NCBI GenBank assembly: GCA_026692725.1
Contig: JAPMUG010000003.1
Span: forward strand, 248,001-312,000
Source: Ecytonucleospora hepatopenaei
Lineage: Eukaryota > Microsporidia > Enterocytozoonidae
Length of the DNA stretch: 64,000 bases
Direction: 5' to 3'
Shown one piece after another: positions 1-64,000 of the stretch (the stretch's first letter is position 1; each line of letters begins with the position of its first letter). The notes below the pieces were generated by a model. That model saw only the letters and a list, made by a program, of their open reading frames with translations. It had not been told where the DNA came from and made no database searches. Both the position numbers and the translations under genes were made by a program.

Positions 1-2
1 AA

Positions 3-755
3 AATAGAAGAAAAAACAAAAAGTATAAAAAAGAAAAAGATTCACATTCAGATGATAAACATAAAGATTCAAGATCAGAAGAAAGTGATACAGAATCACA
101 TTCAGATGATGAAGACAGAAGAAAAAACAAAAAGTATAAAAAAGAAAAAGATTCAAGTGATAGCAACAGTAAAAGATATTCAAGAAGGAGAACACAAAGT
201 TCAACTTCAGAAATTTTAAGTGAATGTTCTTCATCAAGTATGGACAACAGGAGAAACAATTACACACACCCAGGTAGAAGTAAAAACATGAGAAAACATT
301 CAAAAAGAAAAGGAACAGATTCTGGTTATGACGGCGATGCTTCATCTGCTGCCACAGATTCCTGTAGTGATATGCTTGAAAGGTACAAAAGGAGAAGAAG
401 GAAAAAGCCAAGCAATCGTATGCCCTCACACCAACATCCATGCATGCCACCTTATGGAGGACAATCACCTGCGTTTAATCCCTTTAACAGTTATAATATG
501 CACAATCAAAACTGCAATAATTCACCAATGCATCAACCTTGGTGCCATCCTTATGGTGGTGCGTATGGTCCTAATATGCATGACTGCTATAACCAACAAG
601 GAAATGCAAACTATGACTGTTTGGCACAGCACATGCAAGGAATGAAAGTACCATCGGATGATGTTTTGTTAAGTATAGAAAAATTTGATCCTCTTAGGAA
701 TATGGACGAGTCATGTTCCTCTTCAGAAGAAACAGAGAGAAGGCGTCCTTTTTGA
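3..755 (+). CDS. Ser/Lys/Arg-rich then Cys/Gly/Met-rich protein, 5'-partial
   Basis: The frame is open from the window edge, so the true start lies outside. About 250 residues are visible. The N-terminal half is a charged Ser/Asp/Lys/Arg tract in which RRKNKKYKKEKDS occurs twice (bases 6-44 and 117-155). The second half is rich in Cys, Gly, Asn, Met, Pro and Tyr, ending in an acidic serine patch. I recognise no domain. The same order of modules occurs in the protein at 3203-4789, suggesting a related exported class. The frame stops inside a T5 run, and the next frame (713-1753) continues with similar acidic serine-rich sequence, so a one-base loss probably splits one longer gene. Confidence 0.6.
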   Translation, partial: NRRKNKKYKKEKDSHSDDKHKDSRSEESDTESHSDDEDRRKNKKYKKEKDSSDSNSKRYSRRRTQSSTSEILSECSSSSMDNRRNNYTHPGRSKNMRKHSKRKGTDSGYDGDASSAATDSCSDMLERYKRRRRKKPSNRMPSHQHPCMPPYGGQSPAFNPFNSYNMHNQNCNNSPMHQPWCHPYGGAYGPNMHDCYNQQGNANYDCLAQHMQGMKVPSDDVLLSIEKFDPLRNMDESCSSSEETERRRPF

Positions 756-1753
756 GGAACTCCCCAGGGCAGAGACAAACAAATGGTGAGAAAGACGATT
801 CGAGTGATGGAGAGGCTAGCGACAGCGGCTATCTGACAGACTCAGAAGATTCGAAACCAAGTCAAAAGAAAATCCGAGAGAGTCCTGGGGATTTCCACAT
901 GGGAAAAATAGAAAAAGTAGATGAAAAATATCGAAAAAGAAAAAGAAAAATTGAAACATCAAGCGAACTAAGTGAGTTTTTTCCCAAAAACAAAGAAAAG
1001 GTTACTGATAAAAGCACTTTTTACATCAACCCAGAAGGAAAGATGACTAAGGCATACGGACCATTTTCAGAAAATCCAAAAAGTCCCTACTACTGGCCAG
1101 GTTTACACAAATTAAGCAGTAAAGTAGGGAAAAAAGTTATAAATGATGAAAATTATACTTTCCACCCAGTATTTATGAAGCAACTGGCAGATGGTGGTTG
1201 GTATGAGCGTAGGGTGATTAAACCAAAGCAAGAGAAAGGAGCAGATATTGTGGAAGAAAGGTTCGGTTACTGGCCAAAAAATGATAAAAATTACGACTCT
1301 TCGGAATTCGAACCCAGAGGATCTGGTCGAGGATCATCATATGCACCTCCTGGGTTCAATTCCTATGCACAACCAAATTTTTTTCGCTGTCCCCTTGATG
1401 CGCCATATAACATAGGAACAGCAGCATTTGCCATGCACTACGTAGACGATGAGTTGGATAAGGTAAAAGAGCAAAGAGAAAGAGACAGAAAGTACTACGA
1501 TGAGCAAACAAACGCATTGAGGGATTATACAACAAGAACAACAGACAAACTCAACAGCGATCTTCAGCATCATGCTTGGTCAGGAATTAAACAACAGCTA
1601 AATGATTTAAATTATGACATGGCAACAAAAAAGACAAATGAGTATACAGATGTTAAAGTAAAGACAAATTCAATTGCAGGCATAATGGGATTTGCACCAC
1701 CACCAGCAGGACCAGCAGCAAGAAAGATGGAGGCCAATGATGCAGCAGAATAA
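713..1753 (+). CDS. Unrecognised acidic/Tyr-rich protein, probably 3' part of the preceding gene
   Basis: A 346-residue frame overlaps the 3' end of the previous one by 43 bases in the -1 register. Its first 19 codons look like out-of-frame reading of the previous gene. Real coding composition appears from about base 750, with a DSSDGEASDSGYLTDSEDS-type patch resembling the upstream protein. The body (residues 100-240) is rich in Tyr, Pro, Gly and Trp and contains two FYINP/YYWPG-like stretches. The C-terminus is a charged helical segment followed by a Pro/Ala-rich tail. There is no signal peptide and no CCC motif before base 713, which argues against an independent start. Function unknown. 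Confidence 0.55.
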   Translation: MFLFRRNREKASFLRNSPGQRQTNGEKDDSSDGEASDSGYLTDSEDSKPSQKKIRESPGDFHMGKIEKVDEKYRKRKRKIETSSELSEFFPKNKEKVTDKSTFYINPEGKMTKAYGPFSENPKSPYYWPGLHKLSSKVGKKVINDENYTFHPVFMKQLADGGWYERRVIKPKQEKGADIVEERFGYWPKNDKNYDSSEFEPRGSGRGSSYAPPGFNSYAQPNFFRCPLDAPYNIGTAAFAMHYVDDELDKVKEQRERDRKYYDEQTNALRDYTTRTTDKLNSDLQHHAWSGIKQQLNDLNYDMATKKTNEYTDVKVKTNSIAGIMGFAPPPAGPAARKMEANDAAE

Positions 1754-1985
1754 TAAATTGTATTTGAGAAAATTAAAAAATAAAAAATTTTTTATTTACA
1801 TATTAAATTTTCTAACAAAATATTTTTCATAATTCTAACAAATATTTAAAACTTAAATTTAATCTTACAAAGTATGATGGAAAATAAAAAATTTACATTT
1901 AAAATATGATTACTACATATTAAAATTTAAATTAAAATTATAACAAAATTTAATTTATTAGTCCCTATTCTTTATATACCAAAAA

Positions 1986-2885
1986 ATGTTAACAGCTTAT
2001 TTATTATCATTGTTTCATTTAATAAAATACGTAAATGCAGCGCAAGCAGATGGTAATTCAAATAATAATCCAGATGAAAATCAAGAAAAAAGGGATAAGC
2101 CATCTGGTAAAAGAAAAGCAAAAACATCAAAAAAAGTTGAAGAGGAAGAAGAACCTCCCCTAAGACCACCTTCTGAAGAAGAGAATGAAAGAGGTAAAGA
2201 CGATCCAGAAGATGATCCAGAAGAAGCAGAATTTCGAGAAAAAGTTTTAAAATTATCAGAAACCCAACAGATAGCTTTATTAGGAAAAATGGCAGAGATT
2301 TGTGAGTCAAGTGATCCATATAAAACATTAGCACCAACAATCAGACTATCATTGTTAAATGAAGTGTTAGAAAGGATACCTGCACCAAAAAGGAAAACAC
2401 AAGAAAAAACATCAACATTGTCAAAAAAACAAAAAGTAGATTCAGATGACTCTGATGAAGAACCAGAAGCAAAATTAAAAAGATTGAGAATGGAAAGATT
2501 ATTTTTACTAAATACAAACATCAATCAATGCAAAAAAGACTTAGAAAACGCTCAGAAAGAAAAAGAACAGTTACTCAACCAAAATCCTGAGCTATTACCG
2601 TTAAGTGATAAAACTGATTATACAAAAGAAGAGAAAATGTTAATGGCTACAAATAGAGTAGAGAGAATTATGAAAAAGAAAGAAAAAGAGGAAAAAAAAG
2701 TGAAAGACTTGGAAGATCAAATAAAAGAATTGGAAGAATTACATAAAAAAGAGCCTGAAAATGGTGAAATTCAACTTGACATTAATTTATTAAAAATGCA
2801 AATAGTAAATTGTAAAAAAGTAATAACAGAACTTGAAAAAAAGTTAGAAAAGGCAAATAAAAATCTAAACGATTTATTAGATTAA
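1986..2885 (+). CDS. Predicted secreted coiled-coil protein
   Basis: This 299-residue protein starts with a typical signal peptide (residues 1-20, hydrophobic, ending Val-Asn-Ala-Ala). Then comes a very charged Lys/Glu/Pro/Asp region (25-85), a short helical block (85-135), a second charged patch with DSDDSDEEPE, and a long Lys/Glu-rich coiled coil (165-299). I recognise no family. It lies in a cluster of exported low-complexity proteins, so a spore-wall, polar-tube or host-exposed role is possible, but that is inference. The basic KRK-type runs could also act as nuclear targeting signals if the protein enters host cells. Confidence 0.65.
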   Translation: MLTAYLLSLFHLIKYVNAAQADGNSNNNPDENQEKRDKPSGKRKAKTSKKVEEEEEPPLRPPSEEENERGKDDPEDDPEEAEFREKVLKLSETQQIALLGKMAEICESSDPYKTLAPTIRLSLLNEVLERIPAPKRKTQEKTSTLSKKQKVDSDDSDEEPEAKLKRLRMERLFLLNTNINQCKKDLENAQKEKEQLLNQNPELLPLSDKTDYTKEEKMLMATNRVERIMKKKEKEEKKVKDLEDQIKELEELHKKEPENGEIQLDINLLKMQIVNCKKVITELEKKLEKANKNLNDLLD

Positions 2886-3202
2886 TTAAATTATTAGAAT
2901 CTTTAAACAAATTAAATTTATATAACTAACTATACAGTTATATTCTTATAACATTATTTTATACATTTATATTCTTAATAATATTATTGAATGTAATTAG
3001 TTAGCGTTAATTTTAGTAATCTGTATAGAATAATTTATCAATACATTATAACATATTTTAAGGTTATTTTTTATTTCATAAAATTTATGTGTTTAATATT
3101 TCATTTAATAAAATAAAATATTAACTAAATAGTATTTAAACATTTTTCTTACAGTTTCACACTGTTTCACTATTGTTTAAATTTTAAAACACAAATTAAT
3201 TT
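2886..3202. other. AT-rich spacer
   Basis: This 317-bp stretch between two plus-strand genes is almost pure A/T with scattered TTAATA-type words. I see no open frame, RNA gene or clear repeat in it. It must hold the terminator of the upstream gene and the promoter of the next. Confidence 0.5.
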
Positions 3203-4789
3203 ATGCTATTTGCAAGTTACTTTTGTGGTGTTCATTCACAGCTTATAAAGATGGTACCATATGCACACACCGATATGGTGCTTACTGGGAGGCTGTTATA
3301 CATGCCTGATGTTGGTTCCCCTAAAGCAGTATGGTCTTTAGATTACAACGGAAAAATATTTAGACTTAGATACAAATCCAAGTACCTCAAGCCATCTGGG
3401 AGTACACCAAAAAAGAGTAAATCAAAGGATCCAAATGGAATGCCACAACCTGGAACAAATGGCAATCTTTATACAGGGCATAAAGGAGAAGTAAAAAATG
3501 TAAAATGGGTAGAAGGTGGTAAAATGCTTAAAGAAATGGCAAAACAGGAGGCGCTTGGACCACTTATAAATGCAATGAAACTCAATGATGATTTTAGCGA
3601 GTCATCTTCTACTTCAAGCAGCAGCAGTTCTTCAGATACAAAAAGTAGTAAAAAAGGAAAAGAAAACAAGAAAGGAAAGAACGGAAAAGATGTAAAAAAA
3701 GCAATAAAAAAGGGAGTTGAGAAAAATGGAAGTTCTAACAGTGAAGTAAGTAGTTCAGAAAGTTCATCTTCTAATTCTAAAAACTCTAAAAACTCTAAAA
3801 ACTCTAAAAATTCTAAAAATTCTACAGAATCCTCAGAGGATAAAAAAGACAATAAAAACAAAAAGAGTAATAAAGACAACAAGAAAAAAGAAAAGGAAGA
3901 AAAGAAAAAACAAAAGGCAAAAGATACAATAAAAAAGAACGAGAAAAAATCAAAAGATCGCATTAGCGAACAAGAAAGTGCTGGATATACTCCAAATGTA
4001 GACCCTGTTGTATTTTCACCTTCAAGCAACCTTCTTTCTAAGTTTTTGATTAAGAATAGCACAAAGTCATTTGCAGTTAAAGAAAGTTCAACAGATACGG
4101 CCGTTCTTACCGACAAAGAAGCAAAGAAAAATCAGGAAATAAAAAATACAGACAAGGGACCTGGATTTTATTGGAAACTCATTCCTATATTTAACAACGG
4201 TATAAGCAAAAAGATACTTATACAGTATGGAAGCAACTGTCTTACGTCAAATTTAACACTGGAACCATGTAGCTTTACCAAGTTTTGGAAACTGTCACCT
4301 CGTTTTTACTGGAATATCTACCCAACAGTAAACAATTCCCAGATAAGCAAAATCAGTGATTATCTCTGCCAGGTGCAAAATTCCATAAACCAGGGCAAAA
4401 TGATTCAGGACGTCAATTTTGACCAGCTTTTGGCACAGCAAGGAATTTACGACCACGCCAAGAATTTTGAAAGTAGCAGCGAAGAGTGTGAAGAGGAGTC
4501 TTCATGCGATTGCGACTGTGAGGCGTATTGTATGAATTTGATACAGGGAATGCAACCAGGAAATATGCTAGGAGGCGGTTACCCAGGAAACACCCAAGGA
4601 AATAATTGCGTTCCATCCCAGCCAATGGGAAATGGAAATTGCGGGAACAGTATGAACGGAGCAATTTCAATGCAAAATCTTCAAAACGGATCAGGATGGA
4701 ATTCAATGAATTCAAATTGCTGCAATTATATGGACTGTACAAATACAATGAATTTTTTTGATAAGAAAAAGTGTAAAAAGAGAAGGTAA
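3203..4789 (+). CDS. Secreted Ser/Lys-rich protein with split ricin-B-like lectin signature and Cys-rich tail
   Basis: The 528-residue product begins with a short signal-like segment (1-14). Residues 17-110 hold a Tyr/Leu/Lys-rich folded block. Residues 130-260 are low complexity: serine runs, repeated Asn-Ser-Lys units (codon-level tandem repeat near bases 3775-3825) and Lys/Glu stretches. Residues 318-370 carry a CLTSNLTLEPC segment followed by KFWKL, which matches the Cys-Leu and Q-x-W rhythm of ricin-B beta-trefoil repeats. The C-terminal 100 residues are rich in Gly, Asn, Met, Ser and Cys and end in KKKCKKRR. It is convergent with the lectin-like gene at 4853-5464. Lectin-like exported proteins are known in microsporidia; ligand and location here are not known. 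Confidence 0.6.
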   Translation: MLFASYFCGVHSQLIKMVPYAHTDMVLTGRLLYMPDVGSPKAVWSLDYNGKIFRLRYKSKYLKPSGSTPKKSKSKDPNGMPQPGTNGNLYTGHKGEVKNVKWVEGGKMLKEMAKQEALGPLINAMKLNDDFSESSSTSSSSSSSDTKSSKKGKENKKGKNGKDVKKAIKKGVEKNGSSNSEVSSSESSSSNSKNSKNSKNSKNSKNSTESSEDKKDNKNKKSNKDNKKKEKEEKKKQKAKDTIKKNEKKSKDRISEQESAGYTPNVDPVVFSPSSNLLSKFLIKNSTKSFAVKESSTDTAVLTDKEAKKNQEIKNTDKGPGFYWKLIPIFNNGISKKILIQYGSNCLTSNLTLEPCSFTKFWKLSPRFYWNIYPTVNNSQISKISDYLCQVQNSINQGKMIQDVNFDQLLAQQGIYDHAKNFESSSEECEEESSCDCDCEAYCMNLIQGMQPGNMLGGGYPGNTQGNNCVPSQPMGNGNCGNSMNGAISMQNLQNGSGWNSMNSNCCNYMDCTNTMNFFDKKKCKKRR

Positions 4790-4852
4790 ATTAAATAATT
4801 AATAAATAATCAATTTTTAATAAATAATCACTATTTAATATTAAATATTAAA

Positions 4853-5464
4853 TTATGTAAAAATATGTTTCATTGTATATCCATCTAACTTGTCTAATGT
4901 ATTTTTTAACTGTTCTTTTTCAATTGTCAAATCTTCATCTGTTCCGTTGATTTTATTTAAAATTTCATCCTTGAGGACTGGACCCCACACCTGGCTGGTT
5001 GCTCCGGTGCACTGTTCAAAACTCAATCTCTTTTCTCCCTTTTTATTTTCACTTGCTGTTAAGCACTTGTTGTTGCTTACAATAAGCATTTTGTTGTTTT
5101 CTTTATTTTCTGTCTTTTCCACGTACTTAAACCACATGTTTGATTCCATGTGTTTTTCTTGTGTAAATGATAAGGAACCAGTGGAAACTTTACTTCTGAA
5201 ACTGTTGGTAATATCCTTGAGCACACCGTGCCCTTCTGAATCTATGTGAAGGTTCAGTGCCAGACTGTCTATGTTTTCTACCTCAAATGGAACAAGCACG
5301 GCATACCTGCTCAGCTCTTCCACTGCGTCCCTGCCCCCGGGAGCAAGGACGTGATGACTATATTTCTCATTAAAAAGCAAAAGGTGATAATCGTTTACAA
5401 TTCCAGTGCAGTATGCCAAATTCCATAAAGCAACACCAAAAAGTATAAAAATGTTTTTTATCAT
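4853..5464 (-). CDS. Secreted ricin-B/beta-trefoil lectin-like protein
   Basis: This 203-residue protein has a clear signal peptide (1-19, ending Ala-Tyr-Cys). Residues 20-110 form a beta-rich region, and around residues 120-160 there is a classic ricin-B motif: KCLTASENKKG, then LSFEQC, then SQVWGPV. The family binds sugars through three such repeats; only one is obvious, so the trefoil may be degenerate. The C-terminal 40 residues are a charged helix. Similar small lectin-like proteins are known from microsporidian spores and secretomes. No toxin catalytic domain is present. Confidence 0.7.
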   Translation of the reverse strand: MIKNIFILFGVALWNLAYCTGIVNDYHLLLFNEKYSHHVLAPGGRDAVEELSRYAVLVPFEVENIDSLALNLHIDSEGHGVLKDITNSFRSKVSTGSLSFTQEKHMESNMWFKYVEKTENKENNKMLIVSNNKCLTASENKKGEKRLSFEQCTGATSQVWGPVLKDEILNKINGTDEDLTIEKEQLKNTLDKLDGYTMKHIFT

Positions 5465-5724
5465 TTATTTATTTATTTGCATATAAAATAAATAAAATAT
5501 GAAACGTACAATAAATTAACATTTGTATTTATTTTATTTATAAATATCAGTATTATTGTTATTTTTATATTTAATATGTTTAACATTGTAATTTAATATT
5601 ATACCTAATTTTTTTATATAAAAACAAACAAACATCTTTAAATAATTTTTATTAATATAAAATATTTAATATTTACTTATTTAAGTTTATTATTGAATAA
5701 ACAGTCAATTTATACATCAAATTG

Positions 5725-6240
5725 ATGCAACTGTATGAAACTACCAAAACAGCTATCTTTGGAATTGCTGTCATATGTTTTATGGTGGTAAATGCAAAAA
5801 CAACAATTTTTATGACTGAAAAGAACGCACATATTACGCAGTACTACGACGCAGTAAGCCTAACAGTGGTGGTTACAGGGCTGTTTGTGAATTTTTGGAT
5901 TGGTTTTTTTGGTTTGTTTATCATCATGGCGTTCAACAACTTTCTGACCAGAAATCTGGCGAATGTCATAGGAGCATACGAGAAGATAAAAATAGTGGCA
6001 GGGCTGACCCTGGTGAATGCCACGGCCATGGCATTTGTAAACATATCTTCCTTTTTCAACGTACGGATCAACCAAATAAACAAGGAACTCGTTTACTGGT
6101 TTTTAGCAGTGTTTCTGTCCCAAGCATTCTTTTTATATTCCTGTTGGTTAGTTCATCCAGACATATTTAACAAAAAATTTAAAAAGTTTAAGGATAAGGT
6201 GATAGCAGAAAGGATAAACAAAAGAACAATGTATGTATAA
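5725..6240 (+). CDS. Four-helix integral membrane protein, unrecognised
   Basis: The frame gives 171 residues from the first ATG; three bases upstream is only a TTG. Four hydrophobic segments are visible, near residues 10-25, 42-70, 90-110 and 125-145, followed by a basic tail containing KKFKKFKDK. The family is not recognised. The third segment (VAGLTLVNATAMAFVNISSF) is small-residue-rich, as in tightly packed helices. Codons are less AT-biased than the flanking spacers, which supports a real gene. No CCC motif is seen close to the start. Confidence 0.6.
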   Translation: MQLYETTKTAIFGIAVICFMVVNAKTTIFMTEKNAHITQYYDAVSLTVVVTGLFVNFWIGFFGLFIIMAFNNFLTRNLANVIGAYEKIKIVAGLTLVNATAMAFVNISSFFNVRINQINKELVYWFLAVFLSQAFFLYSCWLVHPDIFNKKFKKFKDKVIAERINKRTMYV

Positions 6241-6351
6241 AGTTTAATAGTATAATATAAAGTTTAATAACATAATATAATAGTACAATAGTATAATAAT
6301 ATAATAGTTCAAATAAATAAAACAGTTTATTGTAAATAAATAAAATTATGC

Positions 6352-6627
6352 TTAATTTTTATTCTGCTTTAATGACTTTATAAGTGCTCCATATGTTCTT
6401 CCTGATGCTGAGCTTGGTGCGTATGCTGCCCCTGCAAATGCGTGTGGACACCTTTTGCACTTCCATATTCCCACTGCCTTTCTTTTAACTGCCTTCTTTC
6501 CACATGCTACACATATATACTTCTTATGCTGAGACTCTTCTATGGCCTTAATAGTCTTTCTCAAAGTAGACCCATATCTGCACCCATACTTACCGGTAAT
6601 TCCTGCTTTTTTAGTACCTCTGGACAT
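6352..6627 (-). CDS. RPL43: 60S ribosomal protein eL43 (L37A)
   Basis: The 91-residue product is a complete eL43, a structural protein of the large ribosomal subunit. It starts MSRGTKKAGITGKYG and carries the family's zinc finger, Cys-x2-Cys-x14-Cys-x2-Cys, at residues 39-60. The length matches the family. Upstream on the coding strand, TTTTTTACCC lies two bases before the ATG, the standard microsporidian start-proximal motif, which fixes the start. No intron is seen although ribosomal protein genes are where microsporidian introns usually occur. Confidence 0.96.
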   Translation of the reverse strand: MSRGTKKAGITGKYGCRYGSTLRKTIKAIEESQHKKYICVACGKKAVKRKAVGIWKCKRCPHAFAGAAYAPSSASGRTYGALIKSLKQNKN

Positions 6628-6734
6628 TAGGGTAAAAAATTTACAAAAATAAAAACATTAGTAGAATTACAAGAATAAAATATACCATTGATAATTATAT
6701 TTTTATTAAAAAGTATTTTTATACATAACACAAT

Positions 6735-7024
6735 AAACATAATAAAATAATAAAATAATAAAATAATAAACATAATAAAATAATAAAATAATAAAATAAT
6801 AAAATAATAAAATAATAAAATAATAAAATAATAAAATAATAAAATAATAAACATAATAAACATAATAAAATAATAAAATAATAAAACAATAAAACAATAA
6901 AATAATAAAATAATAAAATAATAAAATAATAAAATAATAAAATAATAAAATAATAAAATAATAAAATAATAAACATAATAAAATAATAAAATAATAAACA
7001 CAATAAAATAATAAACATAATAAA
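6735..7024. repeat. AT-only tandem array, mainly 8-bp unit AAATAATA
   Basis: About 290 bp consists of repeated AAATAATA-type units with occasional C-containing variants (AAACATAATA). The array begins about 100 bp upstream of the eL43 start codon and ends about 110 bp from the 3' end of the small gene at 7132. Every frame across it can stay open, so long Phe/Ile/Tyr frames there are artefacts. Confidence 0.9.
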
Positions 7025-7131
7025 CAGTAGTATAACTTAATATATAAATAGAAATAGAAATATAAATAGAAATTTACATTATATTAAGTTTATCATTATA
7101 AATTATGATAATATATTTTTAAATATTGTTT

Positions 7132-7326
7132 TTATTCTCCTATTCCCCTATATTCTATATCATTAACATCACTATTTCTAATATAATCAATTAATTGATC
7201 ATTATATTCTCTATCTGTGCTCATTTCTATTTTATTATAAAACTTACTGTTTACTTCCTCCCACATGAAGTCATAATCTTTTTCAGATCCTTCCACATAA
7301 AATGTACATTTCTTTGGTAATTGCAT
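7132..7326 (-). CDS. Small conserved-looking protein, 64 aa, unrecognised
   Basis: This short acidic protein begins MQLPKKCTFYVEGSEKDYDF and ends DIEYRGIGE. I do not recognise it. Evidence that it is a real gene: the coding strand has ATACCCCCAT directly before the ATG, the same motif used by the housekeeping genes here, and the frame has mixed amino-acid composition unlike the surrounding A/T-only DNA. It may be a small subunit of a larger complex, but nothing in the sequence says which. Confidence 0.6.
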   Translation of the reverse strand: MQLPKKCTFYVEGSEKDYDFMWEEVNSKFYNKIEMSTDREYNDQLIDYIRNSDVNDIEYRGIGE

Positions 7327-7548
7327 ATGGGGGTATTTTTAATATAAAAATATTTATAATATATTAAATATTGCACATTTATTAGTTTTTTAATCATATT
7401 TATTAAAAAGAATTTATATAAACTATAATTATAAAATAATCTAAAAACAATATTTTTATAATCTATAAATACAAATAAATATAAAATAAAATACTTGTGA
7501 AAAGCATTACTCCACCCTGATATTATAAAATTTTACACCCTTTCTTTT

Positions 7549-8763
7549 ATGTCCAATTTTATTGTTGAACACACTATTTTTAGAAACAGTGTGGCCAAGG
7601 TTATTTTGGCCGAGAGCGGCATTTCCATCCAGACGGCAAGTGGATCTGTAGATGTTGCTAAGGAAAGTGTAAAAAACATAGAAATCTTTAGAAGCACCAA
7701 AAAATTTTGCATGAGGATTTTGACGGAGGGGGAGTGTTATGACTGCATAAATGTAGATGAAAGTTATGTGGCGGGAATAAAACAAAAGGCAAGTGCTTTT
7801 TACGGCATAACCATAGCAAATACAAATTTGGAAATTTTAAACACAACAGAAGGAAACTTAATGTACAGCAACAACATCCTTACCCTGCATAGCAGCAAGC
7901 CTGTGTTTTCAATTCCAAAGAACCAGATAGATAAAATAGTGGAAATAGACAGTGAGCTACAGGTGCATTTGGATGGCGTAGAACTGGTAATGAGCACAAC
8001 CAGCAACATTTCCGAGTACCTGAACAACAAGGTAGCAGAGGAAACATGCGTGCTAACCCAGCTCAACTGTGTATATCCGCGATCAAAGAATAATGTCATT
8101 TTTTATGACACGTACTTTGAAAGCAGGGGAAGTTCATATGACCACACTATTTTTTACAAGAATATTACTGAGCTAATGTATCTTACAACTGAGGGAGAAA
8201 CGTATCTGGTGGTGAAACTGGACAATCCGATCCTGCAGGGTCAGACGAGGTACGACAGCATGGTATTTTCCCTTGACAAAAAAGACATTGAGGTGAGTGC
8301 CAAGGACAAAAGGCTTAAGGATTATTACACAGGAACACAGGACGAGGTAGTGGTGGAAATATTTGAGAAGATGCTTGGGGTCGAGGCCCGTCAGGCGATG
8401 TTTTTTGTCAAGTGCAACAATAAGGTAAACAACGGGGTGTTGTTTTTTATGGAGTCAGGCCTGCAGTTTTTGACCAAAAACATGTACGTGGAAAAAAGAA
8501 ACATAGTGTTGGTGGAGTTTCAGCGTTTGAACGTGCCTGCCATACAGGCACGAACATTTGACATGTCAGTGCATGCAGACAAGGTGTATACTTTTAGTTC
8601 CATAAGCAAGGACGTATTTCCAAGCATTGAGGATTATTTTGGCAAGGATGGTATAAAGATGGTTTCAGAGGTAATGGAGGAATATTCAGAGCCAAGCAAT
8701 GAGGAGAGTGAGGATGATAGTAATTTATCAGATATAATAGCAGATACAGATGAAGATGATTAA
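7549..8763 (+). CDS. POB3: FACT complex subunit Pob3/SSRP1
   Basis: FACT is a histone chaperone that reorganises nucleosomes during transcription and replication, with Spt16 as partner. The 404-residue product has the Pob3 layout: an N-terminal PH-like dimerisation domain (about 1-100), the SSRP1 middle double-PH domain (about 190-370) and an acidic C-terminal tail (375-404, rich in Glu, Asp, Ser). Diagnostic stretches are LDNPILQGQTRYDSMVFSL and VEFQRLNVPAIQARTFDM, both matching the SSRP1 family. There is no HMG box, as in yeast Pob3. Tail and linkers are shorter than in yeast (about 550 residues). TTACACCC precedes the ATG by seven bases. Confidence 0.9.
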   Translation: MSNFIVEHTIFRNSVAKVILAESGISIQTASGSVDVAKESVKNIEIFRSTKKFCMRILTEGECYDCINVDESYVAGIKQKASAFYGITIANTNLEILNTTEGNLMYSNNILTLHSSKPVFSIPKNQIDKIVEIDSELQVHLDGVELVMSTTSNISEYLNNKVAEETCVLTQLNCVYPRSKNNVIFYDTYFESRGSSYDHTIFYKNITELMYLTTEGETYLVVKLDNPILQGQTRYDSMVFSLDKKDIEVSAKDKRLKDYYTGTQDEVVVEIFEKMLGVEARQAMFFVKCNNKVNNGVLFFMESGLQFLTKNMYVEKRNIVLVEFQRLNVPAIQARTFDMSVHADKVYTFSSISKDVFPSIEDYFGKDGIKMVSEVMEEYSEPSNEESEDDSNLSDIIADTDEDD

Positions 8764-8835
8764 ATAAAATTAATTTATAATAATTATTTGTATTTATTTT
8801 ATAAAAATATAATTTTTAAAAATTTTTAATTTAGA

Positions 8836-8893
8836 TTGATAAAACTAACTTTAATTTAAATTGATAAAACTAACTTTAATTTAAATTGATAAA
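8836..8893. repeat. 25-bp direct repeat, about two and a half copies
   Basis: The unit TTGATAAAACTAACTTTAAT plus five further A/T bases is repeated in the short convergent spacer between POB3 and the uS8 gene, with a partial last copy next to the uS8 stop codon. Confidence 0.7.
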
Positions 8894-8894
8894 T

Positions 8895-9278
8895 TTAATA
8901 GAAAAAACCTAAGATTGCTCCTCCCTCTTTTTTTTCATTACACTCGTTATGATCAATCACTCCTTTACATGTCTTAAATAAAACATGACCAAACTGTCTT
9001 GCTGGTTTCAGCCTATTTGCTACGTCCTGAATTTCATTGCACTTGTACTTGAAACGTGGGCATATAGCTCCGCACTTGTTTAGTCTTCCATTTAGACCTA
9101 CCACTGCCTTTTCCTTGTTTACACTCTGTATGAATGTCAATGTGCTTATATACCCATGCTTCTTCATCTCAATCAAAAAATCCTTTGTTTCTGGACTTGT
9201 ATGCATCAGCACTACTTGCTGCTTTTTTGCTTTGTTTGCGTTATTTATTGCTTTACATGCGTTTGCTAAGACTGACAT
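8895..9278 (-). CDS. RPS22: 40S ribosomal protein uS8 (S15A/S22)
   Basis: uS8 is a core protein of the small ribosomal subunit. Starting at the internal ATG gives MSVLANACKAINNANKAKKQ and 127 residues, the usual length (about 130). An upstream in-frame ATG would add 25 residues of unrelated hydrophobic sequence and is rejected. TAACCC lies 16 bases before the chosen start. The C-terminal segment ARQFGHVLFKTCKGVIDH corresponds to the family's conserved end, but the very last residues (EGGAILGFFY) replace the usual KKxGGEILGYFY-like tail only slightly. Confidence 0.95.
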   Translation of the reverse strand: MSVLANACKAINNANKAKKQQVVLMHTSPETKDFLIEMKKHGYISTLTFIQSVNKEKAVVGLNGRLNKCGAICPRFKYKCNEIQDVANRLKPARQFGHVLFKTCKGVIDHNECNEKKEGGAILGFFY

Positions 9279-9366
9279 ACTAAAATAAAGTGGGTTAAAA
9301 TTTTTATAAAAAATTACAGCTGAAAATACACAGCAAAATTTTATGTCAAACAATTTTAATTTTTAT

Positions 9367-11745
9367 TTACATTTCTTCATCTGAATCTAACTCGGCATAA
9401 TCCAAAAACTTTATCTTGCTTGCATCAAACTCTCCTTCTATTTCCTTGGCATCTTCTCCCTCTACCTTACGAGTGTCTCCCCAGGAAAAGTCGTCAAATC
9501 TCCAGAAAGCATAAACAGGCAAAAAGAAATTCCAAACAGGCAATGCCAGAATGTATATCAGTAGCCAGTACACATACTCAATTCTAAAAGTAGTAAGCAT
9601 TATGAGAACAGCAGGTAACCCAAGAATGCACATGAGCATAATCAATGGAATCCATGCTGGTTCATAAACTATGGAAGATATCACCAGTATAAATGTAAAA
9701 AATATTGCAGCCGGAAGAGTGAGTGTTCCAAACAGTTCACATATGATGATAAACTGCATTGAAAAGCAAGAAGTACCGCAAAGTTTATCTACAACAGCCA
9801 ACTCAAACATATTGTGGATGGTGCTGTTTATCCACCTTCTGCGCTGGGACCTAAGGACGGAGTACTGCGCTGGAACGTATGTCGAACATTTTGCCTTGGC
9901 CACAAAAATCAACTTTCTCTTGTAAAAATTCTTCATAAGCAGCGTAGTTAGATATCTATCCTCTCCAAGGTGCAGTAAATTCTTTTCGTGTAATGTTTTT
10001 GCTTCAAATGCAGAATACGGATTTATAATGATTGGATTGGCCAGTAACGGAACCATGGTCCATACTTCATCCTTTGCTTTATTGGGAAGATCCGTAAAGT
10101 TTTTTATTACGCCGTACTGGTCGGTCATGAGCTTTAAACGGTAGCAACAGAAACATCCTGGTAGACACGTCACTCCTCCAAATACAGACTCAAAGTTCTT
10201 GGCCAAATGGTGACTGATGTAATACTCAAATACCTGGATGTTAGTTACCCAGCTTTCGTTTTTGTTTAGAATCTGCGTTTCCCCGCATAATCCCATGACC
10301 TTATTATCCTGCTCAAATGCAGCTGCCATTATATCCACTGCGTCATTTGCTACAATCGTATCTGCATCTACCATCAAAATAAGTTCAAAATCCTTTGGTT
10401 TGAATGCAAATTGTCTTTTCATCTTGTGGTACATATCCACCTCTAATTCACTCATTCTGTCGCTATAATAAATTTTACTAAAGAAATTCATGACTATGAC
10501 CTGACTGTCTCTTTTTCCACGGTTTCCTTTCTTTGCTGTTTCTTGCTCGTTACCACACTTTTCTATGATCATAATGCGGGAGCGATTGGAACTTTGCGGA
10601 TTTAAATTTTCAGTTGCGTAATACCATCCTGTATGCACTTTGGCCCTGTTATGCCTTTTATGTCCACTTGTAAGTGAAATATATGATTTTGGCGTTCCTA
10701 TTTCATCAATTTCACACATTTCCTTTACTGTTTCAGGCGTAGTTTTTTCTTCTCCTTCTCCCTTGACATCTCCGTCGCAAACAACAAGAATCAAGCGGTA
10801 GTTTTCATCGTAATTGAGCGAAGACAAAGAGTTTAAAGTTGATTTTAATCCTTCTTTACCCTCTGAATAGCACGTAACTTGCAAAATAATAGGAGTTGTT
10901 CCTCTACATTTTGTATTTTTGGTTCTGGCGTACCAGGCGTAAATAAAAGCAAGAATAAATTTTACAAAAATCAAAGCAAAAATCATTGTGGCCGTAGAAT
11001 AAAGCACAATGTCACCGAAAATACATCCATTTGTTTTATAAGAAATTTTTCCCGCCAAAAAAGAATCTTTGAAGCACTGAATGCAGTTTTTGTCGTATTT
11101 TCTCAAGTTTGACGCAGTAACCTCAGTCCCTTTAAATGCCTCAATGAAATCATTTAGACCCGATTCGTCATTGTAGTTCGGATCATAAACTTTTCCATCT
11201 ATGACTATAAATCCGTTTCTAGCAACATCCGACCAGTCCCAGTAAATGTCAGTTAATCTCCGTAAATCACCCTCATCAATGGATCCTGAATTTAAGTCGG
11301 AGTATCCAAAAGCCTTCTTGCACGCAGTAGATTCCTTAGAAATCAAGTGAGTATTATTTTCCAATCCAAAGTTTTCATCAGCTTCGTAAATAGCACCATT
11401 TCCAATGAGAATGTCAACATTTTTAAATGTTTTCGGTGTTAGTTTGTTGTGCACCATAATGTGAGAATTGTTGCATATGAATTTGTTTATGCCATATGTG
11501 ATACCAGCCAAAAAGGTACAGCATAAAAAAACAATCAAGCACAAAGCCATTTTCTCCCTCCACGCCTGCACCTGTTCCTCAGAGTCAACCTTAGCGAATT
11601 TCCTTATGGCCCAGGTAGGGATGAAAAAAGTCATGATCCTGCTGACGTAGTACCAGACCCCCACCCCCGTATTTTCCCTGGTGGCCAAAGGAGCAGGAAA
11701 GGTGGTCCTAGAGCTATTAGTAAGAATTTGTGCACTAGTAAGCAT
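9367..11745 (-). CDS. CHS1: Chitin synthase
   Basis: This enzyme polymerises UDP-GlcNAc into chitin at the plasma membrane, needed for the microsporidian spore endospore layer. The 792-residue protein has an N-terminal TM near residues 65-85, a second near 255-275, a family-2 glycosyltransferase core with LILMVDADT (acidic divalent-metal motif), CLPGCFCCYR, GEDRYLTTL and the signature QRRRW, and a cluster of TM helices in the last 150 residues. The C-terminus is acidic. It is shorter than many fungal class IV enzymes, as in other microsporidia, which usually carry one chitin synthase. Codons are relatively GC-rich compared with flanking DNA. Confidence 0.95.
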   Translation of the reverse strand: MLTSAQILTNSSRTTFPAPLATRENTGVGVWYYVSRIMTFFIPTWAIRKFAKVDSEEQVQAWREKMALCLIVFLCCTFLAGITYGINKFICNNSHIMVHNKLTPKTFKNVDILIGNGAIYEADENFGLENNTHLISKESTACKKAFGYSDLNSGSIDEGDLRRLTDIYWDWSDVARNGFIVIDGKVYDPNYNDESGLNDFIEAFKGTEVTASNLRKYDKNCIQCFKDSFLAGKISYKTNGCIFGDIVLYSTATMIFALIFVKFILAFIYAWYARTKNTKCRGTTPIILQVTCYSEGKEGLKSTLNSLSSLNYDENYRLILVVCDGDVKGEGEEKTTPETVKEMCEIDEIGTPKSYISLTSGHKRHNRAKVHTGWYYATENLNPQSSNRSRIMIIEKCGNEQETAKKGNRGKRDSQVIVMNFFSKIYYSDRMSELEVDMYHKMKRQFAFKPKDFELILMVDADTIVANDAVDIMAAAFEQDNKVMGLCGETQILNKNESWVTNIQVFEYYISHHLAKNFESVFGGVTCLPGCFCCYRLKLMTDQYGVIKNFTDLPNKAKDEVWTMVPLLANPIIINPYSAFEAKTLHEKNLLHLGEDRYLTTLLMKNFYKRKLIFVAKAKCSTYVPAQYSVLRSQRRRWINSTIHNMFELAVVDKLCGTSCFSMQFIIICELFGTLTLPAAIFFTFILVISSIVYEPAWIPLIMLMCILGLPAVLIMLTTFRIEYVYWLLIYILALPVWNFFLPVYAFWRFDDFSWGDTRKVEGEDAKEIEGEFDASKIKFLDYAELDSDEEM

Positions 11746-12187
11746 TTTCTATATAAAACTAGTATAATTATATATAAAAAATAACTGTATTCTTTTTTAT
11801 TATAAAATAACAATATTCTAAATAATAATATACTAAATAATTATATACTAAATAATTATATACTAAATAATAATATACTAAATAATTGTAGTATTAATAT
11901 ATTATTTTATATTTATATTTATATTATATTTATATTTATATTATATAATATATTTATATTATATTTCAATTTATATTTATCAATTTAATAAGGGTTATAT
12001 TTGTTAGTAACATAAACAAAAAAAATAATCTTAAAATAAAATATTACTAACTAACTTTTACTTATTACCATGTGTTAAATATATTATAATTATATTATAA
12101 TATTTATTACATAATATTAAATATATTATTAAATATATAATAATATTTATTACATAATATAAAATATTTTATAATAATATTTATTAC
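11746..12187. other. AT-rich spacer with 15-bp tandem repeat
   Basis: This 442-bp region lies between the start of the chitin synthase gene and the 3' end of the 6-phosphogluconolactonase gene. It contains four copies of a 15-bp unit, TATACTAAATAATTA, at 11829-11888, then runs of TATATTTATA words and short palindromic A/T tracts. No open frame or RNA gene is evident. The part nearest 11746 must contain the chitin synthase promoter. Confidence 0.6.
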
Positions 12188-13117
12188 CTACTCTTTATCT
12201 CCATATAATATAATATTGCAATTAACCTTATTTAATTTCTCCATTATACTCCTATCAGGTGATTTTACTTTTTTAACCTTACCATCCTTAGGTGGCAAAC
12301 AAAAGTAAATAACACTGACCCTCTGGTTTAAAAACCTAGTGGTGCAAGTCATCCTATGAGGGAAGGTGTCATCCACAGTGGTCTTAACAAAGAGCAGGTC
12401 ATAAGAATTGTTACATATATTACAGGCATTACAGGTGTTGCAATTTTTATTGTTGTTATTTATATTATTACAGGTATTACAATTTTTATTACCATTTAAA
12501 CTATTACCATTTAAACTGTTACTATTACATTTATATTCAATCTTTTCATCCTCATCTACTATACTCTCTTTATTATTAGGCCATATTGAACAGGTATGTC
12601 CATTTTCACCCACCCCCAATAAGCATAAATCAATACAAACAGTCTGTAATAAAATATTATAGCATTTATGACCAGAAGGATTAAGACTATCAATGACATA
12701 AACAATAGGGCCACTATTGTTATTGTTGTTATTGTTATTATTGTTGTTGTTACAATTATTGTTATTGTTATTGTTGTTGTTACAATTACAATTAGTATTG
12801 TTACATTTACAATTATTACAATTAGTGTTACAATTATTTATATCATGTATACATTTATAATCTACTATTATTTCCCTTGCTTTTATTTTATCTAAAAATA
12901 CCTTAGCATCTTTACTGTTTAAATTGTTCTTGTCACTCCTCTCATCTGAAAAGTATATCCTCCACCCACTGGCATCATATTTGGTAAGTTCATCAGCATC
13001 CAGCAAAGTAAGGAGACTGCCACCAGGAATCATAAGATTGCACTTTTTACCATCAAATACCTTAAGCCTATCTAAAACATATCTAGACATGTCCTGAGTA
13101 TAAAAAGTATTAATCAT
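12188..13117 (-). CDS. 6-phosphogluconolactonase with Asn/Cys-rich inserts
   Basis: The enzyme hydrolyses 6-phosphogluconolactone, the second step of the oxidative pentose phosphate pathway, in the cytosol. Family motifs are PGGSLL (residues 31-36), WRIYFSDERSD (52-62) and LLGVGENGHTCSIWP (166-180, the catalytic signature with the active-site His). The 309-residue length is inflated by two inserts made almost only of Asn and Cys at about 93-135 and 197-237; without them it would be near the usual 230-250. The inserts are encoded by tandem AAT/AAC/TGT codons. The upstream region is the TATAT array at 13146-13615. Confidence 0.9.
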   Translation of the reverse strand: MINTFYTQDMSRYVLDRLKVFDGKKCNLMIPGGSLLTLLDADELTKYDASGWRIYFSDERSDKNNLNSKDAKVFLDKIKAREIIVDYKCIHDINNCNTNCNNCKCNNTNCNCNNNNNNNNNCNNNNNNNNNNNNSGPIVYVIDSLNPSGHKCYNILLQTVCIDLCLLGVGENGHTCSIWPNNKESIVDEDEKIEYKCNSNSLNGNSLNGNKNCNTCNNINNNNKNCNTCNACNICNNSYDLLFVKTTVDDTFPHRMTCTTRFLNQRVSVIYFCLPPKDGKVKKVKSPDRSIMEKLNKVNCNIILYGDKE

Positions 13118-13145
13118 TTTATAATATGTGTTATGTATTATATAG

Positions 13146-13615
13146 TATATTATATTATATTATATTATATTATATTATATTATATTATATTATATTATAT
13201 TATATTATATTATATTATATTATATTATATTATATTATATTATATTATATATTATATTATATTATATTATATTATATTATATTATATTATATTATATTAT
13301 ATTATATTATATTATATATTATATTATATTATATTATATTATATTATATTATATTATATTATATTATATTATATTATATTATATTATATTATATTATATT
13401 ATATTATATTATATTATATTATATTATATTATATTATATTATATTATATTATATTATATTATATTATATTATATTATATTATATTATATTATATTATATT
13501 ATATTATATTATATTATATTATATTATATTATATTATATTATATTATATTATATTATATTATATTATATTATATTATATTATATTATATTATATTATATT
13601 ATATTATATTATATT
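13146..13615. repeat. TATAT pentanucleotide array, about 470 bp
   Basis: This is a nearly perfect tandem array of the 5-bp unit TATAT (read also as ATATT), with two phase-shifting interruptions near 13250 and 13315. It fills the spacer between the RLI1 3' end and the 6-phosphogluconolactonase start codon, ending only about 28 bp from that ATG. Long Ile/Leu/Tyr frames here are artefacts of a unit length that is not a multiple of three and lacks stops. Confidence 0.97.
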
Positions 13616-13630
13616 ACGTATTATAACATT

Positions 13631-15784
13631 TCATGTAAAGAAATATGCACCTGCCTCTTTTTGCTCCCTATCTTTTGCACTTTCGGGCTTATTCACCCTT
13701 GGTCTATAATTGCTGCTATCCCTGCGGAATGTCACGTCCAGATACTTCAAAAACAAATTCATCCCTTCCTTCACTTCCATCAGGGGAGTGGCTTTGCTGC
13801 TCACTCCTGGCCTTCCTTCAAACACCACCACCTTGTCTGCCAGGTATGTTGCCACCACCAGGTCGTGCTCCACTATAAATGCTGTTCTGTTGTGGGTGTA
13901 TATGAACTTCTTTATGATTTTACTCACTGCTATCCTTTGGTCTGAGTCAAGAAATGCTGCTGGCTCATCCAGCAGGTATATGTCTGCTTCCTTTCCCAGG
14001 CACAGGATTATGGCCACTCTTTGCAGCTCACCGCCAGAGAGACTGGCCACCTCTGAATCCATGAGGTAGTCCACCTTAAGTGGCTTGATTACCTCATTGT
14101 AAAAAGTAGCATCGTGGTGCTTGCCCTTTAGCTTCTTAACAAACAAGTCATTGAGAGTTCCTTTAAACTTAGGCATTATTTTCTGTGGTTTTACACTTAC
14201 AGCCGTACTGACATTCAGGTCATTGCCACTGTCACTCTTAATCAGTCCAGCTAGCAAGTTAACCATGGTAGACTTACCCATACCATTTTCACCTAAAAAT
14301 ACAATAATTTGAGAGTTAGAATAGTGACTTTTTGAAATGGTTAATTTAAAATTATTTTTACTCTTACTGTTTAAATTATTGTTTAAATTATTATCAGTAT
14401 TATTATTTAATATATTACTGTTATTTAAATTATTTAATATATTATTATCAGTATTACTGTTATTATCAGTTTTACTGTTATCAGTATTATTTAATATATT
14501 ATTATCAGTTTTACTGTTATTATCAGTTTTACTGTTATTATCGGTATAATATGTCTTTGTACATCCCTCATATTCATACATCTTCTTATCTATCTTCTCA
14601 TACTCATCCACCTCCTGCACATTAAACTTTAGTGCTGTCTCTCTAAATCTCATATTCTCTGTTGGTATATATCCATCCAGGAATATGTTTATTGCCTTCT
14701 TTATGGTGTATGGCGCACTTATCACTCCGTATGCTCCGCTTTGACCATACAGGATGCACCCGTAATCAGACAGGAGATCCAGGATGGCCAGGTCGTGCTC
14801 CACCACCACCACGTAGGCATTTTCCTCTTCTGCCAGTCGGCGTATTTCCCTCGCTGCGGTCAGGCGCTGCTTTACGTCCAGAAACGAGGTTGGCTCGTCA
14901 AACACGTACACGTCAGCATTTTGCACGCAGGTGAGGGCTATGGCAAGTCGTTGCATTTCACCACCACTTAAATTACATAAAAATCTGTTTTTAATTTTAT
15001 CAAGTTCAAATACATTCATATAATACTCTTTGCTTCTTTTGTTATTACTTATAGTTAATTTATTACTTATATTAGTGTTATTACTTATATTAATATTATT
15101 TAATTTATTATTTAAATCAGTATTAATGTTATTATTTAATTTATTATTTAAATCAGTATTAGTGTTATTAGTATTTTTACTGTAATATTCATTAAATATA
15201 TATTCCACTGTTATCTTCTCTGTTTTATACTTCTTCTCTAATATCTTTGGTATCTTATCCACATACTGTATTTTATTCACTGTCTTTATCTCTTTGTTTA
15301 TTAACTTTTGAAAATACCCTTGCAACTCACTTCCTCTGAAATACTTTAAGATTTCTGTCCACTCTGGCTCTTTTTCCAACTGATTTAAATTAGGCTTAAT
15401 TTTACCGCTGAGAATCTTTAGGGCTGTGCTTTTTCCTATTCCATTGGTGCCTACGAGGCCGAGGACCTTGCCTGGGCGGGGGACTGGCAGTCTGTGGAGC
15501 TTAAATGAATTTGCGTCATACCTGTGGGTGCATTCTTTATCCAAGTTGGTGGGCAAGTTTATGATGGTGATGGCATTGAATGGACACTTCTTTTCGCACT
15601 GGCCACAGCCTATGCAGAGACTTTCTGTGATTTCAGCCTTCTTTTTTACTTCGATGCACTTCTTGCCTATTCTATTGACAGGGCAGTGTCTTCTACATTC
15701 TTGGTTGCATTTTTCAGGCTTACACTTTTCAGGGTTTAAAATAGCAATTTTATTGAGTTTTTCAGTATCACTGTTTTTAGCCAT
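13631..15784 (-). CDS. RLI1: ABCE1/Rli1 ribosome-recycling ATPase with Asn-rich inserts
   Basis: Rli1 splits ribosomes after termination and acts in initiation and ribosome export. The N-terminus holds two 4Fe-4S clusters (Cys at 21, 26, 30, 34 and CIGCGQCEKKC at 57-67). ABC domain 1 has GTNGIGKST (112-120), NLSGGEMQR (271-279) and VFDEPTSFLD; domain 2 has GENGMGKST (498-506), SLSGGELQR and LLDEPAAFLD. All catalytic motifs are intact. The 717-residue length exceeds the usual ~600 because of Asn/Thr/Lys/Leu-rich inserts at about 203-248 and 414-478, encoded by repeated AT-rich codons. Both fall in loops, so the protein is probably functional. It is essential in eukaryotes as one of few Fe-S clients. 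Confidence 0.96.
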   Translation of the reverse strand: MAKNSDTEKLNKIAILNPEKCKPEKCNQECRRHCPVNRIGKKCIEVKKKAEITESLCIGCGQCEKKCPFNAITIINLPTNLDKECTHRYDANSFKLHRLPVPRPGKVLGLVGTNGIGKSTALKILSGKIKPNLNQLEKEPEWTEILKYFRGSELQGYFQKLINKEIKTVNKIQYVDKIPKILEKKYKTEKITVEYIFNEYYSKNTNNTNTDLNNKLNNNINTDLNNKLNNINISNNTNISNKLTISNNKRSKEYYMNVFELDKIKNRFLCNLSGGEMQRLAIALTCVQNADVYVFDEPTSFLDVKQRLTAAREIRRLAEEENAYVVVVEHDLAILDLLSDYGCILYGQSGAYGVISAPYTIKKAINIFLDGYIPTENMRFRETALKFNVQEVDEYEKIDKKMYEYEGCTKTYYTDNNSKTDNNSKTDNNILNNTDNSKTDNNSNTDNNILNNLNNSNILNNNTDNNLNNNLNSKSKNNFKLTISKSHYSNSQIIVFLGENGMGKSTMVNLLAGLIKSDSGNDLNVSTAVSVKPQKIMPKFKGTLNDLFVKKLKGKHHDATFYNEVIKPLKVDYLMDSEVASLSGGELQRVAIILCLGKEADIYLLDEPAAFLDSDQRIAVSKIIKKFIYTHNRTAFIVEHDLVVATYLADKVVVFEGRPGVSSKATPLMEVKEGMNLFLKYLDVTFRRDSSNYRPRVNKPESAKDREQKEAGAYFFT

Positions 15785-16137
15785 ATTATATAAATATATT
15801 GTAATAATAAAATGTTATTATATATATAAATATATTATTATATATTATTATAATAAAATGTTATTATTTATTGTTATATATTGTTATATATAAATATATT
15901 ATTATAATAAAATGTTATGATTTATTATTATATATTATTATATATATAAATATAACAAACAAATAACAAATAAAATAATTTATATTTTAAATGGGTTAAA
16001 ATTTAGTAAAAAATATTTTACCTAACTATTTATAGTAAATTTACTATATTTTATATAAATATAATTTATTATATTAAATATAAATATAATTTTATTGTAT
16101 AATTAATTTAAAAATATATTAAATATAACATATTATT
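15785..16137. other. AT-only spacer with degenerate tandem words
   Basis: This 353-bp region between the RLI1 start and the SUN gene 3' end consists of repeated TATATTATTA and AATAAAATGTTAT words in loose tandem order. I see no gene or RNA. It includes the RLI1 promoter. Confidence 0.5.
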
Positions 16138-17595
16138 CTAATATCCATATACATATATTCTATATATACTAATATATGATGCACCATAATTATTTTTTAT
16201 TTTTATTTTTATACTGTTTAAAATGGCATTTACTTCAAATTCTTGATAATTTTTATTTTCATCAAATATACAAGGTATAATATTATCATTACATATATTA
16301 GTATTATTATCATTACATATAGTATTATTATCACTACCACATATATTATCATTAGTATTATCACATATGTTACTGTTAGTATCATCTAATATAATACTAA
16401 ACTCCCTAATCTTACTTCTTTTATTCCCCTGCAATGGATGGAATATCCCTATCTTCTTTATGTAATAATACTTTATAAACTTAAACTTGATAAATGCATT
16501 TCGTAGGTTATCCAGTGCCACACAGCTGTCATTCTCCATCAACACGTTCTCTACATTTGTCTTATGTCTCTTCATAAATCCATACCTATATAGCTTAGAT
16601 ATTTCAACTATACTAGCATTTTGAATATTTAAAATATTATATACTCTAACATCATTATATTTTGATTTGTTATTATTTGATTTATTATTTAATATAGTAT
16701 TATTATTTAAATTACTATTATCAGTATAATACTTTATATATATAAAATATACAAATATCAATATAATAATATATTTCTTAGTTACCTGATATATTCTACA
16801 TAATAAAATATACATATTAGTTATAATAGAATAAAATACAATGTTATTATTGTTTTTTCTATTATTACTGTTTAAATTATTTACTATAATATTAGCAGCT
16901 ATACTTGTATCAGTTATATTACTGTTATTATCATTACTAATATCACTGTTTAAATTATTACTGTTATATGTATTGTTATAATTTATATTTTCATATGATT
17001 CTTCATTATATCCTGATGTACTATTTATATTATTGTTATTATCATTATATAAATTATCATCATATAACATATTACTGTTATTTATGTTATTATCATTTTG
17101 AAATATATTTCTTCTTGATTTATTTTTTATATTTATATCTTTTTTACTGCTATTAACATTATTAGTATTATTATTAGTAACATTATTATTTATAAAACTA
17201 GTTTTACACTTTTCAATATTACTATCATTTATTTTATTATTATAATTATCATATATTTTATTATTATAATTATCATTTATATTTTTTATACTTAAATTAC
17301 TATCGTTTTCTTCTTTACTTTTTGTTTTATATTTATTATTATCTTTTTTACTATTACTTTCTTTTTTAAACAGTGAAATTGAATTTGTATATTTGTCATA
17401 AACATCAGGACTGGAACTAAATAATTTTATATGTCTTTTATTGTTTATATTATTATCTTCTTTACTTATATTATAATCTTCTTTATTTATATTATTATCT
17501 TCTTTACTTATATTTATATCGTTACTATTATATTCTTTTGAATAGTTAAAAGAATCTTTGGTAGCATTAAATTTTACCATTTGTTTTTTATCCAT
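16138..17595 (-). CDS. SUN-domain (Sad1/UNC-84) inner nuclear membrane protein, Asn-rich
   Basis: SUN proteins sit in the inner nuclear membrane and bind KASH partners to couple the spindle pole body or chromosomes to the cytoskeleton. The first ~270 residues are low complexity (Asn, Asp, Lys, Ser, Ile) with no fold visible. One TM helix lies near 272-290 (IIILIFVYFIYI). Residues ~316-485 resemble a SUN domain: SCVALDNLRNAFIKFKF, then IKKIGIFHPLQ, then an Asn-rich loop, then NNYGASYISIYRIYVYGY, matching the conserved N-x-G...YTCLYRFRVHG end. The order N-terminus, one TM, SUN at the C-terminus is correct for the family. The assignment rests on pattern, not a search. Confidence 0.72.
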   Translation of the reverse strand: MDKKQMVKFNATKDSFNYSKEYNSNDINISKEDNNINKEDYNISKEDNNINNKRHIKLFSSSPDVYDKYTNSISLFKKESNSKKDNNKYKTKSKEENDSNLSIKNINDNYNNKIYDNYNNKINDSNIEKCKTSFINNNVTNNNTNNVNSSKKDINIKNKSRRNIFQNDNNINNSNMLYDDNLYNDNNNNINSTSGYNEESYENINYNNTYNSNNLNSDISNDNNSNITDTSIAANIIVNNLNSNNRKNNNNIVFYSIITNMYILLCRIYQVTKKYIIILIFVYFIYIKYYTDNSNLNNNTILNNKSNNNKSKYNDVRVYNILNIQNASIVEISKLYRYGFMKRHKTNVENVLMENDSCVALDNLRNAFIKFKFIKYYYIKKIGIFHPLQGNKRSKIREFSIILDDTNSNICDNTNDNICGSDNNTICNDNNTNICNDNIIPCIFDENKNYQEFEVNAILNSIKIKIKNNYGASYISIYRIYVYGY

Positions 17596-17916
17596 GTAAA
17601 AAAGTTTAAAATTTAAAAAGGAAAAAAACTTTAAATTTTCTTGTTTATTTTTATAATGTTTTAAATGTCTTATTATAATTATAAAAATATATAATAATTA
17701 AATATAAAGTAAAATAACTATAAAATATATAATAATTAAATATAAAGTAATATAACTATAAAATATATAATATATTTACATATAACTATAAAAATATATT
17801 AAAATTATTTAATTTTTTATTACCCTTTATTTAGAATTATATCATTTTATAGTTTTTAATATTTAATTATATAGTTTATATTATTTAATATATAGTATAT
17901 CATAGTGTATTTTAAT
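17596..17916. other. AT-rich divergent promoter region with 39-bp repeat
   Basis: This spacer separates the start of the SUN gene from the start of the next plus-strand gene. At about 17694-17771 a ~39-bp block (AATTAAATATAAAGTA plus A/T words ending TATAAAATATATAAT) is repeated twice almost exactly. No gene or RNA is seen. Confidence 0.5.
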
Positions 17917-18855
17917 ATGCTGTTTTTACTTTTTAATTTAATATTTTCTATTGTTAAATATGATTATAAGAAAGAACCAATAGAATGGGCTATTTGTGAT
18001 TTTGTAGATCAGACTCATGTTGTATGCTGTGGTACATGTAAAGATGATTATGTTGATAAATTAAAAATGTTTACTTGCGGAATAAAAGATTATGAAGATT
18101 ACAAAAAATACATACAAACCACTGATAAAAAAGATGATAAATTTTATACTAATGAAGCAGATGAAATTATAAAAAAATATAAAGAAGCAGTAGATCACGT
18201 TCAGAGGTGCATTAAACTATATGATAAAATTGGTAAAGGACTTAATTTAGAAAAAATGGTGCGTAAGCATTTTACACTTTTAAAAAATAAATTCATAATA
18301 GAGCCATTTGTAGCAGCTAAAAAGTTTGTGGATAAAAAACAGAGTGAATTTGATGGTAATTTTATCAAGGGTAAAAAACTTGATTTTAATGATTTTAAGG
18401 TTAAAAGTGAAATCAAGCAAAGAATTGAAGAACAGATAACATTTCCGTTTTTAGGCCTTCAAAATCGGTTTACAGATGACATAGTTGGAAAAAATTTTTA
18501 CTGGATAAGAAACAGCTCAGATAAGTTTGTTGAAAATTACAAGAAAACATTTTTATTGTCTAAAGAAGAGGAAAAGAGAATAAAAAACATTTCAGAGGGA
18601 TTGATAAAAGATTTAGAAAAAGAATATACAAAAGAAAAAAATGCACTCAAAATGTATCAGATAACAAAAATAAAAGAACTTGAAGAAAAATACTTTGGTG
18701 GAGAAACAGAAGAATCAAAGAAAAAAGAGACATTTTTCAAATCTACGGGTGGATATGTGGTGATTTCAATTTTAACCTTATTTGGATTTGTTACGCTTAT
18801 TTTGATTGTTTTGATAGTTTGCAAGAAAATTACACAGACAAAAGGAAAAGGATAA
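17917..18855 (+). CDS. Predicted type I membrane protein, unrecognised
   Basis: From the first ATG (an upstream in-frame GTG is ignored) the product has 312 residues. A signal peptide covers about 1-14 (MLFLLFNLIFSIVK). A Cys-containing block follows (CDF, HVVCCGTC, FTCG), then a long Lys/Glu helical region to about 270, a single TM helix (VVISILTLFGFVTLILIVLIV) and a short basic tail. This predicts a surface or secretory-membrane protein with a large lumenal part. The next gene (19376-20860) has the same layout. I recognise no family; such orphan proteins are common in microsporidia. Confidence 0.65.
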   Translation: MLFLLFNLIFSIVKYDYKKEPIEWAICDFVDQTHVVCCGTCKDDYVDKLKMFTCGIKDYEDYKKYIQTTDKKDDKFYTNEADEIIKKYKEAVDHVQRCIKLYDKIGKGLNLEKMVRKHFTLLKNKFIIEPFVAAKKFVDKKQSEFDGNFIKGKKLDFNDFKVKSEIKQRIEEQITFPFLGLQNRFTDDIVGKNFYWIRNSSDKFVENYKKTFLLSKEEEKRIKNISEGLIKDLEKEYTKEKNALKMYQITKIKELEEKYFGGETEESKKKETFFKSTGGYVVISILTLFGFVTLILIVLIVCKKITQTKGKG

Positions 18856-18865
18856 ATACAGCTAC

Positions 18866-19074
18866 ACCCTCAAAAAAATCTCAAAGCCCTCAAAAAAACA
18901 TCTAAACCAATAAATCATTTAAACCAAATATTTACCTTGGTTAATTGAAAATAAAGCTACTAATTTGAGGGTCGAGATACATAATTTGAGGGTTTAGAGA
19001 TTAATTTAAGGGGCGTCGAACAGACTTTGTTGGTGAACAAATTTTTTTGAGGGCTTTGAGATTTTTTTGAGGGT
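18866..19074. repeat. Inverted-repeat element with 33-bp perfect arms
   Basis: The left arm (18866-18898) and right arm (19042-19074) are exact reverse complements, 33 bp each, built from CCCTCAAAAAAA blocks separated by TCTCAAAG. The 143-bp centre holds three further TTGAGGGT(C/T) words and paired AAACCAAATA/TTGGTT segments. It is far richer in G+C than the surrounding DNA and lies just after the stop codon of 17917-18855. It could be a small non-autonomous transposon, a strong hairpin terminator, or a structured RNA. No target duplication is obvious. Confidence 0.8.
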
Positions 19075-19375
19075 CGAGAAATATCCACCCAAAGGAAAAT
19101 CATATGAAACTTTATAGTCATTTTATGTTTAACATATTAACTAATATATTATATTATTATATAAAGTTATTAACTAATATATTATATTATTATAAAATAC
19201 TTATAGGTAATAAAATAATGTTAAGAATAAATTTTAACATATTTTTATCCTTCTCCTTAAATATTGATTTTTATATTTTTAATTTTTTAAACACTATATT
19301 TAGTTTTATTTGATATATTATACTAATATTTATTAATTATATTTAATATATAATTATATTTAATATATTATAAAT

Positions 19376-20860
19376 ATGACATATGAACATATATTTCTAT
19401 ATATTTACATTGTTGCTATAAAATGTTTTAAAATTCCTTTTTTTGGGGATAATACACCACCTGTAAAAACGACTGCATTGGTAATTTCATATTCATTAGG
19501 ATGTAATTTTATTAGTTTAAAACATACTTATGGTGATTATCTTGAAATATTCCCATGTCCAAGATACTCATCTGACTCAAATTATTACCAGGGAAATAAA
19601 AACATTATAAAGAGCAGAATCTTGGAAAATAGAGATTTTAAACTAAATAACTCATGGTTTAAAACCTCTTTTCTACCAAAAATTGAAAATAGTGATTTTG
19701 TATTTAACACACACAATATGACAGACGATGAGGTTGCAGAAACATTTTTTGCTCTTGCAAAACTCAAAAAAGCAAAGCTGGAACAATTTTGCATAAATTT
19801 ATATTTAGAATTGGAGAGGAGAAAAATTGTGCTTTTTTACTTTAAAAGAAGCATACAAAAGCATTTTTATATCACAAGTATTATTTTTGACAAATTAACA
19901 AAGAATAATATGGCAGATTATGTGGAAAATTGCAGAAGAAATGCTGTTTTTAAAAACATTAAAAAATCAAAAGTAATCACACACTTTTTTGTAAAAGAAG
20001 ATGAAATTAAAAACAGTCTTTATGGAGAAGCGTTGCTTAAAAAACCATCAGTTATTCAATTTGTAGCAATTTTCAACCATAATGCATATTTTATAGAAAT
20101 ATTTATAAATTATAGAAAAAACAATGATAATAATTATATACAAGAGTATGGATATCAGCCAGATAAAGATGAAAAAAGTGGAATTGGAGCATACGGATCC
20201 AAAAAAGAAAACATTCTTGTATTTGTTCCTGATAAAAAAATAATTGAAAAGTATAATTTAAAAAGTGCGTATTTTACAGGATCTATCGAAGATACAACAA
20301 AAAAGATTCTACTGAGTGTAGATGGTATCACTTTAGAAGATTTAAAAGAAAACGATTCTTTTTCAGGGCATATAATTTACAAAAAAGATTTTAACCACGA
20401 ACTTTATGGGGTCAAGGATGGACTGATTACCAGAAATAAAATAGATCCAAGTGATATAATTGAATATGGAGCTAAGAAAGTTGAAGATAAGAAAGATCAA
20501 GTTGAACACGATTATGACAAAGAAAGGTTGATTTTTATAAATGAAAGAAAAGAAAAAAGGCAATTTTTACCAGATAAAAAACGATATAAAACATGTTATA
20601 AAGAAGAAGAAAAGGAAAATGAGAAAAAGAAAGAAAATCATCCATTTTCAAACAAAACAATAAAAAGTATTCTGTATGTTTTGTGTATGTTAATCATAAT
20701 ATTTGCAGGGATTAGCATTTGTTTAGTAACGTATAAAAATTATAAACATAAGAAAAAACATATAAAAATGATGATACAAGAAAAAGAAAATCAAGATATA
20801 ATAGAAAATAAAAATAAACCAAATGATTATTACATAAACATAGATGATATTGATAGATAA
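19376..20860 (+). CDS. Predicted type I membrane protein, unrecognised
   Basis: This 494-residue protein starts with a hydrophobic leader (residues 3-20). A ~410-residue lumenal part has few cysteines, among them LGCNF and FPCPRY near the N-terminus, and alternates beta-like and Lys/Glu-rich stretches. A strong TM helix (ILYVLCMLIIIFAGISICLV) lies near 440-460, followed by a basic, Asn-rich cytoplasmic tail. I recognise no family. Its topology matches the preceding gene and its spacing (about 300 bp past the inverted-repeat element) suggests one accessory locus, but a duplication is not clear by eye. Confidence 0.65.
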   Translation: MTYEHIFLYIYIVAIKCFKIPFFGDNTPPVKTTALVISYSLGCNFISLKHTYGDYLEIFPCPRYSSDSNYYQGNKNIIKSRILENRDFKLNNSWFKTSFLPKIENSDFVFNTHNMTDDEVAETFFALAKLKKAKLEQFCINLYLELERRKIVLFYFKRSIQKHFYITSIIFDKLTKNNMADYVENCRRNAVFKNIKKSKVITHFFVKEDEIKNSLYGEALLKKPSVIQFVAIFNHNAYFIEIFINYRKNNDNNYIQEYGYQPDKDEKSGIGAYGSKKENILVFVPDKKIIEKYNLKSAYFTGSIEDTTKKILLSVDGITLEDLKENDSFSGHIIYKKDFNHELYGVKDGLITRNKIDPSDIIEYGAKKVEDKKDQVEHDYDKERLIFINERKEKRQFLPDKKRYKTCYKEEEKENEKKKENHPFSNKTIKSILYVLCMLIIIFAGISICLVTYKNYKHKKKHIKMMIQEKENQDIIENKNKPNDYYINIDDIDR

Positions 20861-20961
20861 TTTAAATAAAATATTTTTTACCAATAATTTAATTTAAATA
20901 AAACATATCTTTAATTCAATAATTGATAATTTAATTAAAATAAATTTAAAATATGTTAAGA

Positions 20962-22356
20962 CTATAAAAATCGCTGTATTTCCCTTTTAACCTCACCCTC
21001 TGCAATTTTCTTCTCTTTAATTTTTTTCTCATATGTTTGTTTGCTAATAAAATTTAATTTATGATCAAAAGATGCATTATAAAAAATTAAACTTTCTGCA
21101 GATGCACATTGGACATCCCTAAAATCCTCTCTTCCACAGTCTACATATCTTTTGCTCCAAAATGCTATCTTTCTCACCATATTGTGTAAGTATGAATATG
21201 ATTTAATATCTAAACACATGATAATATTGTATCTTTCTAAATCACTAAAATATATGTCCATATTCTTTGCCAGTGGTATTTCCATGGTTGTTTCGTTATC
21301 ATAAATACGCATAAAAGTAAACTTTAAAAAATTAAGCTTAAAATTATAATTTGCCTTTTCATTAGTGTGTTTACTTAAATAATAAAAGTTATCTAAGTTA
21401 AGAAGGATTTTGCCCGCTTTCTCATACTGAAGACGCATTTCATCAATTATTTCATTTAAACAAATTTTTTTATCTTCTTTATAATTTATCTGTTTAAAAT
21501 TATTGTGATTTACCTGTTTAAAATCGTTATAACTTATTTTAAATAATTCTCTTTTACCATTTGTCATCACCCCATAAATAAATTCCTTAATATTGTGTGT
21601 TATAAAATATTTATAGTGTCTTTCCCTGCAATCATGTCTGGCACTAAAATTCAAAGGAATTGGTGCCCATGATTTAACTGTAATTTCATCAGGTAAAAAT
21701 TTGTTAAGAACAGCATCATAAGGTATTTCGTTTCTATCGTATTCTTTAATTTCAAATTCATTTTCTTCATAAATACTTTTATAGAATGTTTTGCCATTAA
21801 AAACGTATTTTTGCTGCTTAAATAGATTCACATTCTTTCCATCTTGCTTTTCAATAATATTTTTATAAATTTGTTTTAAAGAATATTTTGATTTTACAAA
21901 AAGACTAACCAACATATTAGAAGCATTTACACCTTTATCAGTTCTACCACAAAAATCAATATTGTTTTTAATTTTATTATCAATATAAAGATTAATACTA
22001 TTTTCATCATTTTTTATAAATTCTTCAATGCATGAACTAAACAAAATATCATCAACAAAAAGTCCTGCGCTATAAAGTGCATTTTTCAATTCTTCTGATA
22101 TTGACATTCCTCCTATGTCCTCCTGTACACCAATGTATTTATAACCATCATAACTGATATTTAAAATTATTTTTCTTATGCCTGTATATTTATTATAAGG
22201 TTTTAATAAATTATTTTTATAAAGTTTAGAAATTAATTCTGATTTATTAGCATTATTTAAATATTTTTTATATTTACCAATATATTCCATTTCATTATCA
22301 TCTGATACTTTGTTTTTATTATCAGTATCCTTTTCTATTGTATTGTTCTTTATCAT
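20962..22356 (-). CDS. PUS3: tRNA pseudouridine synthase, Pus3/Deg1 type
   Basis: The enzyme converts uridines 38/39 in the anticodon stem-loop of tRNAs to pseudouridine. The 464-residue protein has the TruA-family core: ISYDGYKYIGVQ (start of the catalytic domain), CGRTDKGVNA with the catalytic Asp, NFSARHDCRERHYKYFI, and a C-terminal YLHNMVRKIAFWS segment. The YCGRTDKGV and SAR-x-C-x-R-x-YKY combination points to Pus3 rather than Pus1. The N-terminal 70 residues are a Lys/Asn extension, as in Deg1. The middle (around 275-330) has an Asn/Lys-rich expansion. All catalytic features look intact. Confidence 0.85.
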   Translation of the reverse strand: MIKNNTIEKDTDNKNKVSDDNEMEYIGKYKKYLNNANKSELISKLYKNNLLKPYNKYTGIRKIILNISYDGYKYIGVQEDIGGMSISEELKNALYSAGLFVDDILFSSCIEEFIKNDENSINLYIDNKIKNNIDFCGRTDKGVNASNMLVSLFVKSKYSLKQIYKNIIEKQDGKNVNLFKQQKYVFNGKTFYKSIYEENEFEIKEYDRNEIPYDAVLNKFLPDEITVKSWAPIPLNFSARHDCRERHYKYFITHNIKEFIYGVMTNGKRELFKISYNDFKQVNHNNFKQINYKEDKKICLNEIIDEMRLQYEKAGKILLNLDNFYYLSKHTNEKANYNFKLNFLKFTFMRIYDNETTMEIPLAKNMDIYFSDLERYNIIMCLDIKSYSYLHNMVRKIAFWSKRYVDCGREDFRDVQCASAESLIFYNASFDHKLNFISKQTYEKKIKEKKIAEGEVKREIQRFL

Positions 22357-22590
22357 AATATGTTTTTATATTTATTATAAAATTATTGCCTTAATATATG
22401 TATAAACTTAAAATATTTACTTTATAAACTTGTAAAAAGTTAAAAATATTTTAAACAGTAAAAAATATTCAGAAAGTTTTTTAAAATTTTTACCCACACT
22501 TTTTAAATATAATATTAATATTTTATAATATAGTACAGTATTAATATTTAATATTTATCATATAATCAGCTATATATTATTTCATTTATA

Positions 22591-23007
22591 ATGTTACTTT
22601 CTGATAAGGCATACAGGGTAGATGCACACAAACTGGTAGAAGCAATTTCTAGCACACTTGAAAAGGAAAAGGTAGAATTGCCTGTACATGGAGATTTGAT
22701 AAAAACGGGATGTGGAAGGCAGTACAGTCCATACGAAAAAAATTGGTTTTACACCAGAATGGCATCCATCGTAAGACAGGCTATGTGCAAGGACAGGGTA
22801 AGCATGACAGGACTTGCGCATAAATACGGAGTAAGAAAAAACAGAGGGGTAAAGCCTACTAAATTTACAAGAGGAAGCAGATACGTAATAGGAAAGGCAA
22901 TTGATAATTTAGTGCAGCTGGGATGGTTTGATTTTAATCAGACAGATGGAATAATTACAGAGAAGGCAGGAAAAGTATTGGAAAAAATTATGGCAGACTT
23001 AAAGTAA
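22591..23007 (+). CDS. RPS19: 40S ribosomal protein eS19
   Basis: eS19 is a small-subunit protein needed for 18S rRNA maturation. The 138-residue protein is full length. Family stretches include YRVDAHKLVEAISSTLEKE, YSPYEKNWFYTRMASIVRQ, YGVRKNRGVKPTKF and a C-terminal GKVLEKIMADL. Codons are much less AT-rich than the spacers, as expected for a highly expressed gene. No intron or CCC motif is seen right at the start. Confidence 0.95.
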   Translation: MLLSDKAYRVDAHKLVEAISSTLEKEKVELPVHGDLIKTGCGRQYSPYEKNWFYTRMASIVRQAMCKDRVSMTGLAHKYGVRKNRGVKPTKFTRGSRYVIGKAIDNLVQLGWFDFNQTDGIITEKAGKVLEKIMADLK

Positions 23008-23052
23008 ATTTATATTTTAATGTTTAGATTTTAAGTTTATATTTTATTTATT

Positions 23053-24241
23053 TTATTCATCATATTTTCTTTTTAAAGTTTTATTTAAATTATTTACACA
23101 CTTACTTGAAGTATTTGAGGTATTTGAAGCATTTGGGGTATTTGAAGGTTTCTCTAGGATTTTTTCATAAGCCCTTTTTATTGTTTTTTTATAATTCTTA
23201 CTTTCTTCTGGTTGAATGGAAATTTGTGGGTGCTTATGATGATCATAAAAATCTTGTAATGTTGTGCTTCCTATGTATTTTGCCTTAAACTTGGCTGTGT
23301 TTCCCCAAATTTCATAAATATGCTCTAAAACATCATTTTGTAGCTGATATTTTTGAAAAGGCAAATTATTTAAAACACATAATTGATTAAACGTAAAGTT
23401 TAGTGCTTTTCTTATTTTAGCAAATTCATTAATTCGTTTAAAATCCCGCGTAAATAAAAATTTTAGAGAATCAGGATATATTTTAAAATATGTCTCATAA
23501 TCATCAACCACCATAATTCCCTCCAAAAAATGCATCAAAAATCTATGCAAAAAATAGTCCATTAAGAAAATGTCTTGTTTTGCTTCTTATGGTATTTTAT
23601 GATAGTTTCTGCATATGGATGTGTGAAACCTATGTGCTATCAGTGTCATTTCTGTAATTGAGTGGATTACAATTGTTACATAAAATTCATTTTGAATTTG
23701 TTTATCCGCCTCATTTACATTCTTTAGACAATCTTTTGTAAACCTAATAATTTTATTATTACCAAAAATATAATCAAAATCTAAAAAAAATGTCTGTTTT
23801 TATATTTTTCAGATTATTTTCCTGTATAATTGAATTATTAGTAAATTTTATTAGATTTTTCATTTTATGATAAAAGGCATAGAATATAAGTCGTACACCA
23901 TTTGAAAAGTTTTCTCCATTAATACGTGTGTTGTTTTCATTTGAAAATATTTTACATACTTTTTGTTTTTTAAACTTACTATTTACGTTAGAATAAAAAC
24001 ACCTACTAAATTTATGTAAAAGAATATTTTTTATGTTTGTGCTCATATCAATAAAATGTGATTTAAAAGCAGTAAAATATTCATCTTCTGTAATTTCATT
24101 ATTTTTGTTTATATTTACATCTATACAATTATGTATATTAACATCTATACAATTGGGTTTATTTACATCTATACAATTAGGTATATTTGTGTTTGTAACT
24201 TCACATGATGGAATATTAGCACATAAAATAAAAAACATCAT
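23053..24241 (-). pseudogene. Broken paralogue of the neighbouring secreted protein (24430-25554)
   Basis: Three frame pieces in order match the intact neighbour along its length. The first (24241 down to about 23790) has a signal-like start and three NCIDVN repeats encoded by 24-bp tandem repeats. It ends where an A8 run on the plus strand (23783-23790) carries one base too many. Continuing in the next frame gives a segment with FYVTIVIHSITEM, matching VYLNLLVHCITEL of the neighbour. An in-frame TAA at 23587-23589 then interrupts, and the remaining 169 residues (start 23562) align with the neighbour's C-terminal half (MDYFLHRFLMHFLEG versus MEYFANCLLMHFIEG). Two independent lesions argue for a true pseudogene. 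Original function unknown. Confidence 0.75.
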
Positions 24242-24429
24242 TAACCTTAAAAATGAAGGTTATTTTTTAAAAAAATTAATATTATATATTTATCATTTAT
24301 AAAATATTTGGAAAAAACATTCTTAATGTGTTAAAGATAAACCTATAATTTTTCTAATTTATTTTTTATGTTTTTATAAAATACTGTGTCTGAGATATAA
24401 AATTATTAAGAAATATTTCTAGAAATAAT

Positions 24430-25554
24430 TTATTCTGTATGTGACATTTCTTCCATTTTTGATTTTATTATAAAACATGAAATTAGTGAATTGGCTCTCT
24501 TAACTATATATTTGGTTCTTATCATTCCTTTGTATTCTAAAATATCATTTGCATCAATATTTATGCATGGATGTTTATGTTTTTTATAAAAATTGCTTAG
24601 GGTCGAAGCACTGATATCATACTTCTTTTTGGATGACATTCTGGTATATTCTTTGTAAATTAAGTCTAAATCCTCATTTTTCGACTGATATTCTTCAAAT
24701 GGTAAGTAATTTATCAATCCAAACAAGTCACCACTAAAATTGAAATAAGACTTTAACTTAGCAAATGCATTGCATCTTTTATAATTCTGTGTTAAAATAA
24801 TTCTAAATAAATAAGTGTGTTTTTCAAAAATCCTGTCAAAATCCATTAAAACCATAGTTCCCTCTATAAAATGCATTAAAAGGCAATTTGCAAAGTATTC
24901 CATGGTAAAAAGTTCTGATAAACTTTTTGTGTCCATAGAAATATAGTGACTAATGATAAATTCGTGTAAAAAATGGGAAGTGCATGATAATTCAGTTATG
25001 CAATGAACCAGTAGATTCAAATAAACCTCAAGTTTTTGACATTGTGTTTTTTTAATTAGGCTTTTAAAAAAATAAGAAGAAAATTTCATTCCACCCTTTC
25101 CTGAAAAAATCTCAGTAAAATCTACAGGTTTTTCTGTTTTTACCATTGAGAATTTTATATTTTCCAGTGTTTTAATGGTTTTTTTAATGCATGAACATGT
25201 CCATGTTCTGGCACCACATGCAAAAGTTTCTACATTGGGAGACTCCTCACTAAAATTATCAAAAAACCTTCTGTTTTTTTCTTTTTCTTCAAAAACTTTC
25301 ATTGTGTAATTAATTCCGTTTAAAAAATTACTTGTAAATTCGATAACATGACTTTTATTATTATCAAAAACATCTTTAATAACATCAAAATAGTTTTCAT
25401 CATTTAATGATGCACTTTTTTGATTATTTAAAATTTTGTTTGTATTTTCATTATATTGCATGGTATTCACTGTATTGCTTGTATTTTCACTGTGTAAATT
25501 GTTGAATTCTTGATTAGAAGCCTTTAAACTAAAAAAATATAAAAACATTAGCAT
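24430..25554 (-). CDS. Secreted protein of unknown function, intact copy of a tandem pair
   Basis: This 374-residue protein begins with a signal peptide (MLMFLYFFSLKAS). An Asn/Thr/Ser-rich linker (20-60) leads to a helical region with a Cys-rich patch (FACGARTWTCSCIKK, near 120-135) and a helical C-terminal domain containing MEYFANCLLMHFIEG, KKHKHPCINI and a basic end. I recognise no family. It is conserved with the broken gene just downstream (23053-24241), so the pair arose by tandem duplication. The shared KHKHP motif may be functionally important. The location suggests an exported or cell-surface role. Confidence 0.65.
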   Translation of the reverse strand: MLMFLYFFSLKASNQEFNNLHSENTSNTVNTMQYNENTNKILNNQKSASLNDENYFDVIKDVFDNNKSHVIEFTSNFLNGINYTMKVFEEKEKNRRFFDNFSEESPNVETFACGARTWTCSCIKKTIKTLENIKFSMVKTEKPVDFTEIFSGKGGMKFSSYFFKSLIKKTQCQKLEVYLNLLVHCITELSCTSHFLHEFIISHYISMDTKSLSELFTMEYFANCLLMHFIEGTMVLMDFDRIFEKHTYLFRIILTQNYKRCNAFAKLKSYFNFSGDLFGLINYLPFEEYQSKNEDLDLIYKEYTRMSSKKKYDISASTLSNFYKKHKHPCINIDANDILEYKGMIRTKYIVKRANSLISCFIIKSKMEEMSHTE

Positions 25555-25893
25555 ATTTTATAGAAGAATAAGGTTAAAATTTAAGATTTTTTTAATGAAT
25601 TTTAATTAAATTTTCAATTAATAATTGTTTGTTTTTTATTATCAGTTTTATGTAATAAAATTGCTATTTTTATAATTTCAGCATATTATAATTAAATTTA
25701 AAAACTTTTTATAATACCTTATTTAAATTTTAAAAAATATTTTATAAAATTTATTTTTATAATATGATAGGCATTAAAAACATTAAAAGCTATAAAAACA
25801 TTAGAAAGTATAGAAAAAGAAATAATAAAGAAAGCAATTTGATAGAAAATACAACTAAATTTTTATTAAGTATTCTTTTGTTTTTTGCACTTT

Positions 25894-25901
25894 TTATACC
25901 C
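25894..25901 (+). promoter_or_regulatory. TTATACCC start-proximal motif choosing the M16 start
   Basis: The CCC motif ends directly at the ATG at 25902, the arrangement seen at many genes here. It favours this start over the in-frame ATG at 25764, which would add 46 Lys/Asn/Ile-rich residues and a hydrophobic stretch. Confidence 0.55.
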
Positions 25902-28555
25902 ATGGAAGAAACATTAAAAAGAAAAAAAGAAGAAACTTTTATTTTAACAGGAGAAGCAGATGCAACTCAGTATAAACATTTTATTTTAGACAATGGTGTT
26001 AAGGTTGTTTTGGCATCTAACAAGGATTTTGACAAGGGTGCAATTGCTGTTTCTATGGGAATAGGTTCAATGGAAGATCCATGGGAAACAAATGGACTTT
26101 CTCATTTTTTGGAGCATATGCTTTTTATGGGAAGTGAAAAATATCCAAGTGAAAATGCTTTTATGGAATTTGTTGCTAAAAATGGGGGATATACAAATGC
26201 ATATACAGCAGGAGAATTAACATGCTATTACTGTGACGCAGAAAAGACAAAACTAAAGGAACTGGTTGATTTACTAAGTGGATTTTTTACATGTCCTTTG
26301 CTTAAAAAAGAAGGTGTTGAAAGAGAGTTAAATGCAGTAAATTCTGAGTATTTAATGCGTAAAACTTCTCAGGCATGTGTGGAATGGGAATGCTATAAGG
26401 AATTTATGAGAAACAATGTTTTAAACAAAAAATTTGGGTGTGGTAATTTGGAAACATTAAAAAAAGAAAATATACATGAGGAAGTTGTTAAGCACTACAA
26501 AAAATTTTATTCTTCTGATAAATGCTGTGTGGTAATTTGTGGGAACAATTCTTTAGAAGAACTTGAAGAAATGGCAGGTGTTTTTAAAAATGTTAAGAAA
26601 AATGAAGAAATGAAAAACTTTAAAAGAAATTCTCAGGTTGATATTTTTGAAGAAAAATATTTAAATAATTTTATAAAATCAGAGGCAATTAGTGAAAAAG
26701 AAGATCTGGTTATAAAAATTGCAATTGATTCTCATAAAAAATTATACAGGGAAAATGTTTTAGGTTTTTTGGGTCATATTTTTACTAATAAAGAAAAGGG
26801 AAATTTATTAAGCATTTTGCAAAATAAACAACTTGCTTTTAACTTGCACTTTGATCATGAAGATTTAGATGCGTGTACTTTGGTGATTATTAAGGTTCAA
26901 ATGATTTCACTAGATAAAAAAGATGAAGTAATTCAACTTATTTACGATTTTTTAAATAAAATTGAGGAAAAGGCAAGTGAAGAAGAGTATGAAAGAATTT
27001 CAAGTATACACAGGCATGAATTAAAATATGCTCCTAAATACAGTGCAATTGATTTGGCTGAAGAAATGTGCTCAAATTTACAAACATATGATTTTATGTA
27101 TTCTTTATATCCTAATTATGTTATGGAAAAATATGATAAAGAATTAATTAGTAAAACAATTAATGAACTTAAAAATTGGAAGAAATGGATGATATTTGGT
27201 TTTACACAAACTTTTACAGAAGAAGAGAAGAAGAATTTAAAGATTAGTAAGTTACATAAGGAACTCAAATATCTTGTAACAGGTGAAAAAATAAAAATAA
27301 ATGAAAACAAAGAAAAAACAGAAGAAGAAACATTTGTAAAAAACAGTATTCCAGGAATAAGCAGTGATAAAATTATTGAAGGAGTTGAACTAATTGAAAA
27401 TGACTTAGAAAGTTACGATTTTTCGTGGCAAGGTAAGCAAATCAAGAATGAGGGAAATATGTTTTTTGTATTTGACAAGGATTTTAAACAACCAAAGGGA
27501 ATAGTGAAAATTGTGCTTAAAAACACAGAACCTTCTTTTAAAATTTATTTGAATACCATGAAAAAATCATTTGAAGAAAAATATGCTAGAGAAATTGAAA
27601 ATAATTTTGTAAATGTTAGCAGCTGTTTTAATCCCTTTTCACTGTTATTACATTTGAAGGGTTTAACAAAAATATTTTAAAGTTTGTTGAATTATTTTTT
27701 AGAAATGATTACTTAAACAGCAATTTATTTGGAAATGAAATAACTAAAAGAAAGGTTGATTTAAAGAAGCATATAAATAGCAGTCCATTTAAATTTACGA
27801 TAGGAAGATTTAAAAAAATATTACATGGAAAATTATCCATTGAAGAAGAACTTAAAGTTGTAGAAAAACTTAAGGAAGTAGAACCTGTTGATTTTAAAAA
27901 CATAAGTTTTGATCTTTTAGTCACTGGTAATTTAAACTTAGAAGATGTAAGAAATTTAAAAGAAAATCTCTTACAACTTTTATGCAAACAAAAGGTAGTT
28001 TATGCAGAAAAAGAAAATTCTTTAAAAAATAAATTTACATTTAAAACGAATGATAAAGAAAACAATGTGCTTCATAGGTTTTATAAGATAAAAAAAGGAG
28101 AAGAACATTTAGCTGCACTTTATGAATTTTGTTGTAAAGAAACATTTTTTGACCAGTTAAGAACACAGGAGCAACTAGGATACGTTGTACAGGCATTTAA
28201 TGTCTATGATATGAAACAGATGTATGCAACATTTAGAGTTCAATCAGAAAAACATGTTGAATTTTTAAGAAAGAGATTTGATAAGTTTATGAAAGATTCT
28301 AAAGAGAAAATACAAACCATGGATAATGAAACGTTTGAAAATTACAAAAATGGTTTGTTATGCGCTTTGAGGGAAAAGAAAACAAATTTAAGCGGTGTTA
28401 GTTCTTTCAATTTATTTATTTATGAAACATATGGAGGGAATTTTGGAAAACATGAAGAAAAAATAAATGAAATTGAGAAAATAAATTTAGAAGAGTTGAA
28501 GAATTATGAACTAGCAAGCAATTTTAGTTATGAAATAGAATCAGAGAGATTTTAA
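25902..28555 (+). pseudogene. Insulysin-type M16 metalloprotease gene with a one-base frameshift
   Basis: M16A proteases (Ste23, Axl1, insulin-degrading enzyme) cleave peptides inside a closed two-half chamber. The zinc motif HFLEH and following MLFMGSEKYPSENAF are intact near bases 26100-26160, and the distal Glu lies in GVERELNAVNSEY. The first frame ends at 27678-27680 after LLLHLKGLTKIF. Reading in the next frame from about 27661 gives KGFNKNILKFVELFF and continues unbroken to 28555 through the family's FFDQLRTQEQLGYVV. So the gene lacks one T in the GGGTTTAAC run at 27659-27667. Everything else looks functional; either the break is recent or it is a sequencing error. An upstream ATG at 25764 would add a possible signal anchor. 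Confidence 0.85.
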
Positions 28556-28669
28556 ATAAATTGTTTTTTAATTAATTTTTTATTTTAATCAATAATTTTT
28601 GTGATTTATAAATTAATTCTTAAATCATTTTTTATAAATCACTGATCATTTATTATCCCTTTATTTATT

Positions 28670-29212
28670 ATGGAAACTGTTGAAGACACACAAAAAAATA
28701 ATAATGAAACTGATGAGTTTGAAGAATTAAACAAACGTGCAGTAGCACAAATTTCAGAATTTCAAAGAGAAGACACGAATCTGTGGCATTTTTTCTTTTA
28801 CAAAATAAAAAAGGGTGAAGAACATTGGTATTTACCACAGATAATTATGACGTATATCCTATGCCTTGGGTTTTTTTACCATGTAGGAGAAAGAGGATAT
28901 GAGTTGTGCTTAAAAGAGATTTTTATAGAAGACCAAATGTACATTTATGTAGCTATTGGAACATCAAAAAGTTACAGTGATATTTTAGAATTTAAAAATA
29001 GTTTTTATGAAGAAATTGGGAAAATGTTTGAGGACATGGATAAAAGAACTTTTGAAACCATGATTGACATATCTGTAAACACGTGTAGCAGGTGCATAGG
29101 AATCTATCAAAATTTTATTGGAAATTTCCATAAAGTAAGCTTAGAAAAAATAAAAACATGTCTTTTTATAGATGGTGACGTGTATTATCACTGTAAAACA
29201 GAGTTAAAATAA
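28670..29212 (+). CDS. Small M16-derived protein, copy 1
   Basis: This 180-residue protein has an N-terminal charged helix (FEELNKRAVAQISEF) and then LWHFFFYKIKKGEEHWYLPQ. The run YKIKKGEEH is identical to residues in the last domain of the upstream M16 protease (bases 28079-28105). Further on, EDQMYIYVAIGTSKSYSDIL and MFEDMDKRTFE line up with the protease's KQMYATFRVQSEKHVEFL and TMDNETFE. It has no zinc motif, so it cannot be a protease by itself. It is the first of three tandem relatives. A TTATCCC motif lies 13 bases before the ATG. It lacks a stretch near the C-terminus that copies 2 and 3 have. Confidence 0.7.
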   Translation: METVEDTQKNNNETDEFEELNKRAVAQISEFQREDTNLWHFFFYKIKKGEEHWYLPQIIMTYILCLGFFYHVGERGYELCLKEIFIEDQMYIYVAIGTSKSYSDILEFKNSFYEEIGKMFEDMDKRTFETMIDISVNTCSRCIGIYQNFIGNFHKVSLEKIKTCLFIDGDVYYHCKTELK

Positions 29213-29213
29213 A

Positions 29214-29223
29214 TTAAGCTTAA
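29214..29223. promoter_or_regulatory. TTAAGCTTAA palindrome after copy 1 stop
   Basis: The sequence AAATAAATTAAGCTTAAA overlaps the stop codon of copy 1 and occurs identically at the stop of copy 2 (palindrome at 30524-30533), with another palindrome 3' of copy 3 at 31366-31375. It marks the copied 3' end; a processing role is possible. Confidence 0.45.
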
Positions 29224-29228
29224 AAATA

Positions 29229-29781
29229 TTTTAACATTTTAAAATTTAAAGGCCAAAGGCCCCTTATACGGGCCTAAATTTTGCCCCTGACAAAATTTCG
29301 TTTTTTTACCCCAATTTTTGCATTTTTAAAAAATAAGAATCATGCGCTAAAAAATTAATCGATAACAATTGAACATTATACTAAATAAACACTAAACTTA
29401 AGATAAACTTATGTATTTAACCATAAAAAACTGGTTAATGCATACTTATATATGCAATAAACTTTTTTAAATACCCTGCTTTTCTTATTTTTTGTTTACA
29501 TTTGCAAACAAAAAACATAAACAAAATAAAAAATGACTTTTAAAAAAAGAATTTTTGCGTTTGAAAGAAAGATTTGATATAAAATACATATGTAATTTAA
29601 TAAAACATGAAATCTTTAGTTTTATACCTGCTATGGTTATTTTTTAAAAAATTTTTTAAAGAGCGTAGCGTGTTAACTTTTTTTAAAACCAAAAATTGGG
29701 GTAAAAAAACGAAATTTTGCCAGGGGCAAAATTTAGACCCGTATAAGGGGCCTTTGGCCTTTAAATTTTAAAATGTTAAAA
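29229..29781. mobile_element. MITE-like element, 92-bp terminal inverted repeats, TA flanks
   Basis: The left arm (29229-29320) and right arm (29690-29781) are reverse complements with two mismatches over 92 bp. They contain GGCCAAAGGCCCCTTATACG and a TTTTTTTACCCC tract. Both ends are bordered by TA (29227-29228 and 29782-29783), the target duplication expected for Tc1/mariner-type insertion. Pairing continues imperfectly into the interior (GCGCT/AGCGT words). The ~370-bp centre has no open frame, so this is non-autonomous. It sits between copies 1 and 2 of the M16-derived genes. Confidence 0.8.
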
Positions 29782-29913
29782 TACACTTCTTGAATAATTT
29801 ATTGTACTTAAAAATATTAAAAAACATTAATTAATTTAAAAATCATTTTGCTATCAAATAAATCAATTATCAAATATAAAAAAATCAATAAAATGATTTC
29901 CCCTATAATGTTT

Positions 29914-30522
29914 ATGGAACATAATCCTTATTTTCAAAAAAGATGTAATGAAAATAAAGAACTTCAAGAATTGAACAAATTAGCGGAAGAAGAATTAGAA
30001 TGTTTTGAAATGGAAGGGTTAAAGTTATGGCACTTTTGGTTTTATAAAGTAAACAAAGGAGTAGAAGAATGGTATTTACCACAGACTGGATTAATAGGAA
30101 TTTTTAAACATAATTTCAACAAAATGTATAATAAAGAAGGGTTTGATATTTTAGCAGGGGAAGTATTTATTAAAGAACAAATGTATGTTTACATTTCCAT
30201 AGGTACTACAAAGAGTGAGGAAGAACTTTTGGATTTTAAAAATGAATTGTTTAAAGATCTATCTGATTTTTTTGAAAAGTTAGGTGAAGAATCTTATAAT
30301 AAAATAATAGAAATTTATGTTGAAAACCTTAAATTAGAAGAAAAAATTAAAAAACCAAACAATTCAGTATTAAATCGAATTTATAGCAATCTTAATGAGA
30401 AAGACGACGAAAAGCATGCGGCATTTATAAAAAAACTTTCTAAGGTAAGTAAAAAACCACTAAATACATGCAAATTTTTTGAAGGTGGTGTGTTTTATGC
30501 AATGAAATTTGAAATAAAATAA
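29914..30522 (+). CDS. Small M16-derived protein, copy 2
   Basis: The product has 202 residues from the ATG followed by GAA, matching the ATGGAA starts of copies 1 and 3; in-frame ATGs at 29893 and 29908 are alternatives, and TTTCCCCTATAATG lies just upstream. It carries LKLWHFWFYKVNKGVEEWYLPQ, then KEQMYVYISIGTTKSEEELL, then a C-terminal block ending NTCKFFEGGVFYAMKFEIK shared with copy 3. No protease zinc motif is present. Function unknown; descent from the M16 C-terminal domain is inferred from the shared W/FYK-KKG and QMY...GT.KS patterns. Confidence 0.7.
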   Translation: MEHNPYFQKRCNENKELQELNKLAEEELECFEMEGLKLWHFWFYKVNKGVEEWYLPQTGLIGIFKHNFNKMYNKEGFDILAGEVFIKEQMYVYISIGTTKSEEELLDFKNELFKDLSDFFEKLGEESYNKIIEIYVENLKLEEKIKKPNNSVLNRIYSNLNEKDDEKHAAFIKKLSKVSKKPLNTCKFFEGGVFYAMKFEIK

Positions 30523-30691
30523 ATTAAGCTTAAATTTAAAAGCATTTGTTGGGTTTATATTTTGATTTCTTAATATTCATATAAATTATATATTAAAAAA
30601 TATTTTATTTAATAAATCAACATTAATAAAAGGATTTAAATTTAGACGATTATTTATAAATCAAGAATATTTTATTTCTCCTTATTTTCAT

Positions 30692-31309
30692 ATGGAAAAT
30701 ACTGATCCATCACATAAAAACATAAATAAAAATCACCATGAAGTTGTAGAGTTTCAAGAATTAAGAACGATGGCAGAAAAAAGTGTTAATTTCTTTTTAA
30801 TGAAAGATTTAACACTTTGGCACGTTTTCTTCTATAAAGTAAAAAAGGGAGAAGAACATTGGTATGTAACACAAGTGCAACTAGTATATTCTCTAGAACG
30901 TCTTTTAAAACAACCTTACATAAATATAGGCTTTGAAAAAGTCTTGAGATACTTTTTTACAGAAGGACAAATGTATATTTATTTTTCTATTGGAACAATA
31001 AAAAGTGAAAAGGCTTTGTTGGAGTGTAAAGAGAATATACTACTAAATCTGAGAAAATATTTTGAATTTTTAATTAAGCATGGAATTGATGGAGAAGTAA
31101 AGCATTTTGTTAAAGAATTAAAAACAAAAAATAAAATAGATTTTAGAGGATCTTTTACCAATAACATTTATATAGAACTGTGTCAGCGAGATGAGAAAAG
31201 GTATGAGAAATTTATAGAAAATCTTTCTAAGGTAAACATTAAGCTTACAAATACATGTTTGTTTTTTGAAACTATACCATACTATTCTTTAAAAATGGAA
31301 TATAAATAA
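30692..31309 (+). CDS. Small M16-derived protein, copy 3
   Basis: This 205-residue protein repeats the family layout: an N-terminal charged helix (FQELRTMAEKSVNFF), LWHVFFYKVKKGEEHWYVTQ, EGQMYIYFSIGTIKSEKALL, and a C-terminal block (ENLSKVNIKLTNTCLFFET) shared with copy 2. The frame is intact. No signal peptide or TM segment is visible, so a soluble protein is likely. It might bind peptides or partner with a protease, but nothing in the sequence proves that. Confidence 0.7.
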   Translation: MENTDPSHKNINKNHHEVVEFQELRTMAEKSVNFFLMKDLTLWHVFFYKVKKGEEHWYVTQVQLVYSLERLLKQPYINIGFEKVLRYFFTEGQMYIYFSIGTIKSEKALLECKENILLNLRKYFEFLIKHGIDGEVKHFVKELKTKNKIDFRGSFTNNIYIELCQRDEKRYEKFIENLSKVNIKLTNTCLFFETIPYYSLKMEYK

Positions 31310-31402
31310 ACAAAAACAGTTAATTAGACTTAAAAAAATAACACTTAGACTTGAAATAAAAATAATTAAGCTTAAAAACAAAATAAACACTAGAACTTTA
31401 TT

Positions 31403-31660
31403 TTACACTGAATCAACTTTACATACGTCCATTCCTGGTAAATATTTATCCTTCTTTTCCATAATCTTAGCAATGTGATTTCCTTGTAAAAGTATATTCC
31501 CTTGCTCATCGATGTTACCGCCGCAACCGAACTGTTTTTTAAGTTTCTTTAAAATTTCATCCTTTTTTTCTTGCTCCAAATTTGAAATTACAGTGTGTGG
31601 GTTATTTTTTATTTTCTTAAAATATATCTTTACAACACTTCCCTCCGTATCAATTTTCAT
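31403..31660 (-). CDS. SUI1: Translation initiation factor eIF1 (SUI1)
   Basis: eIF1 binds the 40S subunit near the P site and guards start-codon selection. The 85-residue protein is short for the family (about 108) because the flexible N-terminal tail is reduced. The core LKKLKKQFGCGGNIDEQG followed by ILLQGNHIAKIMEKK matches the SUI1 fold. The coding strand has TTACCCCCGAATTTTAATG at the start, which fixes it. The variant GCGGNI replaces the more usual ACNGTV. Confidence 0.88.
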   Translation of the reverse strand: MKIDTEGSVVKIYFKKIKNNPHTVISNLEQEKKDEILKKLKKQFGCGGNIDEQGNILLQGNHIAKIMEKKDKYLPGMDVCKVDSV

Positions 31661-31808
31661 TAAAATTCGGGGGTAAAATTTGTAAAAATATAAGCAAAAA
31701 CACTCTTGGTTTTATTTTAATGATTAATTAATTTAACGATAGGTTTTGTGTATATTTTTAAAATTTCAATTTTCAAACATCAAAACCTTTAAAATATTTT
31801 GGAAAAAA

Positions 31809-31817
31809 TTACACCCC
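31809..31817 (+). promoter_or_regulatory. TTACACCCC motif fixing the PHO88 start
   Basis: The motif lies three bases before the ATG at 31821 and makes this the likely start instead of the in-frame ATG 75 bases upstream, whose extra 25 residues have no counterpart in the family. Confidence 0.6.
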
Positions 31818-31820
31818 TAT

Positions 31821-32477
31821 ATGCCTGTAAGTCTAACAACAGCTGAAAAAATACTTGGTCCACTTCTTTCTTTAGTACCTATGCTTTTAGGTAAAAATGC
31901 ATTTTATATGAAACCAGAGTATACTAATCTGATTAGAATGCTTTTTGTTTTCTCGATTGTTTTTCAACTTTTATGCTACCAAATTATAAAGTCTAAGATT
32001 ATTAAGGTTAATAATCAGACTAGATTTAAGAATAAGGTACAGGGACAGATGGAAGAGGAAGAAGTTGAAATTAGTGTCTATGATTATGACATGGGAGAGT
32101 GTAAGGCAGCAATGAAAAAAGTTGTTTTTGATGCTGCTATTGCAATTGTGGTGCACTGGAAATTTAAATCTATCCAAATGATGTTTGGTAATGTTCTTGG
32201 TTTGATTAAACCACTTTTGTTTTCTGGTCTTTTTAGAGAGTACATTTATGGACAAAAGTTACAGAGGCCTTGGGATAAAAATTACATTTATGGCTCTTAT
32301 ACAGTAGAAAATGTAAAAGAAGAGGAAAAGTCAAAGGTAAAAGAAGTAGAAGAAATTGTTGAGGAAGAAGAAACTTCTAAGGTCGAAAAAAATGAAAAAA
32401 AGACAGAAAAAAATGTAGGGAAAAAAGAAGAAGAGAAGAATGAGAAAAAGAAAAACCAAAAATTAAAAGAAGACTGA
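31821..32477 (+). CDS. PHO88: Pho88/Snd3-like ER membrane protein
   Basis: Pho88/Snd3 is an abundant ER protein that takes part in SRP-independent targeting of membrane proteins. The 218-residue product has two hydrophobic segments (about 9-24 and 36-56) and the family's central EISVYDYDMGECKAAMKK element, then a moderately hydrophobic QMMFGNVLGLIKPLLF segment and a RPWDKN motif. The last ~50 residues are Glu/Lys-rich, also typical. No other family fits the order of these elements. Confidence 0.78.
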   Translation: MPVSLTTAEKILGPLLSLVPMLLGKNAFYMKPEYTNLIRMLFVFSIVFQLLCYQIIKSKIIKVNNQTRFKNKVQGQMEEEEVEISVYDYDMGECKAAMKKVVFDAAIAIVVHWKFKSIQMMFGNVLGLIKPLLFSGLFREYIYGQKLQRPWDKNYIYGSYTVENVKEEEKSKVKEVEEIVEEEETSKVEKNEKKTEKNVGKKEEEKNEKKKNQKLKED

Positions 32478-32574
32478 ACAATAATGTTTTGATGTTGTTT
32501 TTATTTAGTTTGACTGTTTTTAATTAAATTTTATCAACACTTTTGTTTTATTTCAAAATTTAAATAAAAATATG

Positions 32575-33006
32575 TTAATTTATTTCATGCCTAATTATTT
32601 CTAAAAGATATTTTGGTATATGTTTGTGTTTTAACAGTTCTTCCTTTGTTTTAAAAATTATTTTACGCTTAGTTTTTTCATCAAAATCTGTCTTGATTTT
32701 TTTAACTTTCATTTTAAACAGGGACAAATGTTCAACGGTTTTGTCTTTTTTAACTCTTTCTATTTCTATTTTATTCCCAAATATTTCGCCTATACAACCG
32801 CACTCTTCTTCGGTTTCCCGTACTGCTGCTTCCTTTGCGCTTTCATTTTTCTTAATGTGTCCTTTTGGAAAAATTACATTACCTTTTGAAGAAGTGATCA
32901 TCACTATTTTGTTTTCATAAAAAGGTATGCATCCTGCTGTTTTTTCAATTTCTTTTTCAATTTTATTAGAAAAAACATGCATTAAAAAAGAAAGGAAATG
33001 AAACAT
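32575..33006 (-). CDS. Nudix hydrolase, diphosphoinositol-polyphosphate phosphohydrolase-like
   Basis: Nudix enzymes hydrolyse nucleoside diphosphates linked to other groups. The full Nudix box is present: GHIKKNESAKEAAVRETEEE followed by CG, fitting G-x5-E-x7-R-E-x2-E-E-x-G with hydrophobic spacing. PKG before the box and the small size (143 residues) resemble the Ddp1/Aps1 class. The start is set at the first ATG (33006); a second at 32982 is possible, and the longer frame upstream would begin at TTG and is rejected. The exact substrate cannot be told. Confidence 0.85.
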   Translation of the reverse strand: MFHFLSFLMHVFSNKIEKEIEKTAGCIPFYENKIVMITSSKGNVIFPKGHIKKNESAKEAAVRETEEECGCIGEIFGNKIEIERVKKDKTVEHLSLFKMKVKKIKTDFDEKTKRKIIFKTKEELLKHKHIPKYLLEIIRHEIN

Positions 33007-33174
33007 TTTTAAATTTGTTTTATCCTTTTTTAATAAAAAATTGATGTAAAACCGTTTAGGATTTGATTTGAGTGATATAAAACAGTTTAAAGTCAATTTA
33101 AAAAATATGTGAGATAATTTAAATTTAAAGGTTTAATAAAATATTTTAAAACCAAAATATGAATAATAAATATT

Positions 33175-34983
33175 TTATTCAAACTGCTCAATCAAACTTT
33201 TTTCTTCATCCGTAAATTTAGTAAATATTGGAACTACTTCTGATTTAATTTCTAATTTACTGTTTTTTATAAGATCTTCAAATGTTTTTGGGAATGTTTT
33301 GTGCAAATCAACAATCTTTGAAAGTTTTTCTGTTGATGAAGGAACAAAAGGTTCCATTGTTTGTCCAAGAAGTAAAATTAAATTAAACGCAACGGAAAAT
33401 CCACTGACCATGTTTTCTTTGTCCTGTTGAAGATTTTGTAAAAACCTATTTCCCACTGAACTCAATTCCAAAACCTTGTTAAGTCCTTCACGAAGGTGAA
33501 TGGCATTCATTTCCTGTTTGTATTCAATAAAAAGGTTTTCTACTCTTTTATAAAATTGATCTACTTTTTCTTTAAACTCCCCTGTGATATTTTTTTGCTC
33601 TTCTGAAATATTAACCTTTCTTTTTTCCAAGAATTTTAAGGTTCTGTTAATAAAATTTCCTAGATTTGAAATTAATTCTGAATCAACCAACTGTAAGAAT
33701 TCTTTTGTTGAAAAATCTGTGTCTTTTACCTCCGGTCTTCTCTTTAGAAGGTAAAACCTCCACTTTGAACAGTCTCCCATTGTATTTTCAATCAAATCCA
33801 GTCCAAAAATTCCAATTTTCTTAGACTTGGAAAATTTCCTTTTGTTATAGGTCAAGTACTCGGTCGAACTAATAACCGTTCTGTGATCCAAATCAAAATT
33901 CTTATTAATTTCATAATCACCAAATCCATTTGACTTTATTTCACCTATAAGACTTTTGTTTCCAGATAAGCTTAATTCTTCTAGTTTTTCAATAATTTCT
34001 CTCTGTTTTGGATTCTTCAACTTTTTAAGCTTATTTTCCTTCAGTGCATACAAAATGGAAGGAAAAGTTATTGAATGAAATGGCACATTGTCTTTTCCCA
34101 TAAATTGCACCCAGTCTGCCCCGTCCAAAAATTCTTCCACCTTTTTGTAATTTCCTAAGTATTGCATTAAAAATGTTAAATACCCTATAGGAGCGTCAAA
34201 CCACACATAAAAAACCAAATCGTCATAATCCTTAAGAGGAACCGGAACACCCCAATTATACTTAAGCTTACGTGTAAAACACCTTGGTTCTATATCCATG
34301 TTTAACCAATTCTTGTAAATATCCTTTGCATTTTCAGACCATCCATCTGTGTTTATATTTTCAACGTATTTCCTTAGCAAATCCAATCGTACAAATAAAT
34401 GTTTTACTTTTCGCAGCTCTGGTGTGTTTCTGCACAACTTGCATTCAACATTTTTAAGTTCTTCAGGCTCAAAAGTATTGCCGCAATCATCACACTGGTC
34501 ACCATTTGCCTGTGCTCCACATTTGCATGTTCCCTCCACGTATCTGTCTGCAAGATACTGCTCACATTTTGTACAGTAAAACATTTTTATTTCCCTTTCT
34601 TCAAAATAATCAATTGTTTTTAAGAAAATTTCCTGTGTCAGTTTAATGTGCTGATCACAGTGCGTGTTTCCCCAAAAATCAAAATTTATGTCAAACCAGT
34701 CATACACCTTTTTATGCTTAACTCTGTTTTCAGCAGCAATTTCTTCCGGCTTCCTTTTTTGCTTCATCGCCTCCATTTCCAAGGCCGTTCCAAACTCGTC
34801 TGTTCCACAAATGAAATTAAGGTCATACCCCATTCTCTTTCCAAATCTTGCGTAAACATCAGCACTTAGAAGTGATCCAATGATATTTCCTAGGTGTGGA
34901 TGGTTATTTACGTATGGCAATGCACTCGTTACAAAAATCTTTTTTGCTTTATTTTCTTTTATATTGCATGTTTCTTCTTTCAT
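33175..34983 (-). CDS. MES1: Methionyl-tRNA synthetase
   Basis: The enzyme charges tRNA-Met with methionine in the cytosol. The 602-residue class I synthetase has the HIGH-type motif PYVNNHPHLGNIIG, a zinc-knuckle region with four CxxC pairs (FYCTKCEQY, GTCKCGAQ, DQCDDCGN, ECKLCRN), FYVWFDAPIGY, and the KMSKS-type KFSKSKKIG. Between TFPSILYALKENK and the TEYLTYNKRKFSKSK region there is an added ~50-residue Lys/Glu-rich insert. The anticodon-binding helical domain follows. The start is the ATG directly after TTTTTTGCCC; a TTG two codons earlier is not used. No extra C-terminal tRNA-binding domain is seen. Confidence 0.95.
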   Translation of the reverse strand: MKEETCNIKENKAKKIFVTSALPYVNNHPHLGNIIGSLLSADVYARFGKRMGYDLNFICGTDEFGTALEMEAMKQKRKPEEIAAENRVKHKKVYDWFDINFDFWGNTHCDQHIKLTQEIFLKTIDYFEEREIKMFYCTKCEQYLADRYVEGTCKCGAQANGDQCDDCGNTFEPEELKNVECKLCRNTPELRKVKHLFVRLDLLRKYVENINTDGWSENAKDIYKNWLNMDIEPRCFTRKLKYNWGVPVPLKDYDDLVFYVWFDAPIGYLTFLMQYLGNYKKVEEFLDGADWVQFMGKDNVPFHSITFPSILYALKENKLKKLKNPKQREIIEKLEELSLSGNKSLIGEIKSNGFGDYEINKNFDLDHRTVISSTEYLTYNKRKFSKSKKIGIFGLDLIENTMGDCSKWRFYLLKRRPEVKDTDFSTKEFLQLVDSELISNLGNFINRTLKFLEKRKVNISEEQKNITGEFKEKVDQFYKRVENLFIEYKQEMNAIHLREGLNKVLELSSVGNRFLQNLQQDKENMVSGFSVAFNLILLLGQTMEPFVPSSTEKLSKIVDLHKTFPKTFEDLIKNSKLEIKSEVVPIFTKFTDEEKSLIEQFE

Positions 34984-35190
34984 GGGCAAAAAATCCTTAA
35001 TAATTTATTTTGTTGATTTTTGATTTTATCACTAACTAATAAGTTTTGCATTTATTAAATTATTGATATTTCATATATAAGTTAAAAATAAAAATTAAAA
35101 ATTAAAAAATACAATAATATATCAAAATTAAAAATCGATCATAAAAATAAATAATGTTAAATATATAAATATTTTAACTAAATAATTTAT

Positions 35191-36072
35191 TTAGGCTGTT
35201 TTTTTATTTTCCTTTAGTTTATCGTTCTTAATAAATACAATGGAAAGCGTTAACAAGATGCTTGCAACTGCAAAGAAAACAACTGGAAAGAACCATCCTC
35301 TTTCTGTAATGCCCCTTGTATCCAAAATAGAATATTTAGACCCATCATAAACTATAGGTGGTGATTGCGTAACACTGCCTCTGGATGACAATAGATTTGT
35401 ATTGTATCCCAACTCAAATACATGAGGCTCTTTATTTGAAGACAGACCCAGCTTGTCTAAATCAACTTCAATTTCTCTCATTTCAAGTTCGTCAAATGCC
35501 ACCTGAATTAATGCAAAATCCTGGGGCTCTTTAAGCTTTTTTTCGTCTCCACCAAATGCCATTGGCCTATACTTTGGTACGCTTGCCTTTTTAACCCAAT
35601 CATCGTAAGAAAGTTTTGAAAGATCCTCGTCGTTTTTTCCTTTCTTAATTTCTGGTCTTCCTTTTTTACTTGCCTCGTAGATTTCTTTATGTAAATCACT
35701 TGTAATCTTTTCATACTGCATTACTCCATCTTTTACACTCAACAATCCAAATATCTTTTGTAATGCATTTTGTCTTTTTTCTGTATCGTATTTCCCCGTA
35801 AAAATAGAATAATCTCCTGAAAATTTTTTTTCGGTTCCCATCGCTATTTTGCTTAAATCTTTACCACTTGATAATCTATAAGAATCGAGTGTAAGAAATG
35901 CTGTTGTACTGTCTACCAGTGAAATTTTTAAAACATTTTTCTTTTTGTCAATCACGTATGTAGCTGTCTTTCCTGGTTGGTAATTTGATCCTTTTAAGTC
36001 ACTTTTATATTTTGATTCGACTGGTTTCCATAAACACTCAACATTTAAAAAATACAAAAAGTTGCAAATCAT
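35191..36072 (-). CDS. Predicted type I membrane protein, unrecognised
   Basis: This 293-residue protein has a short leader (MICNFLYFLNVEC), a ~235-residue lumenal domain that looks beta-rich in its first half (YVIDKKKNVLKISLVDSTTAFLTL) and at DFALIQVAFDELEMREIEVDL, then one TM helix (WFFPVVFFAVASILLTLSIVFI) and a Lys-rich tail ending KENKKTA. The ATCCCCT motif directly before the ATG supports the start. The C-terminal KKTA-like end might act as a weak ER retrieval signal. The beta-rich lumenal domain with a C-terminal TM resembles ER membrane complex proteins in layout only; no family is claimed. Confidence 0.65.
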   Translation of the reverse strand: MICNFLYFLNVECLWKPVESKYKSDLKGSNYQPGKTATYVIDKKKNVLKISLVDSTTAFLTLDSYRLSSGKDLSKIAMGTEKKFSGDYSIFTGKYDTEKRQNALQKIFGLLSVKDGVMQYEKITSDLHKEIYEASKKGRPEIKKGKNDEDLSKLSYDDWVKKASVPKYRPMAFGGDEKKLKEPQDFALIQVAFDELEMREIEVDLDKLGLSSNKEPHVFELGYNTNLLSSRGSVTQSPPIVYDGSKYSILDTRGITERGWFFPVVFFAVASILLTLSIVFIKNDKLKENKKTA

Positions 36073-36225
36073 AGGGGATAATTTTTTGAAAAATTTATAA
36101 AAATCAATTTATTATTGGTTGGTATTTAAATATAAATATTCAATTAAAATTAATATAATTTATCACATTTGAAGATTTTTTTAATAATGATAGTGTTATA
36201 AGGTGATTATATTTTAAATACATTT

Positions 36226-36235
36226 TTAAGCTTAA
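36226..36235. promoter_or_regulatory. TTAAGCTTAA palindrome upstream of 36257
   Basis: A perfect 10-bp palindrome lies 21 bases before the ATG at 36257. The same word lies 18 bases before the start of the gene at 38611-39273 (39292-39301) and after the M16-derived genes. Confidence 0.35.
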
Positions 36236-36256
36236 TATTTTATTTATTTTCTATTT

Positions 36257-36598
36257 ATGCAAACATTTATGAAATTTTTAAAAATAAAAAATGAAAAATT
36301 ACATATTTACATTGATGATTGTTTATCTACGCATGTAATTGACATAGAGGGTACCTTTTCAAGACCCAAAGGTGTTTTAATTCGTAACAATAAAATTTTT
36401 GTAAATAGAAATGACCTAAATATTACAAAAATCATATGCAAAAAATACTGCAGTTCAAAATTTTTAAAAGAAACACTCCCTGAAGTTTTTAATGAAAAAT
36501 ACATGGAATTTCTTAAAAACAAAAAAATTATTTTTGAAGTTCTTGTAAAAATATTTGGAGAAGATGAAGCAAAAACATTTTTTTGTAAATTAATTTAA
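36257..36598 (+). CDS. Small protein, 113 aa, unrecognised
   Basis: The product is a basic, mixed-composition protein: a beta-like first half (HIYIDDCLSTHVIDIEGTF, GVLIRNNKIFVNRNDL) and a helical second half ending EDEAKTFFCKLI. I do not recognise it. It has four cysteines but no zinc pattern. The start has no CCC motif, but the frame is long for this base composition and fills the gap between flanking genes, so it is probably real. Confidence 0.5.
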   Translation: MQTFMKFLKIKNEKLHIYIDDCLSTHVIDIEGTFSRPKGVLIRNNKIFVNRNDLNITKIICKKYCSSKFLKETLPEVFNEKYMEFLKNKKIIFEVLVKIFGEDEAKTFFCKLI

Positions 36599-36657
36599 CA
36601 AAAAACTATTAAATTTTAAAATACTTTTTAATCAGCAAATAAGTTAGCAATAAAAAA

Positions 36658-37485
36658 TCATGTATTTTTATTATTTATCTTGTTTTTTAACACGTCATAT
36701 GGTTCAAAATGTATTTTAGAAGGTTTCTTAAAATCAATGGATTTTTTATATTGCACTAATTCCTCTATAAATCTAAAAGAAGCCATTTTTGCTCCTAAAA
36801 CTTCCTTTCCTTGATTTAAAATTTTAAAAGTATGCAATTTACTTTTTAAAAGTTCTTCCTTAGTCAAAATGTCCTGATGTGGTTTAAATTCGTGTAAATA
36901 CATGCATTCACTGGTTCCATTTGCCCCTTGTACATTTCCTAAGTGATTTTGGCACGGAATATTTTTTATAAAAAATGAGCAATATTTTGTGGTTCCAAAG
37001 GTGCACCGTATTGTTCTTCCTTCATAAACGGATTCATCAACATATCTAATAGCATTTTCTGCATCTTCCCCTCTAAAATACGTTATATATGCACATGCAC
37101 TGTTGTTTTTTAACACATTTACAATAACCTTGTTTATTTTACCATACTGTCCAAAAAAATTATGTCTTCTAAGCATTTCTTCTGTCATTTTTGGAGACAG
37201 TCCCACAATATACACCAAGTTTTTCTTAATAACCCTTATGGAAAGCAGTTCACTTTCTGTTTTTGTCAAATTGTTATTTACAATGGCATTGTGATTTCTA
37301 CACTCAAAATTGGATTCTTCTAATTCTTTAACGGTTTTTGATGTTTTTACAGAAAAATTTTTCACCATATTCGAATCTCCGTATTTAGAGATACCTTCGT
37401 CACTGGCTGATGCAAATGGTTTTTGATGCGTTTCTGATTTACTTTCGTATTTACCAGAGATTATACCATCATTATTTTCCTTCAT
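36658..37485 (-). CDS. NOT4: NOT4/CNOT4-like RNA-binding protein lacking the RING finger
   Basis: Not4 is the E3 ligase of the Ccr4-Not complex. Residues 88-165 are a Not4-type RRM (RVIKKNLVYIVGLSPKMTEE, FFGQYGKINKVIVN, EGRTIRCTFGTTKYCSFFIK) and residues 169-198 are the adjoining CCCH finger (C169, C178, C194, H198, ending CMYLHE). Unlike Not4, the first 85 residues contain one Cys and no RING. The start is supported by TTGCCC just upstream, so the RING is not simply cut off. The finger also has 15 residues between Cys 2 and 3 where family members have about four. It may act in RNA binding without ubiquitin ligase activity. Confidence 0.82.
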   Translation of the reverse strand: MKENNDGIISGKYESKSETHQKPFASASDEGISKYGDSNMVKNFSVKTSKTVKELEESNFECRNHNAIVNNNLTKTESELLSIRVIKKNLVYIVGLSPKMTEEMLRRHNFFGQYGKINKVIVNVLKNNSACAYITYFRGEDAENAIRYVDESVYEGRTIRCTFGTTKYCSFFIKNIPCQNHLGNVQGANGTSECMYLHEFKPHQDILTKEELLKSKLHTFKILNQGKEVLGAKMASFRFIEELVQYKKSIDFKKPSKIHFEPYDVLKNKINNKNT

Positions 37486-37691
37486 AAAAATTGGGCAACA
37501 AAATTTTTAGATTTTTTTACCAAAATGAGAATAAAACGATTTTAAAAATTTTATAGACGGAATAAAAACATTTTAATAAATTTTATTACTTACATTTTAT
37601 TAAGTAAAGTACATTTATATCAAACATACCATATAATAAACTATAAGCTTAATTTTTAACAATAAACAAACCTTATAATTTTACCCTTAAA

Positions 37692-38375
37692 ATGTCTAAC
37701 AACAAACAATATGCACCATACAACATATATGCGCCGGATGGAAATATTTTTCAATTAAAATATGCACATGCAGCTACTGAATTAGGAAATACAACAGTTG
37801 GTTTGACCAATGGACAGATTGCAGTTTTAATGGTTCATAAACCCAAAACAAACAAATATGCATTAGATTCATTGCATAAAATTACAAAAATAGGAAAAAA
37901 TGGACTTTTTGCATTTTCTGGTGTTACAAATGATGGTATTAAATACATAGATTATTTACAGCACAACGTATTAGCTGAAAATATAACAAAAGATAGAGAA
38001 ATACATCCTATTTATGTTTTTGATGATTTATGTTATGAAATGGCATATAATGCACTTTCCAATCAGAGATTATACGGAGCATCAGGGATTCTCATATGCG
38101 AATTTGAAGGAAAACTTCACATTACGGAAGTTGTGCCTAATAGCAGTGTAATTGCTGTTAAAGGCACTTCTATTGGTGCCAGAAATCAATCCGCTAAAAC
38201 AATTTTAAGCGTTCATGCAGATGATTTAGAAGAATTTGATGAAGGGAAATTAATAGAAACATGCCATAAAGCTCTTATAAATGCACATCCAGATGCAAAA
38301 GAACCTTTGGTCGGAGATCAGGTAGAATGTTATGTGGTAAAGGTAGGTGAAAAGCCACGTCAAATTGTTTTGTGA
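37692..38375 (+). CDS. PRE5: 20S proteasome alpha subunit, probably alpha-6
   Basis: Alpha subunits form the outer rings and gate of the 20S core and are not catalytic. The 227-residue protein has the N-terminal alpha signature YNIYAPDGNIFQLKYAHAA, the conserved FSGVTNDGIKYIDYL, and GTSIGARNQSAKT, which resembles alpha-6 (PSMA1/Pre5) more than other alpha subunits. The subunit number is therefore likely but not certain. TTACCC lies five bases before the ATG. Confidence 0.88.
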   Translation: MSNNKQYAPYNIYAPDGNIFQLKYAHAATELGNTTVGLTNGQIAVLMVHKPKTNKYALDSLHKITKIGKNGLFAFSGVTNDGIKYIDYLQHNVLAENITKDREIHPIYVFDDLCYEMAYNALSNQRLYGASGILICEFEGKLHITEVVPNSSVIAVKGTSIGARNQSAKTILSVHADDLEEFDEGKLIETCHKALINAHPDAKEPLVGDQVECYVVKVGEKPRQIVL

Positions 38376-38442
38376 TCTTAAATTTATAATTTATTAGTGA
38401 TATAAATTTATAAATTTACTGCTTCAAATTTAGTTAACATTA

Positions 38443-38576
38443 TTTTTTATTTTTAATGTATTTAGGCAATTTTTTATTTTAATGTATTTAAGTAATTTTT
38501 TATTTTTAATATATTTAAGTAATTTTTTATTTTTAATATATTTAAGTAATTTTTTATTTTTAATGTATTTAAGTAA
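38443..38576. repeat. 27-bp minisatellite, about five copies
   Basis: The unit AATTTTTTATTTTTAATGTA plus TTTAAGT is repeated about five times with single-base changes in the spacer between the convergent proteasome gene and the gene at 38611-39273. Confidence 0.8.
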
Positions 38577-38610
38577 TACCAAAGGTAAAAAATCTTATTT
38601 TATTTTAAAT

Positions 38611-39273
38611 TTATTGTTCATTTTCCCACTTTCCATCTGTTTCTAAATAATAGCAGTGTCTGTGTAAACATTCCTGGTTAATTTCCCTTGCAAATAACTT
38701 TAGACTCTTTGTGTAAATTCCTAAAATTTCTTCATTAAAATCGATTTTTCTTATTTTTTCACATTCTTCAGGCTTAAGGAAAAAAGATTCATCTGTTTCT
38801 TCATTAAAATATTCATTTCTAAATGTTTTTTCATTAAGAATTCTACATCCTTCATCCGCTGCTTGTGGGTTTTGTTTTTCTGAAACAAACTGTTGGTTGC
38901 TTGGATTAATTTGCATTTCTTCATGGTCTGTGTCTTCCACATGCAAACCATTAAGCTTTTTAAATTCTTCATCAAATGGATTTATGTGAGGAATACTTGA
39001 CATTTTATTAGTTAGTGATTGTGACTCCATATTGTTAAAAAACTGATCTAAAACCAACAAACATCTCTGTGCTCCAATATAATAAACATCATCCTTTTTA
39101 TCCGTTTGTAAAAAGACGTCAAAATATTTGCTTATAGTTTTGTGAATATCATGAGAACTGTTGACATCTGTTATGCTATTTATAACTTCAATAAATTCTT
39201 TGTTTTCATCCGTGCAAAAAAGATTGTTGGTATCTGCATCTTTTATAACTTGAATAACTTTTTTTAAAAGCAT
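38611..39273 (-). CDS. Unrecognised acidic protein, 220 aa
   Basis: The N-terminal ~75 residues are helical (LLKKVIQVIKDADTNNLF, HDIHKTISKYFDVFL). The middle (90-145) is polar and probably disordered, rich in Asn, Gln, Glu and Ser. The C-terminus contains LKPEECEKIRKIDFNEEILG and CLHRHCYYLETDGKWENEQ. No domain is recognised. TTTTCCC lies 12 bases before the ATG, which supports the gene and its start. No signal peptide or TM is visible. Confidence 0.6.
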   Translation of the reverse strand: MLLKKVIQVIKDADTNNLFCTDENKEFIEVINSITDVNSSHDIHKTISKYFDVFLQTDKKDDVYYIGAQRCLLVLDQFFNNMESQSLTNKMSSIPHINPFDEEFKKLNGLHVEDTDHEEMQINPSNQQFVSEKQNPQAADEGCRILNEKTFRNEYFNEETDESFFLKPEECEKIRKIDFNEEILGIYTKSLKLFAREINQECLHRHCYYLETDGKWENEQ

Positions 39274-39447
39274 AAAAATACAGGGAAAAAATTAAGCTTA
39301 AAAATATTTATTTTTAGTAAATATTTTGAAAATTATCGACACATTATTTAAAAAATTATTTATTTTAACACATTTTTATCATTTATATTGACAAATAATT
39401 CAATGCATGCAAATAATAATTAAGTTTTATTTATAACTTTAAAAACT

Positions 39448-40500
39448 TTAAGGATGCTCCTCATAAAAAATTCTAAAAATATCTTTCCAAACTTTTAAGT
39501 CAGTAAATATTTGTAAATGTCCTAATTTCTCATAAAACAAAACATCTGCATGTTTGTTGTAATTTGCTAAGTCTTCTGTGTGTTTTGGACCTAAAATTAC
39601 ATCACTTAGTCCATGCATCAAAATTGGCTTTTTAACAAGCTTTAAATTTTCCCTGGTGTTGTATCTAAACAAAGAACTTAAAATTTTGTCATAAGTTGTA
39701 AATGTATCTTTAAAAATTTTGCTTAAAACATATTCCTGCCTTGCAATTTCAAGCGTAGAAAATGGTGCAAGTAAAAATACACACTTTGGCATTTCTGGTA
39801 AATAGCTACCGTCGAAAGGAATTTCTTTATGTTTAAATTCATCAAGATTTATTTTGCTTATTTTATTTTTAACCTTATTATTTTGGTATTCCTCCTCACT
39901 GGTAGAAAAATCATCTGATGATCCTGCATTCTCCTCAAACTCTATACTGTCCTCTGTATTTTTTATCGCTTCTATTAAACTTGGTTGTTCTATTTTCTTA
40001 TTTAATGCATATTTATACCTGAAATAATCTACGGTTAAAGCACATCCAAATGAATGACCAATGAAAGTGGTGTTTTTTACGCTATAATTTTTAAGCGTCC
40101 ATTTAAAACCTGCATCTATATCCATTGCACATCCATTTTGTGTAAAAAGTGTTGTATTTTCTCCAAACATTCTATAATCTACAATTACAAAAACTAGCGG
40201 TCTTTTTGCTAAAGAAAGAATTTTATCAATATCCATATATTCTACTGTCGAAAACCTTTCTAAACTTTTTCCATGCATAAAAATAAATGCATCTGTTTCC
40301 AAAAGACTTTTGTTGCCCTCTTCTTTAAATTGTGCATGATTGTCGTAAACCATAGCACCTATTGTTTCTCCATCCTCTGTTTTGTAATATTTATTATTTT
40401 TAAAATTTTTATAAAAGTCTTTGTCCCGTCTAAAAGTTTCCGTTCCAAAAACAAGTTTTGTTGCAATGGATAAAATTTCATCAAACTCTTTCTTTTTCAT
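39448..40500 (-). CDS. Alpha/beta hydrolase, ABHD12/13 (Bem46)-like
   Basis: The 350-residue enzyme has an oxyanion-loop FMHGKSLERF, a DYRMFGENTTLF segment typical of the Bem46/ABHD12-13 group, the nucleophile elbow GHSFG (Ser150), and the late catalytic elements HGLSDVILGP (Asp) and EKLGHLQIF (His). A ~55-residue acidic low-complexity insert (IKNTEDSIEFEENAGSSDDF and on) lies in the cap region. The group acts on lysophospholipids or monoacylglycerols, but the substrate here is open. The start is the second in-frame ATG, preceded by CTACCCTT; the first ATG at 40536 adds 12 unlikely residues. No TM anchor is seen. Confidence 0.75.
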   Translation of the reverse strand: MKKKEFDEILSIATKLVFGTETFRRDKDFYKNFKNNKYYKTEDGETIGAMVYDNHAQFKEEGNKSLLETDAFIFMHGKSLERFSTVEYMDIDKILSLAKRPLVFVIVDYRMFGENTTLFTQNGCAMDIDAGFKWTLKNYSVKNTTFIGHSFGCALTVDYFRYKYALNKKIEQPSLIEAIKNTEDSIEFEENAGSSDDFSTSEEEYQNNKVKNKISKINLDEFKHKEIPFDGSYLPEMPKCVFLLAPFSTLEIARQEYVLSKIFKDTFTTYDKILSSLFRYNTRENLKLVKKPILMHGLSDVILGPKHTEDLANYNKHADVLFYEKLGHLQIFTDLKVWKDIFRIFYEEHP

Positions 40501-40508
40501 AAGGGTAG
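40501..40508 (-). promoter_or_regulatory. CTACCCTT motif fixing the hydrolase start
   Basis: The motif abuts the ATG at 40500 on the coding strand and selects it over the in-frame ATG 36 bases upstream. Confidence 0.55.
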
Positions 40509-40567
40509 AAATTATGTAAATATAATGATTTATCATTTAAATTAAAGCATACTTTACCATGTATAAA

Positions 40568-41086
40568 CTATCTAAATTTATTTAAATACAAAATTAAGCT
40601 TAAACTACAAATGCCAAACATTGTTACCATAACGATTCTAAACAGTTTGTTAAATTTACAGAAAAGTTTTTCTATAAGGTTAAAACATTCTACTTCACAT
40701 TTTCCTCCTTCGCAACATCCCAACTTTTCTCTAACAAACTTTTGGTTGATATTTGACAATATTTTGTATTTTATTTCAACCCACTTGTTTATAAATTTCA
40801 TAAAATCATCCACTCTTAGCAAAATAAGCAATACCATGTTCATAAAAATAACTGACCCTATTACATACAGTTTGTTACATTTTTTTGCCGTGTGTATTCC
40901 TAGCACTGCGGATAGAATACCCAGAGCAGATATAAAAATTAGAAGCAACAGGTTTGTGTATTTTAAGTTGAGAACTGCATGTAAATTATCATAAACAATT
41001 GTTGAAACTATTAGAAGTGCTGAATTTCCTATTAACAATAATGCGTTTAACAAATAAAACAGAAAAAGCATGTAAAACACATGCAT
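40568..41086 (-). CDS. Tetraspanin-like four-TM protein
   Basis: The 172-residue protein has TM helices near 4-30, 44-64, 72-91 and 148-167. The loop between TM3 and TM4 (about 92-147) contains a Cys-Cys-Glu-Gly motif at 124-127 and three further Cys (130, 134, 143). That layout, with a larger second loop bearing CCxG and paired Cys, is the hallmark of tetraspanins, although the loop is half the usual size. Tetraspanins organise membrane protein assemblies. An alternative is an unrelated small four-TM protein. The spacing to the TBC gene is only 46 bp. Confidence 0.5.
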   Translation of the reverse strand: MHVFYMLFLFYLLNALLLIGNSALLIVSTIVYDNLHAVLNLKYTNLLLLIFISALGILSAVLGIHTAKKCNKLYVIGSVIFMNMVLLILLRVDDFMKFINKWVEIKYKILSNINQKFVREKLGCCEGGKCEVECFNLIEKLFCKFNKLFRIVMVTMFGICSLSLILYLNKFR

Positions 41087-41132
41087 TAAAATATAAACAA
41101 AACGTAAAACAAAACAAAGAAGGAAATATTGC

Positions 41133-42026
41133 TTAATATTTATTCATATATTCTTCAACTATTGTTACAACAGTATAAGGTTCTATATATACATTTTCTA
41201 AGTTACCCAGAAAAAGCATAAAATCATCATAATTTTTGTGAGAGGTAAAAGTTTTAAGGTCCTCTTCAAAATATTTTAAAATTGCAGCAGTAAAAAAATA
41301 AAAAACATCAAAACCATAAAATAAAAAGTAATCCCACACCTTGAGACGCAGACTTGAAAATCGAGTAAAATATGTCAAAAACCACTTAAAAATTACAAAA
41401 TCAACGTCACACATGATATTTTTGTCCTTTTCAACAAAATATACCTTTTCAAACAATTTTCTATCAATTTCAAACAAAGTTTGTTTTTGGTTACGTGAAA
41501 TTTCAGGCATTAAAGAAAGTTTTTTGTCAAAAATTGATGTTTTTCTATTTCTGAAATAAATTGCATTTTTAAAAAGAATATATGCTGTATTTTTATCAAA
41601 AATGGTCAATATAAATGCACCGATATCACTCATTCCCTGGCAATAACCTATGTTTTTGTGTTCTTTAGCAAATTTTATTAGTAATTTTTCTAAATTTTCT
41701 TTTTTACCTTCGTCTTTAATTGTTCTTGCCACATCTACGCTTATCTGGTGAAATTCGTTTGTTTTATCTGTTTCTTTTTCATTATAAATATTTTTATTAT
41801 CTGAATTATTTTGTATATTATCGTGTTTTATTTCGTTAAAATTATCTTCCAAGAGATTTTTCCAGTATTTTTCTCTATTTTTTTCAAAATCTACTTTTTG
41901 AAGCATTTTCTCTGCAATAATTTTATGTCTAAAACTATCTTTATCTGATTCTTTTGACATTATCTTTTCATCTACTAATTTAACCTTGCTTTTTTGTTGT
42001 TTTTTTAATTTACAGAAAAAACACAT
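41133..42026 (-). CDS. TBC-domain Rab GTPase-activating protein
   Basis: TBC proteins speed GTP hydrolysis on Rab GTPases in vesicle traffic. The 297-residue protein has both catalytic fingers: the arginine finger ISVDVARTI (Arg101) and the glutamine finger IGYCQGMSD (Gln130). Further family elements are KWFLTYFTRFSSLRLKVWDY and FFTAAILKYF. A Lys/Asn/Asp-rich insert (62-92) precedes the Arg finger. There are no other domains, which is the minimal form. The Rab partner is not known. Confidence 0.87.
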   Translation of the reverse strand: MCFFCKLKKQQKSKVKLVDEKIMSKESDKDSFRHKIIAEKMLQKVDFEKNREKYWKNLLEDNFNEIKHDNIQNNSDNKNIYNEKETDKTNEFHQISVDVARTIKDEGKKENLEKLLIKFAKEHKNIGYCQGMSDIGAFILTIFDKNTAYILFKNAIYFRNRKTSIFDKKLSLMPEISRNQKQTLFEIDRKLFEKVYFVEKDKNIMCDVDFVIFKWFLTYFTRFSSLRLKVWDYFLFYGFDVFYFFTAAILKYFEEDLKTFTSHKNYDDFMLFLGNLENVYIEPYTVVTIVEEYMNKY

Positions 42027-42159
42027 GTTTTTTGTTTGTTTTTTATTTTAAACAAAAGTAAAACAAATGCAATAAGTCATGCTGTCATTCACTTTAATTT
42101 AAAATTTTGTAAAAACTGTCACTTATTAAAACAAACATGACAAAATTTACCCCACTCAA

Positions 42160-42858
42160 ATGCAGCAAAACCTGACTTCAAAAAATAATTATAAACCAGG
42201 GAGAAAATCTCTTTTTATGCTTGCTACACTTTGTACACAGATTTTACACCAAAGACAAGTGGTAAGAAAACAGCTGCAAAGAGCACAAATTTTAATTTCA
42301 GATCCGATGCAAAAAACGTCAAGAAAAAATTTTTATCCATCAAATGATAGCCAAAATTTTTTTCAAAATCTTTCACCTTACGAAGAAAGAAAAAACAGAG
42401 AAAAAGAGGAAATAGAAAAGACAGCAAAAAGATTTATAAAAAAATTAAAAATAACAAAAAGTAAACTATTAGAAAAAGAAAATTACAAAAACATTGACTT
42501 TAGAAAAGCCCAAAAATCTGTTAAGGAACATGAAATAAACAAAGGACCATGGACAGAAGAGGAAGACAATTTACTTAGAGAATTGGTTGAATTTTTTGGT
42601 CCTCGTAATTGGTCTTACATTAGCAACATTATACGTACGCGAATAGGAAAGCAGTGTCGGGAAAGGTGGCACAATCACCTGGATCCAACCATAAATAAAA
42701 AATCTTTTTCAGATGATGAAAAACAGAAGATTCTACAATTACATAAATTGCATGGAAATAAGTGGAGTTTGATAGCGATGGAATTGCCAGGAAGAACAGA
42801 CAATTCAGTAAAAAATTTTTGGTATTCACAGTGTAAGAAAGGATCAAAGATGAATTAA
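42160..42858 (+). CDS. Two-repeat Myb DNA-binding protein
   Basis: Residues 128-176 and 179-226 are two Myb repeats (GPWTEEEDNLLRELVEFFG, GKQCRERWHNHLDP; SFSDDEKQKILQLHKLHG, GRTDNSVKNFWYSQ), the R2R3 arrangement of c-Myb and Bas1-type factors. In the second repeat the first Trp is replaced by Phe, a common variant. The N-terminal 120 residues are Lys/Gln/Asn-rich. The protein is a likely sequence-specific transcription factor; the target motif would be near AACNG by family analogy. TTACCCC lies nine bases before the ATG. Confidence 0.88.
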   Translation: MQQNLTSKNNYKPGRKSLFMLATLCTQILHQRQVVRKQLQRAQILISDPMQKTSRKNFYPSNDSQNFFQNLSPYEERKNREKEEIEKTAKRFIKKLKITKSKLLEKENYKNIDFRKAQKSVKEHEINKGPWTEEEDNLLRELVEFFGPRNWSYISNIIRTRIGKQCRERWHNHLDPTINKKSFSDDEKQKILQLHKLHGNKWSLIAMELPGRTDNSVKNFWYSQCKKGSKMN

Positions 42859-42930
42859 ATTTGATAATATTCTTTAGTTTTATGATATTTTATTTATTAA
42901 AAGTATAACAAATAGCTATTAATTAATAAT

Positions 42931-43608
42931 TTATTCATCCTCTTCATCACTATCTTTTTCCATTCCAATTGTTCCACTATGTTTTTTACCTTCTGATGGT
43001 AAAATAATTGTATCCTGAGAAAAAATATTTAATTTTTCTTCCTTGGCTAATCTAAGAGTCTGTTCAAAGATTCCAGGATCAACCCCATAAAATGGATCTC
43101 TTCCTCCATAAATAAATGCCAGACCTGCTCTCACCATGTACAAGTTGATTATTTTATACTGATCACCATCTTCTAAATAAAGCAGTCCTAGGATTCTTCC
43201 AAATCTGTCAATGTGCAAAAATTGTACTGCTACTATTTTCTTAAATACCAGGTGAGACATGTAATCTTTTGCCATCTGTGCATATGGTTGATCTTCTTTT
43301 CCATTTCTACCCATTTCAGGAGAGTCTATTCCACACACTCTCATCCTAAAAAGACGATAATCAACTAATCTTTCTCCATTTTCTCCTATTAAATCTTCAT
43401 ATTTCTCATCATTTACCTGCATCACGCTTATTGTATCCCCATCTACTACGTCAACCACGCACATTTTTAAGAAAGAACCCTTTGGAATTGCTTTGGGTCG
43501 GGTATATTTCTCATTATTAAAAATTAATGAATTTTCTTCAAACTTCCTGTTAAGAAAGTTTTCTGTAAATTTGAAATTTTCAAAATCATAAAAATTAAAA
43601 TTTGTCAT
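42931..43608 (-). CDS. Staphylococcal-nuclease-fold (TNase) endonuclease
   Basis: The 225-residue protein carries one SNase domain (about 47-200). Residues corresponding to the catalytic set are present: DGDTI (Asp58), R90, D95 and E98 in RVCGIDSPE, and Arg138 in DRFGRILG, together with QPYAQMAK and NLYMVRAGLAFIYGG. So it is probably an active Ca-dependent nuclease. No signal peptide or TM is seen, unlike Lcl3. The C-terminus is acidic. Single-domain SNases occur in fungi and bacteria; vertical or lateral origin cannot be judged here. Confidence 0.88.
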   Translation of the reverse strand: MTNFNFYDFENFKFTENFLNRKFEENSLIFNNEKYTRPKAIPKGSFLKMCVVDVVDGDTISVMQVNDEKYEDLIGENGERLVDYRLFRMRVCGIDSPEMGRNGKEDQPYAQMAKDYMSHLVFKKIVAVQFLHIDRFGRILGLLYLEDGDQYKIINLYMVRAGLAFIYGGRDPFYGVDPGIFEQTLRLAKEEKLNIFSQDTIILPSEGKKHSGTIGMEKDSDEEDE

Positions 43609-43777
43609 GAGGTATATTAATTTTTAAAATAAAAAATACAACAAAAAATTAAAAAAGTTTAAAATATAAGACAAATAATTTATATATGTAACTACAGTAT
43701 AAAAAATCTATACATTCTAACACAACAACAAACAATTATTTTTAATAAACCAGACTTATCCTTAAAATCTATAAAAT

Positions 43778-45001
43778 TCAGTTAGCAATTGAATCATTTC
43801 TTTTTGCCCTGTAATATCCTCCCTTAACAAGTAGCTCCTCATTAGTTGGTGGTAGCTTATCCAATTCTGCCATTTTATTCTCAATTTCCTTGTTTATTTC
43901 TTCAATTTCATCCCTAAACACCTTAGTTCTCTCGGTAAAGTGCTCATCTGCATTTTCCCTTGCCTTAAGAACCATTTCAATTGCGTCTTCCAGACTTTTA
44001 CTGTCCTTTGGAAGTTTAATTCTATTTTTGAGCAAGTCACTTACCAAATCCAAATTAAGGTTAAAATTAGAAGTGGCTTTTATTTGTTGTAAATCAATCA
44101 AAAGCCTATCAAAAACCTTAGCATCAAATTCACTAATTTTTTTATAAAGTCCCTCAATTTTCTTCCTTAGCAATGAAATTTCGTCCTTTATTTTATTTTT
44201 ACTGTCTTCATTTTCCTTAGCCATTAAAATTTCCTTTTCCAACTTTTTAAACTCAACCTCCAATGCATGCAACTCCCCTCTTTTTTCTTCTCTAAGGGTA
44301 TAAAGATTTGTCTTCTGTTCCTTTAGCATTTTTATTTTTTCATTTAGCTGGTCAATTTCAGGGTGTTTCTTCTTTGATTCCTCATGTAACTTGTCCAACT
44401 CTGCCTTGTACTCATTAGACTTGTCCGTCCTGGTTCCAATTTCCTTATTAAGCTTTGCTATTTGTCCCTTTACTTCTTTGAATCTTACTTCAAGGTTTTT
44501 TAAAGTTTTTAAATTTTCCTTAACATCTCCCAATTTTTCCTTCTTAGAAGAAAGCGCAGATAACTCAGATGCTATTTGCCTTTCCTCTGTTGCTGTGTGT
44601 GTTTTTCTTATCAAATTGACGTTCAGCTGTTCAATTCTCTGGTCAATCTGTTCCTCTGTCATAACACCTGCACCTGTCTCATTGTTAGTTCTAAGTTCAT
44701 CAATTTTCTTTTTAATGATGTCATTTTCATTATGCAGTGCACTTCTTTCGTCCTTAAAAACTTTTAACTCTGCCTTTATTTCCTGCAACTTTGACAAGAT
44801 TATGCTCCTTGGGCTGTTATCTTTTTCCTTTTTAATGATTTCATGTATTCTTGAGCTAAGTAACTTTATGTCATCGTCAATCTTTTTGAGCTGGTCGTTT
44901 ATTCCTCGTATATTTTTGAGGATTAGTCCTTTGCCTGGTATGTCCAATTTCTTGCTATCAAATTTATTGTCATTTTTATTTTTCAATGATACCTGGTCCA
45001 T
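43778..45001 (-). CDS. BFR1: Bfr1-like coiled-coil mRNP protein
   Basis: Bfr1 associates with polysomes and the ER and helps nuclear segregation and secretion in yeast. The 407-residue protein is almost wholly coiled coil. The diagnostic element is GVMTEEQIDQRIEQLNVNLI followed by TATEERQIASELSALSSKK, matching the Bfr1 segment that predicts a short hairpin. The C-terminal LPPTNEELLVKGGYYRAKR is a further conserved-looking end. TTACCCTT directly precedes the ATG. Generic coiled coils could mimic parts, but the hairpin element is specific. Confidence 0.78.
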   Translation of the reverse strand: MDQVSLKNKNDNKFDSKKLDIPGKGLILKNIRGINDQLKKIDDDIKLLSSRIHEIIKKEKDNSPRSIILSKLQEIKAELKVFKDERSALHNENDIIKKKIDELRTNNETGAGVMTEEQIDQRIEQLNVNLIRKTHTATEERQIASELSALSSKKEKLGDVKENLKTLKNLEVRFKEVKGQIAKLNKEIGTRTDKSNEYKAELDKLHEESKKKHPEIDQLNEKIKMLKEQKTNLYTLREEKRGELHALEVEFKKLEKEILMAKENEDSKNKIKDEISLLRKKIEGLYKKISEFDAKVFDRLLIDLQQIKATSNFNLNLDLVSDLLKNRIKLPKDSKSLEDAIEMVLKARENADEHFTERTKVFRDEIEEINKEIENKMAELDKLPPTNEELLVKGGYYRAKRNDSIAN

Positions 45002-45467
45002 AAGGGTAAAATTTTAAAAAAATAAAAACATAGAGAAAATGATTTTAAATAGTTTATATTAAGATATAAAATATATTTAACCTTATTTTAATAAAATTTA
45101 TTTAATATAAATGTTTAAATCAATTAAAGCTACTTATTACAATTTTTTAACGATAAAATTATATTTGACAGTAAAAATATATGACAAAAATTAGATACAT
45201 CATTTTAAAATGATATTTTTATTTTTTATTATTTTTTATGATTTTCTAACTCATTTAGTTAGTTTTTTCATCACAAAAAAGGCCAATTTTTACAAAATTT
45301 TATAAAGAACAAAAATTTTATTAAACGTTAAAAAAGTATAAAATATTTAATATGTTGAATGTTTTTTATTTAGTAAATTTAACTATTTCAATTGCTATAA
45401 ACAATTTAATATTAGAACATCTCTTTATTTATTTTTTAGTTTCAAAATTATTTTGCCCATCATAACA
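45002..45467. other. AT-rich divergent promoter region
   Basis: This 466-bp spacer separates the starts of BFR1 and the PUF gene. It is AT-rich with a small hairpin CTAACTCATTTAGTTAG near 45247-45263. I see no gene, RNA or tandem repeat. Confidence 0.5.
45451..45458 (+). promoter_or_regulatory. TTTTGCCC motif fixing the PUF start
   Basis: The motif lies nine bases before the ATG at 45468. The in-frame TTG inside the motif would add five residues and is not a plausible start. Confidence 0.55.
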
Positions 45468-47213
45468 ATGGTTCAACATACGCAACAAAATATAAAAAGA
45501 GACATGCATTCAAAAGAACTCATGGATAGCAGGAGAGATGTGAGTGACAGGAAAACTGATTTATTTGACTCAAAAACCATTGATTTTTTTAAACTTAATA
45601 ATTTATATTCTTATTACAAAAGTGATCAAAATCTATTTGACCTAAATTTGAAGCAGGAAAAGACCAAAGAATTGCAAAGTGAAAAATTTAATGAAAGTTT
45701 ACAGAGAAAATCTAAGAATTTTTTAGGTTCAGGAAAAGGCAATTTACCCCATCAAATTTTTTCTGCTTCTAAAACTGAAAAATCCCATGGGTTAGACACG
45801 GATTTTTTATTCAATTCCCTTGCAAATGTTTTTAGGGAAGAAGCATCCATGGTTCAGCAAATAGACATTGACTTTCCAGAATATCATTCTACAGAGGCAA
45901 CAAAAGAAGATTGTTTTAAAAGAATGTCACCTGTCGGAACACATGCAACAAACACAGATTTACTGCTTAAACTTTGTTCACACAGGGAAAAGGAAGTTAA
46001 AATAGCAGAAATTTTCAGTAAGACAGTAAAAGTCAGTGATTCTTTTTTAAGTGAAAATATAAAGAAAAGTGTCGATCTAAAGGAAGGTGATGATGATAAG
46101 ATGAACATTTATATTTCTTCAAATGCACAAAGCAACAAAAATAAGGAAACATTAAATAAAAAAGCACCTGTTTTGACTTCTAAAAAATTCCTTTCTGACA
46201 TTCCTGCCATAAATGCATATTTTGAGAAATATTTGACAGGGGTGCAGCACCCTACAGGATCAAACGTTACTGTCTTAATTTGTCAGGATCAGGAAGGAAG
46301 TAGATTTATACAGAATATAATTGATGGTTTTAGTACAAAGGAAGTTTCTTTGTTTTTCTCTGAAATTGAAGAACATGCACTTGAATTATCCACTAATCTG
46401 TTTGGGAATTACGTAATTCAAAAGATAATTTCCCTTCTCTCCGATTCCCAGCGTGAGAAAATTTCGCATAAATTCAGAAAAAACATTTACGTACTTTCCA
46501 CTCATGTATATGGCTGTAGAGTTATACAGAAGCTAATTGATCATACAAATGAAATAGATTTTATAATTGAAGAGTTACAAGATCATATTATTGAGTTAAT
46601 TGCTTCTCCCAATGGAAACCATGTGATACAAAAATGTATTGATCGCGCCCATTCCAGCAAGTGGACCAGTGCGTTTATCAACAGAATCATATGGGTATTT
46701 GAGGCAGATTGCATTAACCTGGCACAGCAGCGCTACGGCTGCCGCGTCCTCCAGCGCCTCTTTGAAATAAATTCAGCAGAAAAGGTGGCAAAGCTTTTGG
46801 ACATAACAGTAGAAAACACAGGCAAATTGATAAATGACAGGTATGGCAATTATGTGATTCAGCATTTGATACAAACAGATTTTAATCACAAAGAAGTGAT
46901 ATTTAGTTACATAATAGAAAATGCAGTGGAGTTAAGCAAGTTTAAGTTTAGCAGCAACGTAATAGAAAAGTGCATATGCAAAGCAAGCAAAAAGCAGCTC
47001 ACGCAGTTTTTATCAACGTTTTCACAGCTTCAGGAAGGAAAGCCAGCACTCTTTTACATGTGCACAGATATGTATGCAAATTATGTTGTGCAGAAGTTTT
47101 ATGACACAGTGGATGAAGAGTTAAAAGAAAAAATGAAGGTGATGGTAGGAAAATTTTTAAAGGACATTAAGGTGATACCATTTACAAAGCATATTTTATC
47201 AAAGTTAAGTTAG
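45468..47213 (+). CDS. PUF (Pumilio-family) RNA-binding protein
   Basis: PUF proteins bind UGUR-type elements in 3' UTRs and repress or localise mRNAs. The 581-residue protein has a polar N-terminal half and, from about residue 255, eight PUF repeats. Repeat cores include GSRFIQNII, GNYVIQKII, YGCRVIQKLI, GNHVIQKCI, YGCRVLQRLF, YGNYVIQHLI, SSNVIEKCI and YANYVVQKFY. These base-contact triplets (SR/Q, NY/Q, CR/Q, NH/Q, CR/Q, NY/Q, SN/E, NY/Q) are close to the classical Puf3/Pumilio set, so recognition of UGUA-like RNA is likely. The gene shows raised GC in the repeats near 46650-46760. Confidence 0.92.
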   Translation: MVQHTQQNIKRDMHSKELMDSRRDVSDRKTDLFDSKTIDFFKLNNLYSYYKSDQNLFDLNLKQEKTKELQSEKFNESLQRKSKNFLGSGKGNLPHQIFSASKTEKSHGLDTDFLFNSLANVFREEASMVQQIDIDFPEYHSTEATKEDCFKRMSPVGTHATNTDLLLKLCSHREKEVKIAEIFSKTVKVSDSFLSENIKKSVDLKEGDDDKMNIYISSNAQSNKNKETLNKKAPVLTSKKFLSDIPAINAYFEKYLTGVQHPTGSNVTVLICQDQEGSRFIQNIIDGFSTKEVSLFFSEIEEHALELSTNLFGNYVIQKIISLLSDSQREKISHKFRKNIYVLSTHVYGCRVIQKLIDHTNEIDFIIEELQDHIIELIASPNGNHVIQKCIDRAHSSKWTSAFINRIIWVFEADCINLAQQRYGCRVLQRLFEINSAEKVAKLLDITVENTGKLINDRYGNYVIQHLIQTDFNHKEVIFSYIIENAVELSKFKFSSNVIEKCICKASKKQLTQFLSTFSQLQEGKPALFYMCTDMYANYVVQKFYDTVDEELKEKMKVMVGKFLKDIKVIPFTKHILSKLS

Positions 47214-47498
47214 TAGATTATATTAATACATATTAATACATATTAATACATATTATTATAAAATTAAAAATCATTAATATATATTATAAAATTAAAAATA
47301 ATTAATATAAATATTTATTATAAAAATAATTAATATTATTATAAATATTAATATAAATCTTAATTATGTGAATAAAATCATTATTAATTTTTTTAATATT
47401 TTTATTTCATAAATGTGTTATATTATACAAATTAGTTTAATCTAAATATTAATCAGTTAATTTATTGATTAAATATTTTTATATTTTTTTACCCTCCA

Positions 47499-48248
47499 AT
47501 GGAAAATAAAATGACAGATAATGTGACAGTAGAAAAAATTAGTGAAACAAAAGAAAAAGAAGATAATAAAATAAACAGTAAACCAGTAGATGATAATAAA
47601 ATAAACAGTAAACCAGCAATAAAAACATATAAAGTAAAACCAGTCGAGGAATGGAAGGCAGGTGACTTGGTATGGGCCAAATTTGATGATTTCTGCTACT
47701 GGCCTGGTAGAATAGCAACATCAGTCATTAGTGATGCACTGAAACAGCACAAGAAAGGACACGAAGCACAGGATAAGCTGGTGTGTGTATTATTTTATGG
47801 ATTGGAATGTTCGTATGGACTGGTGAATGTGGAGTATGTGTGTGACTTTAAGGAGAATTATACCAGATACTGCAAGGAAGATGAGACAGATGATTTCAAG
47901 CATGCGATAAAAATGGCAAATGAAAACGAGAAGTTCCTTGACCCACCCCTTGAACTGCAGGTGGAAAGTACAGTGGAGGTACAGAAGGAAACACTGCCAG
48001 AGCCAAAGACAGGGGAAATAAATGAGGCAGGTGATATAACAGAGAATACTTTAAATGATGATAACAATATTACTGATAATAATTTAAATGATAATAAAAT
48101 AAATACCAATAATAATGTTACTGATAATAATTTAAATGATAGTGATAATGTTAAGAAAGTTAAATTTACAGATAATAAAAATATTAATGATGATTTAAAT
48201 AATAAACATGATAATGAACCAGAAATAGTTAATGATAAAAATAATTAA
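47499..48248 (+). CDS. PWWP-domain chromatin protein
   Basis: PWWP domains read methylated histone H3K36 and DNA. Residues about 46-130 form the domain: KAGDLVWAKFDDFCYWPGRI contains the PWWP-equivalent YWPG and the aromatic-cage positions, followed by VCVLFYGLECSYGLVNVEYV. The rest is low complexity: an acidic linker and an Asn/Asp-rich tail with repeated NNLNDN units. TTTACCC lies five bases before the ATG. There is no other domain, so it is probably an adaptor of a chromatin complex such as the yeast Pdp/Ioc4 class. Confidence 0.82.
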   Translation: MENKMTDNVTVEKISETKEKEDNKINSKPVDDNKINSKPAIKTYKVKPVEEWKAGDLVWAKFDDFCYWPGRIATSVISDALKQHKKGHEAQDKLVCVLFYGLECSYGLVNVEYVCDFKENYTRYCKEDETDDFKHAIKMANENEKFLDPPLELQVESTVEVQKETLPEPKTGEINEAGDITENTLNDDNNITDNNLNDNKINTNNNVTDNNLNDSDNVKKVKFTDNKNINDDLNNKHDNEPEIVNDKNN

Positions 48249-48367
48249 TAAAGTATTATTTAAAATTAATTTATTAAATATAAAAATGTATTAAATATTA
48301 AAATAATATATTATATATTAAAATAATATATTATATATTAAAATAATTTAATATTAAATAGTATACA

Positions 48368-50074
48368 CTAACTTATAAATGGTCCTATACATGATACTAT
48401 ATTTCTGTATCCAAATTTACTTTGCATTATTGGTGTGTTCTTTGTGTAATACGTTGCTATGGGTGGAATGCTTTCTGCCTTCTTCTTCTTTATATCACTC
48501 TTGTCCCACAGCCTGACCGTGTTGTCTGACCCACTTGAACATATTATTGTGCCATAGTATGAAAATGACACACTAAACACACTTCCTTCATGCCCTACAT
48601 ACACTCCCACTGCCTGCCCACTTTCTATATCCCACAGCACTATTCTCTTATCCCGGGAACCTGTCACCAGCAGTTTGCCATCGCAAGATACGTCCATGCA
48701 TGTTATGCCTTCACTGTGACCCACGAAGGTTCTCACCACCTGGGCATCCTCCAACCCATACATCTTCACCTTGAAATCACTTGACCCTGCAAATATGTAA
48801 TTACCATTTGGATGCCACTTTACCACGGTAACATCCGAGAGTGATCCAAGTAACACTCTTTCTGGTCGGGTGTTTTTCGTGCACCACACCACGCACTGCT
48901 TGTCGGCCCCTCCGCTGGCAAAGTAAAAGTCATTGGGTGCAAAATCCACTGTCCACACCGGAAACACGTGCGCCTTATACACTCCTATGCACTCGTACAT
49001 TTCCAGGGACCAGAGACGGACTGTCCTGTCTGCGCTGGCTGATACCAACAGCTTCCCTGCATGACTGAAGGATATGGCATAGACTGGTCCACTGTGTCCC
49101 ACCAGTCGGATGGTGTTTGTTCCGAGCAGGTGGTAGTGGTCATCATTCTCTGCCTCTCTTAGCTCCTCACTTGTCTTTAACTTCCTTATGTTTCCATCCA
49201 ATGAATGTATGTCTATGTAGCTGTCACTGTATCCACACGCTATAAACTTGCTGTCCTTCGATATTTCCGCACATGTCAACTTTTCATACGTATTTTGTAC
49301 GGTGTAGCAGCATATGCTTGGAAGGTAATCTTTATTTACGGTGACTCTTTTGCAAATATCTTTAAGCTTTTCTATTTCTGCCTCTACCAGGCTGGGATGC
49401 GCCTTTACCTTGTTTTCTGTTTTTCTCTGTCTTTTCAGCTGCTGCACGAATGTCTCCAAATGGTCGTATTTGTACTGTTCCGAGTTTAAAACACTCGATT
49501 CTGTTTCCACCGTAACTATGTTGGTGGTCAGATCCACAGGTTTGTCATTAGGACCATCAACAATCCCTCCTAAGATGCTCTTGTTCAAGTTGGCAGCAGT
49601 CTGTACCTTTATTTCCATGTGTGTGTTCATTAGCTTTAAAATGTATAGCATGTCATTTTCCTCTATATAATTTATAAGCAGATTATATGCGTATTTAGAC
49701 ATGACCAAGTAATATTTATGGGTGCGGAATCCATTGACAATTGGATTTTGGTAAATGTGCTGGTCGTTGCTAATGGACTCAAACGCGCTCATAGGCTCGT
49801 AAGTGACGTTGCTCCTCCTCACGCCCTCAAAGTCCCCTCTGAACCTCCCGAAAAAAGCCTTTGCAGTTTCTACGTCACCCCCGTGTATCAGGTCAATGTA
49901 AATGTGCAGGAAGATCGGGTGGAGCAGCGGAAGAAGGTCGTTCTTGAACAGATCCAGAGATTCTTCGATCCATCCCTTCAGCTTAACAAAAAGTTTAACC
50001 CTGTCAATGCCACTTTCATTTAGTAAGTTAATGCCATTGGTATCAATATGTAAAGGAGTTAATTTGTTATTCAT
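48368..50074 (-). CDS. TAF5: TFIID/SAGA subunit TAF5
   Basis: TAF5 is a scaffold of TFIID and SAGA. The 568-residue protein starts with the TAF5 NTD2 helical domain (about 28-165: LFKNDLLPLLHPIFLHIYID, LIHGGDVETAKAFFGRFR). After a linker there are about seven WD40 repeats from ~265 to the end, including LVGHSGPVYAISFSHAGKLL, SASADRTVRLWSLEMYECIG and GHEGSVFSVSFSYYGTIICS. The N-terminal LisH of larger homologues is missing, which accounts for the short length. The gene is GC-richer than its surroundings. Its promoter region holds the GTATT array. Confidence 0.93.
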   Translation of the reverse strand: MNNKLTPLHIDTNGINLLNESGIDRVKLFVKLKGWIEESLDLFKNDLLPLLHPIFLHIYIDLIHGGDVETAKAFFGRFRGDFEGVRRSNVTYEPMSAFESISNDQHIYQNPIVNGFRTHKYYLVMSKYAYNLLINYIEENDMLYILKLMNTHMEIKVQTAANLNKSILGGIVDGPNDKPVDLTTNIVTVETESSVLNSEQYKYDHLETFVQQLKRQRKTENKVKAHPSLVEAEIEKLKDICKRVTVNKDYLPSICCYTVQNTYEKLTCAEISKDSKFIACGYSDSYIDIHSLDGNIRKLKTSEELREAENDDHYHLLGTNTIRLVGHSGPVYAISFSHAGKLLVSASADRTVRLWSLEMYECIGVYKAHVFPVWTVDFAPNDFYFASGGADKQCVVWCTKNTRPERVLLGSLSDVTVVKWHPNGNYIFAGSSDFKVKMYGLEDAQVVRTFVGHSEGITCMDVSCDGKLLVTGSRDKRIVLWDIESGQAVGVYVGHEGSVFSVSFSYYGTIICSSGSDNTVRLWDKSDIKKKKAESIPPIATYYTKNTPIMQSKFGYRNIVSCIGPFIS

Positions 50075-50150
50075 TGCAATAAATTAAAATATATTAATAA
50101 TAATTAATATATAATATATAATATATAATGTTTGTTATTTATATTAAATT

Positions 50151-50410
50151 GTATTGTATTGTATTGTATTGTATTGTATTGTATTGTATTGTATTGTATT
50201 GTATTGTATTGTATTGTATTGTATTGTATTGTATTGTATTGTATTGTATTGTATTGTATTGTATTGTATTGTATTGTATTGTATTGTATTGTATTGTATT
50301 GTATTGTATTGTATTGTATTGTATTGTATTGTATTGTATTGTATTGTATTGTATTGTATTGTATTGTATTGTATTGTATTGTATTGTATTGTATTGTATT
50401 GTATTGTATT
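50151..50410. repeat. GTATT pentanucleotide array, 52 perfect copies
   Basis: A run of 260 bp is an unbroken tandem array of the 5-bp unit GTATT. It lies in the divergent promoter region between TAF5 (start 50074) and RPB7 (start 50635). A short TTTTTA-rich tract (50414-50460) follows. Cys/Ile/Val/Leu/Tyr frames across it are artefacts. Confidence 0.98.
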
Positions 50411-50634
50411 GTTATATTTATATTTATGTTTTTATTTTTATTTTTATTTTTATTTTTATCTTATATGGGTTAAATATTTTATTTATATTTTAAACTATTA
50501 GTTTTATTTTATACTATTAGTTATATAATATATTTATATTAGTTATATTATTATATAATTTATATTTTGTATTATAAATTAAATAATATCAAGTATTGTT
50601 ATAAAATATAAAAATTAGTGCAAAATATTCCCCC

Positions 50635-51099
50635 ATGTTTTTTAAAAAGACATTCAACCATACCATACACATCTCTCCTCAAATGATCACTGCCAATGTT
50701 GAAATGCTTGTCAAGCAATACTTGGCCACCAACATAGAGGGCAAGTGCACCATATACGGACACACCGTATGCGTAACAAACATAAACAGCATTTCAGAAG
50801 GTTACATCCTTATGAACGGGTACATAAAGTTTGTGGTGGAATACGACGCAGTGGTGCTCAACCCGGTAAAGAACGAAGTGTTAGAAGCACCCATCGTATC
50901 CACCAACAAGATGGGGTACTTTGCAGCAGTGGGTCCTTTATCAGTGTTTATTAGCATCCACCAAATACCACAAAATGTGTTAAATAACATAAAGGTAAAT
51001 GATATGGTAAGACTGAGGATTATAGGGACAAAAGCAGATAATATGAATGTGGTAGCAATAGGGACATTAAATGAGGATTATTTAGGATTGGTATATTGA
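50635..51099 (+). CDS. RPB7: RNA polymerase II subunit RPB7
   Basis: Rpb7 pairs with Rpb4 to form the stalk of RNA polymerase II. The 154-residue protein is full length. It starts MFFKKTFNHTIHISPQMI and has the tip domain (VEGKC-like NIEGKCTIYGHTVCVTNINS) and the S1-like OB domain (EVLEAPIVSTNKMGYFAAVG to MVRLRIIGTKADNMNVVAIG, TLNEDYLGLVY). TTCCCCC directly precedes the ATG. Codons are GC-richer than flanking DNA. Confidence 0.94.
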   Translation: MFFKKTFNHTIHISPQMITANVEMLVKQYLATNIEGKCTIYGHTVCVTNINSISEGYILMNGYIKFVVEYDAVVLNPVKNEVLEAPIVSTNKMGYFAAVGPLSVFISIHQIPQNVLNNIKVNDMVRLRIIGTKADNMNVVAIGTLNEDYLGLVY

Positions 51100-51121
51100 A
51101 TATATAAATTATATTATAAAT

Positions 51122-52126
51122 TTATTCTGCATTTTTCTTTGCCTCTCCTGATACAAATGCTACTTTACTTCCCATTTCCATCGCCTCTTCTTTCCTCTCT
51201 CTGCTGGTATAAAGGAAGTCATTTATGTCTATGTACGGTGACTTTTTGGCTTGCGCACTTTCTTGCAGGCGCAGGTCGGCTGACTCGATCAGCTGGTCCA
51301 ACTCGCTCAGATTTGTGTTGCGCAGGGTGGTCGACTCGGTTGGAACGCTGCTGGTGCGGTCGAAGCGCTGGTTCTTGCTGAAGAGAAACTCGTCTGAGAC
51401 TGACTCCTTCTTCACCGTTCTCTTGTTGTAATTTACAATTTCATCCAAAATGTTGCTTTTCTTCTGGCTCTTCTTTATAATGTTGGACATGCTGTCGTCC
51501 TGGTTGAATAGGGCCTTGGACAGAATGTCTCCTTTCTCCTTCCTTTCTGTTCCAAACAGGTCTGTGTCCATGAACAGACTGTCTTTTCTTTGTTTTGTTG
51601 TGTTTCTGTTTGTTTTTGGACTGCTAAATATCAGGTTATTCATGGCGTAGCTTTTATTGCTGTAGTTTTTAGAAGACACAAAGAATGTTTCTCTGCGCAT
51701 GTCCCTTTCCATTGCGTCGCAGAAGAGGGCGTCGTGGGGGACGGAGTACCAGTAAAAGACCTTTTGCTTTTTTTGGGTGCGTATGCACCCATTCTTGTAC
51801 ATGAATTCCAAAAAGTCAGACCTGGGTCCTTCCAAGGTTGCGTCTATTCCTGGCTTTAAGTTTCTCAGGTCACTGAAAATTCCCTCCTCAAATTTCTTTA
51901 AATTGTTTATTTGCCTACCCTCCAACTGAAATCTATAAATTAGTATTTTAACAATGTCTGTTCCTGAAATGTAGAAGTGGTAGTTCCACAAGCAGCAGTG
52001 GATGAAATCACCATTTTTCATCTGGAACTTTTTGATGCGTTCGTTTTCACGGAACTTCTTAGGGGCGTTGACCAGAAAGTCGTGCAGCTCACTGTCATGC
52101 AATTCTGTGGCATAATTGTGTTCCAT
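51122..52126 (-). CDS. STE12: Ste12-type transcription factor
   Basis: Ste12 factors control mating and filamentous growth genes in fungi. Residues about 25-150 form a full STE domain: FIHCCLWNYHFYISGTDIVK, ILIYRFQLEGRQINNLKKFE, EGIFSDLRNLKPGIDATLEG, RTQKKQKVFYWYSVPHDALF. These are the most conserved parts of the family. The C-terminal half is polar and Ser/Lys/Asn-rich with no zinc fingers, unlike the Ste12 of filamentous ascomycetes. The 334-residue length is half that of yeast Ste12. Confidence 0.92.
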   Translation of the reverse strand: MEHNYATELHDSELHDFLVNAPKKFRENERIKKFQMKNGDFIHCCLWNYHFYISGTDIVKILIYRFQLEGRQINNLKKFEEGIFSDLRNLKPGIDATLEGPRSDFLEFMYKNGCIRTQKKQKVFYWYSVPHDALFCDAMERDMRRETFFVSSKNYSNKSYAMNNLIFSSPKTNRNTTKQRKDSLFMDTDLFGTERKEKGDILSKALFNQDDSMSNIIKKSQKKSNILDEIVNYNKRTVKKESVSDEFLFSKNQRFDRTSSVPTESTTLRNTNLSELDQLIESADLRLQESAQAKKSPYIDINDFLYTSRERKEEAMEMGSKVAFVSGEAKKNAE

Positions 52127-52574
52127 ATAGTTGTTATGACAAATATTATTTTTATATTTATTTATTTACATTTTGCTACGCATGTTTTAAAAACAATAAT
52201 AAAAAAATATTTAATATTTAATAAAAATGAAAAAAGTGATCAAAATATAAAAAATAATTAATTATTAAAAAACATTTGACAGGTGTTATTTTATATTTGT
52301 TTATTTAATTATTGATTTTATATTATAATATTTTCATATAATAATATAATATTATATTAATTATATTAATTATATTTAATATATTATTATATAGAAATAT
52401 AATCATTATAAAATATTTTTTTATTTTTTAACCTAAAAATTATATTTTATATTTTATTGTATAATACGTATATATAATTATATTTTATATTTTATTGTAT
52501 AATACGTATATATAATTATAAATTATATTTTATATATATTTTTATATAATAGTTTATAATAAACTATATTAAAT
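52127..52574. other. AT-rich divergent promoter region with 37-bp repeat
   Basis: The spacer between STE12 and the TRS31-like gene is nearly all A/T. At about 52440-52516 a block with ATTTTATTGTATAATACGTA is repeated twice in tandem. No gene or RNA is seen. Confidence 0.5.
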
Positions 52575-53189
52575 ATGTTTAATAAATGCATTCTAATGAA
52601 AAATGATAATTTACATGATGTATTTGTATTAACCATACTTAAATATTTATTTGATATGGAAAGGAAAGAATGTGTTTGTCATGATTATTTTAAGGAGGGA
52701 AAAGAAGTTGGTAAAAGATGTGTTGATTTGTTTAGTATAAGGTGTAGTATATTTAGTAAGATACATAAGAGTAATATAGTGATATATGTAAAAATGTTTA
52801 TAATAATGTTTATTAGTGATATAGATATATCAGTAGAATATTATATAGAAGATAATATAAATAACACTGATAATGATATTGATAATATAATCAGTGATTT
52901 AAACAGTGATAATAGTATAAATAACAATAATAATAATATAAACAGTAATATAAACAGTAATATAAACAGTAATACTAATAATATAAATAAACATAATAAT
53001 AATATAAATAGTGAAAAGTGTTATGTTATTGTTTCTTTTAGTCATATGCTTGATATTTTTGAAAATAAAAACACACTATGCTTTTTTGCTGGAATCATAC
53101 AGGAAGTTTTTAGTAAAATATCAAATTGCACTATTACCATTGATAAAGATAAATTTACTAATAGAACATTTATAATAGAGATAAATTAA
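52575..53189 (+). CDS. TRS31: TRAPP complex subunit Trs31 (TRAPPC5)-like
   Basis: TRAPP is a tethering complex and Rab activator on the Golgi. The 204-residue protein has the Bet3-family pattern: a helical start (VFVLTILKYLFDM), KEVGKRCVDLFSIRC, matching the GYQVGVRLLDLLVFR element of Trs31, and a C-terminal TLCFFAGIIQEVFSKIS followed by FTNRTFIIEIN, matching the AFVAGIIEG and ILIKF elements. An Asn/Ile/Ser-rich insert of ~55 residues (about 95-150) lies where the family has a variable loop. The call is by motif order only. Confidence 0.68.
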   Translation: MFNKCILMKNDNLHDVFVLTILKYLFDMERKECVCHDYFKEGKEVGKRCVDLFSIRCSIFSKIHKSNIVIYVKMFIIMFISDIDISVEYYIEDNINNTDNDIDNIISDLNSDNSINNNNNNINSNINSNINSNTNNINKHNNNINSEKCYVIVSFSHMLDIFENKNTLCFFAGIIQEVFSKISNCTITIDKDKFTNRTFIIEIN

Positions 53190-53493
53190 TATTATATTTA
53201 AAATTTATTATATAATATAAATAAATTAAAATAATTATATTTAAAATATATTAAATTTTATTAGGTTAAATATCAAAAATGAAATCTCCTTTTTCCTATC
53301 AAAAAATATTAATAGTACCCTTCTATTACAATTTATAATAAAAATTACATATTAAGTTATATAATATCATTATATATTGGTTATATAATATCATTATAAT
53401 ATAATATCAGTATAATATTATTATAATATAATATTTAATTTTATAATATTTTTATAATATTTAATTTTATAATATCAGTATAATATCATTATA
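53190..53493. other. AT-rich spacer
   Basis: This 304-bp region has loose tandem TATAATATCATTATAATATA words near 53350-53490, next to the E2 start codon. I see no gene or RNA. Confidence 0.45.
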
Positions 53494-53964
53494 ATGACCG
53501 TAAATACAACCACTGAAATGAGAATTAGAAAAGAAGGGGCCATGGCTGCTAAAAACACCTCTAAAAACATACAAATTATTCCTGCCCACGGAGATGACTT
53601 ATACGCTTGGAAGGCTTTCATTACCCCTGACAAGACTTCCATATACCACGACTGTGTTTTTGAATTAAGCATAAATATACCTTCTTCTTATCCATACACT
53701 CCACCTCGGATTTCTTTTGACACGCCTATTTACCACCCTAACATAAATTCAAATGGACTTATTTGCATTTCTTCACTGGGGAAGGACTGGTCACCGGCAC
53801 TTACGATCGAAAAATCTTTGTACTCCATTTTGAGCTTGTTAGAGGAACCAAATCCTATGGATCCGCTAAGACCTGAAGCAGCTGAACTCTTTTTATCGGA
53901 TAAAGAAGCATATAAAAATAAATGCAGAGAAATATGTGATGAAAATAAGGCAAATAGTAAATAA
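53494..53964 (+). CDS. Ubiquitin-conjugating enzyme E2
   Basis: E2 enzymes carry ubiquitin as a thioester. The 156-residue protein is a single UBC domain: [20 protein letters not shown] with HPN at 81-83, the active-site Cys91 in [19 protein letters not shown], and [17 protein letters not shown]. It is close in size and motif order to the Ubc4/Ubc5 or Ubc1 classes, but the LGKDWSPA variant (instead of LRDQWSPA) leaves the exact class open. All catalytic elements are present. Confidence 0.93.
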
Positions 53965-54086
53965 ATCTAATAAACCTATTTTATTATACCGTAAATTTTA
54001 TAAATAATTTTAAACTTATATTTATCCATATTATTTATAAACATAATTATAAAAAACATTACAGTTAAATATAAAAAATATATAAA

Positions 54087-55802
54087 TTAAAGGCTCTTAT
54101 TTATATCATCATGAACAGCACATGCATCAACTTCTTTTTCTTGTATAATTGATATGCTTTGAAATATTTCCTTTTCTTCTTGTGTTTTTAAATTGTTTTC
54201 CTTTGTACAAAATAAATTATTGCTAAAAATAATTTCTTTTGATAACAAATATCCTTCAACTTCTTTATAATTATCTAATTTCACTAAATACATGTAATAT
54301 TCATGTATATAGTGCAATTTATTTTCAAATATGCATTGATCTATAAATAATTTGTAAATATGATAATTATAGGTAACCAACAAAAATAAACTATATGCTG
54401 ATAACATTTTGTTGTTTGACAAATTAATGCTTATAGACTGCATTTTTTCAGAAATCTTACTATTTTTTCTTAAACAAGTGTGTCTATCACACAAAAGCCT
54501 ATAAATTTCTTTTTTACATTTTTCATCCACCATTTTATACGCTTTACACAATATTTCAGTGCTGCAACTTTTTATAAAATTGTTGTAAAAATCCTCTGGA
54601 ACTTTATTTTCATAAATTTCATGTGTAACAACTTTACACACCATCCTCTCACTTTTTAAATTTATCATGTTTTTTGCGTTAAACATTTCCTTATTGTTTT
54701 TCATAAACATACTGTGTAACACTACCAGTCCACTTATGTCAATTTCATGAATATAATTGTGAATGACTAGTCTTTCTGGAACTATCCTAATATACCCTCT
54801 ACACTTCATAAAGACATAAATATTGTTGTGGAACACATAAACACCATTTAAAGTTAGTGCTATAAAAAACGTTAATTTTTTGGATGGTTCCTTGTTTGTT
54901 TTGTTTACTCGCATAAAATTATATTCTGTGTTAGCATCAGAAGATTCATTTAAAATAAAATGTTTTACTGAAATAACGTCTTTTATAATTACATTTTCAG
55001 AATATATAAAAATATCATCCATTGAAAAAATTGGCTTATTTTCCTTATTAAACACCTTAACAATTCCCTGTTTGTTTATGACCAGATATCCTTCCAAATG
55101 TGTGTGGTTGTCTGGTAAAGAATGTATACATTGGTAACAATTACACATTTCTTTGTTCAATTTGTCATTACTTGTTGGGTTTCTTATTTTTTGCTCATTT
55201 TGGTCAATAATTTTTTCGTGTTTAATTCCGTCTTCTTTCTTAAAACCAAGCAAAACCTTTTCTTCTTTTTCCTCAATTGCTTTTAGTTCAGAATTTTCTG
55301 TTTCTTCAAAAATATAAAAAATTACACCTTCCTCTGTATAATAAATCAAATTGTCTAAAATTTCATCATTTCCCACAACAAATGCTGTCTTGGTTGAAAA
55401 AATGTCCGTTTCTTCACTTTTCTCAATCCATAACACATACTTTTTATTGCCACTTCTGATCAAAAAAAGACCGTTGTTATCAATTATTGTTTTGTCACTG
55501 AGATAAGTTTTTTGTTTTTTACCATTTTTATAGATGGAAATTTTAGTGTCATGAAGTTTTAAAACTAAGGCATTTTCTGTTGCTGATTTTTGTTTATCAT
55601 TCATTAAAATTGTATTTTTAACATTTGCTAATGTTTTACCAAACAAATATGTTGTGACTCCATTTTTGTTGTATTCCAAAATGTTTGGATTTCGTAATAT
55701 TTCATATTCATAAATAAGATCCATATGCTTAACATAAAACATTTCAGAATGTTCATCAATTTTGTGTTTATTGTTGTAAATAGCATTCAATTTATAATCC
55801 AT
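54087..55802 (-). CDS. Unrecognised 571-aa protein, beta-rich N-terminus and helical C-terminus
   Basis: The first ~370 residues alternate short beta-strand-like segments (GVTTYLFGKTL, ALVLKLHDTKISIYKNGK, GVIFYIFEE, FIALTLNGVYVFHNNIYVFM), as in a degenerate beta-propeller, with a Glu/Lys insert near 180-215. The last ~200 residues are helical with Cys-containing helices. This propeller-plus-solenoid plan is shared by many coat, tethering, nucleoporin and ribosome-biogenesis proteins. I cannot choose among them. No TM or signal peptide is seen. Confidence 0.6.
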   Translation of the reverse strand: MDYKLNAIYNNKHKIDEHSEMFYVKHMDLIYEYEILRNPNILEYNKNGVTTYLFGKTLANVKNTILMNDKQKSATENALVLKLHDTKISIYKNGKKQKTYLSDKTIIDNNGLFLIRSGNKKYVLWIEKSEETDIFSTKTAFVVGNDEILDNLIYYTEEGVIFYIFEETENSELKAIEEKEEKVLLGFKKEDGIKHEKIIDQNEQKIRNPTSNDKLNKEMCNCYQCIHSLPDNHTHLEGYLVINKQGIVKVFNKENKPIFSMDDIFIYSENVIIKDVISVKHFILNESSDANTEYNFMRVNKTNKEPSKKLTFFIALTLNGVYVFHNNIYVFMKCRGYIRIVPERLVIHNYIHEIDISGLVVLHSMFMKNNKEMFNAKNMINLKSERMVCKVVTHEIYENKVPEDFYNNFIKSCSTEILCKAYKMVDEKCKKEIYRLLCDRHTCLRKNSKISEKMQSISINLSNNKMLSAYSLFLLVTYNYHIYKLFIDQCIFENKLHYIHEYYMYLVKLDNYKEVEGYLLSKEIIFSNNLFCTKENNLKTQEEKEIFQSISIIQEKEVDACAVHDDINKSL

Positions 55803-56092
55803 TTGAAAAAAACAATAAGCTACAGATATTTAAAATATAAAGAATAACTAAAAAACCTTAATAAAGAAATATCGGGGTTATTTTATAAAAAATATTTTTT
55901 AACATTACTTTACTTTATTTCGTATAGTTTTTGTATTTTAATATCATAAATAGTGATAGTTACATACATTTAAAAAATTAAATATGCTAAAAAGATGGTT
56001 ATAAATTTAAAAAAACTATTTCCAACCCTTCATTTTTATTTGTTTGTTTTTATAATAAGTTTATACGCATAAAATATAAAATATAAAATAAA

Positions 56093-57391
56093 ATGACAAA
56101 CAGCAACAATTTATTTGAACTTGAAAGAATTGCCAGAACCAACAATGATTCTAATTTATTAGAAATACAGGAAAAGATTATAAACACATGTTCTGATTTT
56201 ACTGAAATAGTAGCAACCTTAAAAGTTTTGCAAAATAAAAGAAGACAAAATATGCTTAATTTTAAAACAATTTTAAATAAGGTTATTGAGTGTCGGTATG
56301 ATACACTTGCCCCTATTTTAAATACTGACGCATATATTAAAATGTTAGATGATATTTTGAATATTATTGTTAGTGGTAAAATCTACCTTGAACAGGAAAG
56401 AATAAAAATTGCTGAAATAATTTTGACATATATTAGTCAAAGCAAGGATGAACAAAAACTTGAAAAAATGCACAAAGTGATCAGTGATGTTCCTGTTGAA
56501 ACTTTCATCAACGTTGATGACAAAAAGAAAAATGAACTTTTGTTTTCTTCATTTTCATTTGCATATTTACTGGGAAAATTTGATGAATGTGAAATGATTC
56601 TAAGAAGAATAGTCCGTTCAGGTATGGAAGACGAGGACAAATATGTGCTTTATATGTACGAAGCCATGCTCAGTGTTTGTTTTAAAAATTACAAAGAAGC
56701 AGCAAGCAAATATCTTTTGGTTTCTGAATTGTCTAAAAGCAGTAAAATATGTGTTAGCATGAAGAAGTATGTTGTTTTAGGGAGTTATTACATGATTTTA
56801 AACAATTTACAGCTTAAAAACAGGAAAATAAACACTAATTTAGAGATAAACAGTAAACTTCAAACAGGTGACATTTCATACCGCTCATTTTACGTTCACA
56901 GCCATAATGATGAAGTAATGAGAAATATTTTATATGAATTTATAAACAACAATATTATAAATTATAGCAGTATGTTTGCAAAATTATCAAAAGTTATGTC
57001 TTGTTATGAAAATGACACTCTTATAAACAGTAACAAATATGTTTCTAGTGCAGGATATGCTAAAAAACATGCATCTAGCAGCTTTCAAGAAAATGTCGTT
57101 AACGATGAAAATATTCTAAGAAATGCTGTTAATGAGCATAATTTATTTGTTTGTGTCAAGTTTTTTAGCGCAGTTCATGTAAGTCAATTAGCTTTTTTGA
57201 TGCAAATGGATGAAAACACGACAATTGAATTTTTATCATTTATGGTAAACAATGGGTATGTGAACATTAGGATCAATCAACAGACAAATATTATAAAAAT
57301 ATGTGAAAATAAGAATTATAATAACAATGTTAACAAGGTTTTGGATGGTATTAAGAATGTTGCACATGTTATTGAGTCGTATGAATTGTAA
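56093..57391 (+). CDS. RPN5: 26S proteasome lid subunit Rpn5 (PSMD12)
   Basis: Rpn5 is a PCI subunit of the proteasome lid. The 432-residue protein is helical throughout (TPR-like repeats from about 20 to 330). The PCI winged helix is near 345-410: LRNAVNEHNLFVCVKFFSAV, HVSQLAFLMQMDENTTIEFL, VNNGYVNIRINQQTNIIKIC. The I-x-EHN element at its beginning is typical of Rpn5, also of CSN4, but microsporidia generally lack a full signalosome. The Rpn9 gene lies 1.4 kb downstream on the same strand. Confidence 0.8.
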   Translation: MTNSNNLFELERIARTNNDSNLLEIQEKIINTCSDFTEIVATLKVLQNKRRQNMLNFKTILNKVIECRYDTLAPILNTDAYIKMLDDILNIIVSGKIYLEQERIKIAEIILTYISQSKDEQKLEKMHKVISDVPVETFINVDDKKKNELLFSSFSFAYLLGKFDECEMILRRIVRSGMEDEDKYVLYMYEAMLSVCFKNYKEAASKYLLVSELSKSSKICVSMKKYVVLGSYYMILNNLQLKNRKINTNLEINSKLQTGDISYRSFYVHSHNDEVMRNILYEFINNNIINYSSMFAKLSKVMSCYENDTLINSNKYVSSAGYAKKHASSSFQENVVNDENILRNAVNEHNLFVCVKFFSAVHVSQLAFLMQMDENTTIEFLSFMVNNGYVNIRINQQTNIIKICENKNYNNNVNKVLDGIKNVAHVIESYEL

Positions 57392-57611
57392 TCTATTGCT
57401 TTTTATGGTATTAAATAATATTTTATTATAATTATCTGTATTTTAGATATATTTTATATTTATTATCAATTTTTTAAATTTGATTTGATTTTTTACAATA
57501 ATTTATACCGTTTAGCAAAAAAATACAAAAAGTTTATAAATTTTATTAATTTATTTTTATATAGAAGTTTAAAGAGTTTAAAAAGTACCATTATATACAT
57601 TTTTTTGAATT

Positions 57612-58595
57612 ATGGTTAAAACTAACAGAAAAAACATTCCTTTTGAAAACGAAAAGTTTTTATTTTTTAAAAATATTCAGAATGCAGATATTTTTAAAGA
57701 CTGTATTATTTTTACTGGAATAAAAGAAGAAAAAAATAACACTACTTGTTATGATGTTTTGTTACATAACATACTTACTGAGAGTAATCAAACACTTATC
57801 AACGATAGTGTTAACAAACATGTTAAGCTTAAAGATTCTTCTTTGTTTTCAACCAGTGGTGCTTTGGGTCTTAAAGTTTTTGATTTGCATAAAAATACAG
57901 AAACAACAAATTACAGAATTGAAAAACTATATGATCATAAATGGAATTATGATACTGAAAGTCATTATAAAGACTGTATAATAACACATGATGATATAAA
58001 TATAAAAATATACGATTTAAGAATGAGGTATATGGTGGAAAGCATTAATACAAAAAACATGTTGAAAAAAGAAGCTTATGAAGGATGTTTTAATTGTATA
58101 AATTGCGTAGATTGGTATAAAAATGGATATGTTGTTAAGTGTGAAGATGTAATTTTTAGTATTGAAGACAAAAAATTTAAAAGATATTATGCAAGTAATG
58201 AAGATAAAAATTTAGGAGGTTTTGATTTTGCAATATCTAATGGAATTTTATTTATAAATGCAAATAATCAAATAAAATATTATGTAGATGATAAAGTGAT
58301 AGTTAAGGCTAGTAAATACAAAAACATATCAGGTATAAAAAATGGAACTGTTTTTAATGACAATAATTTAACAGGAATTTCAGGAATTATTAATTCATCA
58401 GACAATATATCAAATAAGAAGGCGAAATTTAACAAAACAACGGGTTATTTACAAATAGAAACCACCAAAAAAGTAATTATAAAGGAAAACATAGGCGGTT
58501 ATCATTTACACAATTTTTTATTCCACAATTCAACAGCATATTTTCAGTTGGATAGAAATTTTTATAAATTTGACATGAAATTATTTAATAATTAA
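57612..58595 (+). CDS. Unrecognised protein, possible degenerate WD40
   Basis: The 327-residue product is rich in short beta-like segments with aromatic residues. One stretch, CIITHDDINIKIYDLRMRYM (near residues 120-140), resembles a WD40 blade, where IYDLR stands for the WD dipeptide. Other blades are not clear. Two CxxC pairs occur at GCFNCINCV (near 158-166). Function unknown; it lies between two proteasome lid genes on the same strand, but that does not prove a link. Confidence 0.55.
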   Translation: MVKTNRKNIPFENEKFLFFKNIQNADIFKDCIIFTGIKEEKNNTTCYDVLLHNILTESNQTLINDSVNKHVKLKDSSLFSTSGALGLKVFDLHKNTETTNYRIEKLYDHKWNYDTESHYKDCIITHDDINIKIYDLRMRYMVESINTKNMLKKEAYEGCFNCINCVDWYKNGYVVKCEDVIFSIEDKKFKRYYASNEDKNLGGFDFAISNGILFINANNQIKYYVDDKVIVKASKYKNISGIKNGTVFNDNNLTGISGIINSSDNISNKKAKFNKTTGYLQIETTKKVIIKENIGGYHLHNFLFHNSTAYFQLDRNFYKFDMKLFNN

Positions 58596-58777
58596 GTTTA
58601 AATATACAGTATAAAAGCATTTTATCAGGCTTAACTAAAAACAAACATTATGTTGTAAAATAAGAAACGATAAGGTTATTAGATTATTTTAGTGTGCTTT
58701 TATGCTTAAAAATTTTTATGCATAACCAACAAAAAACTTTTTTGTTTATAACCCTTATAAATTTTACAAACAAATAT

Positions 58778-59797
58778 ATGAAGAACAATGAATTTTATGA
58801 ATTAGTCAAAAAAAGAATGTGGTATGATGTTGGGAATGCAATTATTGAAAATGCAACAAATGGTGATTTTATCAAGGTATTTTTTGAAAACATCAATAAG
58901 ATTCATCATTCAACAATTGCCGATGTTACTATGAAAATTATTGATTCAAACAAGAATGACAACAATTTACTGCTAACAAATGCACTAGAAGTCATTGATT
59001 TGAGTGATTTAGATAAATCAAAAAATTCACAAACCAGGATCCTTATTTCCTATGCTCTTTATTTGATTAAAAACAACAAATTGGACAATATTGAGGTTCA
59101 GTTGTTTGAATTTATGAAAAACAAGAAATTAAAGAGAGAAACGCATGTTTTATTGTCCTATTTAGCATTTAGACTTTATGAAAAAATGGAAAATTGGGAC
59201 AATTGTGTTTCATTTGCACTTAAATTTATAAAAGATAGGAAAAACATAAAATCTAATTTTATTGTCAACACAGAAATTGACATTAATGATGTTTTTATAT
59301 ATGCAGTGGTTTCAAACAATTTTTTTGATTTTACGCAGCTTCTAAACTTAGAGGAAGCTAAAAGCGAAAAAACTAACAAAGAACTTGTTAATTTCTTAAA
59401 AAACATGATAAATGGAAATCTAGCAAGGTCAAATAAGTTTGAAATTCCAAAGGTCATTGAAACAAAATTCAATGGTATTTACAATTTTATTAAGGAAAAA
59501 GTGTTTTTGATAGAAATTGTTAATGTTTGTCATGCACATATTCAAAAAAGAGAAGTTTCCTTTAAGGTTTTGATAGAAAGTTTAAATTTAAAAGATATAA
59601 ATTCTTTGATTTATCTGTTAATTAAAGCATTAGGAATGGAATTAGTCTGTGGTTGGATTGATAGTGAAAATGAAATGTTTTATTTTGATAAGTTAATGAC
59701 CAAAGAGTTAAATGAAAGTGAGTTGGAAGCACTTAAAAATACATTTGTAGAGTTAAGAGATAAAGTTAGAAAAACAGTGGAAATGTTAAAGCTATAA
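58778..59797 (+). CDS. RPN9: 26S proteasome lid subunit Rpn9 (PSMD13)
   Basis: The 339-residue helical protein ends in a PCI domain: FIKEKVFLIEIVNVCHAHIQ, REVSFKVLIESLNLKDINSL, IKALGMELVCGWIDSENEMF. The element MKALSLGLIRGSID in other Rpn9 proteins matches IKALGMELVCGWID well. The start is the ATG at 58778, preceded by ATAACCC 24 bases upstream; an earlier ATG at 58718 adds 20 residues, and the longest frame begins at GTG. Rpn9 helps assemble the proteasome lid. Confidence 0.82.
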   Translation: MKNNEFYELVKKRMWYDVGNAIIENATNGDFIKVFFENINKIHHSTIADVTMKIIDSNKNDNNLLLTNALEVIDLSDLDKSKNSQTRILISYALYLIKNNKLDNIEVQLFEFMKNKKLKRETHVLLSYLAFRLYEKMENWDNCVSFALKFIKDRKNIKSNFIVNTEIDINDVFIYAVVSNNFFDFTQLLNLEEAKSEKTNKELVNFLKNMINGNLARSNKFEIPKVIETKFNGIYNFIKEKVFLIEIVNVCHAHIQKREVSFKVLIESLNLKDINSLIYLLIKALGMELVCGWIDSENEMFYFDKLMTKELNESELEALKNTFVELRDKVRKTVEMLKL

Positions 59798-59926
59798 GCA
59801 AAGCAATATTCTTTTATTTTAAACATTTTATGATATTTAGTTTATATTGTGATTAAATTGTTAAGATTAAAGTTTAATGTGATTAAACTATTTTATATAA
59901 TATATTATTTATATAGATATGTTATT

Positions 59927-60868
59927 CTATTCTGTAGATTCACTCTGATGAGATGTAAATTTAGTAGCACTTAAAAACTTCTCTAAATCCAATTCTTCCT
60001 TTTCCAGTACTGCCTTTTTAGCTTCAAATTTTTTATTTCTGATTGTTTTCATTTGCTCCACTAATTTTCTGTACATTTTTGTTTTATCAAAAGAATTAGA
60101 AGCAATTTCCTCTCTGTAATTTGTATAAAAAATGTTGTCAATTTTTTCATGGAAATCCTCATAATTTTCATAAACAACCATACGCTGTAATGCAGCAAAA
60201 TCCAATACTTTTTCTACCCTGATAAATCCCCAAGGATATCTTCTTCCTCTTACCTGTATGCCATCTATATCATGTATTTCTTCGCTAGCAGTAACAGACA
60301 TAATAGGAGAATACATTTTTTCTGTTTTTATTTTTGTATTTAAAAAGCTTATGTAATCAGAAAGTTCATTTTCTGTGTAAACATCAGCCTTTGCTACAAC
60401 TGGAATTACATTGGTGTATTCTGACAGTTCATTCAGATATTCAATTTCTTCATCTGAGACGGAATCATTAGGCAACATAAAGATACAGAGGTGGATTCTT
60501 TGGTCGTTAATGTGACCAAAAACAAGCTTTTTCTCTTCAAAATACATTTCATTTTTGGCCTTGATAAAATTAAAAACTTCTTTTCTTGCGCTGATTTTAT
60601 GGCATGTTGTAATTCCAACCCTCAATTTTACCGTGTTTTCAACCAATTCACTTATAACCGTGTTAATGTCATCAGATCGATGGGAAGAAAGCAGGGGTGC
60701 GTTGAAAATGGAATTTATTAGCGTTTTGGTGCCCAATCCTCTTCTACCAACTACAAGAATGTTAGTCTTAAAACCATTTTCTATGCTTTTTTCTCTCATT
60801 TGATCAGGTATGCAAGTAAAACCAACGGGTTCTGTTAAAATAATTGTTTCTTCATCAGTAATATTCAT
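59927..60868 (-). CDS. Septin with degenerate GTP-binding site
   Basis: Septins polymerise at division sites and cortex. The 313-residue protein has the septin frame: P-loop region VGRRGLGTKTLINSIF (40-55), the G4 element PVVAKADVYTENEL (156-169), the septin-unique RGRRYPWGFIRVEKVLDF (207-224), and a C-terminal coiled coil (255-300). The P-loop reads GRRGLGTKT where GESGLGKST is usual, so the invariant Lys is displaced. The DTPG motif of G3 is replaced by TTCHKISAR. It may be a non-hydrolysing or non-binding subunit, as yeast Cdc11 has been proposed to be. Confidence 0.86.
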   Translation of the reverse strand: MNITDEETIILTEPVGFTCIPDQMREKSIENGFKTNILVVGRRGLGTKTLINSIFNAPLLSSHRSDDINTVISELVENTVKLRVGITTCHKISARKEVFNFIKAKNEMYFEEKKLVFGHINDQRIHLCIFMLPNDSVSDEEIEYLNELSEYTNVIPVVAKADVYTENELSDYISFLNTKIKTEKMYSPIMSVTASEEIHDIDGIQVRGRRYPWGFIRVEKVLDFAALQRMVVYENYEDFHEKIDNIFYTNYREEIASNSFDKTKMYRKLVEQMKTIRNKKFEAKKAVLEKEELDLEKFLSATKFTSHQSESTE

Positions 60869-61049
60869 TTTTAATTATTAAGTTATAGTATTGTATAAAA
60901 TTATGTGGTAAATATTATATTATAAAATATATTACAGTATTATATTATAAAATATATTGTTACAGTATTATATAAAATTATAATATAAAATAATGTTTTT
61001 ATAAATAAAAATATAAATTAACAATCTGAAACAATAAATAAAAACATTT

Positions 61050-61640
61050 TTATAATAAATTTTTATTTTTAATATATTTTTTATATTCATATGTCATGCT
61101 TTTACCATCTATCTCTTCTTTAAACCTATAAACACGCAAAGTCAGTTGTGGACCGAGTTGTAGAAATTTAGTTTTTGTATTTTTTACTTTTTTATTGGAA
61201 AGATTGATGGCAAATCTATAAAATCTAAAATATACAAAATCCTTGTGCACTGAAAAGTTTGCCACCTGGTTTGCCTTCATGTCCAATGGGAAAATATCCA
61301 TGAAAATATTTGCAATTTTTATGCCAAGATCCGTTGTAAAATTGGAAAGGACGAGCTGTGAAGATCCACTTTCTATAGAATTGTCTTTTGATATGGATTT
61401 AAAAGATCTATAGTTAATGATTTTAAAAACAACTTGCTTTTTAAAAATATCAAACAAAATAAATTGTGGTTCAATATCCTCATGTATTCTGATGGTTGCT
61501 AATTCCTCGCTTTCCGGGTGTTTATACTCATTTTCTACTATTTTGCTATTTGGTAAAATACGTGCAAAATCATCACAAAGTTCCTTTCCTCTTGCGGACA
61601 GTTTTTTTTCTTTATAAATAAAAATTTGTGCCACCGTCAT
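61050..61640 (-). CDS. Brix-domain ribosome-biogenesis protein, probably Rpf1-like
   Basis: Brix proteins assemble pre-ribosomes in the nucleolus. The 196-residue protein has the family order: KELCDDFARILPNSKIVE (start of the domain), QLVLSNFTTDLGIKIANIFM with the NFTT-x-LG motif, FSVHKDFVYFRFYRFAI and FLQLGPQLTLRVYRF. The NFTTDLG and LQLGPQLTLR words favour Rpf1 over Brx1, Ssf1, Rpf2 or Imp4, but Imp4 has a similar size. The protein is reduced to little more than the domain. MTVAQIFIY is taken as the start. Confidence 0.72.
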   Translation of the reverse strand: MTVAQIFIYKEKKLSARGKELCDDFARILPNSKIVENEYKHPESEELATIRIHEDIEPQFILFDIFKKQVVFKIINYRSFKSISKDNSIESGSSQLVLSNFTTDLGIKIANIFMDIFPLDMKANQVANFSVHKDFVYFRFYRFAINLSNKKVKNTKTKFLQLGPQLTLRVYRFKEEIDGKSMTYEYKKYIKNKNLL

Positions 61641-61693
61641 AAATTTCTAATAAAATGGGTAAATTTTTATGTCCTTGTAATTTGATTTAAAGG

Positions 61694-61924
61694 ATGATTA
61701 AAGAAATAAAAGCAGCTATAGAATCAAAAAACATAGACAAATTGTTAACATACACAAAAGACATACCAGAAGAAGAAATTGAAAACGCAATAAATCTTTA
61801 CGAAAAATTCTACGAAGAAGAAATGGGCAGATCCATGTTTATTTACAATTTTATACAAAGTATTAGAGAATATAGAGAAAATCAGTTTACAGGGGAGGAA
61901 GGTATAAAAATTATTGAAAAATAA
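61694..61924 (+). CDS. Small acidic helical protein, 76 aa, unrecognised
   Basis: The product is a Glu/Lys/Ile-rich protein (MIKEIKAAIESKNIDKLLTY and on) that would form two or three helices. It is divergent from the Brix gene with a 53-bp gap. I recognise no family. It lacks a CCC motif. Its mixed composition and intact frame make it plausible; it may be a small subunit of a complex. Confidence 0.45.
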   Translation: MIKEIKAAIESKNIDKLLTYTKDIPEEEIENAINLYEKFYEEEMGRSMFIYNFIQSIREYRENQFTGEEGIKIIEK

Positions 61925-62152
61925 AATTATTTTGATATTTTACCTAAAAAATATTTTTTCACTCATTTTTTATAATAAAAACATTTTAATTACATATTTT
62001 ATATAATTCAATATATTTATATTACATTTTACATACATATATTATATTTTTATATCATACAATGCTATACTTGTATATTTTAAACACAATTAAAATTTAA
62101 AAAACTCAAAAATTTAAAATAAAATTTTATATTTACCCTCTAATATTCTAAC

Positions 62153-64000
62153 ATGGCAAGACAAAATAGAGTCTCAAAATACGTCCAATTAGAAGCAGAA
62201 TCAAGCGATGAAGATATTGACTCTTCTATTGACAGCCAAGATATGGATGGGTTAGATGGATTTGTTGAACCAGATTATAGGGCAGCCCCACGCAATTTAT
62301 ATGAAGATAAAATAAGGGATTTGGAAGCTAGATATGCTAGACCAGGAACAGATGAAGAGGATGAAGATGTTTTTGAAAAAACTTTGGAAGCACCGTGCCA
62401 AGCCAAACTTCTCCCTCTGCCAAGCGATCCTGTTTTATTTTTATGCAGAGTAAAATTTGGAAAGGAAAAGACAGTTGCCGCTAATATCATAGAAGCAGCA
62501 AAGGAGATACCAGATGTAACAGCTGTACTTCAAAAAGATGGTTTAAAAGGATACATTTATATAGAAGCATTTAAAAAAACTGCAGTAGATGAAGCTGTTT
62601 ATAATGTTAAGAATGTGTATAAAAGCAGAATTACTGCAATTAACCTTTCTGAAATGGTGGATGTCATGAACTGTAACAAAGACTACAATGTTGGTGATTA
62701 TGCACGCATGAAGTCAGGTAAATATAGGGGAGATTTGGTGCAGATTATAGAGAATTTTGATGATTGCTGCCAAATAAAAGCAATACCGCGTATTAACAAC
62801 AACAAGAAGCTATTTGACCCAGAAGAGTTTAGAAATGAAACACAATACAATAATGGTGGGTATTATTTTAACAGGGATTATTATAAAGATGGATATCTTA
62901 TAAAATCAGTGCTCAAAACAAATTTGGAATTTGACGTAACGCCTACTTTTGAAGAGCTGAAGGATCTTTCAGGCGAAAATGTTGTTCATCTCAATGACCA
63001 AGTGGTCGTTACAAAGGGAGAACTTGCAAATTTTAAAGGTAAAATTGTAAATGTTTCTGGAAATACGTGCACAGTCACAAACAAAGAGAAAACATTTGAT
63101 GTAGATATTGGTCTTCTTAAGAGGCACGTTGAAGTTGGTGAAAATTATTCATACCAAGGTAATAATGGGATGGTGTTAAAAGTTAACACAGATGGGTTGG
63201 TCGTCTTGGGTATAAAAAACATGACAGAGGAGGTAACGGTAAATGTGACAGATTTGGAAGCACCTGTCGCACAAAAAATAGCACCACCCAAAAAATTTGC
63301 CTATGCCAGAAATAGAGCAGATCCACTTGTTAACAAAAAAGTGTCAATAGTTGCAGGAGAATACAAAGGAATGGTAGGCAGAGTTCAGGGAGTAAACAAA
63401 GACACGTATAGAGTGCAACTGAGCACAACATTTGAAAGCATTAATGCGTTTAAAAATGACCTGAGAGTTATTGAGCCTGTGTATACATATGCATATACGT
63501 CAACACCCGGATATAAGACACCTGGAAAAACACCAGGGTATACAACACCCGGATATGCTACGCCTGGATACAAAACACCAGGCTATACAACTCCAGGATA
63601 CAAAACACCGGGATATACTACGCCTGGGTATAAAACACCTGGTTATACTGAGCCAATGATGGAAGAAGAGGTTGAAGAAGGTAAGGCAGTAATGAGTGAT
63701 TTGGATATTTTACTGGTAGGTGTAAATGTGTATGTAAATGGTGTATTGAAAACTGTGGAGAGAATTTCAGGTGAAAAGTGTTTTGCTGGAGAAGAGTCTT
63801 TTTACATTAGCGAAATACAAAATTATGATGAGGAACAGCTGAAAATGGCAAGACTAAGCAGTGGGGAAACAAAAAGCATAATGGCAGACAAGCCCAAGAA
63901 CAAGTTTGAGACAGTATTTGTTTTTAAGGGAGAACATGCTAATAAAGTTGGAACAGTAACAGAGTATAAAGAATCAATTGCAAAAATACAGTGTATGACA
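62153..64000 (+). CDS. SPT5: Transcription elongation factor Spt5, 3'-partial
   Basis: Spt5 binds RNA polymerase II with Spt4. The frame is open from the ATG (TTTACCC 15 bases upstream) to the window end, 616 codons. It has an acidic N-terminus (1-80), the NGN domain (about 95-160: FLCRVKFGKEKTVAANII), several KOW motifs (about 180-210, 282-300, 400-440: DYARMKSGKYRGDLVQII; NDQVVVTKGELANFKGKIV; NKKVSIVAGEYKGMVGRVQG) and a CTR of ten TPGY-type repeats (451-498). Another KOW-like unit follows (FVFKGEHANKVGTVTEY, near 595-610). The CTR lies before a further KOW, as in animals rather than budding yeast. Confidence 0.95.
   Translation, partial: MARQNRVSKYVQLEAESSDEDIDSSIDSQDMDGLDGFVEPDYRAAPRNLYEDKIRDLEARYARPGTDEEDEDVFEKTLEAPCQAKLLPLPSDPVLFLCRVKFGKEKTVAANIIEAAKEIPDVTAVLQKDGLKGYIYIEAFKKTAVDEAVYNVKNVYKSRITAINLSEMVDVMNCNKDYNVGDYARMKSGKYRGDLVQIIENFDDCCQIKAIPRINNNKKLFDPEEFRNETQYNNGGYYFNRDYYKDGYLIKSVLKTNLEFDVTPTFEELKDLSGENVVHLNDQVVVTKGELANFKGKIVNVSGNTCTVTNKEKTFDVDIGLLKRHVEVGENYSYQGNNGMVLKVNTDGLVVLGIKNMTEEVTVNVTDLEAPVAQKIAPPKKFAYARNRADPLVNKKVSIVAGEYKGMVGRVQGVNKDTYRVQLSTTFESINAFKNDLRVIEPVYTYAYTSTPGYKTPGKTPGYTTPGYATPGYKTPGYTTPGYKTPGYTTPGYKTPGYTEPMMEEEVEEGKAVMSDLDILLVGVNVYVNGVLKTVERISGEKCFAGEESFYISEIQNYDEEQLKMARLSSGETKSIMADKPKNKFETVFVFKGEHANKVGTVTEYKESIAKIQCMT
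63503..63646 (+). repeat. SPT5 C-terminal-repeat coding array (TPGYx)
   Basis: About ten units of 15 bp encode Thr-Pro-Gly-Tyr followed by Lys, Thr or Ala. One unit has lost a residue (TPGK). Codons vary between units (ACA/ACG/ACT, CCC/CCA/CCG/CCT), so selection on the peptide, not recent DNA slippage, keeps the repeats. Thr-Pro sites would suit a Cdk9/Bur1-type kinase. Confidence 0.85.

Follow-up and report, generated by a model that had tools for sequence, protein, structure and literature searches.

For a large number of microsporidian genes no relatives are known, and the locus analysed here raises the question of where three of them came from and what their products may do. Directly behind the gene of an M16 protease, three small genes (copies 1–3) stand intact and in tandem according to our reading of the open reading frames in the window, by which we mean the whole 64-kb stretch of DNA studied, located on contig C7 of a genome of 3.09 Mb in 13 contigs. 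The earlier note had regarded them as a captured C-terminal domain of an M16 protease, multiplied in place. We suggest that the copies very likely arose from D4, the fourth and last domain of an insulysin-type M16A protease, and more precisely from its second half; the upstream neighbour is the most likely parent. We suggest this because profile comparison, domain specificity and position all point to this sequence relationship. This orphan family may thus be traced to a parent domain adjoining it, so that the birth of a lineage-specific family could be read in place.

Table 1. Features of the locus (positions within the window)
Feature	Position	Strand	Remarks
155-aa ORF	23774..24241	-	
374-aa ORF	24430..25554	-	
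M16 protease gene, first piece	25764..27680	+	D1 with HFLEH (26103-26117), D2, start of middle domain
M16 gene, last piece (D4), different frame	28001..28555	+	R 28160-28162, Y 28181-28183, FYKIKKGEEH 28079-28108
Copy 1, small gene, 180 aa	28670..29212	+	CCC ends 10 nt before ATG
FYKIKKGEEH block in copy 1, protein-identical to D4	28796..28825	+	
Inverted-end element, 557 bp	29227..29783	+	between copies 1 and 2
Copy 2, small gene, 202 aa from ATG 29914	29914..30522	+	CCCC ends 10 nt before ATG 29914
Copy 3, small gene, 205 aa	30692..31309	+	degenerate CTCC ends 10 nt before ATG
SUI1	31403..31660		housekeeping
Pho88	31821..32477		housekeeping
NUDIX	32575..33006		housekeeping
Methionyl-tRNA synthetase	33175..34983		housekeeping

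The protease gene (insulysin-type) is the only M16 gene found in the genome, since searches with three M16 Pfam families match it alone. Its first piece corresponds to PF00675 (5.5e-34), PF05193 (1.4e-15) and PF16187 (4.2e-08), and its last piece to PF22456 (9.1e-21). Both HFLEH and the D4 R/Y pair are present in the gene; the pair is described as completing the M16 active site (PMC12731061), and R800 and Y807 (P0003 numbering) are invariant in 36 aligned M16 rows. The best named relative of the protease is P0003 (PtrA, Ecytonucleospora hepatopenaei), which shares 98% identity with the first piece; the organism is accordingly this shrimp-infecting microsporidian or one closely related to it. 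The database protein P0003 is unbroken (930 aa), whereas the frame in the window is broken near 27.6 kb (about 27600–27700), between the first and last pieces, which may represent a genuine interruption or an assembly error. The true start is probably ATG 25902, which immediately follows a CCC and lies 46 codons downstream of the annotated one; the first 46 annotated residues, including a hydrophobic stretch, are therefore probably untranslated. With this start the protease, like the small proteins, would be without an export signal.

The three small frames are open where the earlier note had placed them. A CCC-like motif is described as typical just before the start of microsporidian genes (PMC2803860), and each of the three copies has such a triplet, ending in every case exactly 10 nt upstream of an ATG; the signal of copy 3 is one base off. 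The frame of copy 2 is open from ATG 29893 (209 aa), but the position of its CCCC indicates that translation probably starts at the ATG listed in Table 1; ATG 29908 is a possible alternative. Throughout the window, CCC occurs within 30 nt before the first ATG in 16 of 51 ORFs (non-overlapping, at least 120 aa) versus 24 of 381 intergenic ATGs.

Pairwise protein identities among the copies are 38, 39 and 39%, and conservation is strongest in two strand blocks. These blocks, LWH-FFYK-KKGEEHWY and QMY-Y-IGT-KS, are common to the three copies as previously proposed, except that copy 2 carries KVNKGVEEWY where the others have KKGEEHWY. The identity to the last M16 domain that had been noticed in copy 1 extends over all ten residues of FYKIKKGEEH. 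Recent gene conversion of this block is not favoured because four of its ten codons differ synonymously between copy 1 and D4 (counted by eye).

For the profile comparison, an alignment of copies 1–3 and their relative P0002 was matched by hhalign to 110 aligned full-length M16 proteins. Family columns 45–186 matched P0003 771–912 in register over 135 columns (score 45.7, probability 78%; 45.4 and 77% in another run), so the collinearity of the later blocks with the last M16 domain, which had been claimed before, is borne out by the alignment. Shuffling had been set beforehand as a test of the M16 likeness: none of 1000 column shuffles reached 45.7 (maximum 28.5, mean 15.8), and the reversed family scored 16.7. 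A 100-row template was obtained by removing P0003, P0005, P0008, P0011 and P0019, which we take to be microsporidian proteins, together with five unnamed close relatives, and it may retain other microsporidian rows; the score against it was 36.8, again reached by none of 1000 shuffles (maximum 32.9). After the KKGEEHWY block had been cut out, the score was still 40.6. Each single copy weakly matches the same M16 stretch (P 0.0008–0.0022), and in a ranking of 67 window ORFs the copies occupy the third to fifth places behind the two M16 pieces (weakest copy 30.2, next ORF 26.3).

The likeness is specific to one domain. Against D4 alone the family scored 44.5, clearly above chance, while the scores against the other three domains (10.7, 13.3 and 16.3) rule out an origin from D1, D2 or D3; the D3 score is slightly above most shuffles (reached by 3 of 200). 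D2 compared with D4 of the enzymes scores 18.8; the small family thus resembles D4 far more than D2 does, which favours descent from D4 over a general likeness of fold. An HMM of the small family placed P0003 first among 120 M16 proteins with a small margin (12.9 bits, followed by 12.0 and 11.9), and its match fell within the last 22% of the length in 74 of 105 matched full-length M16 proteins, whereas the reversed family gave 27 of 92. In the reciprocal direction, a whole-genome search with the last M16 piece gave, apart from the piece, one hit at E ≤ 1, which was copy 1 (E 0.039; two candidates scored). The descent from the C-terminal domain that the note had put forward has to be narrowed in one respect: the match spans only the second half of D4, and the first half is not recognisable in the family.

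The part preceding this match, about 42 residues long, showed nothing in M16 above noise; the helix that the earlier note ascribed to this N-terminal extension depends on a poor AF2 model. That this helix is a leftover of the first D4 helix was considered and found unsupported (score 15.7). In the first 40 residues no hydrophobic segment was found in any of the four family members (best 19-residue Kyte-Doolittle mean at most 0.26).

The HXXEH zinc motif is absent from all four members. In M16 enzymes it is located in D1, not in D4, and its absence, which had been noted as a feature of the family, says little because D4 never had a zinc site. The informative loss is that of the arginine of the R/Y pair: in alignment A2 its position is occupied by Y, Y, V and Y in the four members, while the tyrosine is replaced by F in three of them and kept in the fourth. 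The loop bearing the pair is aligned as two residues shorter. Because of this shortening and the loss of Arg, the copies probably cannot stand in for D4 as a catalytic partner.

Structure prediction gave a divided picture. The AF2 model from the family alone was poor (pLDDT 43), and the 50 matches listed for it by each of Foldseek and VIA comprised ferredoxin-like and other chains, with M16 proteases absent; we disregarded one Foldseek row, “De novo designed M16 protein fold”, in which “M16” is possibly just the name of the design. A second AF2 model, built with M16 rows in its alignment, has the half-domain topology of M16: a strand (the FFYK-KKGEEH region), a helix, a hairpin and then helices. 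QMY-Y-SIGT-KS makes up the second strand of the predicted hairpin, and its counterpart in the aligned protease is QMYATFRVQSEK. The N-terminal part of this model is unreliable because the global alignment misplaces about the first 20 query residues; alignment A3, poorer at the N-terminus, was set aside. The M16 fold suggested by the earlier note is thus predicted for half a domain in the model that includes M16 rows, and it is not recovered in the poor model without them.

Local multiplication, as proposed before, agrees with the genome search by copy 3, which found copies 1–3 only (four matched stretches, among the best candidates scored), all of them at this locus. P0002, a protein of 131 aa from short contigs of another source, keeps the blocks and shares 60% identity with copy 3 and 40–43% with copies 1 and 2. 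It is closer to copy 3 than the copies are to each other, and therefore the divergence of the copies probably predates the split of that lineage; to judge from these identities, copy 3 at least has probably been retained since the split. Between the copies, dN/dS is 0.43–0.57 with dS of 1.0–1.3 (own NG86 script). Two database searches with the family revealed no relative beyond P0002 and the proteins of the window itself, at a sensitivity limited to shared 5-residue words. The element between copies 1 and 2 has 106-nt terminal inverted repeats, 94% complementary, with TA at both ends, and pieces related to it occur on contigs C1, C5, C7 and C8; it resembles a non-autonomous DNA transposon. We suppose that the D4 segment was duplicated, acquired a new 5′ region encoding the N-terminal extension, became an independent gene and then multiplied in place.

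Two other readings of the origin have to be weighed. The copies might be an unrelated lineage-specific ferredoxin-like family, with the M16 likeness due to chance or to a shared lysine/glutamate-rich run. Such a family would fit the AF2 model without M16 rows, as well as the Pfam result: nothing exceeded the cut-off for any of the three copies, no M16 family appeared even at E ≤ 10, and the genome searches with PF22456 and PF05193 left them unmatched. NCBIfam (a library built for bacteria and archaea) had no match for any of the four members, and sequence searches of PDB with one copy or with the family profile gave no M16. An IDE match of the A2 profile in PDB (E 0.42 or worse) was set aside as circular, because A2 includes the D4 of the window itself. 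However, chance likeness is opposed by the shuffled and reversed controls, the 100-row template, the block removal and the D4 specificity, and the ferredoxin-like model is of low confidence, so we regard this reading as improbable. Still less credible is that the copies are decaying, functionless remnants left when part of the protease gene was duplicated. Their place directly behind the presumed parent, their divergence from each other and the repeat element between copies 1 and 2 would be compatible with decay, but the three frames are intact, the dN/dS values are those given above, P0002 keeps the same blocks and all three copies carry CCC-like start signals.

Granting descent from D4, the function is a matter for more cautious wording. 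We tentatively propose that the copies may be intracellular, non-catalytic half-domains which bind a protein or a peptide. Descent and position would make the neighbouring protease the most plausible partner, through its domain interfaces or its substrates, and the result could be its modulation. A rather doubtful alternative is that proteins of the same origin bind free peptides by strand addition at an exposed sheet edge, as carriers or chaperones independent of the protease. The strongest conservation does fall on the two strand blocks, and IDE is described as binding its substrate by strand addition (PMC12731061), but such a role is putative. Action on the host, beyond the parasite's own cells, seems unlikely: that a parasite has a tandem family which changes quickly and is confined to its lineage might suggest it, whereas a hydrophobic N-terminal segment is absent from all four members and housekeeping genes follow just downstream, though ORFs that belong to no Pfam family lie upstream. 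Taken as a whole, very likely descent from the second half of D4 combined with the tentative role of intracellular half-domains is probably the best explanation of the locus.

Some known systems offer partial parallels. With D4 of M16A insulysin/IDE (PF22456, PF05193) the copies share the profile match in register and, in the model with M16 rows, the half-domain topology; in contrast to it, they are stand-alone proteins of 180–205 aa with the first half of D4 unrecognisable, Arg lost and about 42 new N-terminal residues. Alpha-MPP and the core proteins of complex III are described as M16-derived, non-catalytic and devoid of the R/Y pair (PMC11266112; PMC12731061), but the MPP subunits are given there as having about 500 residues and pairing with an active sister subunit, while the small family amounts to half a domain. 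The propeptide-like cysteine protease inhibitors of family I29 (CTLA-2, crammer, BCPI; PMC4089206) are an analogy only, in that a piece of a protease became a small free protein; the protease class is unrelated, and inhibition, reported for I29, is a candidate role for the copies. Among the literature matches listed (titles and beginnings of abstracts), we found no description of such an M16-derived route to a regulator or of the small family, and found no literature linking hepatopenaei with insulinase. Perhaps, and this is speculation, a reduced genome made the non-catalytic end of its protease into tandem half-domain proteins which regulate it or compete for its substrates. Should the products indeed act on the protease in this regulatory way, half a domain would have given rise to pseudo-protease regulators.

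Upstream of the protease gene, the ORFs of 155 and 374 aa have no Pfam match above the cut-off; in the former, tandem repeats of 24 bp (NCIDVN units) lie close to the start, and the N-terminus of the latter is hydrophobic by eye.
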